Part shown: piece after piece, positions 1 to 64,000 of the stretch | Layout of the letters: every line of letters starts with the position of its first letter | How positions within the stretch are numbered: position 1 is the stretch's first letter | Assembly: GCF_035917575.1 (NCBI RefSeq) | Contig: NZ_CP109090.1 | Span: forward strand, 4,030,001-4,094,000 | Source of the DNA: Streptomyces sp. NBC_01788 | GTDB lineage: Bacteria > Actinomycetota > Actinomycetes > Streptomycetales > Streptomycetaceae | Length of the DNA stretch: 64,000 bases | Direction: 5' to 3' | Program-made: the position numbers and the translations under genes | Notes under the pieces: generated by a model | The model's input: the letters and a program-made list of their open reading frames with translations, nothing else | Told to the model about the DNA's origin: nothing | The model's database searches: none

Positions 1-88
1 CCCTGTCCGAGTGCACCGAGAGGCTTGCGGTCGCGAGGTTTGGCCGCAGCGCGACCACGGTCGATGATGCCGTGCAGCAGTGAGCGAC

Positions 89-102
89 GTTTCACGTGAA
101 AC
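89..102. other. parS: parS centromere site (perfect 14-bp palindrome)
   Basis: The palindrome GTTTCACGTGAAAC is a perfect match to the Streptomyces parS consensus bound by ParB, which loads SMC and organises the origin region. It lies just beyond the 3' end of rsmG. In Streptomyces parA and parB follow rsmG on the same strand, so they are expected just left of this window. I could not assign bases 1-182 to a gene; they may include the 5' end of parA. Confidence 0.93.
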
Positions 103-182
103 ACGATGCACAGCGGCCGAGGCCGGACTGTCGCGACACTCCGGCATGCGGAGGTTTGGCAGCTTGTGTGGAGTACGACCGG

Positions 183-899
183 CTATCGGCGCCGTCGTGT
201 CCGACCCGTCCGCGCCGCCTTCGCCCGCTTGGCCGCGAAGCGCACGCCACCCGGGCTCTCCCCGACCTCGACCCGCACGACGGTGGAGCACGGATCCACG
301 ACGCCCTCACCCACATGCAGGATGGACGTCTCCACCGCGCCGAGCTTGCTCAGCGCAGTGGCCGCGCTCTTCAGCTCCTCCTCGGCGGTGTCCCCCTTGA
401 GGGCCAGCATCTCCCCGTAGGGACGCAGCAGCGGGATGCCCCACGTCGCCAGGCGGTCCAGCGGCGCCACCGCGCGAGCGGTGACCACGTGGACCGGCGG
501 AAGCTGGCCCATCACTTCCTCGGCACGGCCCCGGACAACGGTGACGTGGTCGAGACCCAGCAGCTCCACGACCTCGGTGAGAAAGTTGGTGCGCCGCAGC
601 AGCGGCTCCAGCAGCGTGATCTTCAGGTCCTCGCGGACCAGGGCCAGGGGAATGCCCGGCAGACCGGCGCCCGAGCCCACGTCGCACACCGTCACGCCCT
701 CGGGAACCACCTCCGAGAGCACGGCACAGTTCAGCAGATGCCGCTCCCACAGACGGGGTACCTCACGCGGGCCGATCAGCCCTCGCTGCACTCCTGCCTC
801 GGCCAGCAGCTCGGCGTACCGGACCGCATCCGTGAAGCGATCACCAAATACGTCACGTGCCTGCTCGGGCGCAGGGGGGAGCTCCGCTTCCGCCGTCAC
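183..899 (-). CDS. rsmG: 16S rRNA (guanine527-N7)-methyltransferase RsmG
   Basis: This protein of about 238 residues is the GidB/RsmG SAM-dependent methyltransferase that makes m7G527 in 16S rRNA; loss of the enzyme is known to give low-level streptomycin resistance. The SAM-binding loop reads VCDVGSGAGLPGIPLAL, followed by a Rossmann-type acidic position in LLEPLLRR. The C-terminus is a very basic tail (AKRAKAARTGRTRRRR). The frame is open upstream to an ATG at 923, but I prefer the GTG at 899, which has a GGAAGGAC ribosome-binding site and gives the usual family length. It is the distal gene of the rpmH-rnpA-yidD-yidC-jag run, the standard bacterial order. Its function is not in doubt; only the start is. 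Confidence 0.95.
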   Translation of the reverse strand: MTAEAELPPAPEQARDVFGDRFTDAVRYAELLAEAGVQRGLIGPREVPRLWERHLLNCAVLSEVVPEGVTVCDVGSGAGLPGIPLALVREDLKITLLEPLLRRTNFLTEVVELLGLDHVTVVRGRAEEVMGQLPPVHVVTARAVAPLDRLATWGIPLLRPYGEMLALKGDTAEEELKSAATALSKLGAVETSILHVGEGVVDPCSTVVRVEVGESPGGVRFAAKRAKAARTGRTRRRR

Positions 900-969
900 G
901 GGGACCGTCCTTCCGTACCGCATCGGCGCTCTCGGCGCCGACCATCAGAACTACCAGGCTGACAAAGTA

Positions 970-998
970 CGGCCCCGCCTGCGCAACAGACGGGGCCG
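970..998 (-). terminator. hairpin between jag and rsmG
   Basis: An 8-bp perfect stem, CGGCCCCG with CGGGGCCG, encloses 13 bases. Read on the minus strand it is followed by TACTTTGTC. It may attenuate or end transcription after jag, or only punctuate the operon; the T-tract is weak. Confidence 0.45.
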
Positions 999-1015
999 GT
1001 GGAACGTGGGACCGC

Positions 1016-1528
1016 TCAGGCGGGAAGCACGACGACGAAGCGCTGCGGCTCCTCGCCCTCCGACTCGCTGCGCAGGCCGGCGGCCTTGACCGCGTCGTGC
1101 ACGACCTTGCGCTCGAACGGAGTCATCGGCTGCATCTTCACCGGCTCGCCACTGCTCTTGGCCTCGGCGGCGGCCTTCGCGCCCAGCTCGGACAGCTCGG
1201 TCCGCTTCTTGGCGCGGTAGCCCGCGATGTCCAGCATCAGACGGCTGCGGTCGCCGGTCTCCCGGTGCACGGCCAGGCGCGTGAGCTCCTGCAGTGCCTC
1301 CAGCACCTCGCCGTCCCGGCCGACCAGCTTCTGCAGGTCGCGACCGCTGCTGTCACTGATGATCGAGACAGAGGCGCGGTCGGCCTCGACATCCATGTCG
1401 ATGTCACCGTCGAGGTCGGCGATGTCCAGTAGACCCTCGAGGTAGTCCGCCGCGATCTCGCCCTCCTGCTCCAGGCGGGTCAGGGCGTCCGCGCCCTCGG
1501 CAGCGGCGGAGGTGGTGCCTTCCGTCAC
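1016..1528 (-). CDS. jag: Jag/KhpB-type KH-R3H RNA-binding protein
   Basis: This 170-residue protein is the SpoIIIJ-associated Jag family (KhpB/EloR), a cytoplasmic RNA-binding protein always found beside yidC. A KH-type segment (LVGRDGEVLEALQELTRLAV, about residues 88-107) carries the GRDG loop. A C-terminal R3H region (about 100-165) contains LMLDIAGYRAKKRTELSELG and MTPFERKVVHDAVKA. The N-terminal 55 residues are acidic and probably flexible. It starts with GTG preceded by GGAG, 15 bp after the yidC stop, so it is cotranscribed. In firmicutes Jag affects cell-wall synthesis under a Ser/Thr kinase; that link here is inference, although a PknB homologue is in the window. Confidence 0.92.
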   Translation of the reverse strand: MTEGTTSAAAEGADALTRLEQEGEIAADYLEGLLDIADLDGDIDMDVEADRASVSIISDSSGRDLQKLVGRDGEVLEALQELTRLAVHRETGDRSRLMLDIAGYRAKKRTELSELGAKAAAEAKSSGEPVKMQPMTPFERKVVHDAVKAAGLRSESEGEEPQRFVVVLPA

Positions 1529-1543
1529 GGGATGGGCTCCTTC

Positions 1544-2818
1544 TTACTTCTTGGACGGGGACTTGGGCCGCTGCGGACCCTTGCGCTGTCCGGACTGGGC
1601 CTTGCTGCGGGTGCCGTTGCCGGGCTTCGAGGCGGCGTTCTTGCCGGCCGCGGCCGGAGCGTCCTCCGGCTCGTCGGACTTGGTCAGCGACAGGGACTCC
1701 GTCGCCTCCTCGGCCGGCTTCGTGCCGCCCGACTGACGCTGCGCCTTGCTCTGCCGCTTGGGCTGCTGGCGCCGGGGAGCGGTGGCGGTGGCGGTCGTAC
1801 CGTCCTCGGCCTGCGCGACGGCGGCGCTGTCGCCCATCATCACGGAGCCGTCCGACTGGGCCGCGAGACCCGCCTTGTTCAGACCGTTGATGAACTTGCG
1901 CTCGAACTCGTTGCGGTCACGACCCTTGACCACGATCGCCTTGACGATGGCCTTCTCCCGCCGGTTGCGGGTCTTGCCATGGTGCGAGACGTGCTTGAAG
2001 AGCCGCTCCAGATAGGCGGCCTGGGCCTTGGAACCCGGGGTGGGGTTGTTGTGGATGACGTACATCTGCTGGCCCATGGTCCACACGTTGGTGGTCAGCC
2101 AGTAGACGAGGACACCGACGGGGAAGTTGATGCCGAAGATGGCGAACATGACCGGGAAGACGTACATCAGCATCTTCTGCTGCTGCATGAACGGCGTCTT
2201 CACCGTCGTGTCGACGTTCTTCGTCATCAGCTGGCGCTGCGTGTAGAACTGCGACGCCGACATCAGGATGATCATGACTGCGGTCACCACGCGGACGTCG
2301 GTCAGCGTGGCGCCGAGCGCGGTGACCTTGTCGGTGCTGTCCATGAACTTCGCAGCGAGCGGCGCCCCCACGATGTGCGCCTTACGGGCACTGGCCAGCA
2401 GCTGATCGTCGATGACGCCGATCGTCTTGCCCGTCGCGATGCCGTTGAGCACGTGGTACAGGGCGAAGAAGAACGGCGACTGCGCCAGGATGGGAAGGCA
2501 CGAGGAGAGCGGGTTGGTACCCGACTCCTTGTACAGCTTCATCATCTCTTCGGACTGACGCTGCTTGTCGTTCTTGTAGCGCTCCTGGATCTTCTTCATC
2601 TCGGGCTGGAGCGTCTGCATGGCCCGGGTCGCCTTGATCTGCTTCACGAAGAGCGGAATCAGGCAGATGCGGATCAGAATCACCAAGGACACGATGGACA
2701 GGCCCCAGGCCCACCCGGTGTCAGGGCCGAAGATCGTGCCGTACACCGTGTGGAACTGGACGATGACCCAGGAAACGGGTGTCGTGATGAAGCTGAAGAG
2801 GCTGGCAATCGTGTCCAC
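1544..2818 (-). CDS. yidC: membrane protein insertase YidC
   Basis: This 424-residue protein is a YidC/Oxa1 insertase, which places proteins into the inner membrane with or without SecYEG. It has an N-terminal membrane anchor, then the 60KD_IMP core with TM segments around [20 protein letters not shown], the hydrophilic hairpin rich in Lys/Arg, [17 protein letters not shown] and [29 protein letters not shown] in pieces. The conserved core arginine in [11 protein letters not shown] is present. The tail after about residue 290 is long, basic and low-complexity, as usual in actinobacteria, where it contacts ribosomes. The GTG start overlaps the region just behind yidD, with an AAGGAG site inside the yidD 3' end. 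Confidence 0.96.
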
Positions 2819-2821
2819 TAA

Positions 2822-3175
2822 TCATGCTCCTTGGGCATGGGACGAGGTCTCTGCGGCCGGGACCGCCGGCATCTTCCCGTCGGTGGCCGTTTCGGCGGCG
2901 GAGGACCCGCCCCTGCGCGCACGCCAGGCGTCACGCAGCATTTCGTGCCACCGCGGACGCTTGCGCGGCGGAACATGGTCCACACCGCCGAGCGACCACG
3001 GATTGCACCGTAGGATGCGCCACGCTGTGAGCGCCGTTCCCTTGATCGCACCGTGCCGGTCGATGGCCGTGTAGCCGTAGTGGGAACACGACGGGTAGTA
3101 CTTGCACACCGGCCCGAGCAACGGGCTGATGGTCCACTGGTACAGCTTGATCAAAGCCAGCAGCGGGTACTTCAT
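2822..3175 (-). CDS. yidD: membrane protein insertion efficiency factor YidD
   Basis: This 117-residue protein is YidD, a small membrane-associated helper of YidC-dependent insertion. The diagnostic cysteine-rich motif [15 protein letters not shown] lies near residues 24-38, and [17 protein letters not shown] near 53-69. The start overlaps the rnpA stop by 4 bp, so the two are translationally coupled. The C-terminal 45 residues beyond the core family (basic, then Ala-rich) are low-complexity. The family is normally 70-85 residues, so this is an extended actinobacterial form. Confidence 0.93.
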
Positions 3176-3543
3176 CGCGTGCCCCCTCCCAGCAGCCGTC
3201 GAAGGGCGGCATCCAGGTCTCGGGCCAGCTGTGCGTGGTCGGCGTCGCCCGCACCGGGCAGCGCTCGTACGACTACCAGGCTACCGGGGGGCAGCAAGGC
3301 GACTCGGTCGCGCATCAGATGGCGAAGTCTGCGCTTCACCGCGTTGCGGACGACCGCGCCGCCCACCGCCTTGCTCACGACGAAACCCGCACGCGACGGG
3401 GGAGCGCTCTCCCCTGGCGCGTGCGGGTCCGTGGCACCGCTGCGTAGATGGACGACGAGAAGCGGGCGTCCGGCTCGACGCCCTCGTCGTACCGCGGTCG
3501 CGAAGTCCTCGCGCCGCCTCAGCCGGTTCTCGGTGGGCAGCAC
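3172..3543 (-). CDS. rnpA: ribonuclease P protein component
   Basis: This basic 123-residue protein is the RNase P protein subunit, which assists the catalytic RNA in maturing tRNA 5' ends. The N-terminus [20 protein letters not shown] and the RNR-type helix [17 protein letters not shown] (about residues 65-81) are typical. It starts with GTG, follows rpmH by 21 bp and overlaps yidD by 4 bp. The RNA subunit gene is not in this window. The rpmH-rnpA pairing is nearly universal in bacteria and supports the call. Confidence 0.95.
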
Positions 3544-3564
3544 GACGTCATGACCTGACCGGAA

Positions 3565-3702
3565 TCAGGCGGACAGACGGGCGCGACCCTTGCTACGGCG
3601 AGACGCGAGAATCGCGCGGCCGGCACGGGTGCGCATACGCAGCCGGAAGCCGTGGGTCTTCGCGCGACGACGGTTGTTCGGCTGGAAGGTGCGCTTGCTC
3701 AC
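3565..3702 (-). CDS. rpmH: 50S ribosomal protein L34
   Basis: This 45-residue protein reads [20 protein letters not shown] after a GTG start and continues with [18 protein letters not shown]. This is the complete L34 sequence, a small, highly basic protein of the large ribosomal subunit. It is the first gene of the minus-strand operon and is preceded by a GGAG site. It is divergent from dnaA, the classical arrangement at bacterial origins. A candidate promoter lies at 3872-3901. Confidence 0.97.
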
Positions 3703-3871
3703 TCGGGGGCTCCAGAAAGAATCAGTAGTGGCGGGGTGCCGTCCTGGCTGTCACCGTGCGCCCACGAGTAGCTCGCAGTAACGCCCAAGTGCACCGCTGT
3801 CCGATCACCCTTGACGTGATCTGTGCCCTTCGGAGGCAGGCGGCAGCAGCCATCGACAACTCGACCTGGGT

Positions 3872-3901
3872 ACGGTACGCGCGGCTGGGCCATCCGGTCA
3901 A
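3872..3901 (-). promoter_or_regulatory. putative rpmH operon promoter
   Basis: On the minus strand TTGACC (3901-3896) is followed after 18 bp by TACCGT (3877-3872). The inferred start near 3865 gives a leader of about 160 nt before rpmH. The assignment rests on hexamer matches only. Confidence 0.45.
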
Positions 3902-3922
3902 ACCCGCCGCCCCCGAGGGACA

Positions 3923-3943
3923 CTGTCCACAGGCTGGGGACAA
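3923..3943. promoter_or_regulatory. two facing DnaA boxes upstream of dnaA
   Basis: CTGTCCACA (3923-3931, plus) and TTGTCCCCA (3943-3935, minus, one mismatch) are 3 bp apart. They sit immediately upstream of the dnaA -35-like hexamer. DnaA autorepression through a box in its own promoter is known in Streptomyces; use of these sites is inferred. Confidence 0.6.
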
Positions 3944-3947
3944 CGAC

Positions 3948-3977
3948 TTGAACCGCAGCCGTCACGCTGACTACCGT
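3948..3977 (+). promoter_or_regulatory. putative dnaA promoter
   Basis: TTGAAC at 3948-3953 and TACCGT at 3972-3977, spaced 18 bp, resemble a housekeeping sigma promoter. A start near 3984 would leave a leader of about 95 nt before the dnaA GTG. Confidence 0.45.
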
Positions 3978-4078
3978 GACTGGACTCCGATTCGTTCCCA
4001 TGTCCCCCGCCCCACCCGTTTTAGATACCGACCCGTCCCGCACCACACGTTCGTGGGACCTGTGAGAGAGCGTGCCCT

Positions 4079-6064
4079 GTGGCTGACGTACCTGCCGATC
4101 TTGCCGCAGTGTGGCCACGGGTTCTTGAGCAGCTTCTCGGCGAGGGACGCGTACACGGCGTCGAGGCGAAGGACGAACACTGGATCCGGCGCTGCCAGCC
4201 GCTCGCGCTGGTCGCGGACACCGCGCTGCTCGCGGTGCCGAACGAATTCGCCAAGGGCGTACTCGAAGGGCGCCTCGCCCCGGCCGTCAGCGAGTCGCTG
4301 AGCCGCGAGTGCGGCCGCCCGATCCGCATCGCGATCACCGTCGACAGCTCTGTGGGCGAGTCCCAGGCCCCCGCGCCCGCCCCGGCGCCGCGCTACGAGG
4401 ACCAGGAGCTGCCCACGGGCCAGGGCGGCGGCTACGAGGGCTACGGCAGGCGCCGGGCGGACGCCCACCGTCCCGCCCGCCCCGACCAGTACCCGGGTGG
4501 CCAGGGCGACCAGATGCCGCCCCATCGCACGGGCGCCCAGCCGGCGGACGGCGGCGACCACCTCCCGACCGCCCGTCCCGCCTACCCCTCGGAGTACGCC
4601 GAGTACCAGCGTCCCGAGCCCGGCGCCTGGCCGCGCCACCACCAGGACGACTACGGGTGGCAGCAGCAGCGGCTCGGCTTCCCGGAGCGGGACCCCTACG
4701 CCTCGCCGTCCCAGGACGCCTACGGCCCGCAGGAGACCGGGTACGGCCACCAGGACGCGTACGGGCCGGCCAAGGACTCCTACGCGCAGGACTACCGCTC
4801 CCCGTCGATGGAGCGCCCGCCGTACGACCAGCCGCGCTCCGACTACGACCCGTCCCGCGGCGATTACGATGCCCGTGACGCCCGTGACTACGACCAGCGC
4901 GACACCGGCCACCGCGAGCAGCCGGAGCCGGCCGGCCCCGGTCATGCGCGCCGCGGCGGCCCCCACGGCCCCCACGGCGCCCCCGGCCCGCTGGCCGCGC
5001 AGCCCGCACCGGCGGCCGGACCCGTCGAGCCGACCGCGCGCCTGAACCCCAAGTACCTCTTCGACACGTTCGTCATCGGCGCGTCCAACCGCTTCGCGCA
5101 CGCGGCCGCGGTCGCCGTCGCCGAGGCACCCGCCAAGGCGTACAACCCACTGTTCATCTACGGGGAGTCCGGGCTCGGCAAGACGCACCTGCTGCACGCG
5201 ATCGGCCACTACGCGCGCAGCCTGTACCCGGGCACGCGCGTGCGCTACGTGAGCTCCGAGGAGTTCACCAACGAGTTCATCAACTCCATCCGCGACGGCA
5301 AGGGCGACAGCTTCCGCAAGCGGTACCGCGAGATGGACATCCTGCTCGTCGACGACATCCAGTTCCTCGCGGACAAGGAGTCGACGCAGGAGGAGTTCTT
5401 CCACACCTTCAACACCCTCCACAACGCCAACAAGCAGATCGTGCTCTCCAGCGACCGGCCGCCCAAGCAGCTCGTGACGCTGGAGGACCGGCTGCGCAAC
5501 CGGTTCGAGTGGGGGCTGATCACCGACGTCCAGCCGCCCGAGCTGGAGACGCGTATCGCGATCCTGCGCAAGAAGGCGGTGCAGGAGCAGCTGAACGCCC
5601 CGCCCGAGGTGCTGGAGTTCATCGCCTCGCGGATCTCGCGCAACATCCGCGAGCTGGAGGGCGCGCTGATCCGGGTGACGGCGTTCGCCTCGCTCAACCG
5701 GCAGCCGGTGGACCTGGGCCTGACGGAAATCGTCCTGAAGGACCTCATCCCCGGCGGCGAGGACTCGACCCCCGAGATCACCGCGCCGGCCATCATGGCG
5801 TCGACCGCGGACTACTTCGGCCTCACGGTCGAGGACCTTTGCGGCACCTCGCGCGGCCGCCAGCTGGTCACGGCCCGCCAGATCGCCATGTACCTGTGCC
5901 GCGAGCTGACCGACCTGTCGCTGCCGAAGATCGGCGCGCAGTTCGGCGGCCGCGACCACACCACCGTGATGCACGCGGACCGCAAGATCCGCGCGCTGAT
6001 GGCCGAGCGGCGCTCCATCTACAACCAGGTCACGGAGCTGACCAACCGCATCAAGAACGGCTGA
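4079..6064 (+). CDS. dnaA: chromosomal replication initiator protein DnaA
   Basis: This 661-residue protein is DnaA, the AAA+ ATPase that binds DnaA boxes and opens oriC. Domain I spans about residues 1-100. Domain II (about 105-325) is unusually long and rich in Pro, Gly, Tyr and Asp, as in Streptomyces, where DnaA is much larger than the E. coli protein of about 470 residues. The AAA+ domain carries Walker [12 protein letters not shown] (about 361-371) and Walker [10 protein letters not shown] (about 421-429). Domain IV carries the DNA-binding signature [15 protein letters not shown] (about 622-636). The GTG start has a GAGAGAG site and matches the domain I boundary. oriC follows directly. 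Confidence 0.98.
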
Positions 6065-6081
6065 GAACACCCACAGCGGCG

Positions 6082-6122
6082 CTCAGGGCGCCTCCGGGAG
6101 CGGATCCCGGAGGCGCCCTGAG
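6082..6122 (+). terminator. dnaA transcription terminator
   Basis: A perfect 18-bp stem runs from 6082-6099 to 6105-6122 (CTCAGGGCGCCTCCGGGA and its complement) with a 5-nt loop, 17 bp after the dnaA stop. It has no long T-tract, which is common in Streptomyces. It would shield oriC from readthrough. Confidence 0.8.
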
Positions 6123-6735
6123 TCGTTGTGGCGTCCAGCCGTCCGGCGCTGAGCCGTTGCACCGCCCGTCCCTGAGCCGTCGCGGCGTACTGCCCCGAGC
6201 CGTCGGGCGTCCACCGCTGTTCGAATCCGCGGCGGGTTACGGCCGTCCTCCACAGATTCGCCGACTTTTTTCCGTCCACATCCTGGGGACCGGGAAGTTG
6301 TCCAGATCGCTTCCACAGGCTGTGCGATCGGCACATCATCCCTCCAGCTCAGAGGCCTGTGGAATGGTGGACGAACGATCTCCACAGACTGTGGATGAAG
6401 CGGATGTCCACAGGTGGCGGCCAGAGTTGTCCACCGGCAACCCACAGGCTGGGGGCCGTTGTCCCCAAGGATCGGCTGCTTCTCCACACCCCTGTCCACT
6501 GTTCGGCAACGCGACGCCCCTGGTCACCGCGTCGAGTGAAAGCCGTCACACCGAGCCACACGGTTGGCATGTGGGAAACCTGGGTAAAGCTGGGGACGCA
6601 GCTGGGGAGAACTGCCCTCAACCTGTGGGCGGGGTGTGCAGAACTTCCCGTTCTCCACAGAGACGGTGAGTTGTCCACCGGTCCCACCCACAGGGCCCGT
6701 GGACAAAATTCCCGCGCTGAGCTGGGCAAACGTGG

Positions 6736-6772
6736 TTATCCACGGTATCCACAGGCCCTACTACTACTGCTG
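6736..6772 (+). other. candidate origin unwinding element (DnaA boxes plus DnaA-trios)
   Basis: Two abutting boxes, TTATCCACG (6736-6744) and GTATCCACA (6745-6753), are followed by a GGCC spacer (6754-6757). Five 3-nt repeats follow: CTA, CTA, CTA, CTG, CTG (6758-6772). This is the order of the basal unwinding system described in Bacillus subtilis: boxes, GC-rich spacer, DnaA-trios. The match is seen in the sequence; its function here is inferred. Confidence 0.6.
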
Positions 6773-6978
6773 ACCAGAGAGAGAGCGGAATCCGTTTCGA
6801 AGCGGGGCCTGTGCACAACTCGAGCTCTCGAGCCCGACCGCGCCTCGCAGCGACTTGACCCCGACGGGCGCCTACTGTCAGTGCTGTGCGTCAGACTGGT
6901 CCCCGGTGTCCTTCCCGTCCCAGTGGGCGGTGACACCGAGTCGGAGGACTCAGTAGCAACAGCAGGAGGCGGCTTACG

Positions 6979-8109
6979 GTGAAGATCCGGGTGGAACGCG
7001 ACGTACTCGCGGAGGCAGTGGCGTGGGCGGCACGCAGCCTGCCGGCCCGTCCGCCGGCGCCTGTTCTCGCCGGCCTGCTGCTCAAGGCGGAGGACGGCCA
7101 GCTGAGCCTGTCCAGCTTCGACTACGAGGTCTCGGCGCGTGTGTCCGTGGAGGCCGAGGTCGAGGAGGAGGGCACGGTCCTCGTCTCCGGCCGCCTGCTC
7201 GCCGACATCTCGCGCGCCCTGCCCAACCGGCCGGTGGAGATCTCCACAGACGGTGTACGGGCGACGGTGGTCTGCGGCTCCTCGCGCTTCACCCTCCACA
7301 CCCTGCCTGTGGAGGAGTACCCGGCGCTCCCGCAGATGCCGAACGCGACGGGCACGGTCCCCGGCGAGGTCTTCGCCTCCGCCGTGCAGCAGGTGGCGAT
7401 CGCGGCCGGCCGCGACGACACGCTGCCCGTGCTGACCGGTGTCCGCATCGAGATCGAGGGCGACACCGTCACGCTGGCCTCCACCGACCGCTACCGCTTC
7501 GCGGTCCGCGAGTTCCTGTGGAAGCCGGAGAACCCGGACGCCTCCGCGGTCGCCCTGGTGCCCGCCAAGACCCTGCTGGACACCGCCAAGGCGCTGACCA
7601 GCGGCGACAGCGTGATCCTGGCACTGTCCGGCTCGGGTTCCGGTGAGGGCCTGATCGGCTTCGAGGGTGCCGGGCGGCGTACGACCACGCGGCTGCTGGA
7701 GGGCGACCTCCCGAAGTACCGCACCCTGTTCCCGACCGAGTTCAACTCCGTGGCCGTCATCGAGACCGCCCCCTTCGTGGAGGCCGTCAAGCGCGTGGCG
7801 CTGGTCGCCGAGCGCAACACCCCGGTGCGCCTGAGCTTCGAGCAGGGCGTGCTGATCCTGGAGGCCGGCTCCAGCGACGACGCACAGGCTGTGGAGAGGG
7901 TCGACGCGCAGCTGGAGGGCGACGACATCTCGATCGCCTTCAACCCGACGTTCCTGCTGGACGGCCTCAGCGCGATCGACTCCCCGGTGGCGCAGCTGTC
8001 CTTCACGACGTCCACCAAGCCGGCGCTGCTCAGCGGCAAGCCCGCGGTGGACGCCGAGGCGGACGAGGCCTACAAGTACCTGATCATGCCGGTGCGCCTG
8101 AGCGGCTGA
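6979..8109 (+). CDS. dnaN: DNA polymerase III sliding clamp, beta subunit
   Basis: This 376-residue protein is the beta clamp, a ring dimer that tethers the polymerase to DNA. The three repeated clamp domains are seen at about 1-120, 130-245 and 250-376. The N-terminus MKIRVERDVLAEAVAWAARS, the middle FASAVQQVAIAAGRDDTLPVLTGV and the C-terminal YLIMPVRLSG are all typical of DnaN. The GTG start at 6979 follows AGGAGGC. Its promoter probably lies at the right end of oriC. Downstream come gnd, recF and dciA on the same strand. Confidence 0.98.
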   Translation: MKIRVERDVLAEAVAWAARSLPARPPAPVLAGLLLKAEDGQLSLSSFDYEVSARVSVEAEVEEEGTVLVSGRLLADISRALPNRPVEISTDGVRATVVCGSSRFTLHTLPVEEYPALPQMPNATGTVPGEVFASAVQQVAIAAGRDDTLPVLTGVRIEIEGDTVTLASTDRYRFAVREFLWKPENPDASAVALVPAKTLLDTAKALTSGDSVILALSGSGSGEGLIGFEGAGRRTTTRLLEGDLPKYRTLFPTEFNSVAVIETAPFVEAVKRVALVAERNTPVRLSFEQGVLILEAGSSDDAQAVERVDAQLEGDDISIAFNPTFLLDGLSAIDSPVAQLSFTTSTKPALLSGKPAVDAEADEAYKYLIMPVRLSG

Positions 8110-8271
8110 GCGGGCTGCCTGCCGGGCGCGTTCCCGCAGGTGGCGGCCTCAGGTCCGGGCATACGAATGAGCGGGTATGCCCACGGATGTGCGCGAGCGT
8201 CCGGGTCTAGGCTCGGACGCAGGTACGAAAGTGCCGCAACGCCACGTCGTGAAACCTAAGGAACGCAACTG

Positions 8272-9147
8272 ATGGAGCTCGGTCTCGTCGGCCTCGGCAA
8301 GATGGGCGGCAACATGCGCGAGCGGATCCGCCGCGCCGGCCACACCGTCATCGGATACGACCGCAACCCGGACCTCGCCGATGTCCACAGCCTGGAAGAG
8401 CTTGTGGGCAAGCTGCACGGCCCGCGCGTGGTCTGGGTGATGGTCCCGGCCGGCGAGCCCACCCAGGGCACGATCGACGCCCTCGCCGAGCTGCTGGAGC
8501 CCGGCGACGTGGTCGTGGACGGCGGGAACTCCCGCTGGACGGACGACGAGAGGCACGCCGAGGAACTGGCCGCCAAGGGCATCGGCTTCGTCGACTGCGG
8601 CGTCTCCGGCGGTGTGTGGGGCCTGGAGAACGGCTATGCGCTGATGTACGGCGGCGACGCGGAGAACGTCGCCAAGGTGCAGCCGGTCTTCGACGCGCTC
8701 AAGCCGGAGGGCGACCTCGGCGCCGTGCACGCCGGCAAGGTCGGGGCGGGCCACTTCGCCAAGATGGTCCACAACGGCATCGAGTACGCGATGATGCAGG
8801 CCTACGCCGAGGGCTGGGAGCTGCTGGAGAAGGTCGACTCCGTGGAGAACGTCCGCGAGGTCTTCCGCTCCTGGCAGGAGGGCACCGTCATCCGCTCCTG
8901 GCTGCTCGACCTGGCGGTGAACGCCCTCGCCGAGGACGAGCACCTGGAGCAGCTGAGGGGCTACGCGCAGGACTCCGGCGAGGGCCGGTGGACCGTGGAG
9001 GCGGCCATCGACAACGCCGTGCCGCTGCCCGCGATAACGGCCTCGCTGTTCGCGCGGTTCTCCTCGCGTCAGGACGACTCGCCGCAGATGAAGATGATCG
9101 CCGCGCTGCGCAACCAGTTCGGCGGTCACGCCGTGGAGAAGAAGTAG
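8272..9147 (+). CDS. gnd: 6-phosphogluconate dehydrogenase (decarboxylating), short form
   Basis: This 291-residue protein converts 6-phosphogluconate to ribulose 5-phosphate in the pentose phosphate pathway. The nucleotide loop is GLVGLGKMGGNM (about residues 4-15). The substrate regions are VDGGNSRW, DCGVSGGVWGLENGYALMYGG and the catalytic-lysine helix GAGHFAKMVHNGIEYAMMQAYAEG. It is the short YqeC/GntZ-like class of about 300 residues, often NAD-dependent, not the 470-residue form. The ATG has an AAGGAA site. Its place between dnaN and recF is conserved in Streptomyces. A 7-bp hairpin lies at 9154-9173. Confidence 0.94.
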   Translation: MELGLVGLGKMGGNMRERIRRAGHTVIGYDRNPDLADVHSLEELVGKLHGPRVVWVMVPAGEPTQGTIDALAELLEPGDVVVDGGNSRWTDDERHAEELAAKGIGFVDCGVSGGVWGLENGYALMYGGDAENVAKVQPVFDALKPEGDLGAVHAGKVGAGHFAKMVHNGIEYAMMQAYAEGWELLEKVDSVENVREVFRSWQEGTVIRSWLLDLAVNALAEDEHLEQLRGYAQDSGEGRWTVEAAIDNAVPLPAITASLFARFSSRQDDSPQMKMIAALRNQFGGHAVEKK

Positions 9148-9201
9148 TTTCACCGGACCGTCTCGGCGGTCCGCAACGCCGGGGGAGGTCGGTGAACGAC
9201 C

Positions 9202-10323
9202 ATGCACGTCACGCATCTGTCGCTGGCCGACTTCCGCTCGTACGTCCGGGCCGAGGTGCCGCTCGACCGGGGTGTCACGGCGTTCGTCGGCCCGAACGGC
9301 CAGGGCAAGACGAATCTCGTCGAGGCGATCGGCTATCTGGCCACGCTCGGCAGCCACCGGGTCACCTCCGACGCTCCGCTGGTCCGCATGGGCGCCGAGC
9401 GTGCGGTGGTCCGGGCGCAGGTGCGGCAGGGCGAGCGGCAGCAGCTGGTCGAGCTGGAGCTGAACCCCGGGCGGGCCAATCGCGCCCGTATCAACCGGTC
9501 CTCGCAGGTCAGGCCGCGGGATGTGCTGGGCATCGTGCGGACCGTGCTGTTCGCGCCCGAGGATCTGGCCCTGGTCAAGGGCGATCCCGGGGAGCGGCGG
9601 CGGTTCCTCGACGAGCTGGTGACGGCGCGTTCCCCGCGCATGGCGGGGGTGCGCTCGGACTACGACCGGGTGCTCAAGCAGCGCAACACGCTGCTGAAGT
9701 CGGCCGCGCTGGCGCGCCGGCACGGCGGCCGTTCCATGGACCTGTCCACGCTGGACGTGTGGGACCAGCATCTGGCGCGGGCGGGCGCCGAGCTGCTCGC
9801 GCAGCGTCTTGACCTGGTCGCCGCGCTGGAGCCGCTGGCGGACAAGGCGTACGAGCAGCTGGCGCCCGGCGGTGGTCCGGTGGTGCTGGAGTACAAGCCG
9901 TCGGCGCCGGGCGAGGCACACACGCGTGAGGATCTCTACGCGCAGCTGATGGCCGCGCTCGCGGAGGTCCGCAAGCAGGAGATCGAGCGGGGCGTGACGC
10001 TCGTGGGGCCGCACCGGGACGACGTGGTGCTCAGGCTCGGCCAGCTGCCGGCGAAGGGGTACGCCTCGCACGGCGAGTCCTGGTCGTTCGCCCTGGCGCT
10101 GCGCCTGGCGTCGTACGACCTGCTGCGCGCGGAGGGCAATGAGCCGGTGCTGATCCTCGACGACGTCTTCGCGGAACTGGACAGCCGTCGCCGTGAGCGG
10201 CTGGCGGAGCTGGTGGCGCCCGGTGAGCAGGTGCTGGTGACCGCCGCGGTCGACGACGACGTACCGCACGTGCTGACGGGTACGCGGTTCACCGTGTCGG
10301 ACGGGACGGTGGAGCGCGTATGA
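9202..10323 (+). CDS. recF: DNA replication and repair protein RecF
   Basis: This 373-residue protein is RecF, an SMC-like ATPase that with RecO and RecR loads RecA at gaps. Walker A is [17 protein letters not shown] (about residues 30-46). Walker B is [14 protein letters not shown] near 312-325. The signature segment lies in [20 protein letters not shown]. The N-terminus [18 protein letters not shown] is diagnostic. The stop overlaps the dciA start by 4 bp, so translation is coupled. It follows dnaN-gnd on the same strand, as in other actinobacteria. Confidence 0.97.
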
Positions 10324-10856
10324 GCGGCGAGCGGGACGCGGGCCGGGGAAAGGCGCCCGAGCCGTCGGGCGTGGACCTCGCGCGCGTGGCGCTGCGTGCG
10401 GCGAAGGAGGCGGCACGCGCGCGTGGGGACGCGGCGCAGCAGCGGAAGCAGGCGCGGCGTGGTGGTCTGCGTTCCGGGGCGCGGGCGGACGGCCGTGATC
10501 CGATGGCTCTCGGCGCGGCGATCAACCGGCTCGTCACCGAGCGCGGCTGGGAGGCTCCTGCCGCGGTGGGCGGTGTGATGGGGCGCTGGCCGCAGATCGT
10601 CGGGGCGGACGTGGCCAAGCACTGTGTGCCGGATCGCTACGACGAGGACGAGCGGGTGCTGTCCGTGCGCTGCGATTCGACGGCGTGGGCGACGAATCTG
10701 CGGCTGCTGGCTCCGACGTTGGTGGCCCGGCTCAACGAGGACCTGGGGCACGGCGCGGTGCGCACGATCAAGGTGTTCGGGCCGGGCAGCGGTGGTCGCC
10801 GGTACGGTCCGCTGCGGGTTCCGGGCAGTACGGGACCCGGCGACACCTATGGGTGA
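10320..10856 (+). CDS. DciA-family (DUF721) helicase-loading protein
   Basis: This 178-residue protein belongs to the DUF721/DciA family, the ancestral bacterial operator of the replicative helicase DnaB. The core spans about residues 60-155: [20 protein letters not shown], then [20 protein letters not shown], then [20 protein letters not shown]. The first 60 residues are basic and probably disordered. It overlaps recF by 4 bp. A helicase loader next to dnaA, dnaN and gyrase fits its role. The family assignment is strong; in vivo function in Streptomyces is inferred from the family. Confidence 0.88.
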
Positions 10857-13327
<2,471 letters not shown>

Positions 13328-13369
13328 GTCGGTCTCAGCTGACCGCATCAGGAAGGATCCTCACCAGCA

Positions 13370-15964
13370 ATGGCCGACGAGAACACTCCAGTCACCCCTG
13401 AAGAGGGCGGCGAACTCGCCATGCGCGTCGAGCCCGTCGGGCTCGAGACGGAGATGCAGCGTTCGTACCTCGACTACGCGATGTCCGTCATCGTCTCGCG
13501 TGCGCTGCCGGACGTCAGGGACGGTCTCAAGCCCGTCCACCGCCGCGTGCTGTACGCGATGTACGACGGTGGCTACCGTCCCGACCGCGGCTTCTACAAG
13601 TGCGCCCGCGTCGTCGGCGACGTCATGGGCAACTACCACCCGCACGGCGACTCCTCGATCTACGACGCGCTGGTCCGCCTCGCGCAGCCGTGGGCGATGC
13701 GGATGCCGCTGGTGGACTCCAACGGCAACTTCGGTTCGCCGGGCAACGACCCGGCGGCGGCCATGCGCTACACCGAGTGCAAGATGGCGCCGCTGTCGAT
13801 GGAGATGGTCCGCGACATCGACGAGGGGACCGTCGACTTCACGGACAACTACGACGGCCGCTCCCAGGAGCCGACCGTCCTGCCCGCCCGCTTCCCGAAC
13901 CTGCTGATCAACGGCTCGGCCGGCATCGCGGTGGGCATGGCCACGAACATCCCGTCGCACAACCTGCGCGAGGTCGCCTCCGGTGCCCAGTGGTACCTGG
14001 AGAACCCGGAGGCCTCCCACGAGGAGCTCCTCGACGCGCTGATCGAGCGGATCAAGGGCCCGGACTTCCCCACCGGCGCGCTCGTCGTCGGCCGCAAGGG
14101 CATCGAGGAGGCGTACCGCACCGGCCGCGGCTCGATCACCATGCGCGCCGTGGTCGAGGTCGAGGAGATCCAGAACCGCCAGTGCCTGGTGGTCACGGAG
14201 CTGCCGTACCAGGTCAACCCGGACAACCTCGCGCAGAAGATCGCCGACCTGGTGAAGGACGGCAAGATCGGCGGTATCGCGGACGTCCGCGACGAGACCA
14301 GCTCGCGCACCGGTCAGCGCCTGGTGATCGTCCTCAAGCGGGACGCGGTCGCCAAGGTCGTCCTGAACAACCTCTACAAGCACACCGACCTGCAGACGAA
14401 CTTCGGCGCCAACATGCTGGCGCTGGTCGACGGCGTGCCGCGCACGCTGTCGCTGGACGCGTTCATCCGCCACTGGGTGACGCACCAGGTCGAGGTCGTC
14501 GTCCGCCGTACGCGGTTCCGGCTGCGCAAGGCGGAGGAGCGGGCGCACATCCTGCGCGGTCTGCTGAAGGCCCTGGACGCCATCGACGAGGTCATCGCGC
14601 TCATCCGGCGCAGTGCGACCGTCGAGGTCGCGCGTGAGGGCCTGATGAGCCTGCTGGAGATCGACGAGATCCAGGCCAACGCCATCCTGGAGATGCAGCT
14701 GAGGCGACTGGCCGCCCTGGAGCGGCAGAAGATCGTCCAGGAGCACGACGAGCTCCAGGCCAAGATCAACGAGTACAACCAGATCCTCGCCTCCCCGGTC
14801 CGCCAGCGCGGGATCGTCAGCGAGGAGCTGGCGGCGATCGTCGAGAAGTTCGGCGACGACCGCAAGACGAAGCTGATCCCCTACGAGGGCGACATGTCCA
14901 TCGAGGACCTGATCGCCGAAGAGGACATCGTCGTCACGGTCAGCCGCGGCGGCTACATCAAGCGGACCAAGACCGACGACTACCGCGCCCAGAAGCGTGG
15001 CGGCAAGGGCGTGCGCGGCACGAAGCTGAAGGAAGACGACATCGTCGACCACTTCTTCGTCTCCACCACGCACCACTGGCTGCTGTTCTTCACCAACAAG
15101 GGCCGGGTCTACCGGGCGAAGGCCTACGAGCTGCCGGACGCCGGCCGGGACGCGCGCGGTCAGCACGTGGCGAACCTGCTGGCCTTCCAGCCGGACGAGG
15201 CGATCGCTCAGATCCTCGCGATCCGCGACTACGAGGCGGCGCCGTACCTGGTGCTCGGCACCAAGGCGGGCCTGGTCAAGAAGACGCCTCTGAAGGATTA
15301 CGATTCTCCTCGCTCCGGTGGTGTCATCGCGATCAACCTGCGTGAGCAGGAGGACGGTTCCGATGACGAACTGATCGGGGCCGAGCTGGTCTCCGCCGAT
15401 GATGATCTGCTTCTGATCAGCAAGAAGGCGCAATCGATCAGGTTCACCGCCTCGGACGACACTCTGCGTCCGATGGGCCGTGCCACCTCGGGTGTCAAGG
15501 GCATGAGTTTCCGCGGTGGCGACGAACTGCTCTCGATGAATGTTGTTCGACCCGGTACGTTCGTGTTCACTGCCACCGATGGCGGGTACGCCAAGCGGAC
15601 CCGTGTCGACGAGTACCGCGTCCAGGGTCGCGGCGGCCTCGGCATCAAGGCCGCCAAGACCGTGGAGGACCGCGGTTCGCTCGTGGGAGCGCTGGTTGTC
15701 GAGGAGACCGACGAGATCCTCGCCATCACGCTCTCGGGCGGTGTGATTCGTACGCGAGTCAACGAGGTCAGGGAGACGGGCCGTGACACCATGGGCGTCC
15801 AACTGATCAATCTGGGGAAGCGCGATGCCGTCGTCGGTATCGCACGTAACGCCGAGGCGGGGCGCGAGGCGGAGGAAGTCGACGGCGACGTGGCCGTGGA
15901 CGAGACCGCCGAGGGGGCCGCGACCAGCGGCACGGACGAGGGCGAGGTGTCCTCGGCCGAGTAG
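13370..15964 (+). CDS. gyrA: DNA gyrase subunit A
   Basis: This 864-residue protein is the DNA breakage-reunion subunit of gyrase. The catalytic tyrosine is in [14 protein letters not shown] (about residue 131). The quinolone-resistance region reads [20 protein letters not shown], with the serine and aspartate of the wild-type, drug-sensitive pattern both present. The C-terminal beta-pinwheel carries the GyrA box [10 protein letters not shown] (about residue 545). The tail of about 45 residues is acidic and low-complexity. The ATG has an AGGA site. It forms an operon with gyrB and probably the next membrane protein, whose start is 19 bp past the stop. Confidence 0.98.
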
Positions 15965-15982
15965 CTCGAGGAGAGAGTCATC

Positions 15983-16726
15983 GTGAGCGGAGCCACGGGC
16001 GCCGGATCGGCCGGTACCTCCACTGGTACGGGAGCGGACGGCGGCGGCCGTGGCTCCGCCGCGCCTGCGACGGACACGCATACGACCAATCTGCAAGCGA
16101 TCAAGTCGCCCGCGGCCGATGCGCACACGCCCCACACTCACGGATCCCAGGGGGGAACGGTGACGGACACCCGAGGTCCGCAGGCCCAGCAGGCGAACGC
16201 CGCGGCCGGTCAGCAGGCGGCGGGCTCTCCGCTGCCGGGTGAGCGGCAGTCCCAGCAGCCCTCCGGGCCGTACCACCCGCCGCAGGCCTACCCGGCGGCC
16301 GAGCCCGCCTCCCAGGCGGTGCGCCGGCCGCGTACGGGCGTGCGTACCGAACCGCGCACCCGCAAGGCCCGGCTGCGCGTGGCCAAGGCCGATCCGTGGT
16401 CGGTGATGAAGGTCAGCTTCCTGCTCTCCATCGCCCTGGGCATCTGCACGATCGTGGCGGCCGCCGTGCTGTGGATGGTCATGAACGCGATGGGTGTGTT
16501 CTCCACGGTCGGCGGGACGATCTCCGAGGCCACGGGCTCGAACGAGTCCAACGGCTTCGACCTCCAGTCCTTCCTGTCCCTCCCCCACGTGCTGATGTTC
16601 ACGTCGATCATCGCCGTGATCGACGTGGTGCTGGCGACGGCCCTCGCGACCCTCGGAGCGTTCATGTACAACCTCTCCGCGGGCTTCGTCGGCGGCGTCG
16701 AGTTGACGCTGGCCGAGGACGAGTAG
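15983..16726 (+). CDS. DUF3566 transmembrane protein
   Basis: This 247-residue protein has a low-complexity N-terminal half (Gly, Ala, Pro, Gln rich, about 1-120). A DUF3566 domain follows, starting near RLRVAKADPWSVMKVSFLLSI. Two membrane helices are clear: FLLSIALGICTIVAAAVLWMVM and HVLMFTSIIAVIDVVLATALATLGAF. The C-terminus LSAGFVGGVELTLAEDE is the typical family ending. GTG start with AGGAGAG. Genes of this family follow gyrA in most actinobacteria. The function is unknown to me; a membrane role linked to growth is only suggested by context. Confidence 0.85.
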   Translation: MSGATGAGSAGTSTGTGADGGGRGSAAPATDTHTTNLQAIKSPAADAHTPHTHGSQGGTVTDTRGPQAQQANAAAGQQAAGSPLPGERQSQQPSGPYHPPQAYPAAEPASQAVRRPRTGVRTEPRTRKARLRVAKADPWSVMKVSFLLSIALGICTIVAAAVLWMVMNAMGVFSTVGGTISEATGSNESNGFDLQSFLSLPHVLMFTSIIAVIDVVLATALATLGAFMYNLSAGFVGGVELTLAEDE

Positions 16727-16801
16727 TCCGGCCGACGCGCCCTCCACGGCGTCTGCGGCGGTGTCGCGAAACGTCCGCCGGCGGTCCCCCGACAACCGAT
16801 T

Positions 16802-16830
16802 TTGGGACTGCCCCCCTCGTGCGCTAATCT
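16802..16830 (+). promoter_or_regulatory. putative tRNA-Ile promoter
   Basis: TTGGGA (16802-16807), 17 bp, then TAATCT (16825-16830) places a start near 16837, about 34 bp before the mature tRNA 5' end. Both hexamers and the spacing fit a housekeeping promoter. Confidence 0.6.
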
Positions 16831-16870
16831 TCAGGAGTCAGCGCGCGGGACACACTCCGCAGAGCGCGGC

Positions 16871-16947
16871 GGGGCTATAGCTCAGTTGGTTAGAGCGCAT
16901 CCCTGATAAGGATGAGGCCACAGGTTCAAATCCTGTTAGCCCCACCA
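16871..16947 (+). tRNA. tRNA-Ile (anticodon GAT)
   Basis: The 77-nt gene folds as a full cloverleaf. The acceptor stem GGGGCTA pairs with TAGCCCC. The anticodon stem CATCC/GGATG has loop CTGATAA, so the anticodon is GAT. The T arm is ACAGG-TTCAAAT-CCTGT. A is the discriminator base, and CCA is encoded at 16945-16947. Confidence 0.98.
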
Positions 16948-16956
16948 GCACGAAGA

Positions 16957-16986
16957 CCCCCGGACCAATAGGGCCGGGGGTTTTTT
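16957..16986 (+). terminator. intrinsic terminator after tRNA-Ile
   Basis: The stem CCCCCGG (16957-16963) pairs with CCGGGGG (16974-16980) and is followed by six Ts (16981-16986). This is a classical Rho-independent terminator, 9 bp past the encoded CCA. Confidence 0.9.
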
Positions 16987-17037
16987 CGTACCTCGTGCCC
17001 AGACGGAGAAGTCGCTGTCCAGTACTCGGGAGTGTGC

Positions 17038-17268
17038 ATGGACCCGCGCCTGAGGAAATTCGGCGACCGTCTGATGACCTGCGTCGCCCTGGCCTGGTTC
17101 GGCCACCAGGCCCTGTACGGGCAGGGGATGCTGCGGCTCTTTTCCGCCCTCATGCTGGTCGTCGGCGTGGTGACCACTGCGGGCGCGGTCCACGACCACA
17201 TCCGCCCCCGGCCGAAGCGGCGCCGGTCCCGTGAACGGGACACCGATGGCAGCGAACCCGAGGTGTGA
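17038..17268 (+). CDS. small hypothetical membrane protein
   Basis: This 76-residue protein is not recognised by name. After DPRLRKFGDRL it has one or two hydrophobic stretches, MTCVALAWFGHQALYG and MLRLFSALMLVVGVVTTAGAV, followed by a strongly basic tail (RPRPKRRRSRERD). I chose ATG 17038, which has a GGGAG site 5 bp upstream; GTG 17032 is in frame just before it. It lies between tRNA-Ile and a large hairpin, and codon use is normal for the genome. It is probably a real small membrane protein; no function can be given. Confidence 0.6.
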   Translation: MDPRLRKFGDRLMTCVALAWFGHQALYGQGMLRLFSALMLVVGVVTTAGAVHDHIRPRPKRRRSRERDTDGSEPEV

Positions 17269-17291
17269 GGAGCCGGGGCGCGGACGCAGGT

Positions 17292-17324
17292 GAAGCTCCC
17301 CGGCCGTGGTGGCCGGGGAGCTTC
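17292..17324. terminator. large terminator-like hairpin
   Basis: A perfect 14-bp stem, GAAGCTCCCCGGCC with its complement, has a GTGGT loop, 23 bp after the previous stop. It has no T-tract. It lies between convergent genes and could end transcription from both sides. Confidence 0.75.
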
Positions 17325-17407
17325 GCGTTCTGCGGCTGGTGCTGTACGCGAATCGCCGTTACGTCAAGGGTGCGGGTGGTGGCACCGGCCGGGCCGGTGC
17401 GGCCCTG

Positions 17408-17764
17408 TCAGCGCTGGAGGGGGATGGCCGGCCGGGCCGGCGGTTCGTCCGGGAGGCATCGGGGTTCGGCGGCGAGGGAGAAGGCGTCGACCGGCGGGCG
17501 GTGACGGCAGCCCGGGGTTCTTCCGTGAGCCTCGGCGCGGATGCGCTGTTTCATCGTCGGGGGCAAGGACGGGGTTTGGGGCTTGGACAAGGGCGGCGTC
17601 GTCTGTGCCGGGACCGGTGCGGTGCTCTTGGGCGCCGTCTCGGGCTGCGGCGCGACCGCGGCCGCGGAGGCGGCCGTCGTGGTGATGAGTCCGAGCGCCG
17701 TGCAGAGCGCGAGGAAGGCGGTGACGATGGCGGTCCACAACTTCATGACTTTGTGCTGGTCCAT
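17408..17764 (-). CDS. small secreted or lipid-independent exported protein, unknown function
   Basis: This 118-residue protein starts MDQHKVMKLWTAIVTAFLAL and continues into CTALGLITTTAASAAAVAP. It is a clear signal peptide with a likely cleavage after ASA near residues 33-35. The mature part is short, Pro/Thr/Ala-rich (about 36-68) and ends in a basic segment with two cysteines (GCRHR and RCLPD). I do not recognise a family. The SD on the minus strand is GAGGGG. An inverted repeat (17802-17820) sits about 40 bp upstream. The overlapping plus-strand frames have poorer codon pattern, so I prefer this strand. Confidence 0.6.
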   Translation of the reverse strand: MDQHKVMKLWTAIVTAFLALCTALGLITTTAASAAAVAPQPETAPKSTAPVPAQTTPPLSKPQTPSLPPTMKQRIRAEAHGRTPGCRHRPPVDAFSLAAEPRCLPDEPPARPAIPLQR

Positions 17765-18102
17765 GGCCCCTCACTTTCAGGTTGGGCGATTTGCGTACTT
17801 TGCTCATCATGTGTATGAGCGCCGCGAAGTGGTGGACCAACGCCCATGGCGCGGCGATCTTCGGATGAACACCACTCGGATGGGCGCACGAGCGGTGAAA
17901 AGGTGTGAAGGTGGGATGAGCGCACCCAAAAGTAACCGTCTGTGCGGGTGTGATCACCCTCCGGTCGGAGCGGTTTCGTCCCCGCCTACTGCGCTCGCGC
18001 GCACGGCAGTTGACAGCCGACGCAGGTCACCGATCGGTATCGGCCGGTGTGTATAGTCGGGCGCCAGAGGTCCCCTACGTCAACGAAAGACGAGGTCGCG
18101 CG
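17765..18102. other. divergent intergenic region with inverted repeat
   Basis: This 338-bp gap lies between the exported protein (minus) and the DLW-39 protein (plus). It holds GCTCAT-N7-ATGAGC at 17802-17820. It also holds a TTGACA at 18010-18015 and a TATAGT at 18052-18057, each promoter-like but not spaced as one promoter, and the small palindrome ACCGATCGGT at 18029-18038. No tRNA or further gene is visible. Confidence 0.5.
17802..17820. promoter_or_regulatory. inverted repeat GCTCAT-N7-ATGAGC
   Basis: Perfect 6-bp arms around CATGTGT lie about 40 bp upstream of the exported-protein start at 17764. The position would suit an operator. No regulator is assigned. Confidence 0.4.
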
Positions 18103-18231
18103 GTGAAGAAGCTTCTCCTGGTCGCACTGGCCGCCATCGGCGGGCTCCTCGTGTACCGCCAGATCCAGGCGGATCGCGCCGAGCAGGATCTGTGGACGGA
18201 GGCGACTGACTCCGTGCCCACGGGTTCGTGA
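18103..18231 (+). CDS. DLW-39 family small protein
   Basis: This 42-residue protein reads MKKLLLVALAAIGGLLVYRQ and continues IQADRAEQDLWTEATDSVPTGS. The DLW motif near residues 30-32 names the DLW-39 family, found in actinobacteria between gyrA and the tRNA-Ala gene. The N-terminal 17 residues form one membrane helix or uncleaved anchor; the rest is polar. GTG start after GACGAGG. Function is unknown. A strong terminator follows 25 bp later, so it is a monocistronic unit. Confidence 0.9.
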   Translation: MKKLLLVALAAIGGLLVYRQIQADRAEQDLWTEATDSVPTGS

Positions 18232-18256
18232 GCACCGACATCCCGAACTGAGCAGG

Positions 18257-18284
18257 CCCCGACCGCCGTAGCGGTCGGGGTTTT
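18257..18284 (+). terminator. intrinsic terminator after the DLW-39 gene
   Basis: A perfect 10-bp stem CCCCGACCGC/GCGGTCGGGG with loop CGTA is followed by TTTT at 18281-18284. Confidence 0.88.
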
Positions 18285-18465
18285 GTGTTGTGGGCCCCGG
18301 TCCCGGCGGGCCCGCTCTCGTGTTGCGGGGTCGCGGAGGGTGAGGTAGGTGTCGCTTCCTGAGACCGTTGTCGCGTGTGCGCCCGGGGAATGCGCGGATG
18401 GCGTAGCGGCCCCCGGGGAATGATGGGCGACGTCCGGAGGGACGGAACGCGAGGGGTGGCGCGGG

Positions 18466-19812
18466 ATGGTACGGCGTGGGGCGGGACGGCGGGCGGCGGC
18501 AGGGCGCTCACGGCGTGATCGGCGCGGCCGGTGTCTCTCGCACCAGCTCGCCGTGCGCCTGGCCGTGGCCGCGGCGGCACTGTGCCTCGCGGCGGCCGGC
18601 CCCGGGCCGAGCGCTCTCGCGGCCGGCGAAGCGGACCCGTACGCCTTCACCGACGGGGCCCGGTCCGTCACGGGAGCCACGAGCACCACGGACGCCTTAC
18701 CCCTCGAACCGGGCCGCACCTACAGGAGTTCCCTGCCGGGCAGCGGCAAGCTGTACTACCGCCTCGACCTGGACGCCGCCTCCACCGCCTACGTCTCCGC
18801 CACGGCGGTGCCCGGAGCCGGCACCACGGTCGCCGCCACCGACGGCCTCAGGATCTCGGTGCGGGACGCCCGCGGCGCCTCCTGCTCCTCGCAGGCCGCC
18901 CGCTTCGGCCCGAGCCGCAGTCCGCATCCCGTTGCCGCGTGGGGCGCGCGCGAGGTCTCCTCCGGCCGTCCCCTGTGCCAGGGTGCCGGGTCGTACTACG
19001 TCCTCGTCGAACGCGTCGGCGCCAAGGCATCCTCGTCCGACACCTGGCCCCTGGAACTCGCCGTCGTCTCGGAGCCGCCGCTGGAACGCGCCGGGGCCAC
19101 GAGCGCGCCCGGGTCCTGGAACTCCGCCTCGCCCCAGCCGGTCACCGGCCAGGCGGCCGAACGGGCCGGGGGCGCCGGGTTCGCCGCGGCGAGCACGGTC
19201 GGGCAGGGCGTGTGGCGCACCCGTATCCGGCCCGGCCAGACCCTCTTCTACAAGGTCCCGGTCGACTGGGGGCAGCAGCTGAACGCCGGCGTCGAGCTGG
19301 GCAGTTCCAGCGGCGGCAGCGGCTATGTGAACGGCGCGCTGACCCTGTCGCTCTACAACCCGGTGCGCGGATACGTCGAGGAGGCGTACGCCGGTTACAG
19401 CGGCCGGCAGACGTCCGCCGCCCTCGCACCCGTGCCGCCGGTCGCCCATGCCAACCGCCACGGCTTCGCCGCCCAGGTCAAGGGGATGCGGTTCGCCGGC
19501 CTCCACTACCTGGTCGTGCACCTCGCAGCCCAGACCGCCGACTCCTTCGGCGAGGGGCCCTACGGTCTGGTCCTGCGGGTACGGGTGGACGGCACGGCGC
19601 AGCCAGGTCCGGACTACGCGGGCCGGTCCGAACCCGGGCAGCTCTTCGAGGTCACCGCCCACGACCGGGCCGCGGCGACCCCGGCCGGGGCGGCTGACGG
19701 CTCCGCGGCGCTCTGGGCGCTCGCCGTCGGTGGGATCGGCGCGGGAACGGTCCTGCTGGCCGTCCTCGGGGCGTGGACGGTGCTCGCCCGCCGCAGGGCC
19801 GACGCCCTGTAG
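18466..19812 (+). CDS. secreted, C-terminally membrane-anchored protein of unknown function
   Basis: This 448-residue protein has a basic N-terminus, then a signal peptide LAVRLAVAAAALCLAAAGPGPSALAAG (about residues 28-54). The outside region of about 360 residues is rich in Gly, Ser and aromatic residues. It contains repeated beta-like phrases such as GSGKLYYRLDLDAASTAYVS and GQTLFYKVPVDWGQQLNAG, perhaps two copies of a jelly-roll-like domain. Two cysteines (SCSSQ and PLCQG) may form a disulphide. The C-terminus has one membrane helix, ALWALAVGGIGAGTVLLAVLGAWTVLA, and a short basic tail. I do not recognise a named family. It is convergent with the kinase at 19899. The ATG is the likely start, but the first 25 residues may be non-coding. 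Confidence 0.75.
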   Translation: MVRRGAGRRAAAGRSRRDRRGRCLSHQLAVRLAVAAAALCLAAAGPGPSALAAGEADPYAFTDGARSVTGATSTTDALPLEPGRTYRSSLPGSGKLYYRLDLDAASTAYVSATAVPGAGTTVAATDGLRISVRDARGASCSSQAARFGPSRSPHPVAAWGAREVSSGRPLCQGAGSYYVLVERVGAKASSSDTWPLELAVVSEPPLERAGATSAPGSWNSASPQPVTGQAAERAGGAGFAAASTVGQGVWRTRIRPGQTLFYKVPVDWGQQLNAGVELGSSSGGSGYVNGALTLSLYNPVRGYVEEAYAGYSGRQTSAALAPVPPVAHANRHGFAAQVKGMRFAGLHYLVVHLAAQTADSFGEGPYGLVLRVRVDGTAQPGPDYAGRSEPGQLFEVTAHDRAAATPAGAADGSAALWALAVGGIGAGTVLLAVLGAWTVLARRRADAL

Positions 19813-19898
19813 AGCGGCGGGAGAGGCGCGAGAGGCACGCGATCGCCGGGGCGGCCGCGGATCGGCCAGGATTGGCTGGGACCGGCCTGTGGCGCGCC

Positions 19899-21479
19899 TT
19901 ACAGACGGCTCAGTGCCCAGAAACCGACTGCGTAGCAGGCCAGCGCGAGGAGCAGCAGCGGGATCGCCACCGTCGCGGGCGGGCCGGGGCGGCGGGGCCG
20001 TCCGGCGCGGTGGCGTGAGGCTCCCCGCGCCGGAACGGGAACCTGCGGGGCCTGGGCGGTGTACGAAGCGGTGGAGACATCAGCGCGCTGCCGCGGATCG
20101 GGGGAGGACAGCACGTGGGTGGGGTCGTGAGGGGAGACGTGGGCCGCGGGTTCGAGCGGCGTGCCACCGGACGAGGGGCCGGACGGGGGAGGGGCGGCCG
20201 GTGCCGGGGGGACGGCCTGCGGGGGCGTGGTGTGCGGGGGCACGGCAGGAGATGGAACAGCTTGCGAGGGAGCGCCCTGGGGCGGCGGGACCTCCCGAGC
20301 CGGGGCGGCGGTCCGGGGCGGTGGCAGGTGGAAGCTGCCCGTGTCGGACATGGTGGAGGGCTGGGGCGGCTCCGACGGCAGACCGCTGCCGTCCGTGCTC
20401 GGCGCCGACCCGGTCCCCTCCCGGGGATCGAGACGCGGGTCCGGCACGCCCCCGCTCCCGGAAGCGGCACCCGCACCGGAAGCCATGGAACCGCCGTTAC
20501 CGGGAGCGGCGGCCCCGGTACCGGGAATCCCGGAACCGCCGACCGAACCGGCCGAACCGGACGCCGCCGTCCGTCCGACCGTCACCCCAGGGCTCCGGGT
20601 GAGCGGACCCTCGGGTCCGAACCCCGGTGGCAGTGGGCCGAGTTGCTCGAAGATCTCGATCAACTCGTCGTCGGGGCCCGGCTCCGGCAGGAGCTCGGCG
20701 CACGCGGCAAGGGCCTTGCGCGCACCGGTCGCGGTACGGAACCTGGCCTGTGGATCGGGTTGCAGCAAGTTCGCCACGACCTGCCACAGCGGCTCGGGAA
20801 CGCCCTTGGGCGCACCGGGAGTTCCGTGCTCGGCGAAATACTCCACGAGCGCCTTGGCGTCCGGCTTGGCGCCCTGGAGCAGATAGAGGGCGACCAGACC
20901 GGTGGCGAACAGATCGGCGGGGAAGTCGGGTTCGGCGCCCATCATCTGCTCGGGAGCGAGGTAACCCGGCGTCCCCACCACCAGATTGGTCTCCGTCAGC
21001 CGCGGTTCGCCCAGCCGCATCGCGATGCCGAAGTCCGACAGGCGCAGCCTGGGCCGGCCGGTTCCGGTGGCCTCCAGCAGGATGTTGGCGGGCTTGATGT
21101 CACGGTGCACGACACCCTCCGCGTGCACCGCCGCGAGGCCCGAAAGCAACTGGTCGAGCAGAGTGCGTACGAACGCCGGGGGCAGTGGGCCGTAGTCCCC
21201 GACCAGGTGGACCAGGGAGCCGCCGGCCACCAGGTCCATGGTGAACAGGACCTGGTCGTCGTCGGCGGCCCAGCTGGCCGGCGCGAGCACATGGGGGTGG
21301 TCGATCCGCAGCGCCTGCTCCCGCACGAAGCGCAGCAGGGAGTGCGCGTCGCGCTGTTGGAGGACCTTGGCGGCCACGTACCGGCGACGGCGGTGGTCCC
21401 AGGCCCGCCACACCGCGCCGACTCCACCGCGCCCGACCGGGTCGGCCAGCTCGTACCGGCCGGCGAAGACCTCACCCAT
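19899..21479 (-). CDS. membrane-anchored serine/threonine protein kinase
   Basis: This 526-residue protein has an N-terminal Hanks-type kinase domain (about 8-265): glycine loop VGRGGVGAVWRA, catalytic lysine in YVAAKVLQQ, loop HRDIKPANILL, SDFGIAM in place of DFG, and GTPGYLAPEQMMG. A long Pro/Gly/Ser/Ala-rich linker follows (about 300-500). One C-terminal membrane helix, VAIPLLLLALACYAVGFWAL, ends almost at the C-terminus, so there is no outside sensor domain. This differs from the PASTA kinases elsewhere in the window. It starts 78 bp after the HTH protein on the same strand, so the two may be cotranscribed. Confidence 0.92.
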   Translation of the reverse strand: MGEVFAGRYELADPVGRGGVGAVWRAWDHRRRRYVAAKVLQQRDAHSLLRFVREQALRIDHPHVLAPASWAADDDQVLFTMDLVAGGSLVHLVGDYGPLPPAFVRTLLDQLLSGLAAVHAEGVVHRDIKPANILLEATGTGRPRLRLSDFGIAMRLGEPRLTETNLVVGTPGYLAPEQMMGAEPDFPADLFATGLVALYLLQGAKPDAKALVEYFAEHGTPGAPKGVPEPLWQVVANLLQPDPQARFRTATGARKALAACAELLPEPGPDDELIEIFEQLGPLPPGFGPEGPLTRSPGVTVGRTAASGSAGSVGGSGIPGTGAAAPGNGGSMASGAGAASGSGGVPDPRLDPREGTGSAPSTDGSGLPSEPPQPSTMSDTGSFHLPPPRTAAPAREVPPPQGAPSQAVPSPAVPPHTTPPQAVPPAPAAPPPSGPSSGGTPLEPAAHVSPHDPTHVLSSPDPRQRADVSTASYTAQAPQVPVPARGASRHRAGRPRRPGPPATVAIPLLLLALACYAVGFWALSRL

Positions 21480-21557
21480 GGCTGTGCGTCGCTCCTCCCC
21501 CTGGGGCTGTCCCCCTTCGGATCCCCCCTCGACGCGCGATTCGCCCCCCCCGCGGTG

Positions 21558-22106
21558 TCAGTTCTGGTGGGACTGGTAGTGCGTGACCGCGTCCGAGGTG
21601 CGGCCCGCGCCGTACACCCGGAGGAATTCCGCCAGTTCGGGGTGGCTGGGGGCGAGGGTGTTCGCGGCATCGATGATGTCACCGGCCGCAGCGACCGAGC
21701 GGAGTAGCGACTGGATCTCGCGGACCACCCGCTTGACCGTCGGCGCACCCGAAGTGTTCGACGTGTGCGTGGTGTTGCTGAGCACCGAGCCGCCTTGCGA
21801 CCGCTTGATCTCCTCCATGCGCTCGGTCGCCTCGGCCGCGCTGACGCTGCCGTCCGCCACCTGGGCCGCCAGCTCCTGGAGAAGTTGCACGCGTTGGACC
21901 ACCGCAGGGTTGCCGATCTTCGCGCGCTGGCCGCTCATCAGCTGCGACAGCATCGGGGCGGACAGCCCCAGTACCCCCGCCAGCCGGGCCTGGTTGAGCC
22001 CGAGGTCGTCTATGAGCTTGCGGAAGAGCGCCCCCAACGGCTCCCCGTACCAGTTCCGCTGCAGTTCCCGCGCTTTTGCGGTGGCTTCCTGCTGTGCGGC
22101 GTCCAT
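21558..22106 (-). CDS. helix-turn-helix DNA-binding protein
   Basis: This 182-residue protein begins MDAAQQEATAKARELQRNWY. An XRE-like helix-turn-helix lies at about residues 25-60 (LIDDLGLNQARLAGVLGLSA then PMLSQLMSGQRAKIGN). The rest is helical with VQRVQLLQELAAQV and a C-terminal helical domain, perhaps for oligomerisation. I chose ATG 22106, with a GGGGAGA site; the frame is open 20 codons further upstream. It lies just upstream of a Ser/Thr kinase gene on the same strand and may be its substrate or regulator; that is inference. Confidence 0.82.
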   Translation of the reverse strand: MDAAQQEATAKARELQRNWYGEPLGALFRKLIDDLGLNQARLAGVLGLSAPMLSQLMSGQRAKIGNPAVVQRVQLLQELAAQVADGSVSAAEATERMEEIKRSQGGSVLSNTTHTSNTSGAPTVKRVVREIQSLLRSVAAAGDIIDAANTLAPSHPELAEFLRVYGAGRTSDAVTHYQSHQN

Positions 22107-22205
22107 TGCGTCTCCCCATCGCTTCCCCAAGAACCGCGGTTCGCTGTAGCGAACCACGCGGAGCATCTTACGGAGAGTGGTCGGCCGCGGGGAGCCCCAA
22201 TCTTT

Positions 22206-22236
22206 TTGCGAGATCCGGGGGGTGACCCGGTACTCT
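22206..22236 (+). promoter_or_regulatory. putative tRNA-Ala promoter
   Basis: TTGCGA (22206-22211), 19 bp, then TACTCT (22231-22236) would start transcription near 22243, about 45 bp before tRNA-Ala. The spacing is on the long side. Confidence 0.4.
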
Positions 22237-22288
22237 GGTCTGCGGCACCCGACCGGTGGACGGATCTTCCGGCCGGATGCTGTCTTCC

Positions 22289-22361
22289 GGGGCCTTAGCT
22301 CAGTTGGTAGAGCGCTGTCTTTGCATGGCAGATGTCAGGGGTTCGACTCCCCTAGGCTCCA
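22289..22361 (+). tRNA. tRNA-Ala (anticodon TGC)
   Basis: This 73-nt cloverleaf has acceptor stem GGGGCCT/AGGCTCC with one G-T pair. The anticodon stem CTGTC/GGCAG has loop TTTGCAT, so the anticodon is TGC. The T arm is AGGGG-TTCGACT-CCCCT. CCA is not encoded: CCG follows the discriminator A. Confidence 0.97.
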
Positions 22362-22368
22362 CCGGTGA

Positions 22369-22409
22369 AATGCCCTCTGATCTGCGGAAACGCGGCTTCG
22401 GAGGGCATT
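22369..22409 (+). terminator. hairpin after tRNA-Ala
   Basis: The arms AATGCCCTC (22369-22377) and GAGGGCATT (22401-22409) are perfectly complementary. They enclose a 23-nt loop that can itself pair in part, and CTTCGTG follows. It is a probable tRNA terminator. Confidence 0.6.
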
Positions 22410-22444
22410 CTTCGTGTGTGCGCGGTGCGCACGCACGGCGACGG

Positions 22445-22711
22445 CTACGCCGGGAGTTCCTCCACGTAGCGCTTCGCGAAGAGGAGCGAGACGTACGGGT
22501 AGGTCTGCCGTACCGCCTTGATGGCGGCGACGTCGCCCTGCTCCCTGCGCACCCGCTGGATCCTCTCCTCGTCGACCTGGCCCCGGAACCCCTCGAAGGA
22601 TCCGTAGCGCTCCCAGAACGCCTTCTCGCGCTTCTTCGAGGCACGCTCGCCGGCGACTGCCAATGCCGCCGTGACGCCGATGGCAACGGTTCCTGTGATT
22701 CCGTCGAGCAT
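22445..22711 (-). CDS. small conserved hypothetical protein
   Basis: This 88-residue protein starts MLDGITGTVAIGVTAALAVA, a short hydrophobic helix or anchor. A charged helical region follows, GERASKKREKAFWERYGSFEG and then RIQRVRREQGDVAAIKAVRQ, and it ends in KRYVEELPA. I do not recognise a named family. The SD is GAGGGGG. The gene stands alone between tRNA-Ala and the DUF5324-like gene. It is probably a membrane-associated small protein; no function is offered. Confidence 0.7.
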   Translation of the reverse strand: MLDGITGTVAIGVTAALAVAGERASKKREKAFWERYGSFEGFRGQVDEERIQRVRREQGDVAAIKAVRQTYPYVSLLFAKRYVEELPA

Positions 22712-22790
22712 GGGGTCCCCCTCAGATCTTGTCGGTGCCCAGGCAAACTCAACCTACCCGCTCGCGGAACGGGACCCGCGTGATCGCGAC

Positions 22791-22831
22791 AAAAGCCCGC
22801 CTGACCTGTGGACACACCAGTCAGGCGGGCT
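22791..22831 (-). terminator. terminator of the DUF5324-like gene
   Basis: The 12-bp stem AGCCCGCCTGAC (22794-22805) pairs with GTCAGGCGGGCT (22820-22831). Read on the minus strand the stem ends in TTTT (complement of 22791-22794), 22 bp past the stop of the minus-strand gene. Confidence 0.82.
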
Positions 22832-22852
22832 CTTCTGTCTCCGGGGGCGGCC

Positions 22853-23557
22853 CTACTCGTCGCGGTCCGACGTCTCCTCGTCCTCCTTCGCCTGGACCTC
22901 GGGGTCCAGCACGGACTGGCCGGTGCCGTCCACGGACGTCAGCCGGCCCGACTCGGGCACCTCCGTCGCGGCCGGCGGTTCCACCAGCCAGTCGGGGTTG
23001 GCCTGCTTGTCCCACCACTTCCAGGCGGCGAAGGCACCGCCGGCGAGCGCGCCGGCCAGCGCGAGCAGCTTCACCGCGCGCCCGGCTCGCGCACGCCGCT
23101 GCTGCGTGCGGGCCAGTTTCTGGATCTTCCGGGCCGGGACCTGACCGCGCAGCGCCACCAGCGCCGCGGCACCGCGCGCCGCGGCCTCGTCCGCGACCGG
23201 CGCCGCCGCGGCCATCGCCTGCTCGATCCGCGGCCGGGAGTACTCGGCGGCCTGCCGGGCGGCCCGGCGCGCCCGCTCGGCGGCTTCCTGGGCGGCCTGG
23301 TCGATCTTCGGCGGCACATGGGCCATGGCCTGCGTGCGGGCCTGCTCCAGCCGGGGTGCGACATAGGCGCCGTACTGGACGCGGGCCTGGTCGGCGGCCA
23401 GCGTCACCTTCGGCGCGAGCCGTACGCGTGCCTCGTGTGCGTAGTGCGCGGCCCTGTCCCTGGCCGTGTCGGCGTAGGGCGCCACCACTTCCGCGGCGTG
23501 CAGCACGCTGTCCTTCGCCGAGCCGGTCGCGGCGCGCACGCTGTCGATGCGGGTCAC
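22853..23557 (-). CDS. DUF5324-like helical membrane protein
   Basis: This 234-residue protein is almost all charged and alanine-rich helix (about 1-150), with repeated phrases such as DSVLHAAEVVAPYADTARD and RARRAARQAAEYSRPRIEQA. One membrane helix follows, AVKLLALAGALAGGAFAAWKW (about residues 160-180), then an acidic tail ending ETSDRDE. This architecture matches the Streptomyces DUF5324 family as I recall it; function is unknown. The GTG start has a strong GAGGAGGAGG site. It is a single-gene unit with its own terminator. Confidence 0.78.
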   Translation of the reverse strand: MTRIDSVRAATGSAKDSVLHAAEVVAPYADTARDRAAHYAHEARVRLAPKVTLAADQARVQYGAYVAPRLEQARTQAMAHVPPKIDQAAQEAAERARRAARQAAEYSRPRIEQAMAAAAPVADEAAARGAAALVALRGQVPARKIQKLARTQQRRARAGRAVKLLALAGALAGGAFAAWKWWDKQANPDWLVEPPAATEVPESGRLTSVDGTGQSVLDPEVQAKEDEETSDRDE

Positions 23558-23944
23558 GGGTTCCTCCTCCTCGGTGGCGTACGGTAATTCGACTTTCCAC
23601 CCTTTTACGGATCATGCCTGCCAACGGGCCCGGTGGCATGTGCGACCGGGCATCCGGGTCACGGGTGACGCACGTGGTCACCGCGCCGGCCCTGCCGGCC
23701 GGAAGTCCGCCGGGAGGCGGGCACGTGCGGCAAGTGCTGAATCGGTGGGGGATGAATGCGGAGCAACAGGAGCTTGTCGTCGACAATGCCACGGATCGCC
23801 GCGCCGCGCTTCCGTCCGGGACGACTCGCCCGGTTCTCCGCAACCGAATCGGCGGATCTCCCCGGGGGAACCGACCGCCGGGCGACTCACGGCGCGGGCC
23901 GTGCGAGGATCGGGGAGTCACAGGAAGACAACGGAAGGCAGATC

Positions 23945-24478
23945 GTGGCTGAGCAGCTCTACGCCACCCTGAAGACCAACCACGGCGACATCGAGGTCCG
24001 GCTCCTGCCGAACCACGTTCCCGAGACGGTCCGGAACTTTGTCGAACTCGCCACTGGCGAGCGTGAGTGGACCCACCCCGCCACCGGCGAGAAGTCCAAG
24101 GCGAAGCTCTACGACGGCACGGTCTTCCACCGGGTGATCAGCGGTTTCATGATCCAGGGCGGTGACCCGCTGGGCAACGGCACCGGCGGTCCCGGCTACC
24201 AGTTCAAGGACGAGTTCCACCCGGACCTCTCCTTCGACAAGCCCTACCTGCTGGCCATGGCCAACGCGGGTCCGGGCACCAATGGCTCGCAGTTCTTCAT
24301 CACCGTCGGCCCGACGGCCTGGCTGAACCGCAAGCACACCATCTTCGGCGAGGTCACCGACGCGGCCAGCCAGAAGGTCGTGGACTCCATCGCGACCGCG
24401 CAGACCAACCCGCGCACCGACCGCCCGCTCAAGGACGTCGTCATCGAGTCGGTCGTCGTGGAGACCCGCGAAGGCTGA
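23945..24478 (+). CDS. peptidyl-prolyl cis-trans isomerase, cyclophilin type
   Basis: This 177-residue protein is a cytoplasmic cyclophilin that speeds prolyl isomerisation in folding. Family motifs include FHRVISGFMIQGGDP (with the catalytic-site Arg-Phe-Met-Gln set), MANAGPGTNGSQFFI and WLNRKHTIFGEV. No signal peptide is present. I chose GTG 23945 (MAEQLYATL) with a GGAAGG site, although the frame is open 63 codons upstream. It is upstream of the rhomboid gene but separated by 166 bp, so probably a separate unit. Confidence 0.94.
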   Translation: MAEQLYATLKTNHGDIEVRLLPNHVPETVRNFVELATGEREWTHPATGEKSKAKLYDGTVFHRVISGFMIQGGDPLGNGTGGPGYQFKDEFHPDLSFDKPYLLAMANAGPGTNGSQFFITVGPTAWLNRKHTIFGEVTDAASQKVVDSIATAQTNPRTDRPLKDVVIESVVVETREG

Positions 24479-24644
24479 GTGAAGGGCTCGTCCCGACATC
24501 TCCGCGAGGGAACCAAACGCCCCGCTTGTCCGTAAGGATGGGCGGGGCGGTGCGTTGCCCACGAGCAGCCGCAGCCGTGTTTCGCGGCGGGCCGGCGGGA
24601 CCAGTAGGACGAGCAGGACAGCAGGACGAATCGAGGGGAACCCC

Positions 24645-25568
24645 ATGGACCAGGCACCAGGCAGCCCGACGGGCCCGGCGGGCCAGGACCCGGCGGGCCA
24701 GGGCCCGCCGGACGCCCACAGCCTGCCGGCCTGCTACCGCCATCCGGGTCGCGAGACCGGCATTCGCTGCGTCCGCTGCGACCGGGCGATCTGTCCCGAG
24801 TGCATGGTCGACGCCTCTGTGGGCTTCCAGTGCCCGGACTGCGTCCGCGGCGGCTCCGGCACCGGCCACCCGCCCGCCGCGTCGCGGCCCCGCACGCTGG
24901 CCGGCGGCACCATGACCGCCGACCCCCGCCTGCTCACCAAGATCCTCATCGGGATCAATGTCGCGGTGTTCATCGCGGTCAGCGTCGACTCCTCGCTCGT
25001 GGGCAACCTGTTCCTGATCGGCGCCTGGCCGCCGGCGCCCTTCACCCCCACCTCGGGTGTCGCGGCCGGCGAGTGGTACCGCCTGGTGACCTCGATGTTC
25101 ACGCACCAGGAGATCTGGCACATCGGCTTCAACATGCTGAGCCTGTGGTGGCTGGGCGGCCCCCTGGAGGCGGCCCTGGGCCGGCTGCGCTACCTGGCGC
25201 TGTACTTCGTCTCCGGGCTCGCGGGCGGAGCGCTGACCTACCTGCTCGCCTCGCCGAGCCAGGCCTCGCTCGGCGCCTCGGGGGCCATTTTCGGCCTGTT
25301 CGGCGCCACCGCGGTGCTGATGCGTCGGCTCAACTACGACATGCGGCCGATCATCGCCCTGCTGGTGATCAACCTGATCTTCACCTTCAGCTGGAGCGGC
25401 ATCGCCTGGCAGGCGCACATCGGCGGCCTGGTCGCCGGTGTCGTGGTGGGGTACGCGATGGTGCACGCCCCGCGCGAGCGGCGTGACCTGGTGCAGTACG
25501 GCACGTGCGCGCTGGTGCTGGCGGTCGTCGTCGTGTTGACGGTGCTCAGAACGGTTCAGCTCACCTGA
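24645..25568 (+). CDS. rhomboid family intramembrane serine protease with N-terminal zinc-binding domain
   Basis: This 307-residue protein has an N-terminal B-box-like zinc finger (about residues 25-65), with C and H ligands in CYRHPGRETGIRCVRCDRAI and CPECMVDASVGFQCPDC. The rhomboid domain follows (about 95-290) with six or seven membrane helices. Catalytic elements are the serine in SLGASGAIFGLFGA and the histidine in WQAHIGGLVAGVVVGY. The motif HIGFNMLSLWWLG is also typical. The start ATG 24645 has GAGGGGAA. Rhomboids cleave membrane-spanning substrates; the substrate is unknown. Confidence 0.93.
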   Translation: MDQAPGSPTGPAGQDPAGQGPPDAHSLPACYRHPGRETGIRCVRCDRAICPECMVDASVGFQCPDCVRGGSGTGHPPAASRPRTLAGGTMTADPRLLTKILIGINVAVFIAVSVDSSLVGNLFLIGAWPPAPFTPTSGVAAGEWYRLVTSMFTHQEIWHIGFNMLSLWWLGGPLEAALGRLRYLALYFVSGLAGGALTYLLASPSQASLGASGAIFGLFGATAVLMRRLNYDMRPIIALLVINLIFTFSWSGIAWQAHIGGLVAGVVVGYAMVHAPRERRDLVQYGTCALVLAVVVVLTVLRTVQLT

Positions 25569-25577
25569 GAGCGTCCG

Positions 25578-25789
25578 TTGTCCACAACCGGTGTCGGATC
25601 TTGTGCATAGCGTGCGGGAACGGGTGCGCCCCCTGCCGATGTCCTGTGTTGTCGCAGGTCAGGCAGGGGGCGTGCACGCTCTGGAGGAGCGGTGTGACAG
25701 TCGTACCGGTGTCAACGGCAGGCGGGTTATCCACAGATCATCAGCGTTTTCCCCAGGCAGCATGTGGAAATTCACCAGCCTGTGGATAA
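25578..25789. promoter_or_regulatory. cluster of consensus DnaA boxes outside oriC
   Basis: Four boxes lie in the 268-bp gap between the rhomboid gene and crgA. They are TTGTCCACA at 25578-25586 (plus), TTATCCACA at 25727-25735 (plus), ATTTCCACA complement at 25763-25771 (minus) and TTATCCACA complement at 25781-25789 (minus). Three are perfect consensus boxes, stronger on paper than any box in oriC. High-affinity DnaA-box clusters near oriC that titrate DnaA are described in S. coelicolor; I cannot say which one, if any, this corresponds to. Confidence 0.75.
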
Positions 25790-25836
25790 CTCAGCGGATA
25801 GCCGTGGGCAAAGCTGCGTTCACCGGAAGGACGACG

Positions 25837-26091
25837 TCACTTCCACTGCGTGGAGACGGCGAACCCGGCGGCGATGAAGCCGAAGCCCACGACGATGTTC
25901 ACGTTGTCGAGGGCCTTGATGGGCAGTGAGCCGTCGGTCACGTAGAAGACGACGATCCAGGCCAGCCCGATGAGGAACAGCGCCAGCATGACGGGCGCGA
26001 CCCAGCCGCGGCCCTCCAGCTTGATACTCGCCGCCTGCTTGGCGGGCGGCGGCGTGTAGTCGGCCTTCTTGCGGATACGTGACTTCGGCAC
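25837..26091 (-). CDS. crgA: cell division protein CrgA
   Basis: This 84-residue protein is CrgA, the small actinobacterial division protein that interacts with FtsZ-ring and peptidoglycan factors and, in Streptomyces, coordinates septation in aerial hyphae. It begins [20 protein letters not shown], has two membrane helices ([20 protein letters not shown] and [20 protein letters not shown]), and ends in WK, as in the family. GTG start. It is divergent from the DUF881 gene and lies next to the DnaA-box cluster. Confidence 0.95.
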
Positions 26092-26231
26092 GAGGGTCTC
26101 TCCTGTCGATGCGCTGGTGGCCGCGCAGGGAACTGGGCTGGCTCCGGAGCAGCGTACAAGGGCACTCTGAGCACTCCCCCGGACGTCCGTTAGCGTAGTG
26201 CTTCCGCGGCGCCGAAGGAGATAAGGGTACG

Positions 26232-27008
26232 TTGACCAATTCCGCCGACTTCTCGGGGACGGGTGCCGGCCCGGCCCGCACGCGCCGCCCGAGGCCCGTG
26301 CGGATCCTTACCGTGGCCGTCTTCGCCCTCGCCGGGCTGATCTTCTTCACCAGTTTCAACACGGCCAAGGGCACCAACATCCGCACGGACGCGTCCCTGC
26401 TGAAGCTGTCCGACCTCGTCCAGGAGCGCAGCCGGAAGAACAAGGAGCTCGACGAGTCCAACGCCGCCCTGCGCGACGACATCGAGTCCCTCGCCGCGCG
26501 CGACGACGGCGGCAAGCCCCAGGACGGCAGGCTGACCGGCCTGGAGAAGAGCGCGGGCACGCAGAAGCTCACGGGCAGGGCGATCACGGTCACGCTCAAC
26601 GACGCCCCGCCCGACGCCACCGCGAAGCTGCCCGGCTACCCCGAGCCGCAGCCCGACTACCTGGTGATCCACCAGCAGGACCTCCAGGCCGTGGTCAACG
26701 CGCTGTGGAACGGCGGTGCCCAGGGCATCAAGGTGATGGACCAGCGGCTGATCTCCACCAGCGCGGTGCGCTGCGTGGGCAACACGCTGATCCTCCAGGG
26801 CCGCGTCTACTCGCCGCCGTACAGGATCACGGCGGTCGGCGACCCGGCGAAGCTCCAGAAGGCGCTCGCGGACTCCCCGGCGATCCAGAACTACATGGTG
26901 TACGTCAACGTCTACGGCCTGGGCTGGAAGGTCACCGACGACGGAACCGCCACCTTGCCCGGCTACTCGGGCACGGTGGACCTGCACTACGCGAAGCCCG
27001 TGCAGTAG
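26232..27008 (+). CDS. DUF881 domain protein, membrane-anchored
   Basis: This 258-residue protein has a short cytoplasmic start, one membrane helix [20 protein letters not shown] (about residues 23-42), a coiled-coil stretch ([21 protein letters not shown]) and a DUF881 domain at about 90-255. The domain includes [26 protein letters not shown] and [20 protein letters not shown]. The family sits beside crgA and division genes in actinobacteria. The start is a rare TTG, with AAGGAG 11 bp upstream. Function is unknown; a role in division is suggested only by context. Confidence 0.88.
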
Positions 27009-27229
27009 TCGTACTGGTGAACGGAACGGCCCGGTTCGCGTATCGGATCGACAAAGGGCCGTACAAAAACGGGTCCGCGGTCGTTGAGGTGATCGACGCT
27101 GTTGCCACGTACGTCCGGGCGCAGGCGGTTTCCGCACGGCTCGCGGAGGCCGGGAAACCTCGGGCGCCGCGCCGTTAGTCTGGTGGCGTACGGCGTGAGT
27201 CTGGTGCCGTGGGAGACGGAAGGGACGGC

Positions 27230-27391
27230 ATGTACGGCTGGATCTGGCGGCATCTGCCGGGGAACGCGTGGGTGAGGGCGCTGATCTCACTGGTGCTCGT
27301 CCTCGCCGTGGTCTACGCCCTGTTCCAGTACGTCTTCCCGTGGGCCGAACCGCTGCTTCCCTTCAACGATGTGACGGTGGACAACCAGTGA
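27230..27391 (+). CDS. small membrane protein upstream of pabA and the sortases
   Basis: This 53-residue protein reads MYGWIWRHLPGNAWVRALIS and continues LVLVLAVVYALFQYVFPWAEP. It has a single membrane helix (about 15-38) and an exterior-type end PLLPFNDVTVDNQ. ATG with GGAAGGGA. Its TGA overlaps the GTG of the next gene by 4 bp, so it is the first gene of a translationally coupled operon with the glutaminase and sortases. Conserved in position in Streptomyces as I recall; no function known. Confidence 0.82.
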   Translation: MYGWIWRHLPGNAWVRALISLVLVLAVVYALFQYVFPWAEPLLPFNDVTVDNQ

Positions 27392-28062
27392 GTGCGCGGA
27401 TTCTCGTCGTCGACAACTACGACAGCTTCGTCTTCAACCTGGTCCAGTACCTGTACCAGCTGGGGGCCGAGTGCGAGGTGCTGCGCAACGACGAGGTGTC
27501 GACGGCGTACGTGCGTGGGGGTACCTCCCGCTCGAGCGCAGCCGAGAGTGGGGGAGGCTTCGACGGCGTACTGCTCTCGCCGGGGCCGGGCACGCCCGAG
27601 CAGGCCGGTGTCTGCGTGGAGATGGTCCGGCATTGCGCCGCGACCGGTGTCCCCGTCTTCGGCGTGTGCCTGGGCATGCAGTCGATGCAGGTGGCCTACG
27701 GCGGTGTGGTGGACCGCGCGCCCGAGCTGCTGCACGGAAAGACCTCGCCGGTGGAGCACGAGGGCACGGGCGTCTTCGCGGGCCTGCCCTCCCCCTTCAC
27801 CGCGACCCGCTACCACTCCCTGGCCGCCGAGCCGGCGACCGTGCCCGACGAGCTGGTGGTCACGGCGCGCACGCACGACGGCATCATCATGGGCCTGCGG
27901 CACCGTGAACTCCCCGTAGAAGGCGTGCAGTTCCATCCCGAGTCGGTGCTGACCGAGCACGGGCACCGGATGCTGGCCAACTGGCTGGCGGAGTGCGGCG
28001 ACAAGGAGGCCGTGGCGAGGTCGGCGGGGCTCGCCCCGGTGGTGGGCAGGGCCACGGCGTGA
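27388..28062 (+). CDS. aminodeoxychorismate/anthranilate synthase glutaminase subunit (PabA/TrpG type)
   Basis: This 224-residue class I glutamine amidotransferase supplies ammonia for p-aminobenzoate or anthranilate synthesis. The N-terminus ILVVDNYDSFVFNLVQYLYQ, the oxyanion strand LLSPGPGTPEQAG, the nucleophile VFGVCLGMQSMQVAYGG and the triad His and Glu in VEGVQFHPESVL are all present. Residues about 43-57 (RGGTSRSSAAESGGG) are encoded by a palindromic repeat inserted in frame (27515-27557), absent from a typical family member as I know it. The insertion lies between VLRNDEV and FDGVLLSPGPG, in a surface loop. The synthase partner is not nearby, so PabA and TrpG cannot be told apart. It overlaps both neighbours by 4 bp. 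Confidence 0.92.
   Translation: MSARILVVDNYDSFVFNLVQYLYQLGAECEVLRNDEVSTAYVRGGTSRSSAAESGGGFDGVLLSPGPGTPEQAGVCVEMVRHCAATGVPVFGVCLGMQSMQVAYGGVVDRAPELLHGKTSPVEHEGTGVFAGLPSPFTATRYHSLAAEPATVPDELVVTARTHDGIIMGLRHRELPVEGVQFHPESVLTEHGHRMLANWLAECGDKEAVARSAGLAPVVGRATA
27515..27557. repeat. Streptomyces-type GC-rich palindromic repeat inside the glutaminase gene
   Basis: The element begins GTGGGGGTACCTCCCGCTCG and ends CCGAGAGTGGGGGAGG. Arms CCTCCC and GGGAGG with CTCG and CGAG form an imperfect stem around AGCGCAGC. Similar short repeats are scattered in Streptomyces genomes, usually between genes. Its length does not disturb the reading frame. Confidence 0.7.
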
Positions 28063-29231
28063 CCGCGCTGCGCCCCGAGCGCGAGACGGACACCTCGTAC
28101 GGGCAGCAGTCGTACGGGGGACCGGACGCGTTCGAGGGGTGGTACGGCGCCGGCCAGGCGCAGGGTGTGCCCCAGGACCCCTACGCCGCGTCCTACGGGC
28201 CGCAGGGGGCGGCGCCCCAGCAGGTCGCCCCGAACGTGCCCCCGCAGGGCGCGGAGCCCCCGCAGGACGCGACGGGGGCGCCGTACGGGTCCTCGGGCGA
28301 CGCGACGGCGTATCTGCCTCCCGTCGACGACGAGACGATGGCGCTGCGGATCCCGGAACCGCCGCCTGGCGCCTCTTCCGCCGCGCAGGCCTCCTCGCCC
28401 TCGCCGGGTGGGCGCGCGGCCCGCAGAAAGGCCGCCAGACGCCGTAACGGACGTCGTGGGGCCGCTGGCGGCCCGCTGCCGGAGGAGGACAGCCCGGCGG
28501 ACCGGTCGTCGGCGCCGCTGTCCCGGATGGAGGCGCGCCGGCAGGCGCGGGCGCGCAGGGCGAGCCCGGCCGTGATCGCCAGCCGGGTCATCGGCGAGCT
28601 GTTCATCAGCACCGGCGTGGTGATGCTGCTCTTCGTCACCTACCAGTTGTGGTGGACGAACGTCCGGGCGCACGCGCAGGCGGGCAGTGAGGCGCACCAG
28701 CTCCAGGACGACTGGGCGAGCGGCAAGCGCAGCCCCGGGACGTTCGAGCCGGGGCAGGGCTTCGCCCTCCTGCACATCCCGAAGCTGGACGTGGTGGTGC
28801 CCATCGCGGAGGGCACCAGCAAGGCGAAGGTGCTGGACAAGGGCATGGTCGGGCACTACGGCAAGGGCGATCTCAACACGGCGATGCCCGACGCGAAGAC
28901 GGGCAACTTCGGGCTGGCGGGCCATCGCAACACGCACGGTGAGCCGTTCCGGTACATCAACAAGCTCTCGCCGGGCGACGCGATCGTCGTGGAGACGCAG
29001 GACACGTACTTCGTCTACAAGATGGCGTCGATCCTGCCGGTGACCCCGCCGGCCAACATCAGCGTCCTCGATCCCGTTCCGAAGGGGTCGGGCTTCACCG
29101 GACCCGGCCGTTACATCACGCTGACCACCTGTACACCGGAGTTCACCAGCAAGTACCGGATGATCGTCTGGGGCAAGATGGTCGAGGAACGGCCGCGCAG
29201 CAAGGGCAAGCCGGATGCGCTCGTCAGTTAA
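28059..29231 (+). CDS. srtE1: class E sortase, SrtE1 type
   Basis: This 390-residue transpeptidase anchors surface proteins to peptidoglycan. The first 165 residues are low-complexity (Gln, Pro, Tyr, Ala rich, cytoplasmic). One membrane helix follows (about 173-195, ELFISTGVVMLLFVTYQLWW) with the sortase domain outside. The catalytic set is His289 in LAGHRNTHG, Cys358 in LTTCTPEF and Arg367 in SKYR. In S. coelicolor two adjacent class E sortases anchor the long chaplins needed for aerial growth, and gene order matches, so I call this SrtE1. It overlaps pabA by 4 bp. Confidence 0.88.
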   Translation: MTALRPERETDTSYGQQSYGGPDAFEGWYGAGQAQGVPQDPYAASYGPQGAAPQQVAPNVPPQGAEPPQDATGAPYGSSGDATAYLPPVDDETMALRIPEPPPGASSAAQASSPSPGGRAARRKAARRRNGRRGAAGGPLPEEDSPADRSSAPLSRMEARRQARARRASPAVIASRVIGELFISTGVVMLLFVTYQLWWTNVRAHAQAGSEAHQLQDDWASGKRSPGTFEPGQGFALLHIPKLDVVVPIAEGTSKAKVLDKGMVGHYGKGDLNTAMPDAKTGNFGLAGHRNTHGEPFRYINKLSPGDAIVVETQDTYFVYKMASILPVTPPANISVLDPVPKGSGFTGPGRYITLTTCTPEFTSKYRMIVWGKMVEERPRSKGKPDALVS

Positions 29232-29245
29232 AGGGCGGATGAACA

Positions 29246-30019
29246 GTGGCAGCGACCACGGACGACACGGCAGGGCACACCGACGGCCGCGAAGGGCACG
29301 GTGACGCGTCGGGCGTCGGCCGCGGGCGGCGCCGCCGGGGGACCGGCCCGCTGGCCCTCGCCGTCAGCGTCTTCGGTGAGCTCCTGATCACGACGGGTCT
29401 GGTCCTCGGCCTGTTCGTCGTCTACTCCCTGTGGTGGACGAACGTCCTGGCGGACCGCAAGGCCGACCGGGAGGGCGGCAAGGTCCGCGACGAGTGGGCG
29501 CATTCCGTGCCCGGCGGCCCCGGAGCGCTGGACACCAAGGACGGCATCGGCTTCCTGCACGTGCCGTCCATGCACAACGGCGAGGTCCTGGTCAAGAAGG
29601 GCACGGCGGAGGAGATCCTCAACGACGGGGTGGCCGGCTACTACACGGACCCCGCCAAGGCGACCCTTCCGACGTCCGGCAAGGCCGGCAACTTCACCCT
29701 CGCCGCCCACCGGGACGGTCACGGTGCCAAGTTCCACAACATCGACAAGATGCGCGTGGGCGATCCGGTCGTCTTCGAGACCAAGGACAAGTGGTACGTC
29801 TACAAGGTCTACGACATCCTCCCGGAGACCTCCAAGTACAACGTCCAGGTCCTGTCCGCGGTCCCCGAGGAGTCGGGCGTCAAGAAGCCCGGCCACTACA
29901 TCACCCTGACGACCTGCACGCCGGTGTACACCTCCCGCTACCGCTACGTGGTCTGGGGCGAACTGGTCCGCTCGGAGAAGGTCGACGCCAGGCGGACCCC
30001 GCCGGCGGAACTGCGATGA
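29246..30019 (+). CDS. srtE2: class E sortase, SrtE2 type
   Basis: This 257-residue sortase has a short charged start, one membrane helix (ALAVSVFGELLITTGLVLGL, about residues 36-55) and an exterior sortase domain. Catalytic residues are His155 in LAAHRDGHG, Cys224 in LTTCTPVY and Arg233 in SRYRYVVWG. It lacks the long Pro/Gln-rich N-terminus of its neighbour. GTG start with GGCGGA, 14 bp after srtE1, so the same operon. It is probably functionally overlapping with SrtE1. A strong terminator follows before the convergent pknB gene. Confidence 0.88.
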   Translation: MAATTDDTAGHTDGREGHGDASGVGRGRRRRGTGPLALAVSVFGELLITTGLVLGLFVVYSLWWTNVLADRKADREGGKVRDEWAHSVPGGPGALDTKDGIGFLHVPSMHNGEVLVKKGTAEEILNDGVAGYYTDPAKATLPTSGKAGNFTLAAHRDGHGAKFHNIDKMRVGDPVVFETKDKWYVYKVYDILPETSKYNVQVLSAVPEESGVKKPGHYITLTTCTPVYTSRYRYVVWGELVRSEKVDARRTPPAELR

Positions 30020-30036
30020 GCTGACCGGCATACGAC

Positions 30037-30076
30037 GGAGCCCCGGTTCCCCTAGTTGGAGGGGACCCGGGGCTCC
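30037..30076. terminator. bidirectional terminator between srtE2 and pknB
   Basis: The arm GGAGCCCCGG (30037-30046) pairs with CCGGGGCTCC (30067-30076), and TCCCCT with AGGGGA inside, separated by one mismatch, with loop AGTTGG. It lies between two convergent stops and can serve both. Confidence 0.85.
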
Positions 30077-30094
30077 GAGTGTCGGGGTCGGGGG

Positions 30095-32065
30095 TCAGCC
30101 GCCGAAGAAGCCGCCGTTGCCCCTGTTGTTGCCTCCCCCGAAGGTGGTCAGCGTGATCGGGGTGTTGCCGGGGTCGTCGACCTCTTGCCCCTCGCCCGGA
30201 TCCTGCTTGAAGACCACCGAGTTGTCGTCCTGGTTGCTGCCATCGGCGAACTGGACGTTGGTGAAGCCCTCAGCCGCGAGTATCTGCCTGGCCTCCGCCA
30301 CCGTTCGGCCGCGGACGTTGGGCACCTGCTTCTTCTGCTGCTGGAACTTGCCGACCTGGATGTTCACGTTCGCACCCTTGTCGACCTGCTGGCCGATGCC
30401 CGGGTCGGTCTGGACGACCTTGCCGTCCCGGTTGGGGTCGTCGGTGGGCACCTCGCTGCACGAGCTGTTGAGGTTGACGCCCTGAAGCACCTGCTGGGCC
30501 TCTTGGCAGGTCTTGCCCGAGACGTCCGGGACCGCGACCTGCCTCTTCTCCGTGGCGACCGTGAGCGTGATGGTGGAGCCCTTCTCCACCTTCGTGTCGC
30601 CCTTGACGTCCTGGTCGATGACGACGTCGGGATCCTGGTCCGACTCCTGGGTCTTCTTCTCGACCTTGAAGCCCAGATCGTCCAACTGGGACTGCGCCGC
30701 CTCGAAGCTCAGGCCGCGGACACTGGGAACCGTCACCTTCGGCGCCCCGGTCGACAGCACCAGGTTGACCGTGTCGCCCTTCTTGACCTTGCCGTCCTTG
30801 GGTTCCTGCGAGCAGACCTTGCCCTTGGGCTGGTCGTCGCAGGTGTCCTGGGTGAAGGCCACTTCGATGCTGGCGTTCCTGGCCGACTCCTGGGCCTCGC
30901 GCTTCGTCTGGCCGACGAAGATGGGGACGTTCAGCTCGTCGTTGTTGACGCCGTTGCCGCTGAAGGCGTACATGCCGATGAAGATCGCGCCGACGAGGAC
31001 CAGGAGGCCGGCGACGATCAGCATGATCGTCGAGGTGTTGGACTTCTTCTGACGGCGCCGGTCGGGGCGGTCGTCGTAGCCGTAGCCGCCGTCGTCCGGG
31101 TTCATGGGCGGCAGCATCGTCGTCGCGCCCGCGGCTCCGGCGTCGGAGCGCAGGGCGGTGGTCGGCTGGTCGTCGGGGTAGCCGCCGTAGCCGACCGCGC
31201 CCATGGCGGCCGTGGCCGCGACCGGCTGGCCGTCGAGGCAGGCCTCGATGTCGGCGCGCATCTCGTCGGCGGACTGGTAGCGGTAGTCGGGGTCCTTGAC
31301 CAGCGCCCGCATCACGATCGCGTCCATCTCGGGCGTGATCTCCGGGTCGAAGACGCTCGGCGGCTGCGCCTCCTCGCGCACGTGCTGGTAGGCCACCGCG
31401 ACCGGGGAGTCACCCACGAAGGGCGGGCGGACCGTCAGTAGCTCGTAGAGCAGGCAACCTGTCGAGTACAGGTCCGAGCGCGCGTCGACCTGCTCGCCTT
31501 TGGCCTGCTCGGGAGACAGGTACTGGGCGGTGCCGATGACGGCCGCGGTCTGGGTCATGGTCATGCCGGAGTCGCCCATGGCGCGGGCGATGCCGAAGTC
31601 CATGACCTTGACCTGGCCGTTGCGGGTCAGCATGACGTTGGCAGGCTTGATGTCGCGGTGGACGATGCCGCTGCGGTGGGCGTACTCCAGGCCCTGGAGA
31701 ATGCCGATGGTCATCTCCATGGACCGCTCCGGCAGCAGCTTGCGGCCGCTGTGCAGCAGTTCACGGAGCGTGGAGCCGTCGACGTACTCCATCACGATGT
31801 ACGGGATCGAGACCCCGTCGATGTAGTCCTCGCCCGTGTCGTAGACCGCGACGATCGCGGGATGGTTGAGCGAGGCGGCCGACTGGGCCTCCCGGCGGAA
31901 CCGGGCCTGGAAGGAAGGGTCGCGCGCCATGTCGGCGCGGAGCGTCTTCACCGCCACGGTGCGTCCCAGCCGGGTGTCATGCGCGAGGTACACCTCCGCC
32001 ATGCCACCACGGCCGAGCACATGGCCCAGCTCGTACCGGCCGCCGAGGCGACGCGGCTCTTCCAT
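30095..32065 (-). CDS. pknB: PASTA-domain serine/threonine protein kinase PknB
   Basis: This 656-residue kinase has a Hanks domain (about 10-270) with GRGGMAEVYLAHD, catalytic lysine in VAVKTLRAD, HRDIKPANVMLT, MDFGIAR and GTAQYLSPEQAKG. An acidic and Gly-rich linker is followed by one membrane helix (SNTSTIMLIVAGLLVLVGAI, about residues 345-365). Four exterior PASTA repeats follow (about 385-645), which bind muropeptide or lipid II and sense wall growth. The C-terminus is glycine-rich. It is the last gene of the fhaA-fhaB-PP2C-rodA-pbpA-pknB cluster, conserved in actinobacteria, and is separated from pbpA by 169 bp. Confidence 0.95.
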   Translation of the reverse strand: MEEPRRLGGRYELGHVLGRGGMAEVYLAHDTRLGRTVAVKTLRADMARDPSFQARFRREAQSAASLNHPAIVAVYDTGEDYIDGVSIPYIVMEYVDGSTLRELLHSGRKLLPERSMEMTIGILQGLEYAHRSGIVHRDIKPANVMLTRNGQVKVMDFGIARAMGDSGMTMTQTAAVIGTAQYLSPEQAKGEQVDARSDLYSTGCLLYELLTVRPPFVGDSPVAVAYQHVREEAQPPSVFDPEITPEMDAIVMRALVKDPDYRYQSADEMRADIEACLDGQPVAATAAMGAVGYGGYPDDQPTTALRSDAGAAGATTMLPPMNPDDGGYGYDDRPDRRRQKKSNTSTIMLIVAGLLVLVGAIFIGMYAFSGNGVNNDELNVPIFVGQTKREAQESARNASIEVAFTQDTCDDQPKGKVCSQEPKDGKVKKGDTVNLVLSTGAPKVTVPSVRGLSFEAAQSQLDDLGFKVEKKTQESDQDPDVVIDQDVKGDTKVEKGSTITLTVATEKRQVAVPDVSGKTCQEAQQVLQGVNLNSSCSEVPTDDPNRDGKVVQTDPGIGQQVDKGANVNIQVGKFQQQKKQVPNVRGRTVAEARQILAAEGFTNVQFADGSNQDDNSVVFKQDPGEGQEVDDPGNTPITLTTFGGGNNRGNGGFFGG

Positions 32066-32234
32066 AGCTAGCTACCAGCCCTCTCCGTCGGTCCCGACCG
32101 GCACCCTTGTGCCGCCGGAGGCTGCTGTCCGGGCCTACCGTACCCGGCTCGCTCTGTGTGACTTGGCCAAGCCCGTCACCCGATACAGGACCGGTATCGC
32201 AACGTGCACCGATGTGAAGGTGGCGTGACAGGAC

Positions 32235-33722
32235 TCACTGCCTGGCGCTGATGACCGCCTCCATGACGTTCTTCGCGATGGGAGCCGCCAGGCCGCCGCC
32301 GGAGATGTCGTCGCGGTTGGCGTTGTTGTCCTCGACCACCACGGCCACGGCGACCGGCGAGCTGCCGTCGGCGAGCTTGGCGTAGGAGATGAACCAGGCG
32401 TACGGCTTCTCGCTGTTGTCGACACCGTGCTGGGCGGTACCGGTCTTGCCGCCCACCGTGACGCCGTTGATCTTCGCGTTCTGGCCGGTGCCGTCCTTGA
32501 CGACGGTCTCCATCATCGACTGGAGGATCTGGGCGTTCTGCGAGCTGAGCGGCCGGCTCAGTTCCTGCGGCTCCGTCTGCTCCAGGGTGTCCACGTTGGG
32601 CGACTGCAGCTTGTCGACCATGTACGGCTTCATCAGCTTGCCGTCGTTGGCGACGGCGGAGGCGACCATGGCCATCTGGAGCGGGGTGGCGGCGGTGTTG
32701 AACTGGCCGATGGAGGACAGGGCCGTCTGCGACTCGTTCATGTCGTCGGAGAACACCGAGGCGTTGCTGCGCACCGGCGTGAACTGCTCGCTGTCGAAGC
32801 CGAACTTCTTCGCCTCCTCGAGCATCTTGTCGTTGCCGAGGTCCGCGCCGATCTTGCCGAAGACGGTGTTGCAGGACACCCGCAGCGCCTCACGCATGGT
32901 GGCGTCCTTGCAGGGGATGTTGCCCTCGTTCTGCAGCGGCGTCGTCGTGCCCGGCATGATCCACGGCAGTGGCGAGTTGGTGGCTTCGTCCGCCGACTTG
33001 TACAGGCCGTTCTCCAGCGCGGCGGCCGCGGTGACCACCTTGAAGGTGGAGCCCGGGGGGTAGGTCTCGCGCAGTGCCCGGTTCAGCGTCGGGTCGTTGG
33101 GGTCGGCCGTCTTCTGGAGCTTCTGCCAGGCCTCGCCGTCCTTGTTGGAGTTGCCGGCGAACGACGACGGGTCGTAGGACGGGTAGGACGCCAGGGCGAG
33201 GATCTTGCCGGTGGCGGGGTCGAGGGCCACCGCGGCACCCTTGCCGCCGACCTTCTTCAGGCCGTCGTAGGCGGCCTTCTGCGCGGCCGGGTTGAGCGTG
33301 GTGACCACGTTGCCGCCCTGCTTGGGCTTGCCGGTGATCATGTCCAGGGTGTTGCGGAAGAACAGCCGGTCGTCGTTGCCGGTGAGGATGCCGTCCTCGA
33401 TGGACTCCAGCTGGGTGGCGCCGAAGGCCTGGGAGGTGAACCCGGTGACCGGCGCCCACATGGGGCCGTCCTTGTACGTGCGCTTGTACTTGAGGTCGTT
33501 GAGTCCGTTGCTCTTGGTCTCGACCGACCCGGTGATCGGGTTGCCGCCGCCGACGATGATGTCGCCGCGCGGGGTCGCGTAACGGGCGATGGTGACGCGG
33601 CGGTTGTGCTTGTCGTTCTTGAGGGTGTCGGCCTTGACGTACTGGATCCAGTTGTCGCGGACGAGCAGGGTGAGGACGAGGAGACCGCAGAAGATCGCGA
33701 TTCGGCGCAGGGGCTTGTTCAC
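32235..33722 (-). CDS. pbpA: penicillin-binding protein 2 (class B transpeptidase), PbpA
   Basis: This 495-residue class B transpeptidase has a short N-terminal membrane anchor (RIAIFCGLLVLTLLVRDNWI), a non-catalytic region (about 40-170) and a transpeptidase domain. The active-site motifs are the SxxK serine in YPPGSTFKVVTAA (S in PGSTFK), the SxN in RVSCNTVFG and the KTG in VGGKTGTAQHG. It is partner of RodA in elongation-type peptidoglycan synthesis. The GTG start at 33722 overlaps the rodA stop by 4 bp; the frame remains open upstream only as shadow of rodA. Confidence 0.95.
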   Translation of the reverse strand: MNKPLRRIAIFCGLLVLTLLVRDNWIQYVKADTLKNDKHNRRVTIARYATPRGDIIVGGGNPITGSVETKSNGLNDLKYKRTYKDGPMWAPVTGFTSQAFGATQLESIEDGILTGNDDRLFFRNTLDMITGKPKQGGNVVTTLNPAAQKAAYDGLKKVGGKGAAVALDPATGKILALASYPSYDPSSFAGNSNKDGEAWQKLQKTADPNDPTLNRALRETYPPGSTFKVVTAAAALENGLYKSADEATNSPLPWIMPGTTTPLQNEGNIPCKDATMREALRVSCNTVFGKIGADLGNDKMLEEAKKFGFDSEQFTPVRSNASVFSDDMNESQTALSSIGQFNTAATPLQMAMVASAVANDGKLMKPYMVDKLQSPNVDTLEQTEPQELSRPLSSQNAQILQSMMETVVKDGTGQNAKINGVTVGGKTGTAQHGVDNSEKPYAWFISYAKLADGSSPVAVAVVVEDNNANRDDISGGGLAAPIAKNVMEAVISARQ

Positions 33723-35155
33723 GGGCGGACCACCTGGGTCATCTCGGCGTCGGGGTTGGAGGCGGGAGCGGGCGCCGGTCTGCGGGCGGTGTCGCTGATC
33801 CGGATCAGGATGCCGATCAGGGCCCAGTTGGCGATGACGGAGGAGCCGCCGGACGCCAGGAACGGCATCGTCATACCGGTCAGCGGGATGAGGCCCATCA
33901 CGCCGCCGGCCACCACGAAGACCTGCAGCGCGAAGGCGCCAGCCAGGCCGACGGCGAGCAGCTTGCCGAAGGGGTCGCGGGCGGCCAGTGCGGTGCGCAC
34001 GCCGCGTTCCACGATCAGGGCGTAGATCAGCAGGATGGCCATGAGGCCGGCCAGGCCCAGCTCCTCGCCGAAGGTGGCGAGGATGAAGTCGGAGTTGGCG
34101 GCGAACTTGATGAGGTCGGAGTGGCCCTGGCCGAGGCCGGAGCCGAGGGTGCCGCCGGAGCCGAACGCCCACAGCGCTTCCATGGACTGCTCGGAGTGGC
34201 CGGCGACGCCCTTCTGGCTGAGCGCGTACTCCTTCATCGGGTCGAGCCAGGCCTGGACGCGCTGCTGGACGTGCGTCTCGAAGCTGGCCACGCCGACGGC
34301 GCCGACGGCGGACATCAGCAAACCGAAGACGATCCAGCTGGTCCGCTCGGTGGCGACGTACAGCATGATGACGAACATGCCGAAGAACAGCAGCGAGGTG
34401 CCGAGGTCGGTCTCGAAGACCAGGATGAGGATCGAGATCACCCAGACGACAAGGATGGGTCCGAGGTCGCGGCCGCGGGGCAGGTACAGGCCCAAGAAGC
34501 GGCGGCTGGCCAGGGCGAGCGCGTCGCGCTTCACCATCAGGTAGCCGGCGAAGAAGATGGCGAGCACGATCTTGGCGAACTCGCCGGGCTGGATGGAGAA
34601 TCCGGCGACCGAGATCCAGATCTTGGCACCGAAAGTCTCATCCGCTCCGAGGCCGGGCACCAGCGGCATCAACAGCAGAACCAGCGCGCCGAACATGGAG
34701 ATGTAGGTGTAGCGCTGGAGGGCGCGGTGGTCCTTGAGGAAGATCAGCACCACCACGAAGAAGGCGATGCCCAGGGCCGTGTACAGCAGCTGCCGTGGCG
34801 CGGCCGTTCCCGCCTGGTTGATGGCCTGGAGCAGTTTCGACTGGTCCAGCCGCCAGATGACGACCAGTCCGAGCCCGTTCAGCAGCGTGGCCAGCGGAAG
34901 CAGCAGCGGGTCCGCGTACGGGGCGAACTTGCGTACGACGAGGTGGGCGACGCCGGCCAGCAGGCCCAGGCCCAGGCCGTAGCTCAGCAGACCGGCGGGC
35001 ACCTGATTGTTGATGGCCAGGCCCACGTTGGCGTAGGCGAACACCGGGATGGCGACGGCGAAGACCAGCAGCGCGAGCTCGGTGTTGCGGCGGCTGGGCG
35101 CGCCGATCGCGCCGATCGTGGACGTGTGCTGCATCGACGGGTTGGTAGTGCTCAT
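33719..35155 (-). CDS. rodA: FtsW/RodA/SpoVE peptidoglycan glycosyltransferase
   Basis: This 478-residue SEDS-family membrane protein has about ten to twelve hydrophobic segments. The family signature appears in WVISILILVFETDLGTSLLF and the later loop GSGGTLGSGLGQGHSDLIKFAANSDFI, followed by GLIPLTGMTMPFLASGGSS. The gene order with PbpA and PknB fits RodA more than FtsW, which sits in the dcw cluster. SEDS proteins polymerise lipid II with a class B PBP, here PbpA encoded just downstream. ATG with AGGCC-like weak SD; 27 bp after the phosphatase gene. Confidence 0.93.
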   Translation of the reverse strand: MSTTNPSMQHTSTIGAIGAPSRRNTELALLVFAVAIPVFAYANVGLAINNQVPAGLLSYGLGLGLLAGVAHLVVRKFAPYADPLLLPLATLLNGLGLVVIWRLDQSKLLQAINQAGTAAPRQLLYTALGIAFFVVVLIFLKDHRALQRYTYISMFGALVLLLMPLVPGLGADETFGAKIWISVAGFSIQPGEFAKIVLAIFFAGYLMVKRDALALASRRFLGLYLPRGRDLGPILVVWVISILILVFETDLGTSLLFFGMFVIMLYVATERTSWIVFGLLMSAVGAVGVASFETHVQQRVQAWLDPMKEYALSQKGVAGHSEQSMEALWAFGSGGTLGSGLGQGHSDLIKFAANSDFILATFGEELGLAGLMAILLIYALIVERGVRTALAARDPFGKLLAVGLAGAFALQVFVVAGGVMGLIPLTGMTMPFLASGGSSVIANWALIGILIRISDTARRPAPAPASNPDAEMTQVVRP

Positions 35156-35182
35156 CGTGTGACAGGGCCTCTCACGGCTTGC

Positions 35183-36721
35183 CTACTGCTTACCGCACAG
35201 CGAGACGACCTTCTGCTCTTCCTCCGAGAGAGTCGGGCCGGGGCTGGGAGTGGACGCGGTGGCGGACGTGGACGGGGAGGACGGGGACTTGGCCGTCGAC
35301 GGGTTCGGCGCCGGTGTCGCCTTGGACGTGAAGGCGGTGCGGGTGGTTCCCGTGGTGCCGCCCGCCTGGCCCTCCTCGGCCTTGGCGCCGTTCTTGTCCT
35401 CGGCGGTGCGGCGCTGGACCTCCTTCTTGCACGCGGAGGCCTGCACGGACAGCTCGCCGATCTTCTTCTGGGCGTTGGCCAGACCGCCCGCGGTGATCGT
35501 CGCTCTGACCTGCTGCTGCTGGTAGGGCGGCAGGTACTTGAGTTCGATCTCGGGGTGGTCGGCGTGGATCTTCGACAGCTTCAGCCACGCCAGGTCCTGG
35601 CTGATGCCCCGGTACAGGGCGACGTGCTCCTCGTTGGCGCCGACGAAGTACTGCGTCTGCGTCCAGCGGTAGCCGCCGTAGAGGCCGCCGCCGAGGACCG
35701 CGAGCGTGAGCACGCTGTAGAAGGAGCGCTTGAGCCATCTGCGGCTCTTGCGGGGTTTGACGAAGTCGTCCTCGCCGTATTCGCCCGCGGGGGCGTAGCT
35801 GGCGGTGTCGCCGCCGGAGCCGGGCGGGCCGAACTCGCCGCCACCGCCGCCCTGTCCGGGCAGCTGGCGGCCGAGGCCCGAGGCGCGTCCGGCGGGGGTC
35901 TGCATAATGCCGTTGTCGTGCAGGTGATTCTGGTTCTCGGCGACCGCGCCGACCACGACCGGGGTGTCGGAGAGTTGTCCGGCGAGGGTGTCGCCGGTGT
36001 CCAGGTCGAGGACGTCGGCGACGATCACGGTGATGTTGTCGGGGCCGCCGCCGCGCAGGGCGAACTGGATCAGTTCCTGCACGGTCTCCTGCGGGCCCTG
36101 GTAGCCGGCGAGGGTCTCCTCCATCGTCTGGTGGGAGACGACACCGCTGAGGCCGTCGGAGCAGATCAGATAGCGGTCGCCGGCGCGCACCTCGCGGATG
36201 GACAGGTCGGGTTCGACGCGTTCGCCGCTGCCGAGGGCGCGCATGAGCAGCGCGCGCTGCGGGTGGGTGCTGGCCTCCTCCTCGGTGATGCGTCCCTCGT
36301 CGACGAGGCGCTGCACCCAGGTGTGGTCCTGCGTGATCTGGGTCAGCACGCCGTCGCGCAGGAGGTAGGCGCGCGAGTCGCCGACGTGCACCAGGCCGAG
36401 GCGCTGGCCGGTCCACAGCAGGGCGGTGAGCGTGGTGCCCATGCCCTCGAGCTGGGGATCCTCCTCGACCATGGCGCGCAGCTGGTCGTTGGCGCGCTGT
36501 ACGGCGGTGCTGAGCGAGGTGAGGATGTCGGAGCCGGGGATGTCGTCGTCGAGGGCGACGATGGTGGAGATCACCTCGGAGGAGGCGACCTCGCCGGCGG
36601 CCTGGCCGCCCATTCCGTCGGCGATCGCGAGCAGCCGCGGGCCGGCGTAACCGGAATCCTCGTTGCCCTCGCGGATCATGCCTTTGTGCGATCCGGCGGC
36701 GAAGCGCAGTGACAGACTCAT
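35183..36721 (-). CDS. PP2C-family protein phosphatase with membrane anchor
   Basis: This 512-residue Ser/Thr phosphatase (PstP type) counters the kinase of the cluster. PP2C motifs are GMIREGNEDSGYAG, IADGMGGQAAGE, VHVGDSRAYLLRDG, ICSDGLSGVV and GPDNITVIVADV (about residues 15-235). A membrane helix follows at about 330 (FYSVLTLAVLGGGLYGGY). The exterior region contains a coiled-coil and a Ser/Thr/Pro-rich tail of about 70 residues that ends SLCGKQ. I chose ATG 36721 (MSLSL) with GAGGTG; GTG 36766 is in frame upstream. It lies in the fha-pknB cluster, so the phosphatase probably acts on PknB and FHA proteins. Confidence 0.92.
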   Translation of the reverse strand: MSLSLRFAAGSHKGMIREGNEDSGYAGPRLLAIADGMGGQAAGEVASSEVISTIVALDDDIPGSDILTSLSTAVQRANDQLRAMVEEDPQLEGMGTTLTALLWTGQRLGLVHVGDSRAYLLRDGVLTQITQDHTWVQRLVDEGRITEEEASTHPQRALLMRALGSGERVEPDLSIREVRAGDRYLICSDGLSGVVSHQTMEETLAGYQGPQETVQELIQFALRGGGPDNITVIVADVLDLDTGDTLAGQLSDTPVVVGAVAENQNHLHDNGIMQTPAGRASGLGRQLPGQGGGGGEFGPPGSGGDTASYAPAGEYGEDDFVKPRKSRRWLKRSFYSVLTLAVLGGGLYGGYRWTQTQYFVGANEEHVALYRGISQDLAWLKLSKIHADHPEIELKYLPPYQQQQVRATITAGGLANAQKKIGELSVQASACKKEVQRRTAEDKNGAKAEEGQAGGTTGTTRTAFTSKATPAPNPSTAKSPSSPSTSATASTPSPGPTLSEEEQKVVSLCGKQ

Positions 36722-36842
36722 GCGCACCTCGCCCGTCGGCTCCGGGTACATCCGCACGGTGCCCACCCTCCGGTCGGGAGCGCGCCGGGGCCCGGGGTGC
36801 CGGCCGCCGTTGCGTGCTCGCTCCGCTCGCTCATTAGTCGTA

Positions 36843-37358
36843 TTACTTCCGCAGCTCGATGACGGTCTTGCCGATGCGGATCGGCGCGCCCAGCGGGATC
36901 GGTGTGGGGGTCGTCAGCCGGGTCCGGTCCAGGTACGTGCCGTTGGTGGATCCGAGGTCCTCGACGATCCACTGACCGCCCTGGTCCGGGTAGATCCTGG
37001 CATGGCGGCTGGAGGCGTAGTCGTCGTCCAGCACGATCGTGGAGTCGTGCGCACGGCCCAGGCTGATGGTCTGGCCCTGCAGCGCGACGGTGGTACCGGT
37101 GAGGATGCCCTCGGTCACCACGAGTTTGGTGGGGGCGTTGCGGCGCTGGCGGCCACCGCCCTGCTGGCCGCGCTGCTGCGGCGGCGCCGCGGCCTGGCGC
37201 GCGGCCTGCTGCGGCCGGGCGGTCTCCCTGCGGGACCCCCGCTGGGTGACGCGCGTACCGAACAGGTCGCTGCGGATGACCTGCACGGCCACGATCACGA
37301 ACAGCCACAGTACGGCCAGGAAACCCAGCCGCATGACCGTGAGGGTCAGCTCTGACAT
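36843..37358 (-). CDS. fhaB: membrane-anchored FHA-domain protein (FhaB/FipA type)
   Basis: This 171-residue protein has one N-terminal membrane helix (LTVMRLGFLAVLWLFVIVAV, about residues 4-25), a Gln/Arg/Ala-rich linker and a C-terminal FHA domain (about 90-165). FHA residues for phosphothreonine binding are in SLGRAHDSTIVLDDDYASSR and LGSTNGTYLDRTRL. In mycobacteria FhaB (FipA) is phosphorylated by PknA/B and helps link FtsZ and FtsQ; a similar role here is inferred. It is the second gene in the cluster. Confidence 0.88.
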   Translation of the reverse strand: MSELTLTVMRLGFLAVLWLFVIVAVQVIRSDLFGTRVTQRGSRRETARPQQAARQAAAPPQQRGQQGGGRQRRNAPTKLVVTEGILTGTTVALQGQTISLGRAHDSTIVLDDDYASSRHARIYPDQGGQWIVEDLGSTNGTYLDRTRLTTPTPIPLGAPIRIGKTVIELRK

Positions 37359-37368
37359 TGCCCCCGCT

Positions 37369-38226
37369 TCACCCTTCGGCTTGCCGGTAAATGATGGTGG
37401 TGCTGCCCACGACGATCCGCGAGCCGTCGCGGAGCGTAGCGCGGGTGGTGTGCTGCCCGTCCACCACGATGCCGTTGGTGGACCCGAGATCCTGGATCGT
37501 CGAGGGCGTTCCGGTCCGGATCTCGCAGTGCCGGCGGGAGACGCCGGGGTCGTCGATCCGCACGTCGGCCTCGGTGCTGCGGCCGAGCACGAGTGTCGGG
37601 CGGGAGATCTGGTGGCGGGTGCCGTTGATCTCGATCCAGTAGCGGGTGGCGCCGCCGGCCGCCGGGGCGGGCGCGGGCCGCTGGGCGGCGGGCGGGTAGC
37701 CGTAGCCGCCGGGGCGGGCGCCGGGCGGCGGCGCGGCAGGCATGGGGGGCGCCGCCGAGGGGCCCGCGGCGGGCGGGTAGCCGTATCCGCCGGGGGCGGC
37801 GGGACGGCCGCCCGGGCCGGCCGAGGGGGCCTGTGGCGCCTGCTGGCTGCTGGAGGAGGCGAGCGTACGGCTGCGCACCCGGTACAGACCGGTGTCCAGG
37901 TCCTCGGCCTTCTCCAGGTGGACCTTGATCGGCCCCATGAAGGTGTAGCGCTGCTGCTTGGCGTAGTCGCGCACCATGCCGGCGAGCTCGTCGCCGAGCT
38001 GGCCGGAGTAGGGGCTCAGACGCTCGAAGTCGGGCGCGCTGAGCTCCACGATGAAGTCATTGGGTACGACGGTGCGGTCGCGGTTCCAGATCGTCGCGTT
38101 GTTGTCGCACTCGCGCTGGAGCGCACCGGCGATCTCCACGGGCTGGACCTCGGACTTGAAGACCTTGGCGAAGGTGCCGTTGACCAGACCTTCGAGACGC
38201 TGCTCGAACTTCTTCAGGACTCCCAT
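37369..38226 (-). CDS. fhaA: FhaA-type protein (DUF3662 plus FHA domain)
   Basis: This 285-residue protein begins MGVLKKFEQRLEGLVNGTFA, which opens the DUF3662 domain (about 1-120). A Pro/Gly/Tyr-rich linker (about 125-200, with repeated YGYPPA) and a C-terminal FHA domain follow: LGRSTEADVRIDDPGVSRRH and LGSTNGIVVDGQ. In mycobacteria FhaA binds the MviN (MurJ) pseudokinase domain and the PknB products. It is the first gene of the cluster, with the regulatory region at 38227-38714 upstream. It lacks membrane helices. SD is GGAGG. Confidence 0.9.
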   Translation of the reverse strand: MGVLKKFEQRLEGLVNGTFAKVFKSEVQPVEIAGALQRECDNNATIWNRDRTVVPNDFIVELSAPDFERLSPYSGQLGDELAGMVRDYAKQQRYTFMGPIKVHLEKAEDLDTGLYRVRSRTLASSSSQQAPQAPSAGPGGRPAAPGGYGYPPAAGPSAAPPMPAAPPPGARPGGYGYPPAAQRPAPAPAAGGATRYWIEINGTRHQISRPTLVLGRSTEADVRIDDPGVSRRHCEIRTGTPSTIQDLGSTNGIVVDGQHTTRATLRDGSRIVVGSTTIIYRQAEG

Positions 38227-38341
38227 GGGGCACCTCCTCCGTAGTTGCCGTCACTGCGGGTCTTGCCGTCGTGCTGCGTATTGCCTGCCTGGTACTGCTT
38301 ACTGATCGTATCCACGCGCCGGTGAATCGGCTGGTTCCCCC

Positions 38342-38376
38342 TGTCGGGCCCTGTCGACGGGTGTCGACACCTGTCG
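38342..38376. repeat. four TGTCG repeats with 10-bp period
   Basis: TGTCG begins at 38342, 38352, 38362 and 38372, one per helical turn. The region lies 116-150 bp upstream of the fhaA start. It could be a multimeric regulator site. Confidence 0.55.
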
Positions 38377-38652
38377 CGTGCCCGGTGTCGCTCGGTACTT
38401 CTGCCCAGGATCGTAGAGGGGGTCGCAGACCAGTGTCCCGCACCCGGCGGCCGACCTTGCCCGGCTCCTGGGCAGACGGGGGTGACCGGTACGAGGTTGA
38501 TACGTGAACGGGCGCTCCTCGATACGGAAGCGGGACTCCGGGCGGGCGGCGCCGTACGGGGCCGGCGGGCCGCGCGGCAGGCGGGTCGGCCGAAGCCGGT
38601 GCCGGGCGCCTGCCCTGGGGAAAGGGATGTGAATCCACCGTTCGGGGCGTGC

Positions 38653-38658
38653 TAATGT
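38653..38658 (+). promoter_or_regulatory. possible -10 box of tRNA-Leu
   Basis: TAATGT lies 56 bp before the tRNA 5' end. No good -35 hexamer is seen, so this is tentative. Confidence 0.35.
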
Positions 38659-38714
38659 TCTGCATGTCGGAAGGCGCCAGCCCCAAAGGGACGGAGCCGG
38701 AAGACACACCCAAT

Positions 38715-38801
38715 GCGCGGGTGGCGGAATAGGCAGACGCGCTGGATTCAGGTTCCAGTGCCCGCAAGGGCGTGGGGGTTCAACTCCCCCCTCGCGCACC
38801 A
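38715..38801 (+). tRNA. tRNA-Leu (anticodon CAG)
   Basis: An 87-nt class II tRNA. The acceptor stem GCGCGGG pairs with CTCGCGC. The anticodon stem CTGGA/TCCAG has loop TTCAGGT, so the anticodon is CAG. A long variable arm (TGCCCGCAAGGGCGT) follows. The T arm is GGGGG-TTCAACT-CCCCC. CCA is encoded at 38799-38801. Confidence 0.97.
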
Positions 38802-38815
38802 TGAGATACCGATGA

Positions 38816-38859
38816 ACGGGTCTCCGCCAGTGACGGAAGTCACGGTGGGGCCCGTTTTT
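38816..38859 (+). terminator. terminator after tRNA-Leu
   Basis: ACGGG (38816-38820) pairs with CCCGT (38851-38855). An inner hairpin GTGAC-GGAA-GTCAC occurs at 38830-38843, and Ts follow at 38855-38859. Confidence 0.8.
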
Positions 38860-39013
38860 CGTTGTGCTGACGGGTGTGAGGGAGTGCGCACGTCGGCCGG
38901 GGTCCCGAGTGCGTGAGGTATCTCACGTGGTGGGCAAGGGTTGAGGGAGCCGGGCGGCGCGGCCGTCGTGGCGGTGGGCCGGGGCGTGTTGCGCGGGGCA
39001 CTAGTCTGGTCGG

Positions 39014-39862
39014 GTGACGACCCCGGAAGCTGAGCAGGGTGACGTCGCCGGGGCGGACCGGGCGACGTCCGAGGGCGCTTCGGCGCGGCCCGAGGAGCGG
39101 TTGGAGCGGGCCGTACGGGCCGCCGAACAGGCGCTCATCGAGTACGAGATCGCGGTGGAGACCTTCCGGGTGGAGGTCGAGAACTTCGCCCGCCTGCACG
39201 AGCAGAGACTCGGACCGCTCTACGCCCGGCTGGAGGAGCTGAAGGTACTCACGGCCGAGGCCAGGGCCGCGCGTACCGGTGACCCCGAGGACCTGCGCAA
39301 GGCGCAGGAGGCGCGGGCCGATCTGCAGCCGATCCCCGGGGTCGACGAGCTGATGAACGGCTGGATGGACTCCAGTGGGCTGTACCCGGAGGCCGTCGCG
39401 ATGCTCACCGACCTGCCCGTGCGGCCCCCGCAGCGGGTGCGCCCCAGCGAGGAGGCCCGCCGGCTGTACCGCGAGCTGGCCCGCAAGGCCCACCCCGACC
39501 TGGTGCAGGAGGACGACGAGCGCAAGCGGCGCGAGGACTTCCTCACCCGGGTGAACGCCGCCTACGCGCGCGGTGACGAGGACGGACTGCGGGAGCTGGG
39601 CGCGGAGTGGGCGGCGGGACCGAAGCCCAAGGAGCAGCCGCCGAGCCGCAGCGACGAGCTCTACGCCCGCCTCGAATGGCTCGCCCAGCGCAAGGAGGTG
39701 CTCACGCTGGTCGCCAAGGGCCTGGAGGACGGCGCGATCGCCGGAATGCTCCGGCTGGCCCCCGACGACCCGGACCGTCTCCTCGACGAGGTCGCCGAGC
39801 AGCTGCGCAAGGAGATCACGGAGCGGGAGGCGGAGCTCGCCGAGCTGGTGGGCCAGGAGTGA
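39014..39862 (+). CDS. J-domain-containing protein
   Basis: This 282-residue cytoplasmic protein begins with an acidic segment and a coiled coil (about 40-90, LERAVRAAEQALIEYEIAVE and onward). A J-domain-like stretch at about 145-185 includes RRLYRELARKAHPDLVQEDD, with the HPD tripeptide that stimulates DnaK ATPase, and FLTRVNAAYARGD. The C-terminal half is helical. The GTG has no ribosome-binding site, but TAGTCT ends 6 bp upstream, so the message is probably leaderless. Role unknown; it is annotated as a DnaJ-like co-chaperone only by motif. Confidence 0.78.
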   Translation: MTTPEAEQGDVAGADRATSEGASARPEERLERAVRAAEQALIEYEIAVETFRVEVENFARLHEQRLGPLYARLEELKVLTAEARAARTGDPEDLRKAQEARADLQPIPGVDELMNGWMDSSGLYPEAVAMLTDLPVRPPQRVRPSEEARRLYRELARKAHPDLVQEDDERKRREDFLTRVNAAYARGDEDGLRELGAEWAAGPKPKEQPPSRSDELYARLEWLAQRKEVLTLVAKGLEDGAIAGMLRLAPDDPDRLLDEVAEQLRKEITEREAELAELVGQE

Positions 39863-39937
39863 CCCGCGTCACCGGTGCGTGAGCGGGTGCCCGGTCCGTG
39901 CCGGATCCCTCCGGCGCGCTTCGGGTAGCGTCGCAGT

Positions 39938-40285
39938 ATGCATTTCGGAGCTGGTGTGCCCACGGTCGGCGTTCAGGACCTCGAGGACGGCGACTTCCTG
40001 CTGGACGTCCGCGAGGACGACGAGTGGCGGGCGGGCCACGCCGAGGGGGCGCTGCACATCCCCCTGAGCGAGTTCGTGGCCCGGTACGGCGAACTGACCG
40101 AGGCGGCGCCCCAGGACGGGCGGATCAATGTGATCTGCCGCTCCGGCGCGCGGTCGGCGCAGGTCGCGATGTACCTGGTCCAGCAGGGAGTTGACGCGGT
40201 GAACGTCGACGGCGGCATGCAGGTGTGGGCAGCCTCGGGCCGTCCCGTGGTGACCGACGAGGGGCAGCCCGGCCAGGTCGTGTGA
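39938..40285 (+). CDS. single-domain rhodanese-like protein
   Basis: This 115-residue protein is a stand-alone rhodanese domain, a sulfurtransferase fold. Motifs are DFLLDVREDDEWRAGHAEGA and HIPLSEF, and the active-site loop NVICRSGARSAQVAMYL has the catalytic cysteine. The C-terminus NVDGGMQVWAASGRPVV is the usual domain end. The ATG has no ribosome-binding site, and TAGCGT ends 6 bp before it, so translation is probably leaderless. A hairpin terminator follows at 40325. Sulphur donor and acceptor are unknown. Confidence 0.9.
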   Translation: MHFGAGVPTVGVQDLEDGDFLLDVREDDEWRAGHAEGALHIPLSEFVARYGELTEAAPQDGRINVICRSGARSAQVAMYLVQQGVDAVNVDGGMQVWAASGRPVVTDEGQPGQVV

Positions 40286-40324
40286 CCCCGTGACCCGGGG
40301 CCCGCAATCGCGGGAATCCCAGGG

Positions 40325-40347
40325 GTGCCTGACGGCGTGTCAGGCAC
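40325..40347 (+). terminator. hairpin after the rhodanese gene
   Basis: A perfect 9-bp stem GTGCCTGAC/GTCAGGCAC has a 5-nt loop, about 40 bp past the stop. The T-tract is minimal (TTC). Confidence 0.55.
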
Positions 40348-40541
40348 TTCAGGCGGGAGAGGGCCGGGGAGGGCGGCGACGGCCGGACGTGCGCGAGAGC
40401 CCGGTACGCCCCGGGGGTGTGCCGGGAGGGCGGCCCTGAGTACCGTTCCGGTACGGCACCGGGAAGCGGTGCGCGCGGCGGTACGGTGCCCCGCGGCCGG
40501 GCGGCGGCCGCAGGACGGACCGGGAGCGGAAACGGGGCGGG

Positions 40542-41471
40542 ATGAACGCGCACGACGACGACTCGACCGCCTCACGCGCCGCCGGCCGTCTGGACGCCGC
40601 CCGCCCGGACGAGGCCTCCCGGCCCACGGCCGGCCCCGCCGGCGCCCCGACGGACGGCCTGACGGACGGCCCACCGGCCACCGACGGCCCATCGGCCGCT
40701 GACGGGCCGGACAGGAGCGACCCGGAGGGGCAGGCCGCTGACGGGCCGGACGAGGACGCCCGAACCCCTATACCTGCTCCCGCCCCTGAGCCTGTTCCCG
40801 CCCCCGGCGGCCCGGCGGCGTCCCCCTCCGGGATCGCCGCGTTGGCGGTGCCGTACCAGGTGGGTGCGGTGCTGGCGCTCGCGGTGGTCGCCGTCGCGGC
40901 GTGTGTGCATCTCGGGATGGTGTTCCTGCACGTCACGCCGTCGAACACGGTGAACAGGCAGCACGCCGAGGCCGTCGACGGGTGGATCTACCCGGAGTTC
41001 GAGCAGAACTGGAAGCTGTTCGCGCCGAACCCGCTCCAGCAGAACATCGCCGTCCAGGTGCGCGCCGAGGTCGGGACGGCGGACGGCGGCACCCGTACCA
41101 CCGGCTGGTACGACCTGTCGGCCGAGGACGGCCGGGCCATCGACGGCAACCTGCTGCCCAGCCACACCCAGCAGAACGAGCTGCGCCGCGCCTGGGACTT
41201 CTACGGCGCCGCCCACGACGCCGACAACCGGCCGGTGGGCCTGCGCGGCGCCCTGGCCGAGCAGTACCTGCGCCGCATCGTGGTGCTGCGCCTGGAACGA
41301 GGTGACGCGGCCGGCGCGGGCGGCGTCCTCGAACGCGTCCAGGTCCGCAGCCGTACCAGCAACGTGCCCCCGCCCCCGTGGAGCAACGAGAAGGCGACGG
41401 GCAAGCCGGCCTACCGCACGCTGCCCTGGTGGACGGTGCCGGCCGTCGAGACCCGGGGAGGCCAGCGGTGA
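40542..41471 (+). CDS. DUF5819-type membrane protein
   Basis: This 309-residue protein has a disordered acidic and Pro-rich N-terminus (about 1-95, repeats of DGP), one membrane helix (VGAVLALAVVAVAACVHLGM, about residues 106-126), and an exterior domain. This domain contains FLHVTPSNTVNRQHAEAVDG and YPEFEQNWKLFAPNPLQQNI, and is typical of the DUF5819 family as I recall it. It overlaps the HTTM-protein gene by 4 bp and is presumably its partner. Function unknown. Confidence 0.8.
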   Translation: MNAHDDDSTASRAAGRLDAARPDEASRPTAGPAGAPTDGLTDGPPATDGPSAADGPDRSDPEGQAADGPDEDARTPIPAPAPEPVPAPGGPAASPSGIAALAVPYQVGAVLALAVVAVAACVHLGMVFLHVTPSNTVNRQHAEAVDGWIYPEFEQNWKLFAPNPLQQNIAVQVRAEVGTADGGTRTTGWYDLSAEDGRAIDGNLLPSHTQQNELRRAWDFYGAAHDADNRPVGLRGALAEQYLRRIVVLRLERGDAAGAGGVLERVQVRSRTSNVPPPPWSNEKATGKPAYRTLPWWTVPAVETRGGQR

Positions 41472-42679
41472 ACCGTCTCACGCTCGCGGTCTCGCGCGGG
41501 ACCGCCAAGGTCACCGAGGCGGCCCTCGGCCCCTACCAGAGCGCCGTCATACGCATCGGCTTCTCACTCACCTGGCTGCTGTTCCTGCTGCGCGAGTTCC
41601 CCCACCGCCATGAGCTCTACGGCCCCGACGGCCCGTGGAGCTGGAACCTGGCGCAGCAACTGGCCTCGGACAACGGCGCCTTCACGGCCCTGCTGTGGTT
41701 CCGCGGGAACCTCTGGTTCGAGACGTGCTACGCGCTGGCCGTGCTGGCGAGCCTGCTGTTCGCGCTGGGCTGGCGCACCCGTACGACCTCCGTGCTCTTC
41801 ATGGTCGGCGTGCTCTCCCTGCAGAACCGCAGCGTCTTCGTGGGCGACGGCGGCGACAACGTGCTGCACCTGATGTCGCTGTACCTGGTGTTCACCCGCT
41901 GCGGCCAGGTCTGGTCGCTGGACGCGCGCCGGGCCGAGCGGACACGGGAGGCACACGCGCGCGGGGAGCGGGCGCCCGACCGGGCCGGTCCCGTCCTGTG
42001 GGGCGTGCTGGGGTTGTTCCTGGCCGTGATCACCGCGGCGGGCCGGACGCAGGGCGAGGCGTTCGTGCCCGTCCTGCTGTGGACGGTGTGGCTGGGACTG
42101 GCCCTGTGGTGGGCGGCCGGGCGTTGGTCGCGCTCGGCGCAGCCGCGGATGCTGCTCGACGTCGTCGCCCGCGTCGTCCACAACGGCGCCCTGCTCGTGA
42201 TCATGGCGGAGGCCTGCCTGATCTACGCCACGGCCGGCTGGTACAAGATCCAGGGCTCGCGCTGGCAGGACGGCACCGCCGTCTACTACCCGCTGCACCT
42301 GGACTACTTCTCGCCCTGGCCGGCCCTGGCCGGTCTGCTGGCCGCCAGCGGCACGCTGGTGATGCTGGTGACCTACGGGACGGTGATGGCGCAGGTCGCC
42401 TTCCCGTTCACCTTGTTCAACCGGCGGGTGAAGAACGTCCTGCTGGCGGTCATGATGACCGAGCACGCCGTGATCGCGGTGGTGCTGGGGCTGCCGTTCT
42501 TCTCGCTGGCGATGATCGCGGCGGACGCGGTGTTCCTGCCGACGCCGTTCCTGCGCCGTCTGGGCGGACTGGCGGCACGCGCGCGTACGCGACTGCGGCG
42601 GGACGGGGACCGTCCCCCGGCGAAGGACCCGCGCTCCCCGGAGGAGGCCGGGCCCGCCCACGTAGGCTTCCCGGCATGA
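41468..42679 (+). CDS. HTTM-domain (vitamin K-dependent carboxylase-like) membrane protein
   Basis: This 403-residue protein has multiple membrane helices and the HTTM architecture shared with gamma-glutamyl carboxylase. It contains VIRIGFSLTWLLFLLREFPH, FETCYALAVLASLLFALGWR and ICATAGWYKIQGSRWQDGTA-like sequence (YATAGWYKIQGSRWQDGTAV). It starts GTG within the 3' end of the DUF5819 gene (4-bp overlap) and its stop overlaps the methyltransferase start by 4 bp, so the three are one coupled operon. Bacterial HTTM proteins are poorly understood; whether this one is a carboxylase cannot be seen. Confidence 0.82.
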   Translation: MNRLTLAVSRGTAKVTEAALGPYQSAVIRIGFSLTWLLFLLREFPHRHELYGPDGPWSWNLAQQLASDNGAFTALLWFRGNLWFETCYALAVLASLLFALGWRTRTTSVLFMVGVLSLQNRSVFVGDGGDNVLHLMSLYLVFTRCGQVWSLDARRAERTREAHARGERAPDRAGPVLWGVLGLFLAVITAAGRTQGEAFVPVLLWTVWLGLALWWAAGRWSRSAQPRMLLDVVARVVHNGALLVIMAEACLIYATAGWYKIQGSRWQDGTAVYYPLHLDYFSPWPALAGLLAASGTLVMLVTYGTVMAQVAFPFTLFNRRVKNVLLAVMMTEHAVIAVVLGLPFFSLAMIAADAVFLPTPFLRRLGGLAARARTRLRRDGDRPPAKDPRSPEEAGPAHVGFPA

Positions 42680-43428
42680 ACGATCCCGTACGCGCCTGGC
42701 ACCGGCTGGCCGGCGGCTCCGTGCTGCTCGACGGCTTCCACGCCCTCAAGCACGCCCTGCGCTTCGGGGCCGAGGTGCCGGTGGCCGTCACCGCCGACCG
42801 GCGCGCGGCGCTCGCCCTCGCCGACGAGCTGGCGCCGGACGTGCGGGACACGCTGGACGCCCTGCTGAGCGAGGTGCCGCGGGAGACGTACGCCTCCCTG
42901 GTGCCGCGCCCGCATCCCACCGCCGTGGCGGCCCTCGCGGTACGGCCCTCCCGCGAGGCCAACCTGCGCACGCTGGCGCACGCGCCCCGCAGCGCGCCGG
43001 TCGTCGTCCTGGACCAGCCGCGCAACCTGGGCAACGCGGGGGCGGTGATCCGCCTGGCCGCCGGTTTCGGGGCGACCGGAGTGGTCACCACGGGCACCCT
43101 GGACCCCTGGCATCCGACCGTGGTGCGCGGCGGGGCGGGGCTGCACTTCGCGACCGCGGTGGAGCGGCTGGACGTCGACGAGCTCCCGCGCGGGCCGCTG
43201 TTCGCGCTCGACCCGGAGGGCGAGGACATCCGCGGGGTGAAGCTGCCCGACGACGCCGTGCTCGCCTTCGGCTCCGAGCGCAGCGGGCTGTCCGCCGAAC
43301 TGCGCTCGCGCACCGACCACCTGCTGGCGCTGCCGATGCGCCCCCAGGTCTCCAGCTACAACCTCGCCACCAGTGTGGCGATGACGCTGTACCACTGGAG
43401 CGCCACCGGGGGCGCACCCGCGTCCTGA
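42676..43428 (+). CDS. TrmH/SpoU-family RNA 2'-O-methyltransferase
   Basis: This 250-residue protein belongs to the SPOUT class. The N-terminal domain (about 1-90) resembles the substrate-binding domain. The SPOUT knot core shows VLDQPRNLGNAGAVIRLAAGFG, GSERSGLS and LPMRPQVSSYNLATSVAMTLY, which make the SAM-binding trefoil knot and the catalytic asparagine and arginine motifs. It probably methylates a ribose in tRNA or rRNA; the target is not clear. It is coupled to the HTTM gene. Its stop lies 13 bp from the convergent paaN stop. Confidence 0.92.
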   Translation: MNDPVRAWHRLAGGSVLLDGFHALKHALRFGAEVPVAVTADRRAALALADELAPDVRDTLDALLSEVPRETYASLVPRPHPTAVAALAVRPSREANLRTLAHAPRSAPVVVLDQPRNLGNAGAVIRLAAGFGATGVVTTGTLDPWHPTVVRGGAGLHFATAVERLDVDELPRGPLFALDPEGEDIRGVKLPDDAVLAFGSERSGLSAELRSRTDHLLALPMRPQVSSYNLATSVAMTLYHWSATGGAPAS

Positions 43429-43441
43429 GGGACCGAGCGGC

Positions 43442-45133
43442 TTACGCCTCCCGGCGGACCTCCACCACGCGGAAGCGGTTGGCGACGAACGCGCCGTCGG
43501 TGAGGGCCGCGTTGGCCGCCGGGTTGCCGCCGGAGCCGTGGAAGTCGGAGAAGGCGGCGGTCTGGTTGACGTACACCCCGCCGGTGAGGTTCAGCGACAG
43601 CTGGGCGGCCTCCTCCAGGCATGCCTCCCGCACCGCCAGCTCGACCTCCTCGTCGGTCGTGTACGCGCCCACCGTCATCGCGCCCTTCTCGCGGATCGTG
43701 CGGCGCAGCAGCTCCACCGCGTCGGCGGCCGAGTCGACGGCGACGGCGAAGGAGACGGGGCCGAAGCACTCGCTCATGTAGGCGGCCTCGGCGTCCGGCT
43801 TGGCGCCGTCCAGCTTCACGATCACCGGCGTGCGGACGACGGCTCCGGGGAAGTCCGGGTTGGTGATCTCGCGGGAGGCGAGGGCGACCTCGCCGAGGCC
43901 TGCGGCGGCCTCCAGGCGGGCCTTGACGTCCGGGTTGACGATCGCGCCGAGCAGCGCGTTGGCGCGTGCGTCGTCGCCGAGGAGGCCGTCCACCGCCTTG
44001 GCGAGGTCGGCGGCCACCTCGTCGAAGGACTTGGGGCCCTCGTCCGTGCTGATGCCTTCGCGGGGGATCAGCAGGTTCTGCGGGGTGGTGCACATCTGGC
44101 CGCTGTAGAGGGACAGCGAGAAGGCCAGGTTGGCGAGCATCCCCTTGTAGTCGCCGGTGGACTCCACGAGCACCGTGTTGACGCCGGCCTTCTCGGTGTA
44201 GACCTGTGCCTGGCGGGCGTTGGCCTCCAGCCAGTCGCCGAAGGACGTCGAGCCCGTGTAGTCGATGATCCTGATCTCGGGGCGGGTGGCGAGCGTCTTG
44301 GCGATGCCCTCGCCGGGCCGCTCGGCGGTCAGCGCGATCAGGTTCGGGTCGAAGCCGGCCTCGGCGAGCACCTCGCGGGCGGTCTTCACCGTCAGCGCGA
44401 GCGGCAGCACCGCGCGCGGGTGCGGCTTGACCAGGACCGCGTTGCCGGTGGCGAGGGAGGCGAACAGGCCCGGGAAGCCGTTCCAGGTGGGGAAGGTGTT
44501 GCAGCCGATGACCAGCGCGATGCCGCGCGGGACGGCGGTGAACTGCTTGGTGAGGGCGAGCGGGTCGCGCTTGCCCTGCGGCTTGGTCCACTCGGCGGTG
44601 TCGGGGGTGCGCACCTGCTCCACGTACGCGTACGCCACCGCCTCGAGGCCGCGGTCCTGGGCGTGCGGGCCGCCCGCCTGGAACGCCATCATGAAGGCCT
44701 GGCCGGAGGTGTGCATGACCGCGTGCGCGAACTCGTGCGTCCGGTCGCTGATCCGCTTGAGGATCTCCACGCACACCATGGCGCGCGCCTCGGCGCCCGC
44801 GTCCCGCCACGCCCGCTGGCCGGCCTTCATGGCGGGCAGCAGCACGTCGATGTCCGCGTGCGGATAGGTCACGCCCAGCTCGATGCCGTACGGCGAGACC
44901 TCCCCGCCCACCCAGTCGTCCGTGCCGGGCTGGCCGAGGTCGAGGCGGGTGTTCAGGACGGCGTCGAAGGCGGCCTTGCCGGCGGCCGCGTCGAGGCTGC
45001 CGTTGTCCCCGTAGGCCTTGGGGTGCTCGGGGTGGGGCGACCAGTACGCGCGGGTGCGGATCGCCTCCAGCGCCTGGTCCAGGGTGGGCCGATGCCTGGC
45101 GATCAGCTCGTGTGCGGTCAGTTCGGCGGCCAT
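43442..45133 (-). CDS. paaN: phenylacetic acid degradation protein PaaN
   Basis: This 563-residue protein is of the PaaN family, an aldehyde-dehydrogenase-like enzyme of the phenylacetyl-CoA pathway that acts on the ring-opened CoA intermediate. The N-terminal lead (about 1-130) is family-specific. The ALDH core follows, with IVIGCNTFPTWNGFPGLF-type NAD binding and catalytic cysteine region SLYSGQMCTTPQNLL (about residues 330-345). No (R)-hydratase domain is fused, unlike E. coli PaaZ. SD is GAGGAG. It is divergent from the hydroxyacyl-CoA dehydrogenase gene, and the PaaR-like operator lies between them. Confidence 0.88.
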   Translation of the reverse strand: MAAELTAHELIARHRPTLDQALEAIRTRAYWSPHPEHPKAYGDNGSLDAAAGKAAFDAVLNTRLDLGQPGTDDWVGGEVSPYGIELGVTYPHADIDVLLPAMKAGQRAWRDAGAEARAMVCVEILKRISDRTHEFAHAVMHTSGQAFMMAFQAGGPHAQDRGLEAVAYAYVEQVRTPDTAEWTKPQGKRDPLALTKQFTAVPRGIALVIGCNTFPTWNGFPGLFASLATGNAVLVKPHPRAVLPLALTVKTAREVLAEAGFDPNLIALTAERPGEGIAKTLATRPEIRIIDYTGSTSFGDWLEANARQAQVYTEKAGVNTVLVESTGDYKGMLANLAFSLSLYSGQMCTTPQNLLIPREGISTDEGPKSFDEVAADLAKAVDGLLGDDARANALLGAIVNPDVKARLEAAAGLGEVALASREITNPDFPGAVVRTPVIVKLDGAKPDAEAAYMSECFGPVSFAVAVDSAADAVELLRRTIREKGAMTVGAYTTDEEVELAVREACLEEAAQLSLNLTGGVYVNQTAAFSDFHGSGGNPAANAALTDGAFVANRFRVVEVRREA

Positions 45134-45230
45134 GCGGGACCAACTCCTCGTCTCAAGAGCTCTTCGTCGAGCCCGTGATCTGGCATCTCCATGGTCACGG
45201 CCATGGGCAGGAACAGGCGGTCAGAGTTAG

Positions 45231-45252
45231 AGTAACCGAACGATCGGTCGGT
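45231..45252. promoter_or_regulatory. PaaR-like TetR operator between paaN and the hydroxyacyl-CoA dehydrogenase gene
   Basis: The core ACCG-AA-CG-AT-CGGT (45235-45248) matches the pattern ACCGNNCGNNCGGT exactly. Flanking bases AGTA and CGGT give a 22-bp match to the PaaR consensus ACTNACCGNNCGNNCGGTNAGT with two mismatches. It lies in the divergent promoter gap, and a TetR gene is downstream in the right-hand operon. Confidence 0.72.
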
Positions 45253-45303
45253 ACAAGGGGTCCGCCGCATCCGTGAACGGCGCCGTGCGGGAGGATCGCG
45301 CAC

Positions 45304-46818
45304 ATGACAGCACTCGACCTCAGCAGTCCCGTGGCCGTCGTCGGCACCGGCACCATGGGCCAGGGCATAGCCCAGGTCGCGCTGGTCGCGGGCCACACCG
45401 TACGCCTGTACGACGCCGTGCCCGGGCGGGCTCGGGAGGCGGCCGCCGCGATCGTCACCCGGCTCGACCGGCTCGTCGAGAAGGACCGGCTGACCGGCGC
45501 CGAACGGGACGCCGCCCGCGCCCGGCTCCTGGCCGCCGACGATCTCACGGAGCTCGCCGACTGCGCGCTGGTCGTCGAGGCCGTCCTGGAGCGGCTCGAC
45601 GTCAAGCAGGAGCTGCTGAAGGAGCTCGAAGACATCGTCGGCGACGACTGTCTGCTCGCCACCAACACCTCCTCCCTGTCGGTGACGGCCGTCGGCGGCG
45701 CGCTGCGCGCCCCGGGCCGCCTCGTGGGCCTGCACTTCTTCAACCCGGCCCCGCTGATGCCGCTGGTCGAGGTGGTCTCCGGGTACGCCACCGACGTCAC
45801 GTCGGCCACGCGCGCGTACGAGACGGCCCGCGCCTGGGGCAAGACCCCCGTGGCCTGCGCGGACACCCCCGGCTTCATCGTGAACCGGATCGCCCGGCCC
45901 TTCTACGCCGAGGCCTTCGCGGTGTACGAGTTCCAGGGCGCCGACCCCGTCACCATCGACGCCGTCCTGCGCGAGTCGGGCGGCTTCCGGATGGGCGCCT
46001 TCGAACTGACCGACCTCATCGGGCAGGACGTCAACGAGTCAGTCACCCACTCGGTGTGGCGGTCGTTCTTCCAGGACGTGCGCTTCACGCCCTCGCTCGC
46101 GCAGCGCCGCCTGGTCGAGTCCGGCCGGCTCGGCAGGAAGAGCGGCCGGGGCTGGTACGACCACCGCGACGGCGCCGAGCGCCCCGAGCCGCACACCGCG
46201 GAGCAGGAGGCGCCGCCCGCCCACGTGGTCGCCGAGGGGGACCTCGGGCCCGCCTCCGAGCTGCTCCCGATGATCCGGGAGGCGGGCATCCAGGTACGCG
46301 ACGAGGACGAGGACCACGGAACCCGCCTGGTGCTGCCGGGCGGCGGCCAGCTCGTGCTCGCCGACGGGCAGACCTCCGTGGAGTTCAAGGACGTCGTCTA
46401 CTTCGACCTCGCCCTCGACTACCGCAGGGCCACCCGGATCGCCCTGTCCGCCTCCCAGGACACCTCCCCGCGGACCGTCGCCGAGGCCACCGGCCTGTTC
46501 CAGGCGCTCGGCAAGAAGGTCAGCGTCATCGGGGACGTCCCCGGCATGATCGTCGCCCGCACGGTCGCCCGGATCGTCGACCTGGCGCACGACGCCGTCG
46601 CCAAGGGCGTGGCCACCGAGGAGGACGTCGACACCGCGATGCGCCTGGGCGTCAACTACCCGCTCGGACCCTTCGAGTGGAGCCGCAGACTCGGCGGCAC
46701 CTGGGCCTGCTCCGTACTGGACAACCTGCACGAGTGCGAGCCGTCCGGCCGCTACGCGCCGTCGCTCGCGCTCTACCGCCACGCCTACGCCACCGACAAG
46801 CGGGAGGGCACCCCATGA
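45304..46818 (+). CDS. paaH: 3-hydroxyacyl-CoA dehydrogenase (PaaH/PaaC type)
   Basis: This 504-residue protein has an N-terminal NAD-binding domain with VAVVGTGTMGQGIAQVALVAGH (about residues 10-31). The signature GLHFFNPAPLMPLVEVVSG and a first 3HCDH C-terminal domain (about 190-290) follow. A second 3HCDH domain starts near residue 405 with VIGDVPGMIVARTVARIVD. The two-domain length near 505 is typical of the phenylacetate-pathway enzyme. It oxidises a 3-hydroxyacyl-CoA. Divergent from paaN and overlapping the TetR gene by 4 bp. A general fatty-acid beta-oxidation role cannot be excluded. Confidence 0.82.
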   Translation: MTALDLSSPVAVVGTGTMGQGIAQVALVAGHTVRLYDAVPGRAREAAAAIVTRLDRLVEKDRLTGAERDAARARLLAADDLTELADCALVVEAVLERLDVKQELLKELEDIVGDDCLLATNTSSLSVTAVGGALRAPGRLVGLHFFNPAPLMPLVEVVSGYATDVTSATRAYETARAWGKTPVACADTPGFIVNRIARPFYAEAFAVYEFQGADPVTIDAVLRESGGFRMGAFELTDLIGQDVNESVTHSVWRSFFQDVRFTPSLAQRRLVESGRLGRKSGRGWYDHRDGAERPEPHTAEQEAPPAHVVAEGDLGPASELLPMIREAGIQVRDEDEDHGTRLVLPGGGQLVLADGQTSVEFKDVVYFDLALDYRRATRIALSASQDTSPRTVAEATGLFQALGKKVSVIGDVPGMIVARTVARIVDLAHDAVAKGVATEEDVDTAMRLGVNYPLGPFEWSRRLGGTWACSVLDNLHECEPSGRYAPSLALYRHAYATDKREGTP

Positions 46819-47402
46819 CCACCGCCAGGCGCGACACGTACACCCCGGAGACACTGCTGTCCGTGGCCGTGCGGGTCTTCAACGAGCGCGGCTACGACGG
46901 CACCTCCATGGAGCACCTGTCCAGAGCGGCCGGCATCTCCAAGTCGTCGATCTACCACCACGTCGCCGGCAAGGAGGAGCTGCTGCGCCGGGCGGTCAGC
47001 CGGGCGCTGGACGAGCTGTTCGGCATCCTCGACGAGGAGCACGCGCGCACGGGGCGGGCCGCCGAGCGCCTGGAGTTCGTGGTGCGGCGCATGGTCGAGG
47101 TGCTCATCGGTGAACTGCCCTATGTGACGCTGCTGCTGCGCGTGCGCGGCAACACCGAGACCGAGCGCTGGGCGCTGGAGCGGCGCCGCGACTTCGACCA
47201 CCGGGTGGCCGACCTGCTGAGGGCGGCGGCCGAGGAGGGGGACGTGCGCGCCGACGTGGAGGTGCGGCTGGCGACCCGGCTCGTCTTCGGGATGATCAAC
47301 TCGATCGTGGAGTGGTACCGGCCCGACGGGCGCGGCATGTCGGAGCGCGAGGTCGCCGACGCGGTGACACGGCTGGTGTTCTCGGGACTGCGCAAGGACT
47401 GA
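46815..47402 (+). CDS. TetR-family regulator, probable PaaR
   Basis: This 195-residue regulator has an N-terminal HTH (about 10-55): VRVFNERGYDGTSMEHLSRA then AGISKSSIYHHVAGKEELL. A ligand-binding helical domain follows, including VRGNTETERWALERRRDFDH. It is coupled by 4-bp overlap to the hydroxyacyl-CoA dehydrogenase gene. The operator-like sites at 45231-45252 and 48032-48049 fit the PaaR family, which senses phenylacetyl-CoA. No other paa genes are in the window, so the ligand is inferred. Confidence 0.88.
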   Translation: MTTARRDTYTPETLLSVAVRVFNERGYDGTSMEHLSRAAGISKSSIYHHVAGKEELLRRAVSRALDELFGILDEEHARTGRAAERLEFVVRRMVEVLIGELPYVTLLLRVRGNTETERWALERRRDFDHRVADLLRAAAEEGDVRADVEVRLATRLVFGMINSIVEWYRPDGRGMSEREVADAVTRLVFSGLRKD

Positions 47403-47417
47403 CCCCGCGCGCCCACC

Positions 47418-47930
47418 TCACCCCTGCGGCTCCAGGTCCTCCTCCTCGAACACCAGCAGCGTGCGCGTGCTCAGCACCTCGGGGATGGCCTGGAGCCGGG
47501 TGAGGACCAGTTCCCGCAGCGCCCGGTTGTCCGGGGTGTGCACGAGGAGCAGGACGTCGAAGTCGCCGCCGACCAGCGCGATGTGGTGGGCGCCGGGGAG
47601 CTGCCTGAGGTGCTCGCGCACGGTGCGCCAGGTGTTCTGCACGATCTTCAGCGTGATGTACGCGGATGTGCCGTGTCCCGCGCGTTCGTGGTCGACGCGG
47701 GCGCCGAAGCCGCGGATGACGCCGTCCTCGATGAGCCGGTTGATCCGGGCGTAGGCGTTGGCCCGCGAGACGTGGACCCGTTCGGCGACCGACCGTATGG
47801 ACGCGCGCCCGTCCGTCTGGAGCATGCGCAGGATGTCCTGGTCGATCGCGTCCAGCGGGCGCGGCGGCGGTACGGCGCCGGGCCTGTTCTCGGCGTTCTC
47901 GGCGTTCTCGGCCATTTGTTCAGGTGGCAT
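47418..47930 (-). CDS. bkdR: Lrp/AsnC-family regulator (BkdR type)
   Basis: This 170-residue protein has an N-terminal tail with AENAENAENR (encoded by three 9-bp repeats), an HTH (about 35-70, RSVAERVHVSRANAYARINR) and an AsnC/RAM ligand-binding domain (about 85-165, GARVDHERAGHGTSAYITLK and VGGDFDVLLLVHTPDNRALR). It is divergent from the E1/E2 operon, the arrangement of the Streptomyces BkdR regulator, so it probably controls that operon in response to amino or keto acids. ATG 47930 with GGGG; a later ATG (MAENAEN) is also in frame. Confidence 0.85.
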   Translation of the reverse strand: MPPEQMAENAENAENRPGAVPPPRPLDAIDQDILRMLQTDGRASIRSVAERVHVSRANAYARINRLIEDGVIRGFGARVDHERAGHGTSAYITLKIVQNTWRTVREHLRQLPGAHHIALVGGDFDVLLLVHTPDNRALRELVLTRLQAIPEVLSTRTLLVFEEEDLEPQG

Positions 47931-47970
47931 GTCCCCCCGCCTTTCCGTCGTGGACGTACTGCGTACATCT

Positions 47971-48002
47971 CAGGCTGTGGAGAACCGATTGTCCACAGCC
48001 TG
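47971..48002. promoter_or_regulatory. 11-bp inverted repeat containing two DnaA boxes
   Basis: CAGGCTGTGGA (47971-47981) and TCCACAGCCTG (47992-48002) are perfect complements, 10 bp apart. One box is the perfect TTGTCCACA at 47989-47997, and the other is TGTGGAGAA at 47976-47984. It lies between the divergent Lrp regulator and E1-alpha genes. Confidence 0.6.
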
Positions 48003-48031
48003 GGCCCGCCTGTAGCCAAAATGCGCCCACG

Positions 48032-48049
48032 ACCGAACAATCGGTAGGT
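48032..48049. promoter_or_regulatory. second PaaR-like operator, upstream of the E1-alpha gene
   Basis: ACCG-AA-CA-AT-CGGT (48032-48045) followed by AGGT differs by one core base from the PaaR pattern ACCGNNCGNNCGGT. It lies 57 bp before the E1-alpha start. Confidence 0.55.
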
Positions 48050-48105
48050 GGGGCGCGTCACACCCGACGCGCCCTTCGTAGCCGCTCCCACGAGGAGGTG
48101 CCGTC

Positions 48106-49245
48106 ATGACGGTCATGGAGCAGCGGGGCGCGTACCGGCCTTCGCCGCCGCCCGCCTGGCAGCCCCGTACCGACCCCGCGCCGTTGCTGCCCGACGCGGA
48201 GCCCTACCGCGTCCTGGGGACGGAGGCGGCCGCGGAGGCCGATCCGGAGCTGCTGCGGCGTCTGTACGCGCAGCTGGTCCTGGGCCGCCGTTACAACACG
48301 CAGGCCACCGCCCTGACCAAGCAGGGCCGCCTGGCGGTCTATCCCTCCAGCACCGGTCAGGAGGCCTGCGAGGTCGCCGCCGCGCTCGCCCTGGAGGAGC
48401 GCGACTGGCTCTTCCCGAGCTACCGCGACACGCTGGCCGTCGTGGCCCGTGGTGTGGACCCCGTCGAGGCCCTGACGCTGCTGCGCGGCGACTGGCACAC
48501 CGGCTACGACCCCTACGAGCACCGTGTGGCCCCGCTGTCCACGCCGCTCGCCACCCAGCTCCCGCACGCCGTCGGCCTCGCGCACGCCGCCCGCCTCAAG
48601 GGCCACGACGTGGTCGCGCTTGCGATGATCGGCGACGGCGGCACCAGCGAGGGCGACTTCCACGAGGCGCTGAACTTCGCCGCCGTCTGGCAGGCCCCCG
48701 TCGTCTTCCTCGTGCAGAACAACGGCTTCGCGATCTCCGTCCCGCTCGCCAAGCAGACCGCGGCACCGTCCCTGGCCCACAAGGCCGTCGGGTACGGCAT
48801 GCCGGGCCGCCTGGTCGACGGCAACGACGCCGCAGCCGTGCACGAGGTGCTCGCCGACGCCGTGCGGAACGCGCGCGCGGGAGGCGGCCCCACCCTGATC
48901 GAGGCGGTGACCTACCGCATCGACGCCCACACCAACGCCGACGACGCCACCCGCTACCGCGGCGACGCCGAGGTCGAGGCCTGGCGCGAGCACGACCCGG
49001 TCCAGCTCCTTGAGCGGGAGCTGACCGGGCGCGGCCTGCTCGACGAGGACGGCGTCAGCGCCGCCCGCGAGGACGCCGAGGCGATGGCAGCGCGGCTGCG
49101 CGAGCGCATGAACCAGGACGCGCCGCTCGACCCCATGGACCTGTTCGCCCACGTGTACGCGGAGCCGACCCCGCAGCTGCGCGAGCAGCGCGACCAGCTG
49201 GTCGCCGAGCTCCGGGCCGAGTCGGAGGAAGGTACGGCCCGATGA
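48106..49245 (+). CDS. bkdA1: branched-chain 2-oxoacid dehydrogenase E1 component, alpha subunit
   Basis: This 379-residue protein is the thiamine-diphosphate E1-alpha subunit that decarboxylates a 2-oxoacid. Motifs include YPSSTGQEACEVAAALALEE, WLFPSYRDTLAVVARG and LPHAVGLAHAARLKG. The ThDP-binding motif GDGGTSEGDFHEALNFAAVW ends in the ThDP asparagine region NNGFAISVP. It is the first gene of the E1-alpha, E1-beta, E2 operon with a GAGGAGG site, and overlaps E1-beta by 4 bp. Divergent from an Lrp regulator. Branched-chain rather than pyruvate substrate is inferred from the Streptomyces bkd locus. Confidence 0.88.
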   Translation: MTVMEQRGAYRPSPPPAWQPRTDPAPLLPDAEPYRVLGTEAAAEADPELLRRLYAQLVLGRRYNTQATALTKQGRLAVYPSSTGQEACEVAAALALEERDWLFPSYRDTLAVVARGVDPVEALTLLRGDWHTGYDPYEHRVAPLSTPLATQLPHAVGLAHAARLKGHDVVALAMIGDGGTSEGDFHEALNFAAVWQAPVVFLVQNNGFAISVPLAKQTAAPSLAHKAVGYGMPGRLVDGNDAAAVHEVLADAVRNARAGGGPTLIEAVTYRIDAHTNADDATRYRGDAEVEAWREHDPVQLLERELTGRGLLDEDGVSAAREDAEAMAARLRERMNQDAPLDPMDLFAHVYAEPTPQLREQRDQLVAELRAESEEGTAR

Positions 49246-50246
49246 CCACCGTCGCGCTCAAGCCGGCCACCATGGCCCAGGCCCTCACGCGCGCGCTGCG
49301 CGACGCGATGGCCGCCGACCCCTCCGTGCACGTCATGGGTGAGGACGTCGGCACCCTCGGCGGTGTCTTCCGCATCACCGACGGCCTCGCCAAGGAGTTC
49401 GGCGAGGACCGCTGCACGGACACCCCGCTGGCCGAGGCCGGCATCCTCGGCGCCGCCGTCGGCATGGCCATGTACGGGCTGCGCCCCGTGGTCGAGATGC
49501 AGTTCGACGCCTTCGCCTACCCGGCGTTCGAGCAACTGGCCAGCCATGTCGCCAAGATGCGCAACCGCACCCGCGGCAAAATGCCCCTGCCGATCACCAT
49601 TCGCATCCCCTACGGCGGCGGCATCGGCGGTGTGGAGCACCACAGCGACGCCTCCGAGGCGTACTACATGGCGACTCCGGGGCTCCATGTCGTCACGCCC
49701 GCGACCGTCGCCGACGCCTACGGGCTGCTGCGGGCCTCCATCGCATCCGACGACCCGGTCGTCTTCCTCGAGCCCAAGCGGCTGTACTGGTCGAAGGACA
49801 CCTGGAACCCGGACGACCCGCAGACCGTCGAGCCGGTGGGCCGCGCGGTGGTGCGGCGCACCGGCAGGAGCGCCACGCTGATCACGTACGGTCCGTCCGT
49901 GCCCGTCTGCCTCGAAGCCGCCGAGGCGGCGCGGGCCGAGGGCTGGGAACTGGAGGTCGTCGACCTGCGCTCGCTGGTGCCGTTCGACGACGAGACGGTG
50001 TGCGCGTCGGTGCGGCGCACCGGGCGCGCGGTCGTCGTGCACGAGTCGGGCGGGTTCGGCGGCCCGGGCGGGGAGATCGCGGCCCGGGTCACGGAGCGCT
50101 GCTTCCACCACCTGGAGGCGCCGGTGCTGCGCGTTGCCGGGTTCGACCTCCCCTACCCGCCGCCGATGCTGGAGCGGCACCACCTGCCCGGCGTCGACCG
50201 GATCCTGGACGCCGTGGCGCGTCTGCAGTGGGAGGCGGAGAGCTGA
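49242..50246 (+). CDS. bkdB1: branched-chain 2-oxoacid dehydrogenase E1 component, beta subunit
   Basis: This 334-residue protein is E1-beta (transketolase-like). Features include VMGEDVGTLGGVFRITDGLA (ThDP glutamate region), FGEDRCTDTPLAEAGILGAA, RIPYGGGIGGVEHHSDASEA and VVHESGGFGGPGGEIAARVT. It forms the alpha2-beta2 E1 with the upstream product. The start overlaps E1-alpha by 4 bp, and its TGA overlaps the E2 ATG by one base (TGATG). Confidence 0.92.
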   Translation: MTTVALKPATMAQALTRALRDAMAADPSVHVMGEDVGTLGGVFRITDGLAKEFGEDRCTDTPLAEAGILGAAVGMAMYGLRPVVEMQFDAFAYPAFEQLASHVAKMRNRTRGKMPLPITIRIPYGGGIGGVEHHSDASEAYYMATPGLHVVTPATVADAYGLLRASIASDDPVVFLEPKRLYWSKDTWNPDDPQTVEPVGRAVVRRTGRSATLITYGPSVPVCLEAAEAARAEGWELEVVDLRSLVPFDDETVCASVRRTGRAVVVHESGGFGGPGGEIAARVTERCFHHLEAPVLRVAGFDLPYPPPMLERHHLPGVDRILDAVARLQWEAES

Positions 50247-51643
50247 TGGCACAGGTGCTGGAGTTCAGGCTCCCCGACCTCGGGGAGGGCCTCACCGAGG
50301 CGGAGGTCGTCCGCTGGCTGGTCGAGGTGGGCGACGTGGTCGCCATCGACCAGCCGGTCGTGGAGGTCGAGACGGCCAAGGCGATGGTCGAGGTGCCCTG
50401 CCCCTACGCCGGCGTGGTCACCGCCCGCTTCGGCGAGGAGGGCACGGAACTGCCCGTGGGCGCGCCCCTGCTGACGGTGGCGGTCGGGGAGCAGGACGCC
50501 GGTGAGGCCGGTGGCGACACCGAGGGCTCCGGCAACGTCCTGGTCGGCTACGGCACGGGTGCGCCTCCGGCGCGCCGGCGCCGGGTGCGCCCGGCACCGG
50601 TGACGCAGGCCTCGCGCCCGGGCACGAGCGGCGCCGTGGCGCCTTCGGCGCCCGCGGCACCGGCCGCCAACGGGACGGCGCGTACGACGGGCGCCCCGGC
50701 GACCCAGGCGGCTCGGGCCGCCGCGGTGGCCGAGCGGCCCACCGACGGTCCGGTCCCCGTGATCTCGCCGCTCGTGCGCCGCCTGGCGCGGGAGAACGGC
50801 GTGGACCTGCGGCAGTTGTCGGGCTCCGGGCCCGAGGGGCTGATCCTGCGCGCGGACGTCGAGGACGTGCTCAGGGCCGGCGCGGCAGGGGGCCGGACCG
50901 ACGGCGCACCGGCTGCTCCCGCGCCCGCGACCGCGGCCCGGCCGGCGCAGGACTCCGGCTCCCGCGTTCCGCTCAAGGGGGTGCGCGGCGCCGTCGCCGA
51001 CAAGCTCTCCCGCAGCCGCCGCGAGATCCCGGACGCGACCTGCTGGGTGGACGCCGACGCGACGGAGCTGATGCGCGCCCGGACCGCCATGAACGCCGCC
51101 GGGGGACAGAAGATCTCCCTGCTCGCGCTGCTGGCCCGGATCTGCACGGCCGCCCTCGCCCGCTACCCCGAGCTCAACTCGCGGGTCGACCTGGAGGCCA
51201 GGGAGATCGTCCGGCTGGACGCCGTGCACCTCGGCTTCGCCGCGCAGACCGAACGCGGACTCGTCGTGCCGGTCGTACGGGACGCGCACACGCGTGACGC
51301 GGAGTCGCTGACCGCCGAGTTCGCCCGGCTGACCGAGGTGGCCCGCGCCGGCAGCCTCACCCCGGCCGAACTCACCGGCGGGACCTTCACGCTGAACAAC
51401 TACGGCGTGTTCGGTGTCGACGGCTCCACGCCGATCATCAACCACCCGGAGGCCGCCATGCTCGGCGTCGGCCGCATCGTCCCCAAGCCGTGGGTGCACG
51501 AGGGCGAGCTGGCGGTGCGGCAGGTCGTCCAGCTCTCGCTGACCTTCGACCACCGGGTGTGCGACGGCGGTACCGCGGGCGGTTTCCTGCGGTATGTGGC
51601 CGACTGCGTGGAACAGCCGGCGGTGCTCCTGCGCACGCTGTGA
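50246..51643 (+). CDS. bkdC1: dihydrolipoamide acyltransferase (E2) of the 2-oxoacid dehydrogenase complex
   Basis: This 465-residue E2 has one N-terminal lipoyl domain with Lys45 in VEVETAKAMVEVPC, an Ala/Pro/Gly/Arg-rich linker, a peripheral subunit-binding domain (ISPLVRRLARENGVDLRQLS, about residues 170-205) and the C-terminal catalytic domain (about 235-465). The active-site histidine motif is LTFDHRVCDGGTAGGFLRY. It transfers the acyl group to CoA. E3 is not encoded here. ATG overlaps the E1-beta stop by one base. Confidence 0.93.
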   Translation: MAQVLEFRLPDLGEGLTEAEVVRWLVEVGDVVAIDQPVVEVETAKAMVEVPCPYAGVVTARFGEEGTELPVGAPLLTVAVGEQDAGEAGGDTEGSGNVLVGYGTGAPPARRRRVRPAPVTQASRPGTSGAVAPSAPAAPAANGTARTTGAPATQAARAAAVAERPTDGPVPVISPLVRRLARENGVDLRQLSGSGPEGLILRADVEDVLRAGAAGGRTDGAPAAPAPATAARPAQDSGSRVPLKGVRGAVADKLSRSRREIPDATCWVDADATELMRARTAMNAAGGQKISLLALLARICTAALARYPELNSRVDLEAREIVRLDAVHLGFAAQTERGLVVPVVRDAHTRDAESLTAEFARLTEVARAGSLTPAELTGGTFTLNNYGVFGVDGSTPIINHPEAAMLGVGRIVPKPWVHEGELAVRQVVQLSLTFDHRVCDGGTAGGFLRYVADCVEQPAVLLRTL

Positions 51644-51650
51644 CGACAGT

Positions 51651-51685
51651 GTCCCGCCCGCGTTCCCCTTGATCGCGGGCGGGAC
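51651..51685 (+). terminator. bkd operon terminator
   Basis: A perfect 12-bp stem GTCCCGCCCGCG/CGCGGGCGGGAC encloses 11 nt, 8 bp after the E2 stop. No T-tract. Confidence 0.75.
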
Positions 51686-51698
51686 GCATACTCGGGGG

Positions 51699-52625
51699 GT
51701 GACCTCCTACGAGCCCCTCGCCCACGACGCCGTCGTGCTCGCCGGGGGAGCCGCCCGCCGGCTCGGCGGCGCGGACAAGCCCGGCCTGCGCATCGGCGGC
51801 CGCGCCCTGCTCGACCGTGTGCTCGACGCCTGCGCCGACGCGGGCACGACGGTGGTGGTCGCCGACCCCCGCCCCACCGCGCGGCCCGTGCGCTGGGCAC
51901 GCGAGGAACCGGCCGGCGCCGGACCGCTCGCCGCGCTCGACGCCGGGCTGCGCCACACCACGGCGGACCACGTCGTCGTCCTCTCCGCCGACCTGCCGTT
52001 CCTCGAACGCGACACGGTACGGCGGCTGCTGACGGCCCTGCGGGCCGAGCGGTCCGACGGCGTGCTGATCACCGACGCCGACGGCCGCGACCAGCCGCTC
52101 GTGGCCGCGTACCGCGCGCAGGCGTTGCGCCGAGCGCTGGCCGGGCTCGCCCGCACCGCGTCCGACGGCTCCGCCGAGGGCGGGGCCCTCACCGGGCTGC
52201 CACTGCGGCGGCTGACCGCCGCGCTCGATCTCATCCGCGTCCCGGATGCCGTCGCGTCCTTCGACTGCGACACCTGGGACGACATCGCCATCGCCAGGGC
52301 ACGCATCAGGGAGCATGGGCACGTGTTGGATGAATGGATTTCCGCAGTCAAGGACGAGTTGGGCATCGATCTGGACGTCGACACCCGCGCCCTGCTCGAC
52401 CTCGCCCGCGACGCCGCCCACGGCGTGGCCCGGCCCGCGGCACCCCTGACCACCTTCCTCGTCGGGTACGCGGCCGCGCAGGGCAAGGGCGGCCCCGAAG
52501 CCGTCGCCGAGGCCTCCCGCAAGGCCGCCGCCCTCGCCCTGCGCTGGGCGGAAGAGACCACCGGCGGTACTGGCGAGCCCGACGTGGCGCCCGATGCCAC
52601 GCCCGACACCCGCCCGGACGTCTGA
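51699..52625 (+). CDS. MobA-like nucleotidyltransferase with C-terminal DUF6457 domain
   Basis: This 308-residue protein has an N-terminal MobA-like domain (about 1-200): VVLAGGAARRLGGADKPGLR, the GTP-binding loop, and VVVLSADLPFLERD, which replaces the usual CDMPF. The C-terminal 90 residues (LDEWISAVKDELGIDLDVDT onward) are a separate helical domain, DUF6457 as I recall it. Function is transfer of GMP to molybdenum cofactor, or a close relative; the altered acid motif leaves this open. GTG has CATACT ending 6 bp upstream and no strong SD, suggesting a leaderless message. It overlaps moeA by one base. Confidence 0.82.
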   Translation: MTSYEPLAHDAVVLAGGAARRLGGADKPGLRIGGRALLDRVLDACADAGTTVVVADPRPTARPVRWAREEPAGAGPLAALDAGLRHTTADHVVVLSADLPFLERDTVRRLLTALRAERSDGVLITDADGRDQPLVAAYRAQALRRALAGLARTASDGSAEGGALTGLPLRRLTAALDLIRVPDAVASFDCDTWDDIAIARARIREHGHVLDEWISAVKDELGIDLDVDTRALLDLARDAAHGVARPAAPLTTFLVGYAAAQGKGGPEAVAEASRKAAALALRWAEETTGGTGEPDVAPDATPDTRPDV

Positions 52626-54049
52626 TGCCCGCTCGTGGCGCGCGGGTCGGCAAGCACACCCAGGACGCCGGGGATGCCGAGGATTTCGACGTGGAGGAGG
52701 CGCTCGCCCTGGTGAACGAAGGCAGCAGCCGGCGTGCTCCTGAGCCCGGCCGGGGCCGGGCGAGCCGCGGCGGCACCCCCGTCTCCGCCTCCTGCGGGGA
52801 TCACGCAGGCGCCGAGGCCGGTCACGCGTGCTCCGGGGAGGCCCACGACCAGGCCATCGCCTGGCCGCGGGCCCGCGAGACCGCCGCCCGAGCGGCCCGC
52901 GCCGGCGCCCGCCGCGCCCCCGACCCGGTGCCCCTCGACGCCGCCCTGGGGCTGGTCCTGGCCGCGCCCCTGACCGCCCTGTGCGACCTGCCCTCCTTCG
53001 ACACCTCCGCCATGGACGGCTGGGCGGTCGCCGGCCCCGGCCCCTGGGACGTACGCGACAAGGGTGTCCTGGCCGGGCACGACGAGCCCGAGCCGCTGGC
53101 CGACGGCGAGGCGGTACGCGTCGCGACCGGCGCCCGCGTCCCGCAGGACAGCACGGCCGTGCTGCGCAGCGAACACGGCCACATCGACGCCAAGGGCCGG
53201 CTGTACGCCACCGAGGAGTCCGGGCACGGCAAGGACATCCGCCCGCGCGGGCAGGAGTGCCGCAGCGGGGACCAGCTGCTGCCCGTCGGCACCCTGGTGA
53301 CCCCGGTGGTGCTCGGTCTGGCCGCGGCCGCCGGATACGACACCCTCACCACGGTCCCCCGTCCCCGCGTCGACGTCCTCGTGCTCGGCGACGAACTGCT
53401 CACCGGGGGCCTGCCGCACGACGGACGGATCCGGGACGCGCTCGGCCCGATGCTGCCGCCATGGCTGCGGGCGCTGGGCGCCGAGGTCACCGGCGTACGC
53501 CGGATCGGCGACGACGCCAAGGCCCTGCACAAGGCGATCACCGGGTCGAAGGCCGACGTGATCGTCACGACCGGGGGAACCGCCGCCGGACCGGTCGACC
53601 ACATCCACCCCACCCTGCGCCGCATCGACGCCGAACTGCTGGTGGACGGCGTCCAGGTGCGACCCGGCCACCCCATGCTCCTGGCCCGCACCAAGGAGAA
53701 CCAGCACCTCGTCGGCCTGCCCGGCAACCCGCTCGCGGCCGTCTCGGGTCTGCTGACACTCGCCGAGCCGCTGCTGCGCACGCTGGCCGCGCGACCGGCG
53801 CCGGAGCCGTACACGCTGCCGCTGACGGACGTGGTGCACGGGCATCCGGACGACACCCGGCTCGTGCCCGTGGTGCTGCGCGGCGACCACGCCGTACCGC
53901 TGCACTACAACGGCCCCGCCATGCTGCGCGGTGTCGCGGCGGCCGATGCCCTCGCTGTCGTACCACCGGGTGGTGCCCGGCCGGGCGCGGAGGCCGAACT
54001 CCTCGACCTGCCCTGGGCCGCCGCCGGAATCGGGGTGTGTTTCACGTGA
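52625..54049 (+). CDS. moeA: molybdopterin molybdenumtransferase MoeA
   Basis: This 474-residue protein is MoeA, which inserts molybdate into adenylylated molybdopterin. It has an N-terminal extension of about 85 residues beyond the normal fold, with a Cys/His set in SASCGDHAGAEAGHACSGEA. The domains follow: PLDAALGLVLAAPLT, FDTSAMDGWAVAG and the MoCF motif TTGGTAAGPVDHIHPTLRR, then VGLPGNPLAAVSGLLTLAEP. ATG in TGATG with the MobA stop. Its C-terminal codons include half of a parS site, and its TGA overlaps the channel GTG by 4 bp. Confidence 0.9.
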   Translation: MPARGARVGKHTQDAGDAEDFDVEEALALVNEGSSRRAPEPGRGRASRGGTPVSASCGDHAGAEAGHACSGEAHDQAIAWPRARETAARAARAGARRAPDPVPLDAALGLVLAAPLTALCDLPSFDTSAMDGWAVAGPGPWDVRDKGVLAGHDEPEPLADGEAVRVATGARVPQDSTAVLRSEHGHIDAKGRLYATEESGHGKDIRPRGQECRSGDQLLPVGTLVTPVVLGLAAAAGYDTLTTVPRPRVDVLVLGDELLTGGLPHDGRIRDALGPMLPPWLRALGAEVTGVRRIGDDAKALHKAITGSKADVIVTTGGTAAGPVDHIHPTLRRIDAELLVDGVQVRPGHPMLLARTKENQHLVGLPGNPLAAVSGLLTLAEPLLRTLAARPAPEPYTLPLTDVVHGHPDDTRLVPVVLRGDHAVPLHYNGPAMLRGVAAADALAVVPPGGARPGAEAELLDLPWAAAGIGVCFT

Positions 54050-54052
54050 AAC
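54039..54052. other. parS: parS site spanning the moeA stop and the channel start
   Basis: A second perfect GTTTCACGTGAAAC. Its bases encode the moeA end (Cys-Phe-Thr-stop) and contain the downstream GTG start at 54046-54048. It is about 47.5 kb to the right of oriC, within the range of the parS cluster near oriC in Streptomyces. Confidence 0.93.
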
Positions 54053-55146
54053 TTCCGGGCCATGACGCGATCGCCCGCCAGGCGGACGAGCATCTCGTGA
54101 CCCATCGGGTGAAGCTCCCCCGAAAAGTGGTGGAGCGCCCGATACGTCAGGTCGGCAAACGGCTGTCCCTGGCAGTCCTGGTGCTGCTCTTGACGGTCGT
54201 GATCGTCTATGTCGACCGCGAGGGATACCAGGACAGTGCCAAAGAAGCCCCGATGGATCTCATCGCCGCCGCGTACTACGCGACGGTGACCCTCTCCACC
54301 ACCGGATACGGGGACATCACCCCCGTCAGCGACAGCGCGCGCCTCACCAATATCTTCGTCATCACCCCACTGCGTGTGATCTTCCTGATCATCCTGGTCG
54401 GCACCACGCTCGAAGTCCTCACCGAGCGAACCCGTGAGGAATGGCGTCAGAATCGCTGGAGGTCCGCTTTGCGCGATCACACCGTCGTCGTCGGATTCGG
54501 CACGAAGGGGAGGTCGGCGCTCCAGACCGTCTGCGCGGCCGGGCTGAAGAAGCAGCAGGTCGTCGTGGTCGACCCCAGCGCCAAGGTGGTCGACGCGGCC
54601 ACGGCCGAGGGCTACGCGGGCGTGGTCGGAGACGCCACCCGCAGTGAAGTGCTCATGCGGGCCGAGGTGCAGCGGGCACGGCAGATCATCATCGCCACCC
54701 AGCGGGACGACACCGCCGTGCTGGTCACACTGACCGCCCGGCAGATCAACCGGTCGGCGAAGATCGTCGCGGCGGTACGCGAGGAGGAGAACGCGCCGCT
54801 GCTCAAGCAGTCCGGCGCCGACGCCGTCGTCACCAGCGCGAGCGCGGCGGGACGGCTGCTCGGGCTGTCCGTGCTCAGTCCGGCCGCGAGCATGGTCCTG
54901 GAGGACCTCATCCAGCAGGGCAGCGGCCTGGACATCGTCGAACGGCCCGTCATAAAGGCCGAGGTGGGCCAGGACCCGCGGGACATGGACGACCTGGTGG
55001 TGAGCGTGCTGCGCGGGCACCGGGTGCTGGGTTTCGACGACCCGTCCGTAAGGGCACTGGAGCTGACCGACCGTCTGATCACCATCGTCCGGGCCACACC
55101 GGGAACGAAGGTCACCCCGGACACCCGGCCGCTTCCCCAGGACTGA
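54046..55146 (+). CDS. potassium channel protein with TrkA-N (RCK) domain
   Basis: This 366-residue protein has a short N-terminal cytoplasmic part, two membrane helices (LSLAVLVLLLTVVIVYVD and ITPLRVIFLIILVGTTLEVL) flanking a pore loop with the selectivity sequence STTGYGDITPVS. A cytoplasmic RCK/TrkA-N domain follows, with Rossmann start TVVVGFGTKGRSALQTVCA and DATRSEVLMRAEVQRARQII. A C-terminal TrkA-C-like part ends the chain. It conducts K+ and is gated by nucleotide or ion binding at the RCK domain. The GTG 54046 overlaps moeA by 4 bp; GTG at about 54097 (MTHRVKLP) is the next in frame. Confidence 0.92.
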   Translation: MKLPGHDAIARQADEHLVTHRVKLPRKVVERPIRQVGKRLSLAVLVLLLTVVIVYVDREGYQDSAKEAPMDLIAAAYYATVTLSTTGYGDITPVSDSARLTNIFVITPLRVIFLIILVGTTLEVLTERTREEWRQNRWRSALRDHTVVVGFGTKGRSALQTVCAAGLKKQQVVVVDPSAKVVDAATAEGYAGVVGDATRSEVLMRAEVQRARQIIIATQRDDTAVLVTLTARQINRSAKIVAAVREEENAPLLKQSGADAVVTSASAAGRLLGLSVLSPAASMVLEDLIQQGSGLDIVERPVIKAEVGQDPRDMDDLVVSVLRGHRVLGFDDPSVRALELTDRLITIVRATPGTKVTPDTRPLPQD

Positions 55147-55155
55147 CTGAAGGCG

Positions 55156-55171
55156 GCTTCACCGGTGAAGC
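55156..55171. promoter_or_regulatory. 16-bp perfect palindrome before the quinone reductase gene
   Basis: GCTTCACCGGTGAAGC lies 15 bp before the ATG at 55187, just upstream of a TAGCGT at 55174-55179. A site here would overlap the promoter, so it is a likely repressor operator. It differs from parS (GTTTCACGTGAAAC) by two central inserted bases. Confidence 0.55.
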
Positions 55172-55186
55172 AGTAGCGTCGGGCCC

Positions 55187-56167
55187 ATGCATGCGATCAC
55201 GATTCCCGAACCCGGTGGGCCCGAGGCGTTGGTGTGGGACGAGGTACCGGATCCCGTGCCCGGCGAGGGGGAGGTGCTCGTCGAGGTGGCGGCGAGTGCC
55301 GTCAACCGGGCCGACGTCCTCCAGCGGCAGGGCTCCTACAACCCGCCGCCCGGTGCCTCCCCCTACCCCGGCCTGGAGTGCTCCGGGCGGATCGCGGCGC
55401 TCGGCCCCGGGGTGTCCGGCTGGGCCGTCGGCGACGAGGTGTGCGCGCTGCTCTCGGGCGGCGGTTACGCCGAGAAGGTCGCCGTTCCGGCCGGTCAGCT
55501 GCTGCCCGTGCCCGACGGCGTCAGCCTCCTGCACGCCGCGGCGCTGCCGGAGGTCATCTGCACCGTCTGGTCCAACGTCTTCATGGTCGCCCAGCTGCGC
55601 CCAGGCGAGACGCTGCTCGTGCACGGCGGCTCCAGCGGCATCGGCACCATGGCGATCCAGCTCGCCCGCGCCGTGGACGCGAAGGTCGCCGTGACCGCGG
55701 GTACCGAGGCGAAGCTCGAACGCTGCGCCGAACTCGGCGCCGAGATCCTGATCAACTACCGCGAGCAGGACTTCGTCGAGGAGATCCGGCGGGCCACGGA
55801 CGGCGACGGCGCCGACGTGATCCTCGACAACATGGGCGCCAAGTACCTGGACCGCAACGTCCAGGCCCTCGCCGTGAACGGCCGGCTCGCGATCATCGGT
55901 ATGCAGGGCGGAACCAAGGGCGAGCTGAACCTCGGCATCCTGCTCAGCAAGCGCGCCGCGATCAGCGCGACCTCGCTGCGCGCCCGCCCGCTCGGCGAGA
56001 AGGCGGCCATCGTCGCCGCCGTGCGCGAACACGTCTGGCCGCTGTTCACCGACGGGCATGTCCGGCCGGTGATCGACCAGGAACTCCCGATGAGTGACGC
56101 CGCGACCGCCCACCGGATCCTGGAGGAGAGCGGCCACATCGGCAAGGTGCTCCTGGTGGCGCACTGA
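55187..56167 (+). CDS. NAD(P)H quinone oxidoreductase, zinc-less MDR family
   Basis: This 326-residue protein is a medium-chain dehydrogenase/reductase of the quinone oxidoreductase (QOR/PIG3) kind. It begins MHAITIPEPGGPEALVWDEV. It contains SAVNRADVLQRQGSYNPPPG, the NADP loop LVHGGSSGIGTMAIQLARAV, and INYREQDFVEEIRRATDGDGA. No structural zinc site is present. The ATG is preceded by TAGCGT 7 bp upstream and no good SD, so translation is probably leaderless. A single-gene unit, convergent with the next gene, 4 bp apart. Confidence 0.92.
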   Translation: MHAITIPEPGGPEALVWDEVPDPVPGEGEVLVEVAASAVNRADVLQRQGSYNPPPGASPYPGLECSGRIAALGPGVSGWAVGDEVCALLSGGGYAEKVAVPAGQLLPVPDGVSLLHAAALPEVICTVWSNVFMVAQLRPGETLLVHGGSSGIGTMAIQLARAVDAKVAVTAGTEAKLERCAELGAEILINYREQDFVEEIRRATDGDGADVILDNMGAKYLDRNVQALAVNGRLAIIGMQGGTKGELNLGILLSKRAAISATSLRARPLGEKAAIVAAVREHVWPLFTDGHVRPVIDQELPMSDAATAHRILEESGHIGKVLLVAH

Positions 56168-56171
56168 GCTG

Positions 56172-56867
56172 CTAGCTGCGGCGCATGCGCAGGGCGATGA
56201 ACGCCAGGCCGAGGCCGAGACCGATCAGGACGAGTCCGCTGCCCAGCGGCAGATACCGCAGCACGGGCCCGGTATCGGTCTCGTCCTGCGCGACGGGCAG
56301 GTCGCCGGGGCCGTCCGTACCGGACGGCAGGGGAGCGGCCTCCTGACCCGACGGCGAAACGCTCGGCGCCTCCGCGGTCGCGCTGTCGCCCCCGAAGTCC
56401 TCACCGCGGTGGTCGTGCTCCCCCGGTCCGTCCGTGTCGTCGTCCTCGTGCTCCGGCCGCCGATCGTGCGGCCGCCCCGGCCGCAGCCGCCCCTCACCCG
56501 GACGGCTCCCGGCCCGCGACGGGTCGGAGGAAGGCGGGGGCGGAGTGGCCGAGGCGGAGGCCGAGGCCGAGGCAGAAGGGGGTGAGGGCGGGGACGGCGG
56601 TGCGGGGGACGGCGAGGTCCCGTGGACCGGCGAGGACCGGAAGCCGGGGGCCATCCCGGGCGCGGCGGCGCCCGAGGCAGAGGTGTCCGAGGCTGCGGCG
56701 CCGGAGGGGTCCGTGGCGGGCGCGGGCGCGAGGTCGTACGGCGCGGCGGAGGCCGAAGGCGCGCGCTCGGGGCCGTAAGCCCGGGCGGAGCCACTGGCGG
56801 GGACGGCCGCCGCCAGCGTGATCAGCAGTACCGTCGCGCGCAGCGGAGCGCGCAGCCCTGGAGTCAC
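56172..56867 (-). CDS. Pro/Ser/Ala-rich exported, C-terminally membrane-anchored protein
   Basis: This 231-residue protein has a signal peptide (APLRATVLLITLAAAVPASG, about residues 7-26), an exterior low-complexity body rich in Ala, Pro, Ser, Asp and His, and one C-terminal membrane helix (LGSGLVLIGLGLGLAFIALR) with a basic end MRRS. This type I topology resembles small cell-wall or surface proteins. No motif for a named family. GTG start. Unknown function, but the signal and anchor are clear. Confidence 0.72.
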   Translation of the reverse strand: MTPGLRAPLRATVLLITLAAAVPASGSARAYGPERAPSASAAPYDLAPAPATDPSGAAASDTSASGAAAPGMAPGFRSSPVHGTSPSPAPPSPPSPPSASASASASATPPPPSSDPSRAGSRPGEGRLRPGRPHDRRPEHEDDDTDGPGEHDHRGEDFGGDSATAEAPSVSPSGQEAAPLPSGTDGPGDLPVAQDETDTGPVLRYLPLGSGLVLIGLGLGLAFIALRMRRS

Positions 56868-57030
56868 GTCGGGGACCCCCTCACGGTGCCTGGCCGGTGA
56901 ATCGGAGCGTTCCTGCGACCACGGTCACATCACTGGATCAATGCGGCATTCCAGGTTCGGCCACGCGGTGGACCGCGTTCCGTGGGGGGCGCCACAGAAG
57001 TGGCGGGTGCGGGTGCGAGACAATGGGGTC

Positions 57031-57570
57031 ATGGAGATGCCGAGGAACGAACGGTCGCCGGAGAATCCGCAGATCCTGGTCGTGGGCCAGGACGGTATGG
57101 CGCTCGGCGGCGGCGGGGACGACGACTCCCGTGAGACCCCGGTGACGGAGCAGGTGGAGCAGCCAGCGAAGGTCATGCGGATCGGCAGCATGATCAAGCA
57201 GCTTCTCGAAGAGGTGCGGGTGGCTCCCCTGGACGAGGCCAGCCGGGTCCGGCTCAAGGAGATCCACGCGAGCTCGGTCAAGGAGCTGGAGGACGGCCTG
57301 GCGCCGGAACTCGTCGAGGAGCTGGAGCGGCTCTCTCTTCCGTTCACCGACGAGGTAACCCCCAGCGACGCCGAACTGCGCATCGCGCAGGCGCAGTTGG
57401 TGGGCTGGCTGGAGGGTCTCTTCCACGGGATCCAGACGACCCTGTTCGCCCAGCAGATGGCTGCCCGCGCCCAGCTGGAGCAGATGCGCCGTGCCCTTCC
57501 CCCGGGTATCGGAGCCGAGGGCGGCGACGACCCCCGCACCGGCGGCCGCTCGGGCGGACCGTACCTGTAA
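57031..57570 (+). CDS. bpa: bacterial proteasome activator Bpa/PafE
   Basis: This 179-residue protein is the ATP-independent 20S proteasome activator of actinobacteria (DUF2587). It is helical (KVMRIGSMIKQLLEEVRVAP and onward; IHASSVKELEDGLAPELVEE; QLVGWLEGLFHGIQTTLFAQ). The C-terminus GGRSGGPYL carries the Hb-Y-X-like docking tail corresponding to GQYL in mycobacteria. It would feed unfolded proteins to the proteasome. ATG 57031 has GACAAT ending 6 bp before it, a possible leaderless start. Proteasome genes themselves are not in the window. Confidence 0.92.
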   Translation: MEMPRNERSPENPQILVVGQDGMALGGGGDDDSRETPVTEQVEQPAKVMRIGSMIKQLLEEVRVAPLDEASRVRLKEIHASSVKELEDGLAPELVEELERLSLPFTDEVTPSDAELRIAQAQLVGWLEGLFHGIQTTLFAQQMAARAQLEQMRRALPPGIGAEGGDDPRTGGRSGGPYL

Positions 57571-57614
57571 GGACACGTACGCACCCGCACCCGTCCTTGT
57601 GACACGGACGTGGC

Positions 57615-57645
57615 AAGGCCCCGGCAGCCGGACTGCCGGGGCCTT
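57615..57645. terminator. bidirectional terminator between bpa and a kinase
   Basis: A perfect 13-bp stem AAGGCCCCGGCAG/CTGCCGGGGCCTT has loop CCGGA, between convergent genes. Confidence 0.85.
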
Positions 57646-57684
57646 CGACTCGCGCGACCGCCCGCCGTGCTCGACGGGACTTGG

Positions 57685-59322
57685 TCAGGACGACGGAGGG
57701 TCGCCGGTCGAGACGTCGAGCTGGATCACCGGCATGTTCTTCGGGTCGACGTCCGTGTCGGCCGCGGGGAACTGGTTGAGGACCGTGTCCTGGCCGTACG
57801 TGTTCTCGTCGACGTCGACCTTCTTCAGCTTCCAGCCCGCGGCCTGGAGGCATTCCTTGACCGACCTGATGTTCTTGTACCGGAAGTCCGGCAGCCTGAT
57901 CTTGTCCTCGTCCTGGTAGGACTCCCGAGGCTCCTCGCACTCGTCGGACTTGATCGTCTTCGAGGTGTCCGGCCCGCGGTGGCCCTCGACCACCGAGGTG
58001 GACGCGCTCGCGCTGCCGCCCCCGCCCTTGGCCTCGTCGCCACCGCCCCCGCTGCCGCTGCCACTGTCCAGGATCAGCGCGACGACCAGGCCGAGCACCG
58101 CCATCGCGGCGACGGAGACCGCCCCGATGACCACGGGCCTGGTGTTCCGGTCGCCGCCCGGCGGGGGCGTGTGCTGGGTCGGGACGCCGTACGGAGGCGG
58201 GGTCGGCGCCTGCTGCTGCGCGTACGGCGAGGAGACGGGCGTCTGATAGCCGGGCTGCTGCGGGTAGCCGTAGCCGGGGGTGCCGGTGCTGTAGGGGTTG
58301 GGCGTCGGGGCCGGCTGGTACGGCGTCTGCACCTGGCCGTGAGACACCGGGCCGGTCTGGTCGACGGGCGGGAAGACGGCAGAGCCGACGCCCGCGCCGC
58401 TCGCCGTCCGGGCGCCGGGGACGATGCTGGGCGCGGCCGCCTGGAAGGAGGCCGCCACGCGCAGGCACTCGTCGCGCATGGACTCGGCGCTGGGGAAGCG
58501 CTCGTTGGGGTTCTTCCGCAGCGCGCGGGCGACCAGCGCGTCCACCGCCGGAGGGAGCGAGCGGTTGAGGGAGGAGGGCGCCACCGGCTCCTCCTGGACA
58601 TGCGCGTACGCGATGGCCAGGGGCGAGTCCGCGTCGAACGGCAGCCGCCCGGTGGTCAGTTGGAACAGCATGATGCCGACCGAGTACAGGTCGGACCGCG
58701 CGTCCACGCCCCGGCCGAGCGCCTGTTCCGGTGAGAGGTACTGCGGGGTGCCGACGACCATGCCGGTCTGCGTCATCGAGGTCACGCCGGACTGCATGGC
58801 GCGGGCGATGCCGAAGTCCATGACCTTGACCACGCCGCGCTTGGTCATCATCACGTTGCCCGGCTTGATGTCGCGGTGGACCAGGCCCATCTCGTGGCTG
58901 ATCTCCAGCGCGGCGAGCACGTCCGCGGTGATCTTCAGCGCCTTGTCGGCGGGCATCGCGCCGTGCTGCCGGATGTCCTCGTCCAGCACGGAGCTGAGGG
59001 GACGGCCCTCGACGTACTCCATGACGATGTACGGCGTCGTCATGCCGTCCACATCGTCCTCGCCGGTGTCGAAGACCGAGACGATGTTGGTGTGCGTGAG
59101 CTTCGCCACTGCCTGGGCCTCGCGGCGGAACCGCTCGCGGAAGGCCTGTTCGCGGCCGAGTTCGGTGTGGAGTGTCTTGACCGCGACCTGACGGTCGAGC
59201 ACGGAGTCGTAGGCCAGGTGCACCGAGGCCATGCCGCCCTCGCCGAGCAGGTCGCGCAGCTGGTAGCGGCCGCCGGCCAGTGCCCGTCCCGGATACTGGC
59301 CGTGTGCGCCGTCCTGGCTCAT
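57685..59322 (-). CDS. serine/threonine protein kinase with one PASTA-like domain
   Basis: This 545-residue protein has a Hanks kinase domain (about 18-280) with GEGGMASVHLAYD, VAVKTLHTEL, HRDIKPGNVMMTK, MDFGIAR and GTPQYLSPEQALG. A Gln/Pro/Tyr-rich linker follows, with one membrane helix (VSVAAMAVLGLVVALILDSG, about residues 405-425). A short exterior part (RLPDFRYKNIRSVKECLQAA, then PVIQLDVSTG) resembles a single PASTA-type repeat. It is divergent from a second kinase at 59664, with a shared palindromic site at 59397-59424. SD GGGGAGAC. Confidence 0.92.
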   Translation of the reverse strand: MSQDGAHGQYPGRALAGGRYQLRDLLGEGGMASVHLAYDSVLDRQVAVKTLHTELGREQAFRERFRREAQAVAKLTHTNIVSVFDTGEDDVDGMTTPYIVMEYVEGRPLSSVLDEDIRQHGAMPADKALKITADVLAALEISHEMGLVHRDIKPGNVMMTKRGVVKVMDFGIARAMQSGVTSMTQTGMVVGTPQYLSPEQALGRGVDARSDLYSVGIMLFQLTTGRLPFDADSPLAIAYAHVQEEPVAPSSLNRSLPPAVDALVARALRKNPNERFPSAESMRDECLRVAASFQAAAPSIVPGARTASGAGVGSAVFPPVDQTGPVSHGQVQTPYQPAPTPNPYSTGTPGYGYPQQPGYQTPVSSPYAQQQAPTPPPYGVPTQHTPPPGGDRNTRPVVIGAVSVAAMAVLGLVVALILDSGSGSGGGGDEAKGGGGSASASTSVVEGHRGPDTSKTIKSDECEEPRESYQDEDKIRLPDFRYKNIRSVKECLQAAGWKLKKVDVDENTYGQDTVLNQFPAADTDVDPKNMPVIQLDVSTGDPPSS

Positions 59323-59663
59323 GTCTCCCCGTCCCCCATTAGGCCGTCAGGCGCCCTCGTTGATCCAATGAGTCATTCCCGGCCAAGTCTGCCCCAGGGC
59401 ACTGACACGTCAAGCTCAGTGCCCGTTCCGTGACCGTACGCGAAAGAAGCGTCGCGGAAGCGTTACAGCGGGCCTACCGCTGGTGCACGGAATTTGCACC
59501 ACGGCACCCGCAAGGGGTTTCATGGCCGGTCAGCCTCGGGTCAGTTCCGGCGGTGCTCGCCGCGACGATCCTGGACCGGCGGCCCTCGCGGAGCCTGTAG
59601 CGTGGCCGACGGAGACCGTGACAACACCGCGCGCACCGCGGGCAGAAACGACGGCGAGGACTG
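59323..59663. other. divergent promoter region of two kinases
   Basis: This 341-bp gap contains the palindromic site GGGCACTGA-N10-TCAGTGCCC (59397-59424) and a TAGCGT (about 59600-59605) upstream of the right-hand kinase. I see no gene. Confidence 0.6.
59397..59424. promoter_or_regulatory. inverted repeat GGGCACTGA-N10-TCAGTGCCC
   Basis: Perfect 9-bp arms with 10-bp spacing, one helical turn. The site is 75-103 bp from the left kinase start and may serve both directions. Confidence 0.6.
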
Positions 59664-61292
<1,629 letters not shown>

Positions 61293-61320
61293 GTCCCGCC
61301 GGGGACCGACCATCCTCACA

Positions 61321-61355
61321 CGCGCGCGTGGGGCCGTACTGGCTCCACGCGCGCG
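61321..61355. terminator. hairpin between the kinase and APH-like gene
   Basis: CGCGCGTGG (61323-61331) pairs with CCACGCGCG (61345-61353), with GCC/GGC inside and loop GTACT. A short T-run (GTGTTTC) follows on the plus strand. It serves convergent genes. Confidence 0.6.
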
Positions 61356-61414
61356 GTGTTTCTCCGGCTCTCCCGGCGTCCTCCCGCACGTCACTGCGCG
61401 CGTCATTCCGCGGG

Positions 61415-62458
61415 TCACTCCGCGAACGCGCCGCACACCGCGCCGTACTCCCGGGTCCACCACACCGCGAGCGCCGAGGCGGCCGGGAACTGCGGGTCGG
61501 CGCGGGTGTCGCCGCGCTCGTAGTGCCAGCGCAGCATCCAGAAGTCGTTCAGGCGCTCCCACCACACGCGGCGCACGGCCGCCGCCAGCTCCGACGGGGT
61601 GACGCCGGCCGCCAGCCGGTACGCGCGTGCGTACGTCCTGACCTTCGGCAGGTCCAGGGTGCCGGCGGGCCGGACGAAGAAGATCGCGGCGGCGCGCACC
61701 GCCTCCTCCGCGCGGGGCTGCACGCCGAGCCGGTCCCAGTCGACGATCGCGGCGGGGGCGTCCCCCCGGTAGAGCAGGTTGAAGGGGTGGAAGTCGCCGT
61801 GCACCCAGCCGACGGGCCCGCCGGGCGGCGGGCGCCGGTCCGCGTGCCGTTCCAGGAGCGCGCGGCGCTCCAGGAGCCGGTGCCGGGCCAGTTCGTCGAA
61901 GGCGTCCGCGGGCCGGTGGCGGCGGACGTGCGCGAGCAGGTCGTCGATCAGGGCGAAGGTGTCGGAGGGATCGGCGCTCTGCACGGGATGGGGACTCTCG
62001 GCGGGGCGGGTGCGGCACTTCGGCGGCATCACGTGTTCCAGACCGGCGTGCACGGCTCCCAGCAGCGCCCCGAGGCGGGCGCACTGCCTGGTGGTGAGCT
62101 GGCCGCCGTGCCGATGCCGGCCGTCGATCCACGGGTGCAGGGCGTAGGCATGGCCGCCCACGACGGCGACCGTGCGCCCGTCGCGGCCGGTGAGCGGCGG
62201 CGCCACCGGGACGCCGAGGTCGGCCAGGCGCTGGGTCGCCCGGTGCTGGCGCGCGATGGCGGCGGGATCGGCTGTGTCCGGATCGAAATGGTGCTTGAGG
62301 AAATAACGGCCGCGAGTCGTGCACAGCCGGTAGCCGCGGTTGAGCAGGCCCTGGTCGACCGGCTCGCAGGCGAGCGGCGAACCGGCGGCGTACTGGCGCA
62401 TCAAGGCGCCCAGAGGGGGCGCGTGGGGCACGGGGGGTGGTACACATGGGCGCGGCAC
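61415..62458 (-). CDS. aminoglycoside phosphotransferase-fold (APH/choline kinase-like) kinase
   Basis: This 347-residue protein has the APH fold. The ATP loop region is in the N-terminus (YRLCTTRGRYFLKHHFDPDT). The catalytic Brenner motif is WVHGDFHPFNLLY (about residues 220-232), and the metal-binding motif is AAIVDWDRLGVQPR. The C-terminal segment has aromatic helices (RVWWERLNDFWMLRWHYERG). The substrate is unknown; most such chromosomal genes in Streptomyces do not confer resistance. GTG has TAGCAT ending 8 bp upstream and no clear SD, so it may be leaderless. Confidence 0.85.
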   Translation of the reverse strand: MPRPCVPPPVPHAPPLGALMRQYAAGSPLACEPVDQGLLNRGYRLCTTRGRYFLKHHFDPDTADPAAIARQHRATQRLADLGVPVAPPLTGRDGRTVAVVGGHAYALHPWIDGRHRHGGQLTTRQCARLGALLGAVHAGLEHVMPPKCRTRPAESPHPVQSADPSDTFALIDDLLAHVRRHRPADAFDELARHRLLERRALLERHADRRPPPGGPVGWVHGDFHPFNLLYRGDAPAAIVDWDRLGVQPRAEEAVRAAAIFFVRPAGTLDLPKVRTYARAYRLAAGVTPSELAAAVRRVWWERLNDFWMLRWHYERGDTRADPQFPAASALAVWWTREYGAVCGAFAE

Positions 62459-63027
62459 GCGCCAGATGCTAGGGCACCGCCGGAGGCTGTGAGCTGGGGC
62501 TTGTCACAGACAGTCGTCGGTGATCGCTTTCGGTCACGTAAGGTCGCGATGCCGTCCCGCGACCGCCCGCCGCGCGCCGATGCGCCCCCTGCCCGAGTCC
62601 CGCTTGTCGCAGCAGGACGGCTCCCGTCCGGCCCCCGCCGGGTCCCTTCCCGCCGTCCCCCGGGCGGTGCCATCCATCAAGAGCAGTTCCGGCCATTCGT
62701 CGACCCTTCCCGACTCGGGGGTGACCGGGATAACGTGCCGGTGTTCCGGCCCCCTGCACGGCTGTGACCAGCGGCTGCCCCGACTGTCCGGCGAGGTATT
62801 TGGACGTCCAAGCGTAAATACTTGGAAATCCAAGGAAACGCCCAGGTCAGGAGGGGTTTCCCAGAAATGTGGAGCACTGGGTAACGTGACTGCTGCAGGG
62901 CGCTCGCCGGGGCACCTGTCACGCCTGTTCCCGGCCGAGTGGCACCCACCCCGTGCCCGGTGGTCCGGAACAGGTGAGCCGCACTGGCTACCGGCAACCC
63001 CGGGGCCGGACCGACGGAGGAGCACAC
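62459..63027. other. upstream region of the second E1-alpha gene, with tandem palindromes
   Basis: This 569-bp gap holds two copies of TTGGA-N2-TCCAA (centres 22 bp apart) at 62800-62834. Around them the base composition is lower in GC than the rest of the window. No gene or tRNA is visible; a short minus-strand frame in the region has no support. Confidence 0.6.
62800..62834. promoter_or_regulatory. tandem palindromic operator TTGGA-N2-TCCAA
   Basis: TTGGACGTCCAA (62800-62811) and CTTGGAAATCCAAG (62821-62834) share the arms TTGGA and TCCAA. Centres are 22 bp apart, about two helical turns. The site lies roughly 200 bp upstream of the E1-alpha start. Likely binding site of an unknown dimeric regulator. 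Confidence 0.65.
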
Positions 63028-64000
63028 GTGACCGTGGAGAGCACTGCCGCGCGCACATCGCGACGCAGCGCCGGAAGCAAGGCCGGCGCGACCGGCACGA
63101 AAGCCGCCGGCACCAGGCGGCGTACCGGCGCCAAGAAGGGCGCCGACCCCGAACTCGTGCAGTTGCTGACGCCCGAGGGCGAGCGCGTCAAGAACGCCGA
63201 GTACGACAAGTACGTCGCCGGCATCACCGCCGACGAGCTTCGCGGCCTGTACCGCGACATGGTGCTCACCCGCCGCTTCGACGCCGAGGCCACCGCCCTG
63301 CAGCGCCAGGGCGAACTGGGGTTGTGGGCCTCGCTGCTCGGCCAGGAGGCCGCCCAGATCGGCTCCGGCCGAGCCACCCGCGAGGACGACTACGTCTTCC
63401 CGACCTACCGCGAGCACGGCGTCGCCTGGTGCCGCGGGGTGGACCCGACCAACCTGCTCGGCATGTTCCGCGGGGTGAACAACGGCGGCTGGGACCCCAA
63501 CGGCAACAACTTCCACCTCTACACGATCGTCATCGGCTCCCAGGCGCTGCACGCCACCGGCTACGCGATGGGCGTGGCCAAGGACGGCGCCGACTCCGCG
63601 GTCGTCGCCTACTTCGGCGACGGCGCCTCCAGCCAGGGCGACGTGGCCGAGGCGTTCACCTTCTCCGCGGTCTACAACGCCCCCGTGGTGTTCTTCTGCC
63701 AGAACAACCAGTGGGCGATCTCCGAGCCGACCGAGAAGCAGATGCGGGTCCCGCTCTACCAGCGGGCGGCCGGCTTCGGCTTCCCCGGCGTCCGCGTCGA
63801 CGGCAACGACGTGCTGGCCTGCCTCGCGGTCACCAAGTGGGCGCTGGAGCGCGCCCGCAACGGCGAGGGCCCCACCCTGGTCGAGGCGTTCACCTACCGC
63901 ATGGGCGCCCACACCACCTCCGACGACCCCACCCGGTACCGGGGCGACGAGGAGCGCCTGGCCTGGGAGGCGAAGGACCCGATCCTGCGCCTTCGCCGCC
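63028..64000 (+). CDS. bkdA2: 2-oxoacid dehydrogenase E1-alpha subunit, second copy (3' end beyond window)
   Basis: The visible 324 residues are an E1-alpha of the branched-chain or pyruvate dehydrogenase type. The basic N-terminal extension (about 1-37) is followed by LLTPEGERVKNAEYDKYVAG, LGLWASLLGQEAAQIGSGRA, DYVFPTYREHGVAWCRG, and the ThDP motif YFGDGASSQGDVAEAFTFSA with FCQNNQWAISEP. GTG 63028 has GGAGGAG. The gene runs off the right edge. It is the second E1-alpha in the window and similar in plan, but not identical, to that at 48106; Streptomyces carry two bkd operons near each other. Confidence 0.9.
   Translation, partial: MTVESTAARTSRRSAGSKAGATGTKAAGTRRRTGAKKGADPELVQLLTPEGERVKNAEYDKYVAGITADELRGLYRDMVLTRRFDAEATALQRQGELGLWASLLGQEAAQIGSGRATREDDYVFPTYREHGVAWCRGVDPTNLLGMFRGVNNGGWDPNGNNFHLYTIVIGSQALHATGYAMGVAKDGADSAVVAYFGDGASSQGDVAEAFTFSAVYNAPVVFFCQNNQWAISEPTEKQMRVPLYQRAAGFGFPGVRVDGNDVLACLAVTKWALERARNGEGPTLVEAFTYRMGAHTTSDDPTRYRGDEERLAWEAKDPILRLRR

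Follow-up and report, generated by a model that had tools for sequence, protein, structure and literature searches.

What accounts for a dense array of DnaA boxes in a short gap between a rhomboid-family gene and crgA, close to the chromosomal origin of Streptomyces sp. NBC_01788? The gap lies in a 64,000-nucleotide stretch of the chromosome (hereafter, the window), and it was originally predicted to hold three perfect boxes and one near match, to titrate DnaA, and possibly to connect DnaA with crgA through a promoter lying beside it. The three perfect boxes are indeed present as exact matches to TTRTCCACA (Table 1), and the near match is box-like, as proposed, but carries two mismatches. The promoter claim is wrong. 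Because the gap is enclosed by the 3′ ends of both crgA and the rhomboid gene, the crgA promoter is not adjacent to it; the gap lies at the 3′ end of crgA rather than upstream of its start codon. A link between DnaA and the crgA promoter is not supported either by four loci of family f27, which hold the element beside ppiA and a rhomboid gene, with crgA elsewhere. A search of positions 25300–26240 against Rfam yielded only four weak matches, all below the gathering scores.

Table 1. Features of the rhomboid–crgA gap, its flanking genes, and the oriC interval, in positions of the window.
Feature	Position	Strand	Remarks
oriC interval	6065–6978		About 19 kb from the gap; flanked by dnaA (4079–6064) and dnaN (from 6979)
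Rhomboid-family gene (PF01694)	24555–25568	+	Stop at 25568; 3′ end meets the element
Intergenic gap	25569–25836		268 bp from stop to stop, from ORFs; rhomboid gene and crgA convergent
Exact DnaA box TTGTCCACA (box 3)	25578–25586	+	Conserved block in an 81-row alignment
Box-like TTGTGCATA	25601–25609	+	23 bp from box 3; two mismatches; TTGTGCACA in most relatives
Hairpin between boxes	25628–25671		10-bp arms, 25628–25637 and 25662–25671; without a T run
Conserved block TCGTACCGGTGTCA	25701–25714		Resembles the class palindrome TNACACNNGTGTNA with two mismatches
Exact DnaA box TTATCCACA (box 2)	25727–25735	+	Inside the strongly conserved GGTTATCCACAGATC
Box-like TTTTCCCCA	25747–25755	+	Two mismatches; 20 bp from box 2; kept in the family
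Box-like ATTTCCACA	25763–25771	-	Two mismatches; near match of the original prediction
Exact DnaA box TTATCCACA (box 1)	25781–25789	-	Partner of box 2 in inverted orientation; starts 54 bp apart
Weak box-like CTATCCGCT	25793–25801	-	Three mismatches; 12 bp past box 1
crgA (PF06781)	25837–26091	-	Start codon 26089–26091, stop 25837–25839; 3′ end meets the element

The hairpin between the boxes is probably a two-way transcription terminator, and any kinship of the block TCGTACCGGTGTCA with the palindrome of the wider class is only putative. Exact boxes number four in the window, against a mean of 0.18 in dinucleotide shuffles, and three of the four lie in the gap. Genome-wide (8.27 Mb, a single contig) there are 66, and when 66 boxes were placed uniformly at random, three fell within 212 bp in none of 5000 runs. 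Thirteen of the 66 are found no farther than 100 kb from oriC, compared with an expectation of 1.6. The oriC interval of the window has 12 sites that depart from TTRTCCACA by no more than one mismatch but no exact one, which bears out the original prediction for this genome; among the intervals of 20 other Streptomyces, 11 have no exact box, 6 have one, and 3 have two. The description of the boxes in the gap as stronger than those of oriC holds for the match to consensus only.

Other groups of boxes were also observed in this genome. A second three-box cluster lies between pheA and serS (L226 1103–1425; genome 3961102–3961424), on the opposite side of oriC at a distance of 75 kb. Three exact TTGTCCACA on the same strand fall inside 58 bp at 0.7 Mb from oriC (L230 1258–1315; genome 3331757–3331814). 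At 47976–47997 of the window, TTCTCCACA (minus strand) and TTGTCCACA (plus strand) stand back to back, 13 bp apart, upstream of an ORF that begins at 48106.

To compare the gap among relatives, Streptomyces loci were found via CrgA, taking the best 80 of 497 relatives. The gap is convergent in all 80 of these first-fetched loci and contains an inverted TTATCCACA pair in each. A third box, in most cases exact, usually stands 149 bp from whichever member of the pair is nearer. An enlarged set comprises 183 Streptomyces gaps (174 distinct, as some genomes are counted twice) and leaves out locus L204 because the rhomboid gene was not found there. Every one of the 183 gaps has at least two exact boxes and 172 have at least three, the counts being two in 11, three in 149, and four in 23. 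The strict inverted TTATCCACA pair, 26–57 bp apart, is present in 180 of the 183, and the other three have a mismatched box at its position. An inverted pair is also kept in four Streptomyces with short gaps of 115–145 bp (L132, L144, L146, and L147). In the Streptomyces alignment, nothing is more constant than the box blocks; the hairpin, CAGTCGTACCGGCGTCAAC, and GGTTATCCACAGATC are further constant blocks, and conserved blocks are present between the boxes. At one locus (L143), the entire box array is inverted between unchanged flanking genes, as if only the element between them had been turned over. Taken together, the comparison shows selection on the gap.

The arrangement extends through the family. 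The pattern TTATCCACA-N17..47-TGTGGATAA is present in 59 of 61 Streptomycetaceae genomes, covering 16 of 17 genera, whereas a reversed-pattern control gave 0, and 19 of 20 fetched places of the pattern adjoin crgA. A wider draw from the class gave the pattern in 15 of 16 Streptomyces and in 4 of 181 others, the latter at places that are not those of crgA. Among 12 loci of the order outside Streptomycetaceae, an exact box occurs in the gap in 5, and the element was not found in the remaining 7.

A simpler form recurs across the class, for which our set consists of 80 crgA loci outside the order, two of them too short for counts over 160 bp. Of the 78 loci that could be counted, 48 hold an exact box within 160 bp 3′ of crgA, and the number rises to 72 when one mismatch is allowed. 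By comparison, the same length 5′ of crgA gave 1 of 80 and 6 of 80, and other windows of the same loci gave 8 of 1496 and 45 of 1496, respectively. By batch, exact boxes were found in 11 of the first 20 loci and in 38 of the 60 fetched later. Six class loci (L254, L264, L265, L301, L319, and L326) lack even a one-mismatch box 3′ of crgA. At L254, where the crgA-adjacent box is absent, three exact TTATCCACA occur approximately 1.4–1.8 kb downstream (positions 708–1066), a cluster that may have been relocated. Outside the class, a crgA match was obtained in 32 genomes; the 17 loci examined, from other classes of the phylum, include 7 with an exact box and 12 with a box of at most one mismatch.

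The boxes of the class loci have preferred spacings, namely 10 and 23 bp for opposed boxes and 12–13 bp for tandem ones. The core layout is a box, 1 bp, an inverted box, 3–4 bp, and another inverted box, or the mirror image of this, with spacing mostly (+0, -10, -22/23). Since the place is kept in the Streptomyces examined and a simpler form is found in many other actinobacterial families, the site beside crgA is probably an ancient point of control over the start of chromosome replication.

The element stays close to the origin. Among 94 Streptomyces, the distance between crgA and dnaN has a median of 20.0 kb (range 14.2–88.0), and among 38 class loci the median is 15.3 kb (range 7.9–83.4). 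Boxes are retained at 50.7 kb (L310), 54.2 kb (L339), 72.6 kb (L350), 72.8 kb (L321), and 176 kb (L371). Two exact boxes occur at a distance of 70 kb (L373) and one-mismatch boxes only at 66 kb (L372), and no box was found at the 83-kb locus L264. All these distances are small relative to the chromosome, and therefore they do not separate dosage models.

The flanking genes can be lost from the element's side. At four f27 loci (L395–L397 and L399), the element follows ppiA and the rhomboid gene, and crgA was not found there. In one f27 genome (G280), dnaN (252.7 kb) lies between the element (245.1 kb) and crgA (284.8 kb). In L204, the rhomboid gene was not found between ppiA and the element, and three boxes are still present; the hairpin between them differs in sequence. 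The f27 loci and L204 together indicate that neither neighboring gene is required by the element.

In many class loci, the boxes are accompanied by the palindrome TNACACNNGTGTNA, which was first noticed in 20 loci and which we counted at up to one mismatch in flanks of 160 bp (n = 78) or 200 bp. On the crgA side of the boxes, it is present in 36 of 78 3′ flanks versus 2 of 1496 control windows, and 29 of 60 loci fetched for other reasons have it. With the 200-bp flank it was found in 37 of 80 class loci, in 32 of which (a raw count) it lies 0–1 bp from a box-like site; its distance from the crgA stop is scattered (62 ± 41 bp, 37 loci). The strict palindrome is rare, being present in 39 of 197 class genomes. 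A conserved RNA hairpin was considered and rejected as the thing being kept, because the outer letters of the palindrome's arms pair in 18 of 37 loci versus 13.6 expected. An RNA stem was likewise rejected for the inverted box pairs, the two arms of which vary independently, like protein sites and unlike an RNA stem.

From a search with the palindrome, 30 places were fetched, comprising 8 at crgA, 9 at nrdR–nrdJ, 4 at ppiA–rhomboid, 5 of a whiB type, and 4 others. At all nine nrdR–nrdJ places, which were recognized by Pfam matches to class II ribonucleotide reductase and/or NrdR, a one-mismatch box abuts the palindrome, and joint control of ribonucleotide reductase by DnaA is possible in several families. 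The palindrome there has the form TTACACNNGTGTAA, and with its abutting box it stands upstream of nrdR–nrdJ (L377, L378, L379, L380, L382, L383, L388, L390, and L391); at L378, lexA lies on its other side. At the five whiB-type places (L398 and L400–L403, from small f27 genomes), the palindrome stands between a nucleotidyltransferase gene and whiB, without a DnaA box. Pfam supports this type of place in the four of these five loci that were scanned, with whiB matched in L398 and L403 and the nucleotidyltransferase in L398, L400, L402, and L403.

Streptomyces itself contributes less to this part of the picture. The palindrome is matched with at most one mismatch in 94 of 183 Streptomyces gaps versus 1.3 in shuffles, and these matches are one inherited block. 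It is not clearly present in the window, where the best block has two mismatches, it was found in just 2 of 24 other family and order loci examined, and it is missing from most of the other Streptomycetaceae genera examined. The case for a composite of palindrome and DnaA boxes therefore rests on other families.

How, then, might the gap act? The reading we favor, with a probability of roughly 0.55, is that it is an old, selected candidate site for DnaA-binding control near the origin, and that it probably titrates DnaA. Genome comparison establishes that the boxes exist and that their position and order have long been conserved. The original prediction of a DnaA-binding site near oriC is thereby well supported, in that box content, order, and place are kept in Streptomyces and a simpler form occurs class-wide, with the exception of its crgA-promoter link. 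We infer that DnaA binds the boxes in the cell, in a single complex, and is titrated there. Several boxes would hold a complex of multiple DnaA molecules, formed on the inverted TTATCCACA pair, the third box 149 bp away, and the weaker sites between and beyond. The gap would be copied soon after oriC, and its doubling would probably remove free DnaA just after initiation, making a second start less likely. Many other families of the class probably have a second, dimeric protein that reads TNACACNNGTGTNA and binds edge to edge with DnaA, which it could gate.

Titration is plausible by analogy, given that S. coelicolor DnaA-box clusters are described as analogs of datA in three sources (PMC5742627, PMC4585315, and PMC10950094). 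Two other papers state that a single box is bound weakly by S. coelicolor DnaA (PMC4285127) and that domain I of actinobacterial DnaA dimerizes (PMC13270200), and these two properties fit paired and opposed boxes. Spacing within the Streptomyces pair was also considered. It takes values of 26, 32–35, 41–47, and 52–57 bp, with none at 36–40 or 48–51 bp; the modes switch at least 28 times on the tree, and there is a strong periodicity at 11–11.5 bp. Helical phasing was rejected as proof of a loop, because a similar period appears in two controls, the distances from the crgA stop to box 1 and from the rhomboid stop to box 3. A third control, from the crgA start to DUF881, has no period in its distinct values and two modes 11 bp apart. 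A simpler cause of the 11-bp steps is tandem boxes with a 12-bp pitch that come and go.

Conserved boxes are predicted alike by titration, nucleotide exchange, and transcription blocking. The main rival by anatomy is a DARS-like site, at which a box opposed to two tandem boxes would set DnaA molecules head to head and aid release of ADP, recharging DnaA from its ADP to its ATP form. A triad of this kind (+, -10..12, -11..14 further) occurs in 40 of 80 class loci when up to two mismatches per box are allowed and in 17 of 80 at up to one mismatch, compared with none in 50 shuffles. The DARS1 and DARS2 cores of E. coli MG1655, as we measured them, both read (+0, -14, -26), with a tandem pitch of 12, and their three boxes have the order and orientation of the class core, a single box facing a tandem pair. 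These cores are close to the class core and not the same as it, since the opposed spacing is 14 bp rather than the 10 bp that predominates in the class, and the strict Streptomyces pair is far wider (54 bp in the window). Moreover, DARS2 works far from oriC and inhibits timely initiation when moved close, according to published accounts, which also give it IHF and Fis sites for which we identified no counterpart in this element. We judge recharging to be an unlikely role. We give a similarly low rating to a transcription device, in which DnaA on the boxes and the hairpin would together stop read-through from one convergent gene to the other and so tie crgA or rhomboid expression to free DnaA. 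The convergent gap with its strong hairpin between the boxes suits such a device, as does the finding that in 59 of 80 class loci a rhomboid gene and/or ppiA is convergent with crgA, and E. coli DnaA on a box can block RNA polymerase, according to work cited in PMC10950094. Against it, the element persists without the rhomboid gene or without crgA, the array is inverted in L143, and the inverted pair is kept in the four short gaps.

For the families with the palindrome, a quite improbable alternative is that the composite is the site of a cell-cycle regulator working with DnaA, as at nrdR–nrdJ, and that titration is a side effect. The enrichment of the palindrome 3′ of crgA, its abutment on box-like sites, and the nine nrdR–nrdJ loci speak for this account; against it, the palindrome is unclear in the window and in most other Streptomycetaceae loci examined. 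MtrA is one candidate for such a regulator, on thin grounds. Published sources report that MtrA binds oriC in S. venezuelae and give the M. tuberculosis site as GTCACAGCG, but they describe MtrA sites as direct repeats, not palindromes. A possible MtrA site in oriC was set aside, because GTCACACCG, although present in this oriC, recurs in only 2 of the 20 intervals from other Streptomyces and is thus not conserved. Finally, GC-rich intergenic sequence might happen to hold boxes by chance or drift. Nothing but the shortness of a 9-mer speaks for this, and the conservation counts, shuffles, reversed pattern, control windows, and random placement contradict it, such that its probability is negligible.

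A bolder proposal can also be made, which we offer tentatively and consider doubtful. Actinobacteria may possess an ancestral third type of site for controlling DnaA, separate from datA and DARS, in the form of a rigid composite of a box opposed to two tandem boxes and abutting the palindrome of a dimeric regulator, located 10–35 kb from oriC by ppiA–rhomboid–crgA. The same pair of proteins would act at the nrdR–nrdJ promoter, and the Streptomyces form would be an enlargement with wider spacing and a third box. Were this true, a single regulator would couple the supply of DnaA at the origin to nucleotide synthesis, and the composite at nrdR–nrdJ does suggest that origin firing and nucleotide supply have a regulator in common. 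Limits on initiation in actinobacteria are poorly known; a small, conserved, dispensable-looking site makes the question testable, and its fixed layout and probable partner protein make direct tests feasible. The comparison also generalizes a finding from one species to much of the phylum.

A literature search returned nothing on DnaA boxes by crgA. Both the breadth of the conservation and the composite seem to be new, although the search did not extend to the palindrome, the nrdR–nrdJ composite, or most of the subscription literature. In S. coelicolor, Smulczyk-Krawczyszyn et al. (2006, J. Bacteriol. 188:6184) are said to have described strong DnaA-box clusters around oriC named H69, H24, and D78, of which D78 reportedly has the highest affinity and, on deletion, raises replication frequency. 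The gap is probably H69, judging by the cosmid numbering of crgA (SCO3854 = SCH69.24), and the pheA–serS cluster of this genome is presumably D78. Class-wide conservation, the class geometry, and the palindrome are not known to figure in the 2006 account.

Among better-characterized systems, E. coli datA is described as a non-coding group of DnaA boxes, close to oriC, by which untimely initiation is repressed. The gap is likewise a non-coding cluster of consensus DnaA boxes near oriC. However, datA has main boxes on the same strand and an IHF site between its boxes, and no IHF site of this kind was identified here. Bacillus subtilis clusters that repress untimely initiation (Okumura et al. 2012, as cited by others) also lie outside oriC. 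Last, E. coli DnaA is stated to prefer "double DnaA boxes," two boxes 2–3 bp apart (PMC11317965). A comparable tandem pitch of 12–13 bp (3–4 bp apart) recurs in the class and in Streptomyces; unlike the double boxes, the tandem pair beside crgA usually faces a further inverted box and is joined in many families by the palindrome.
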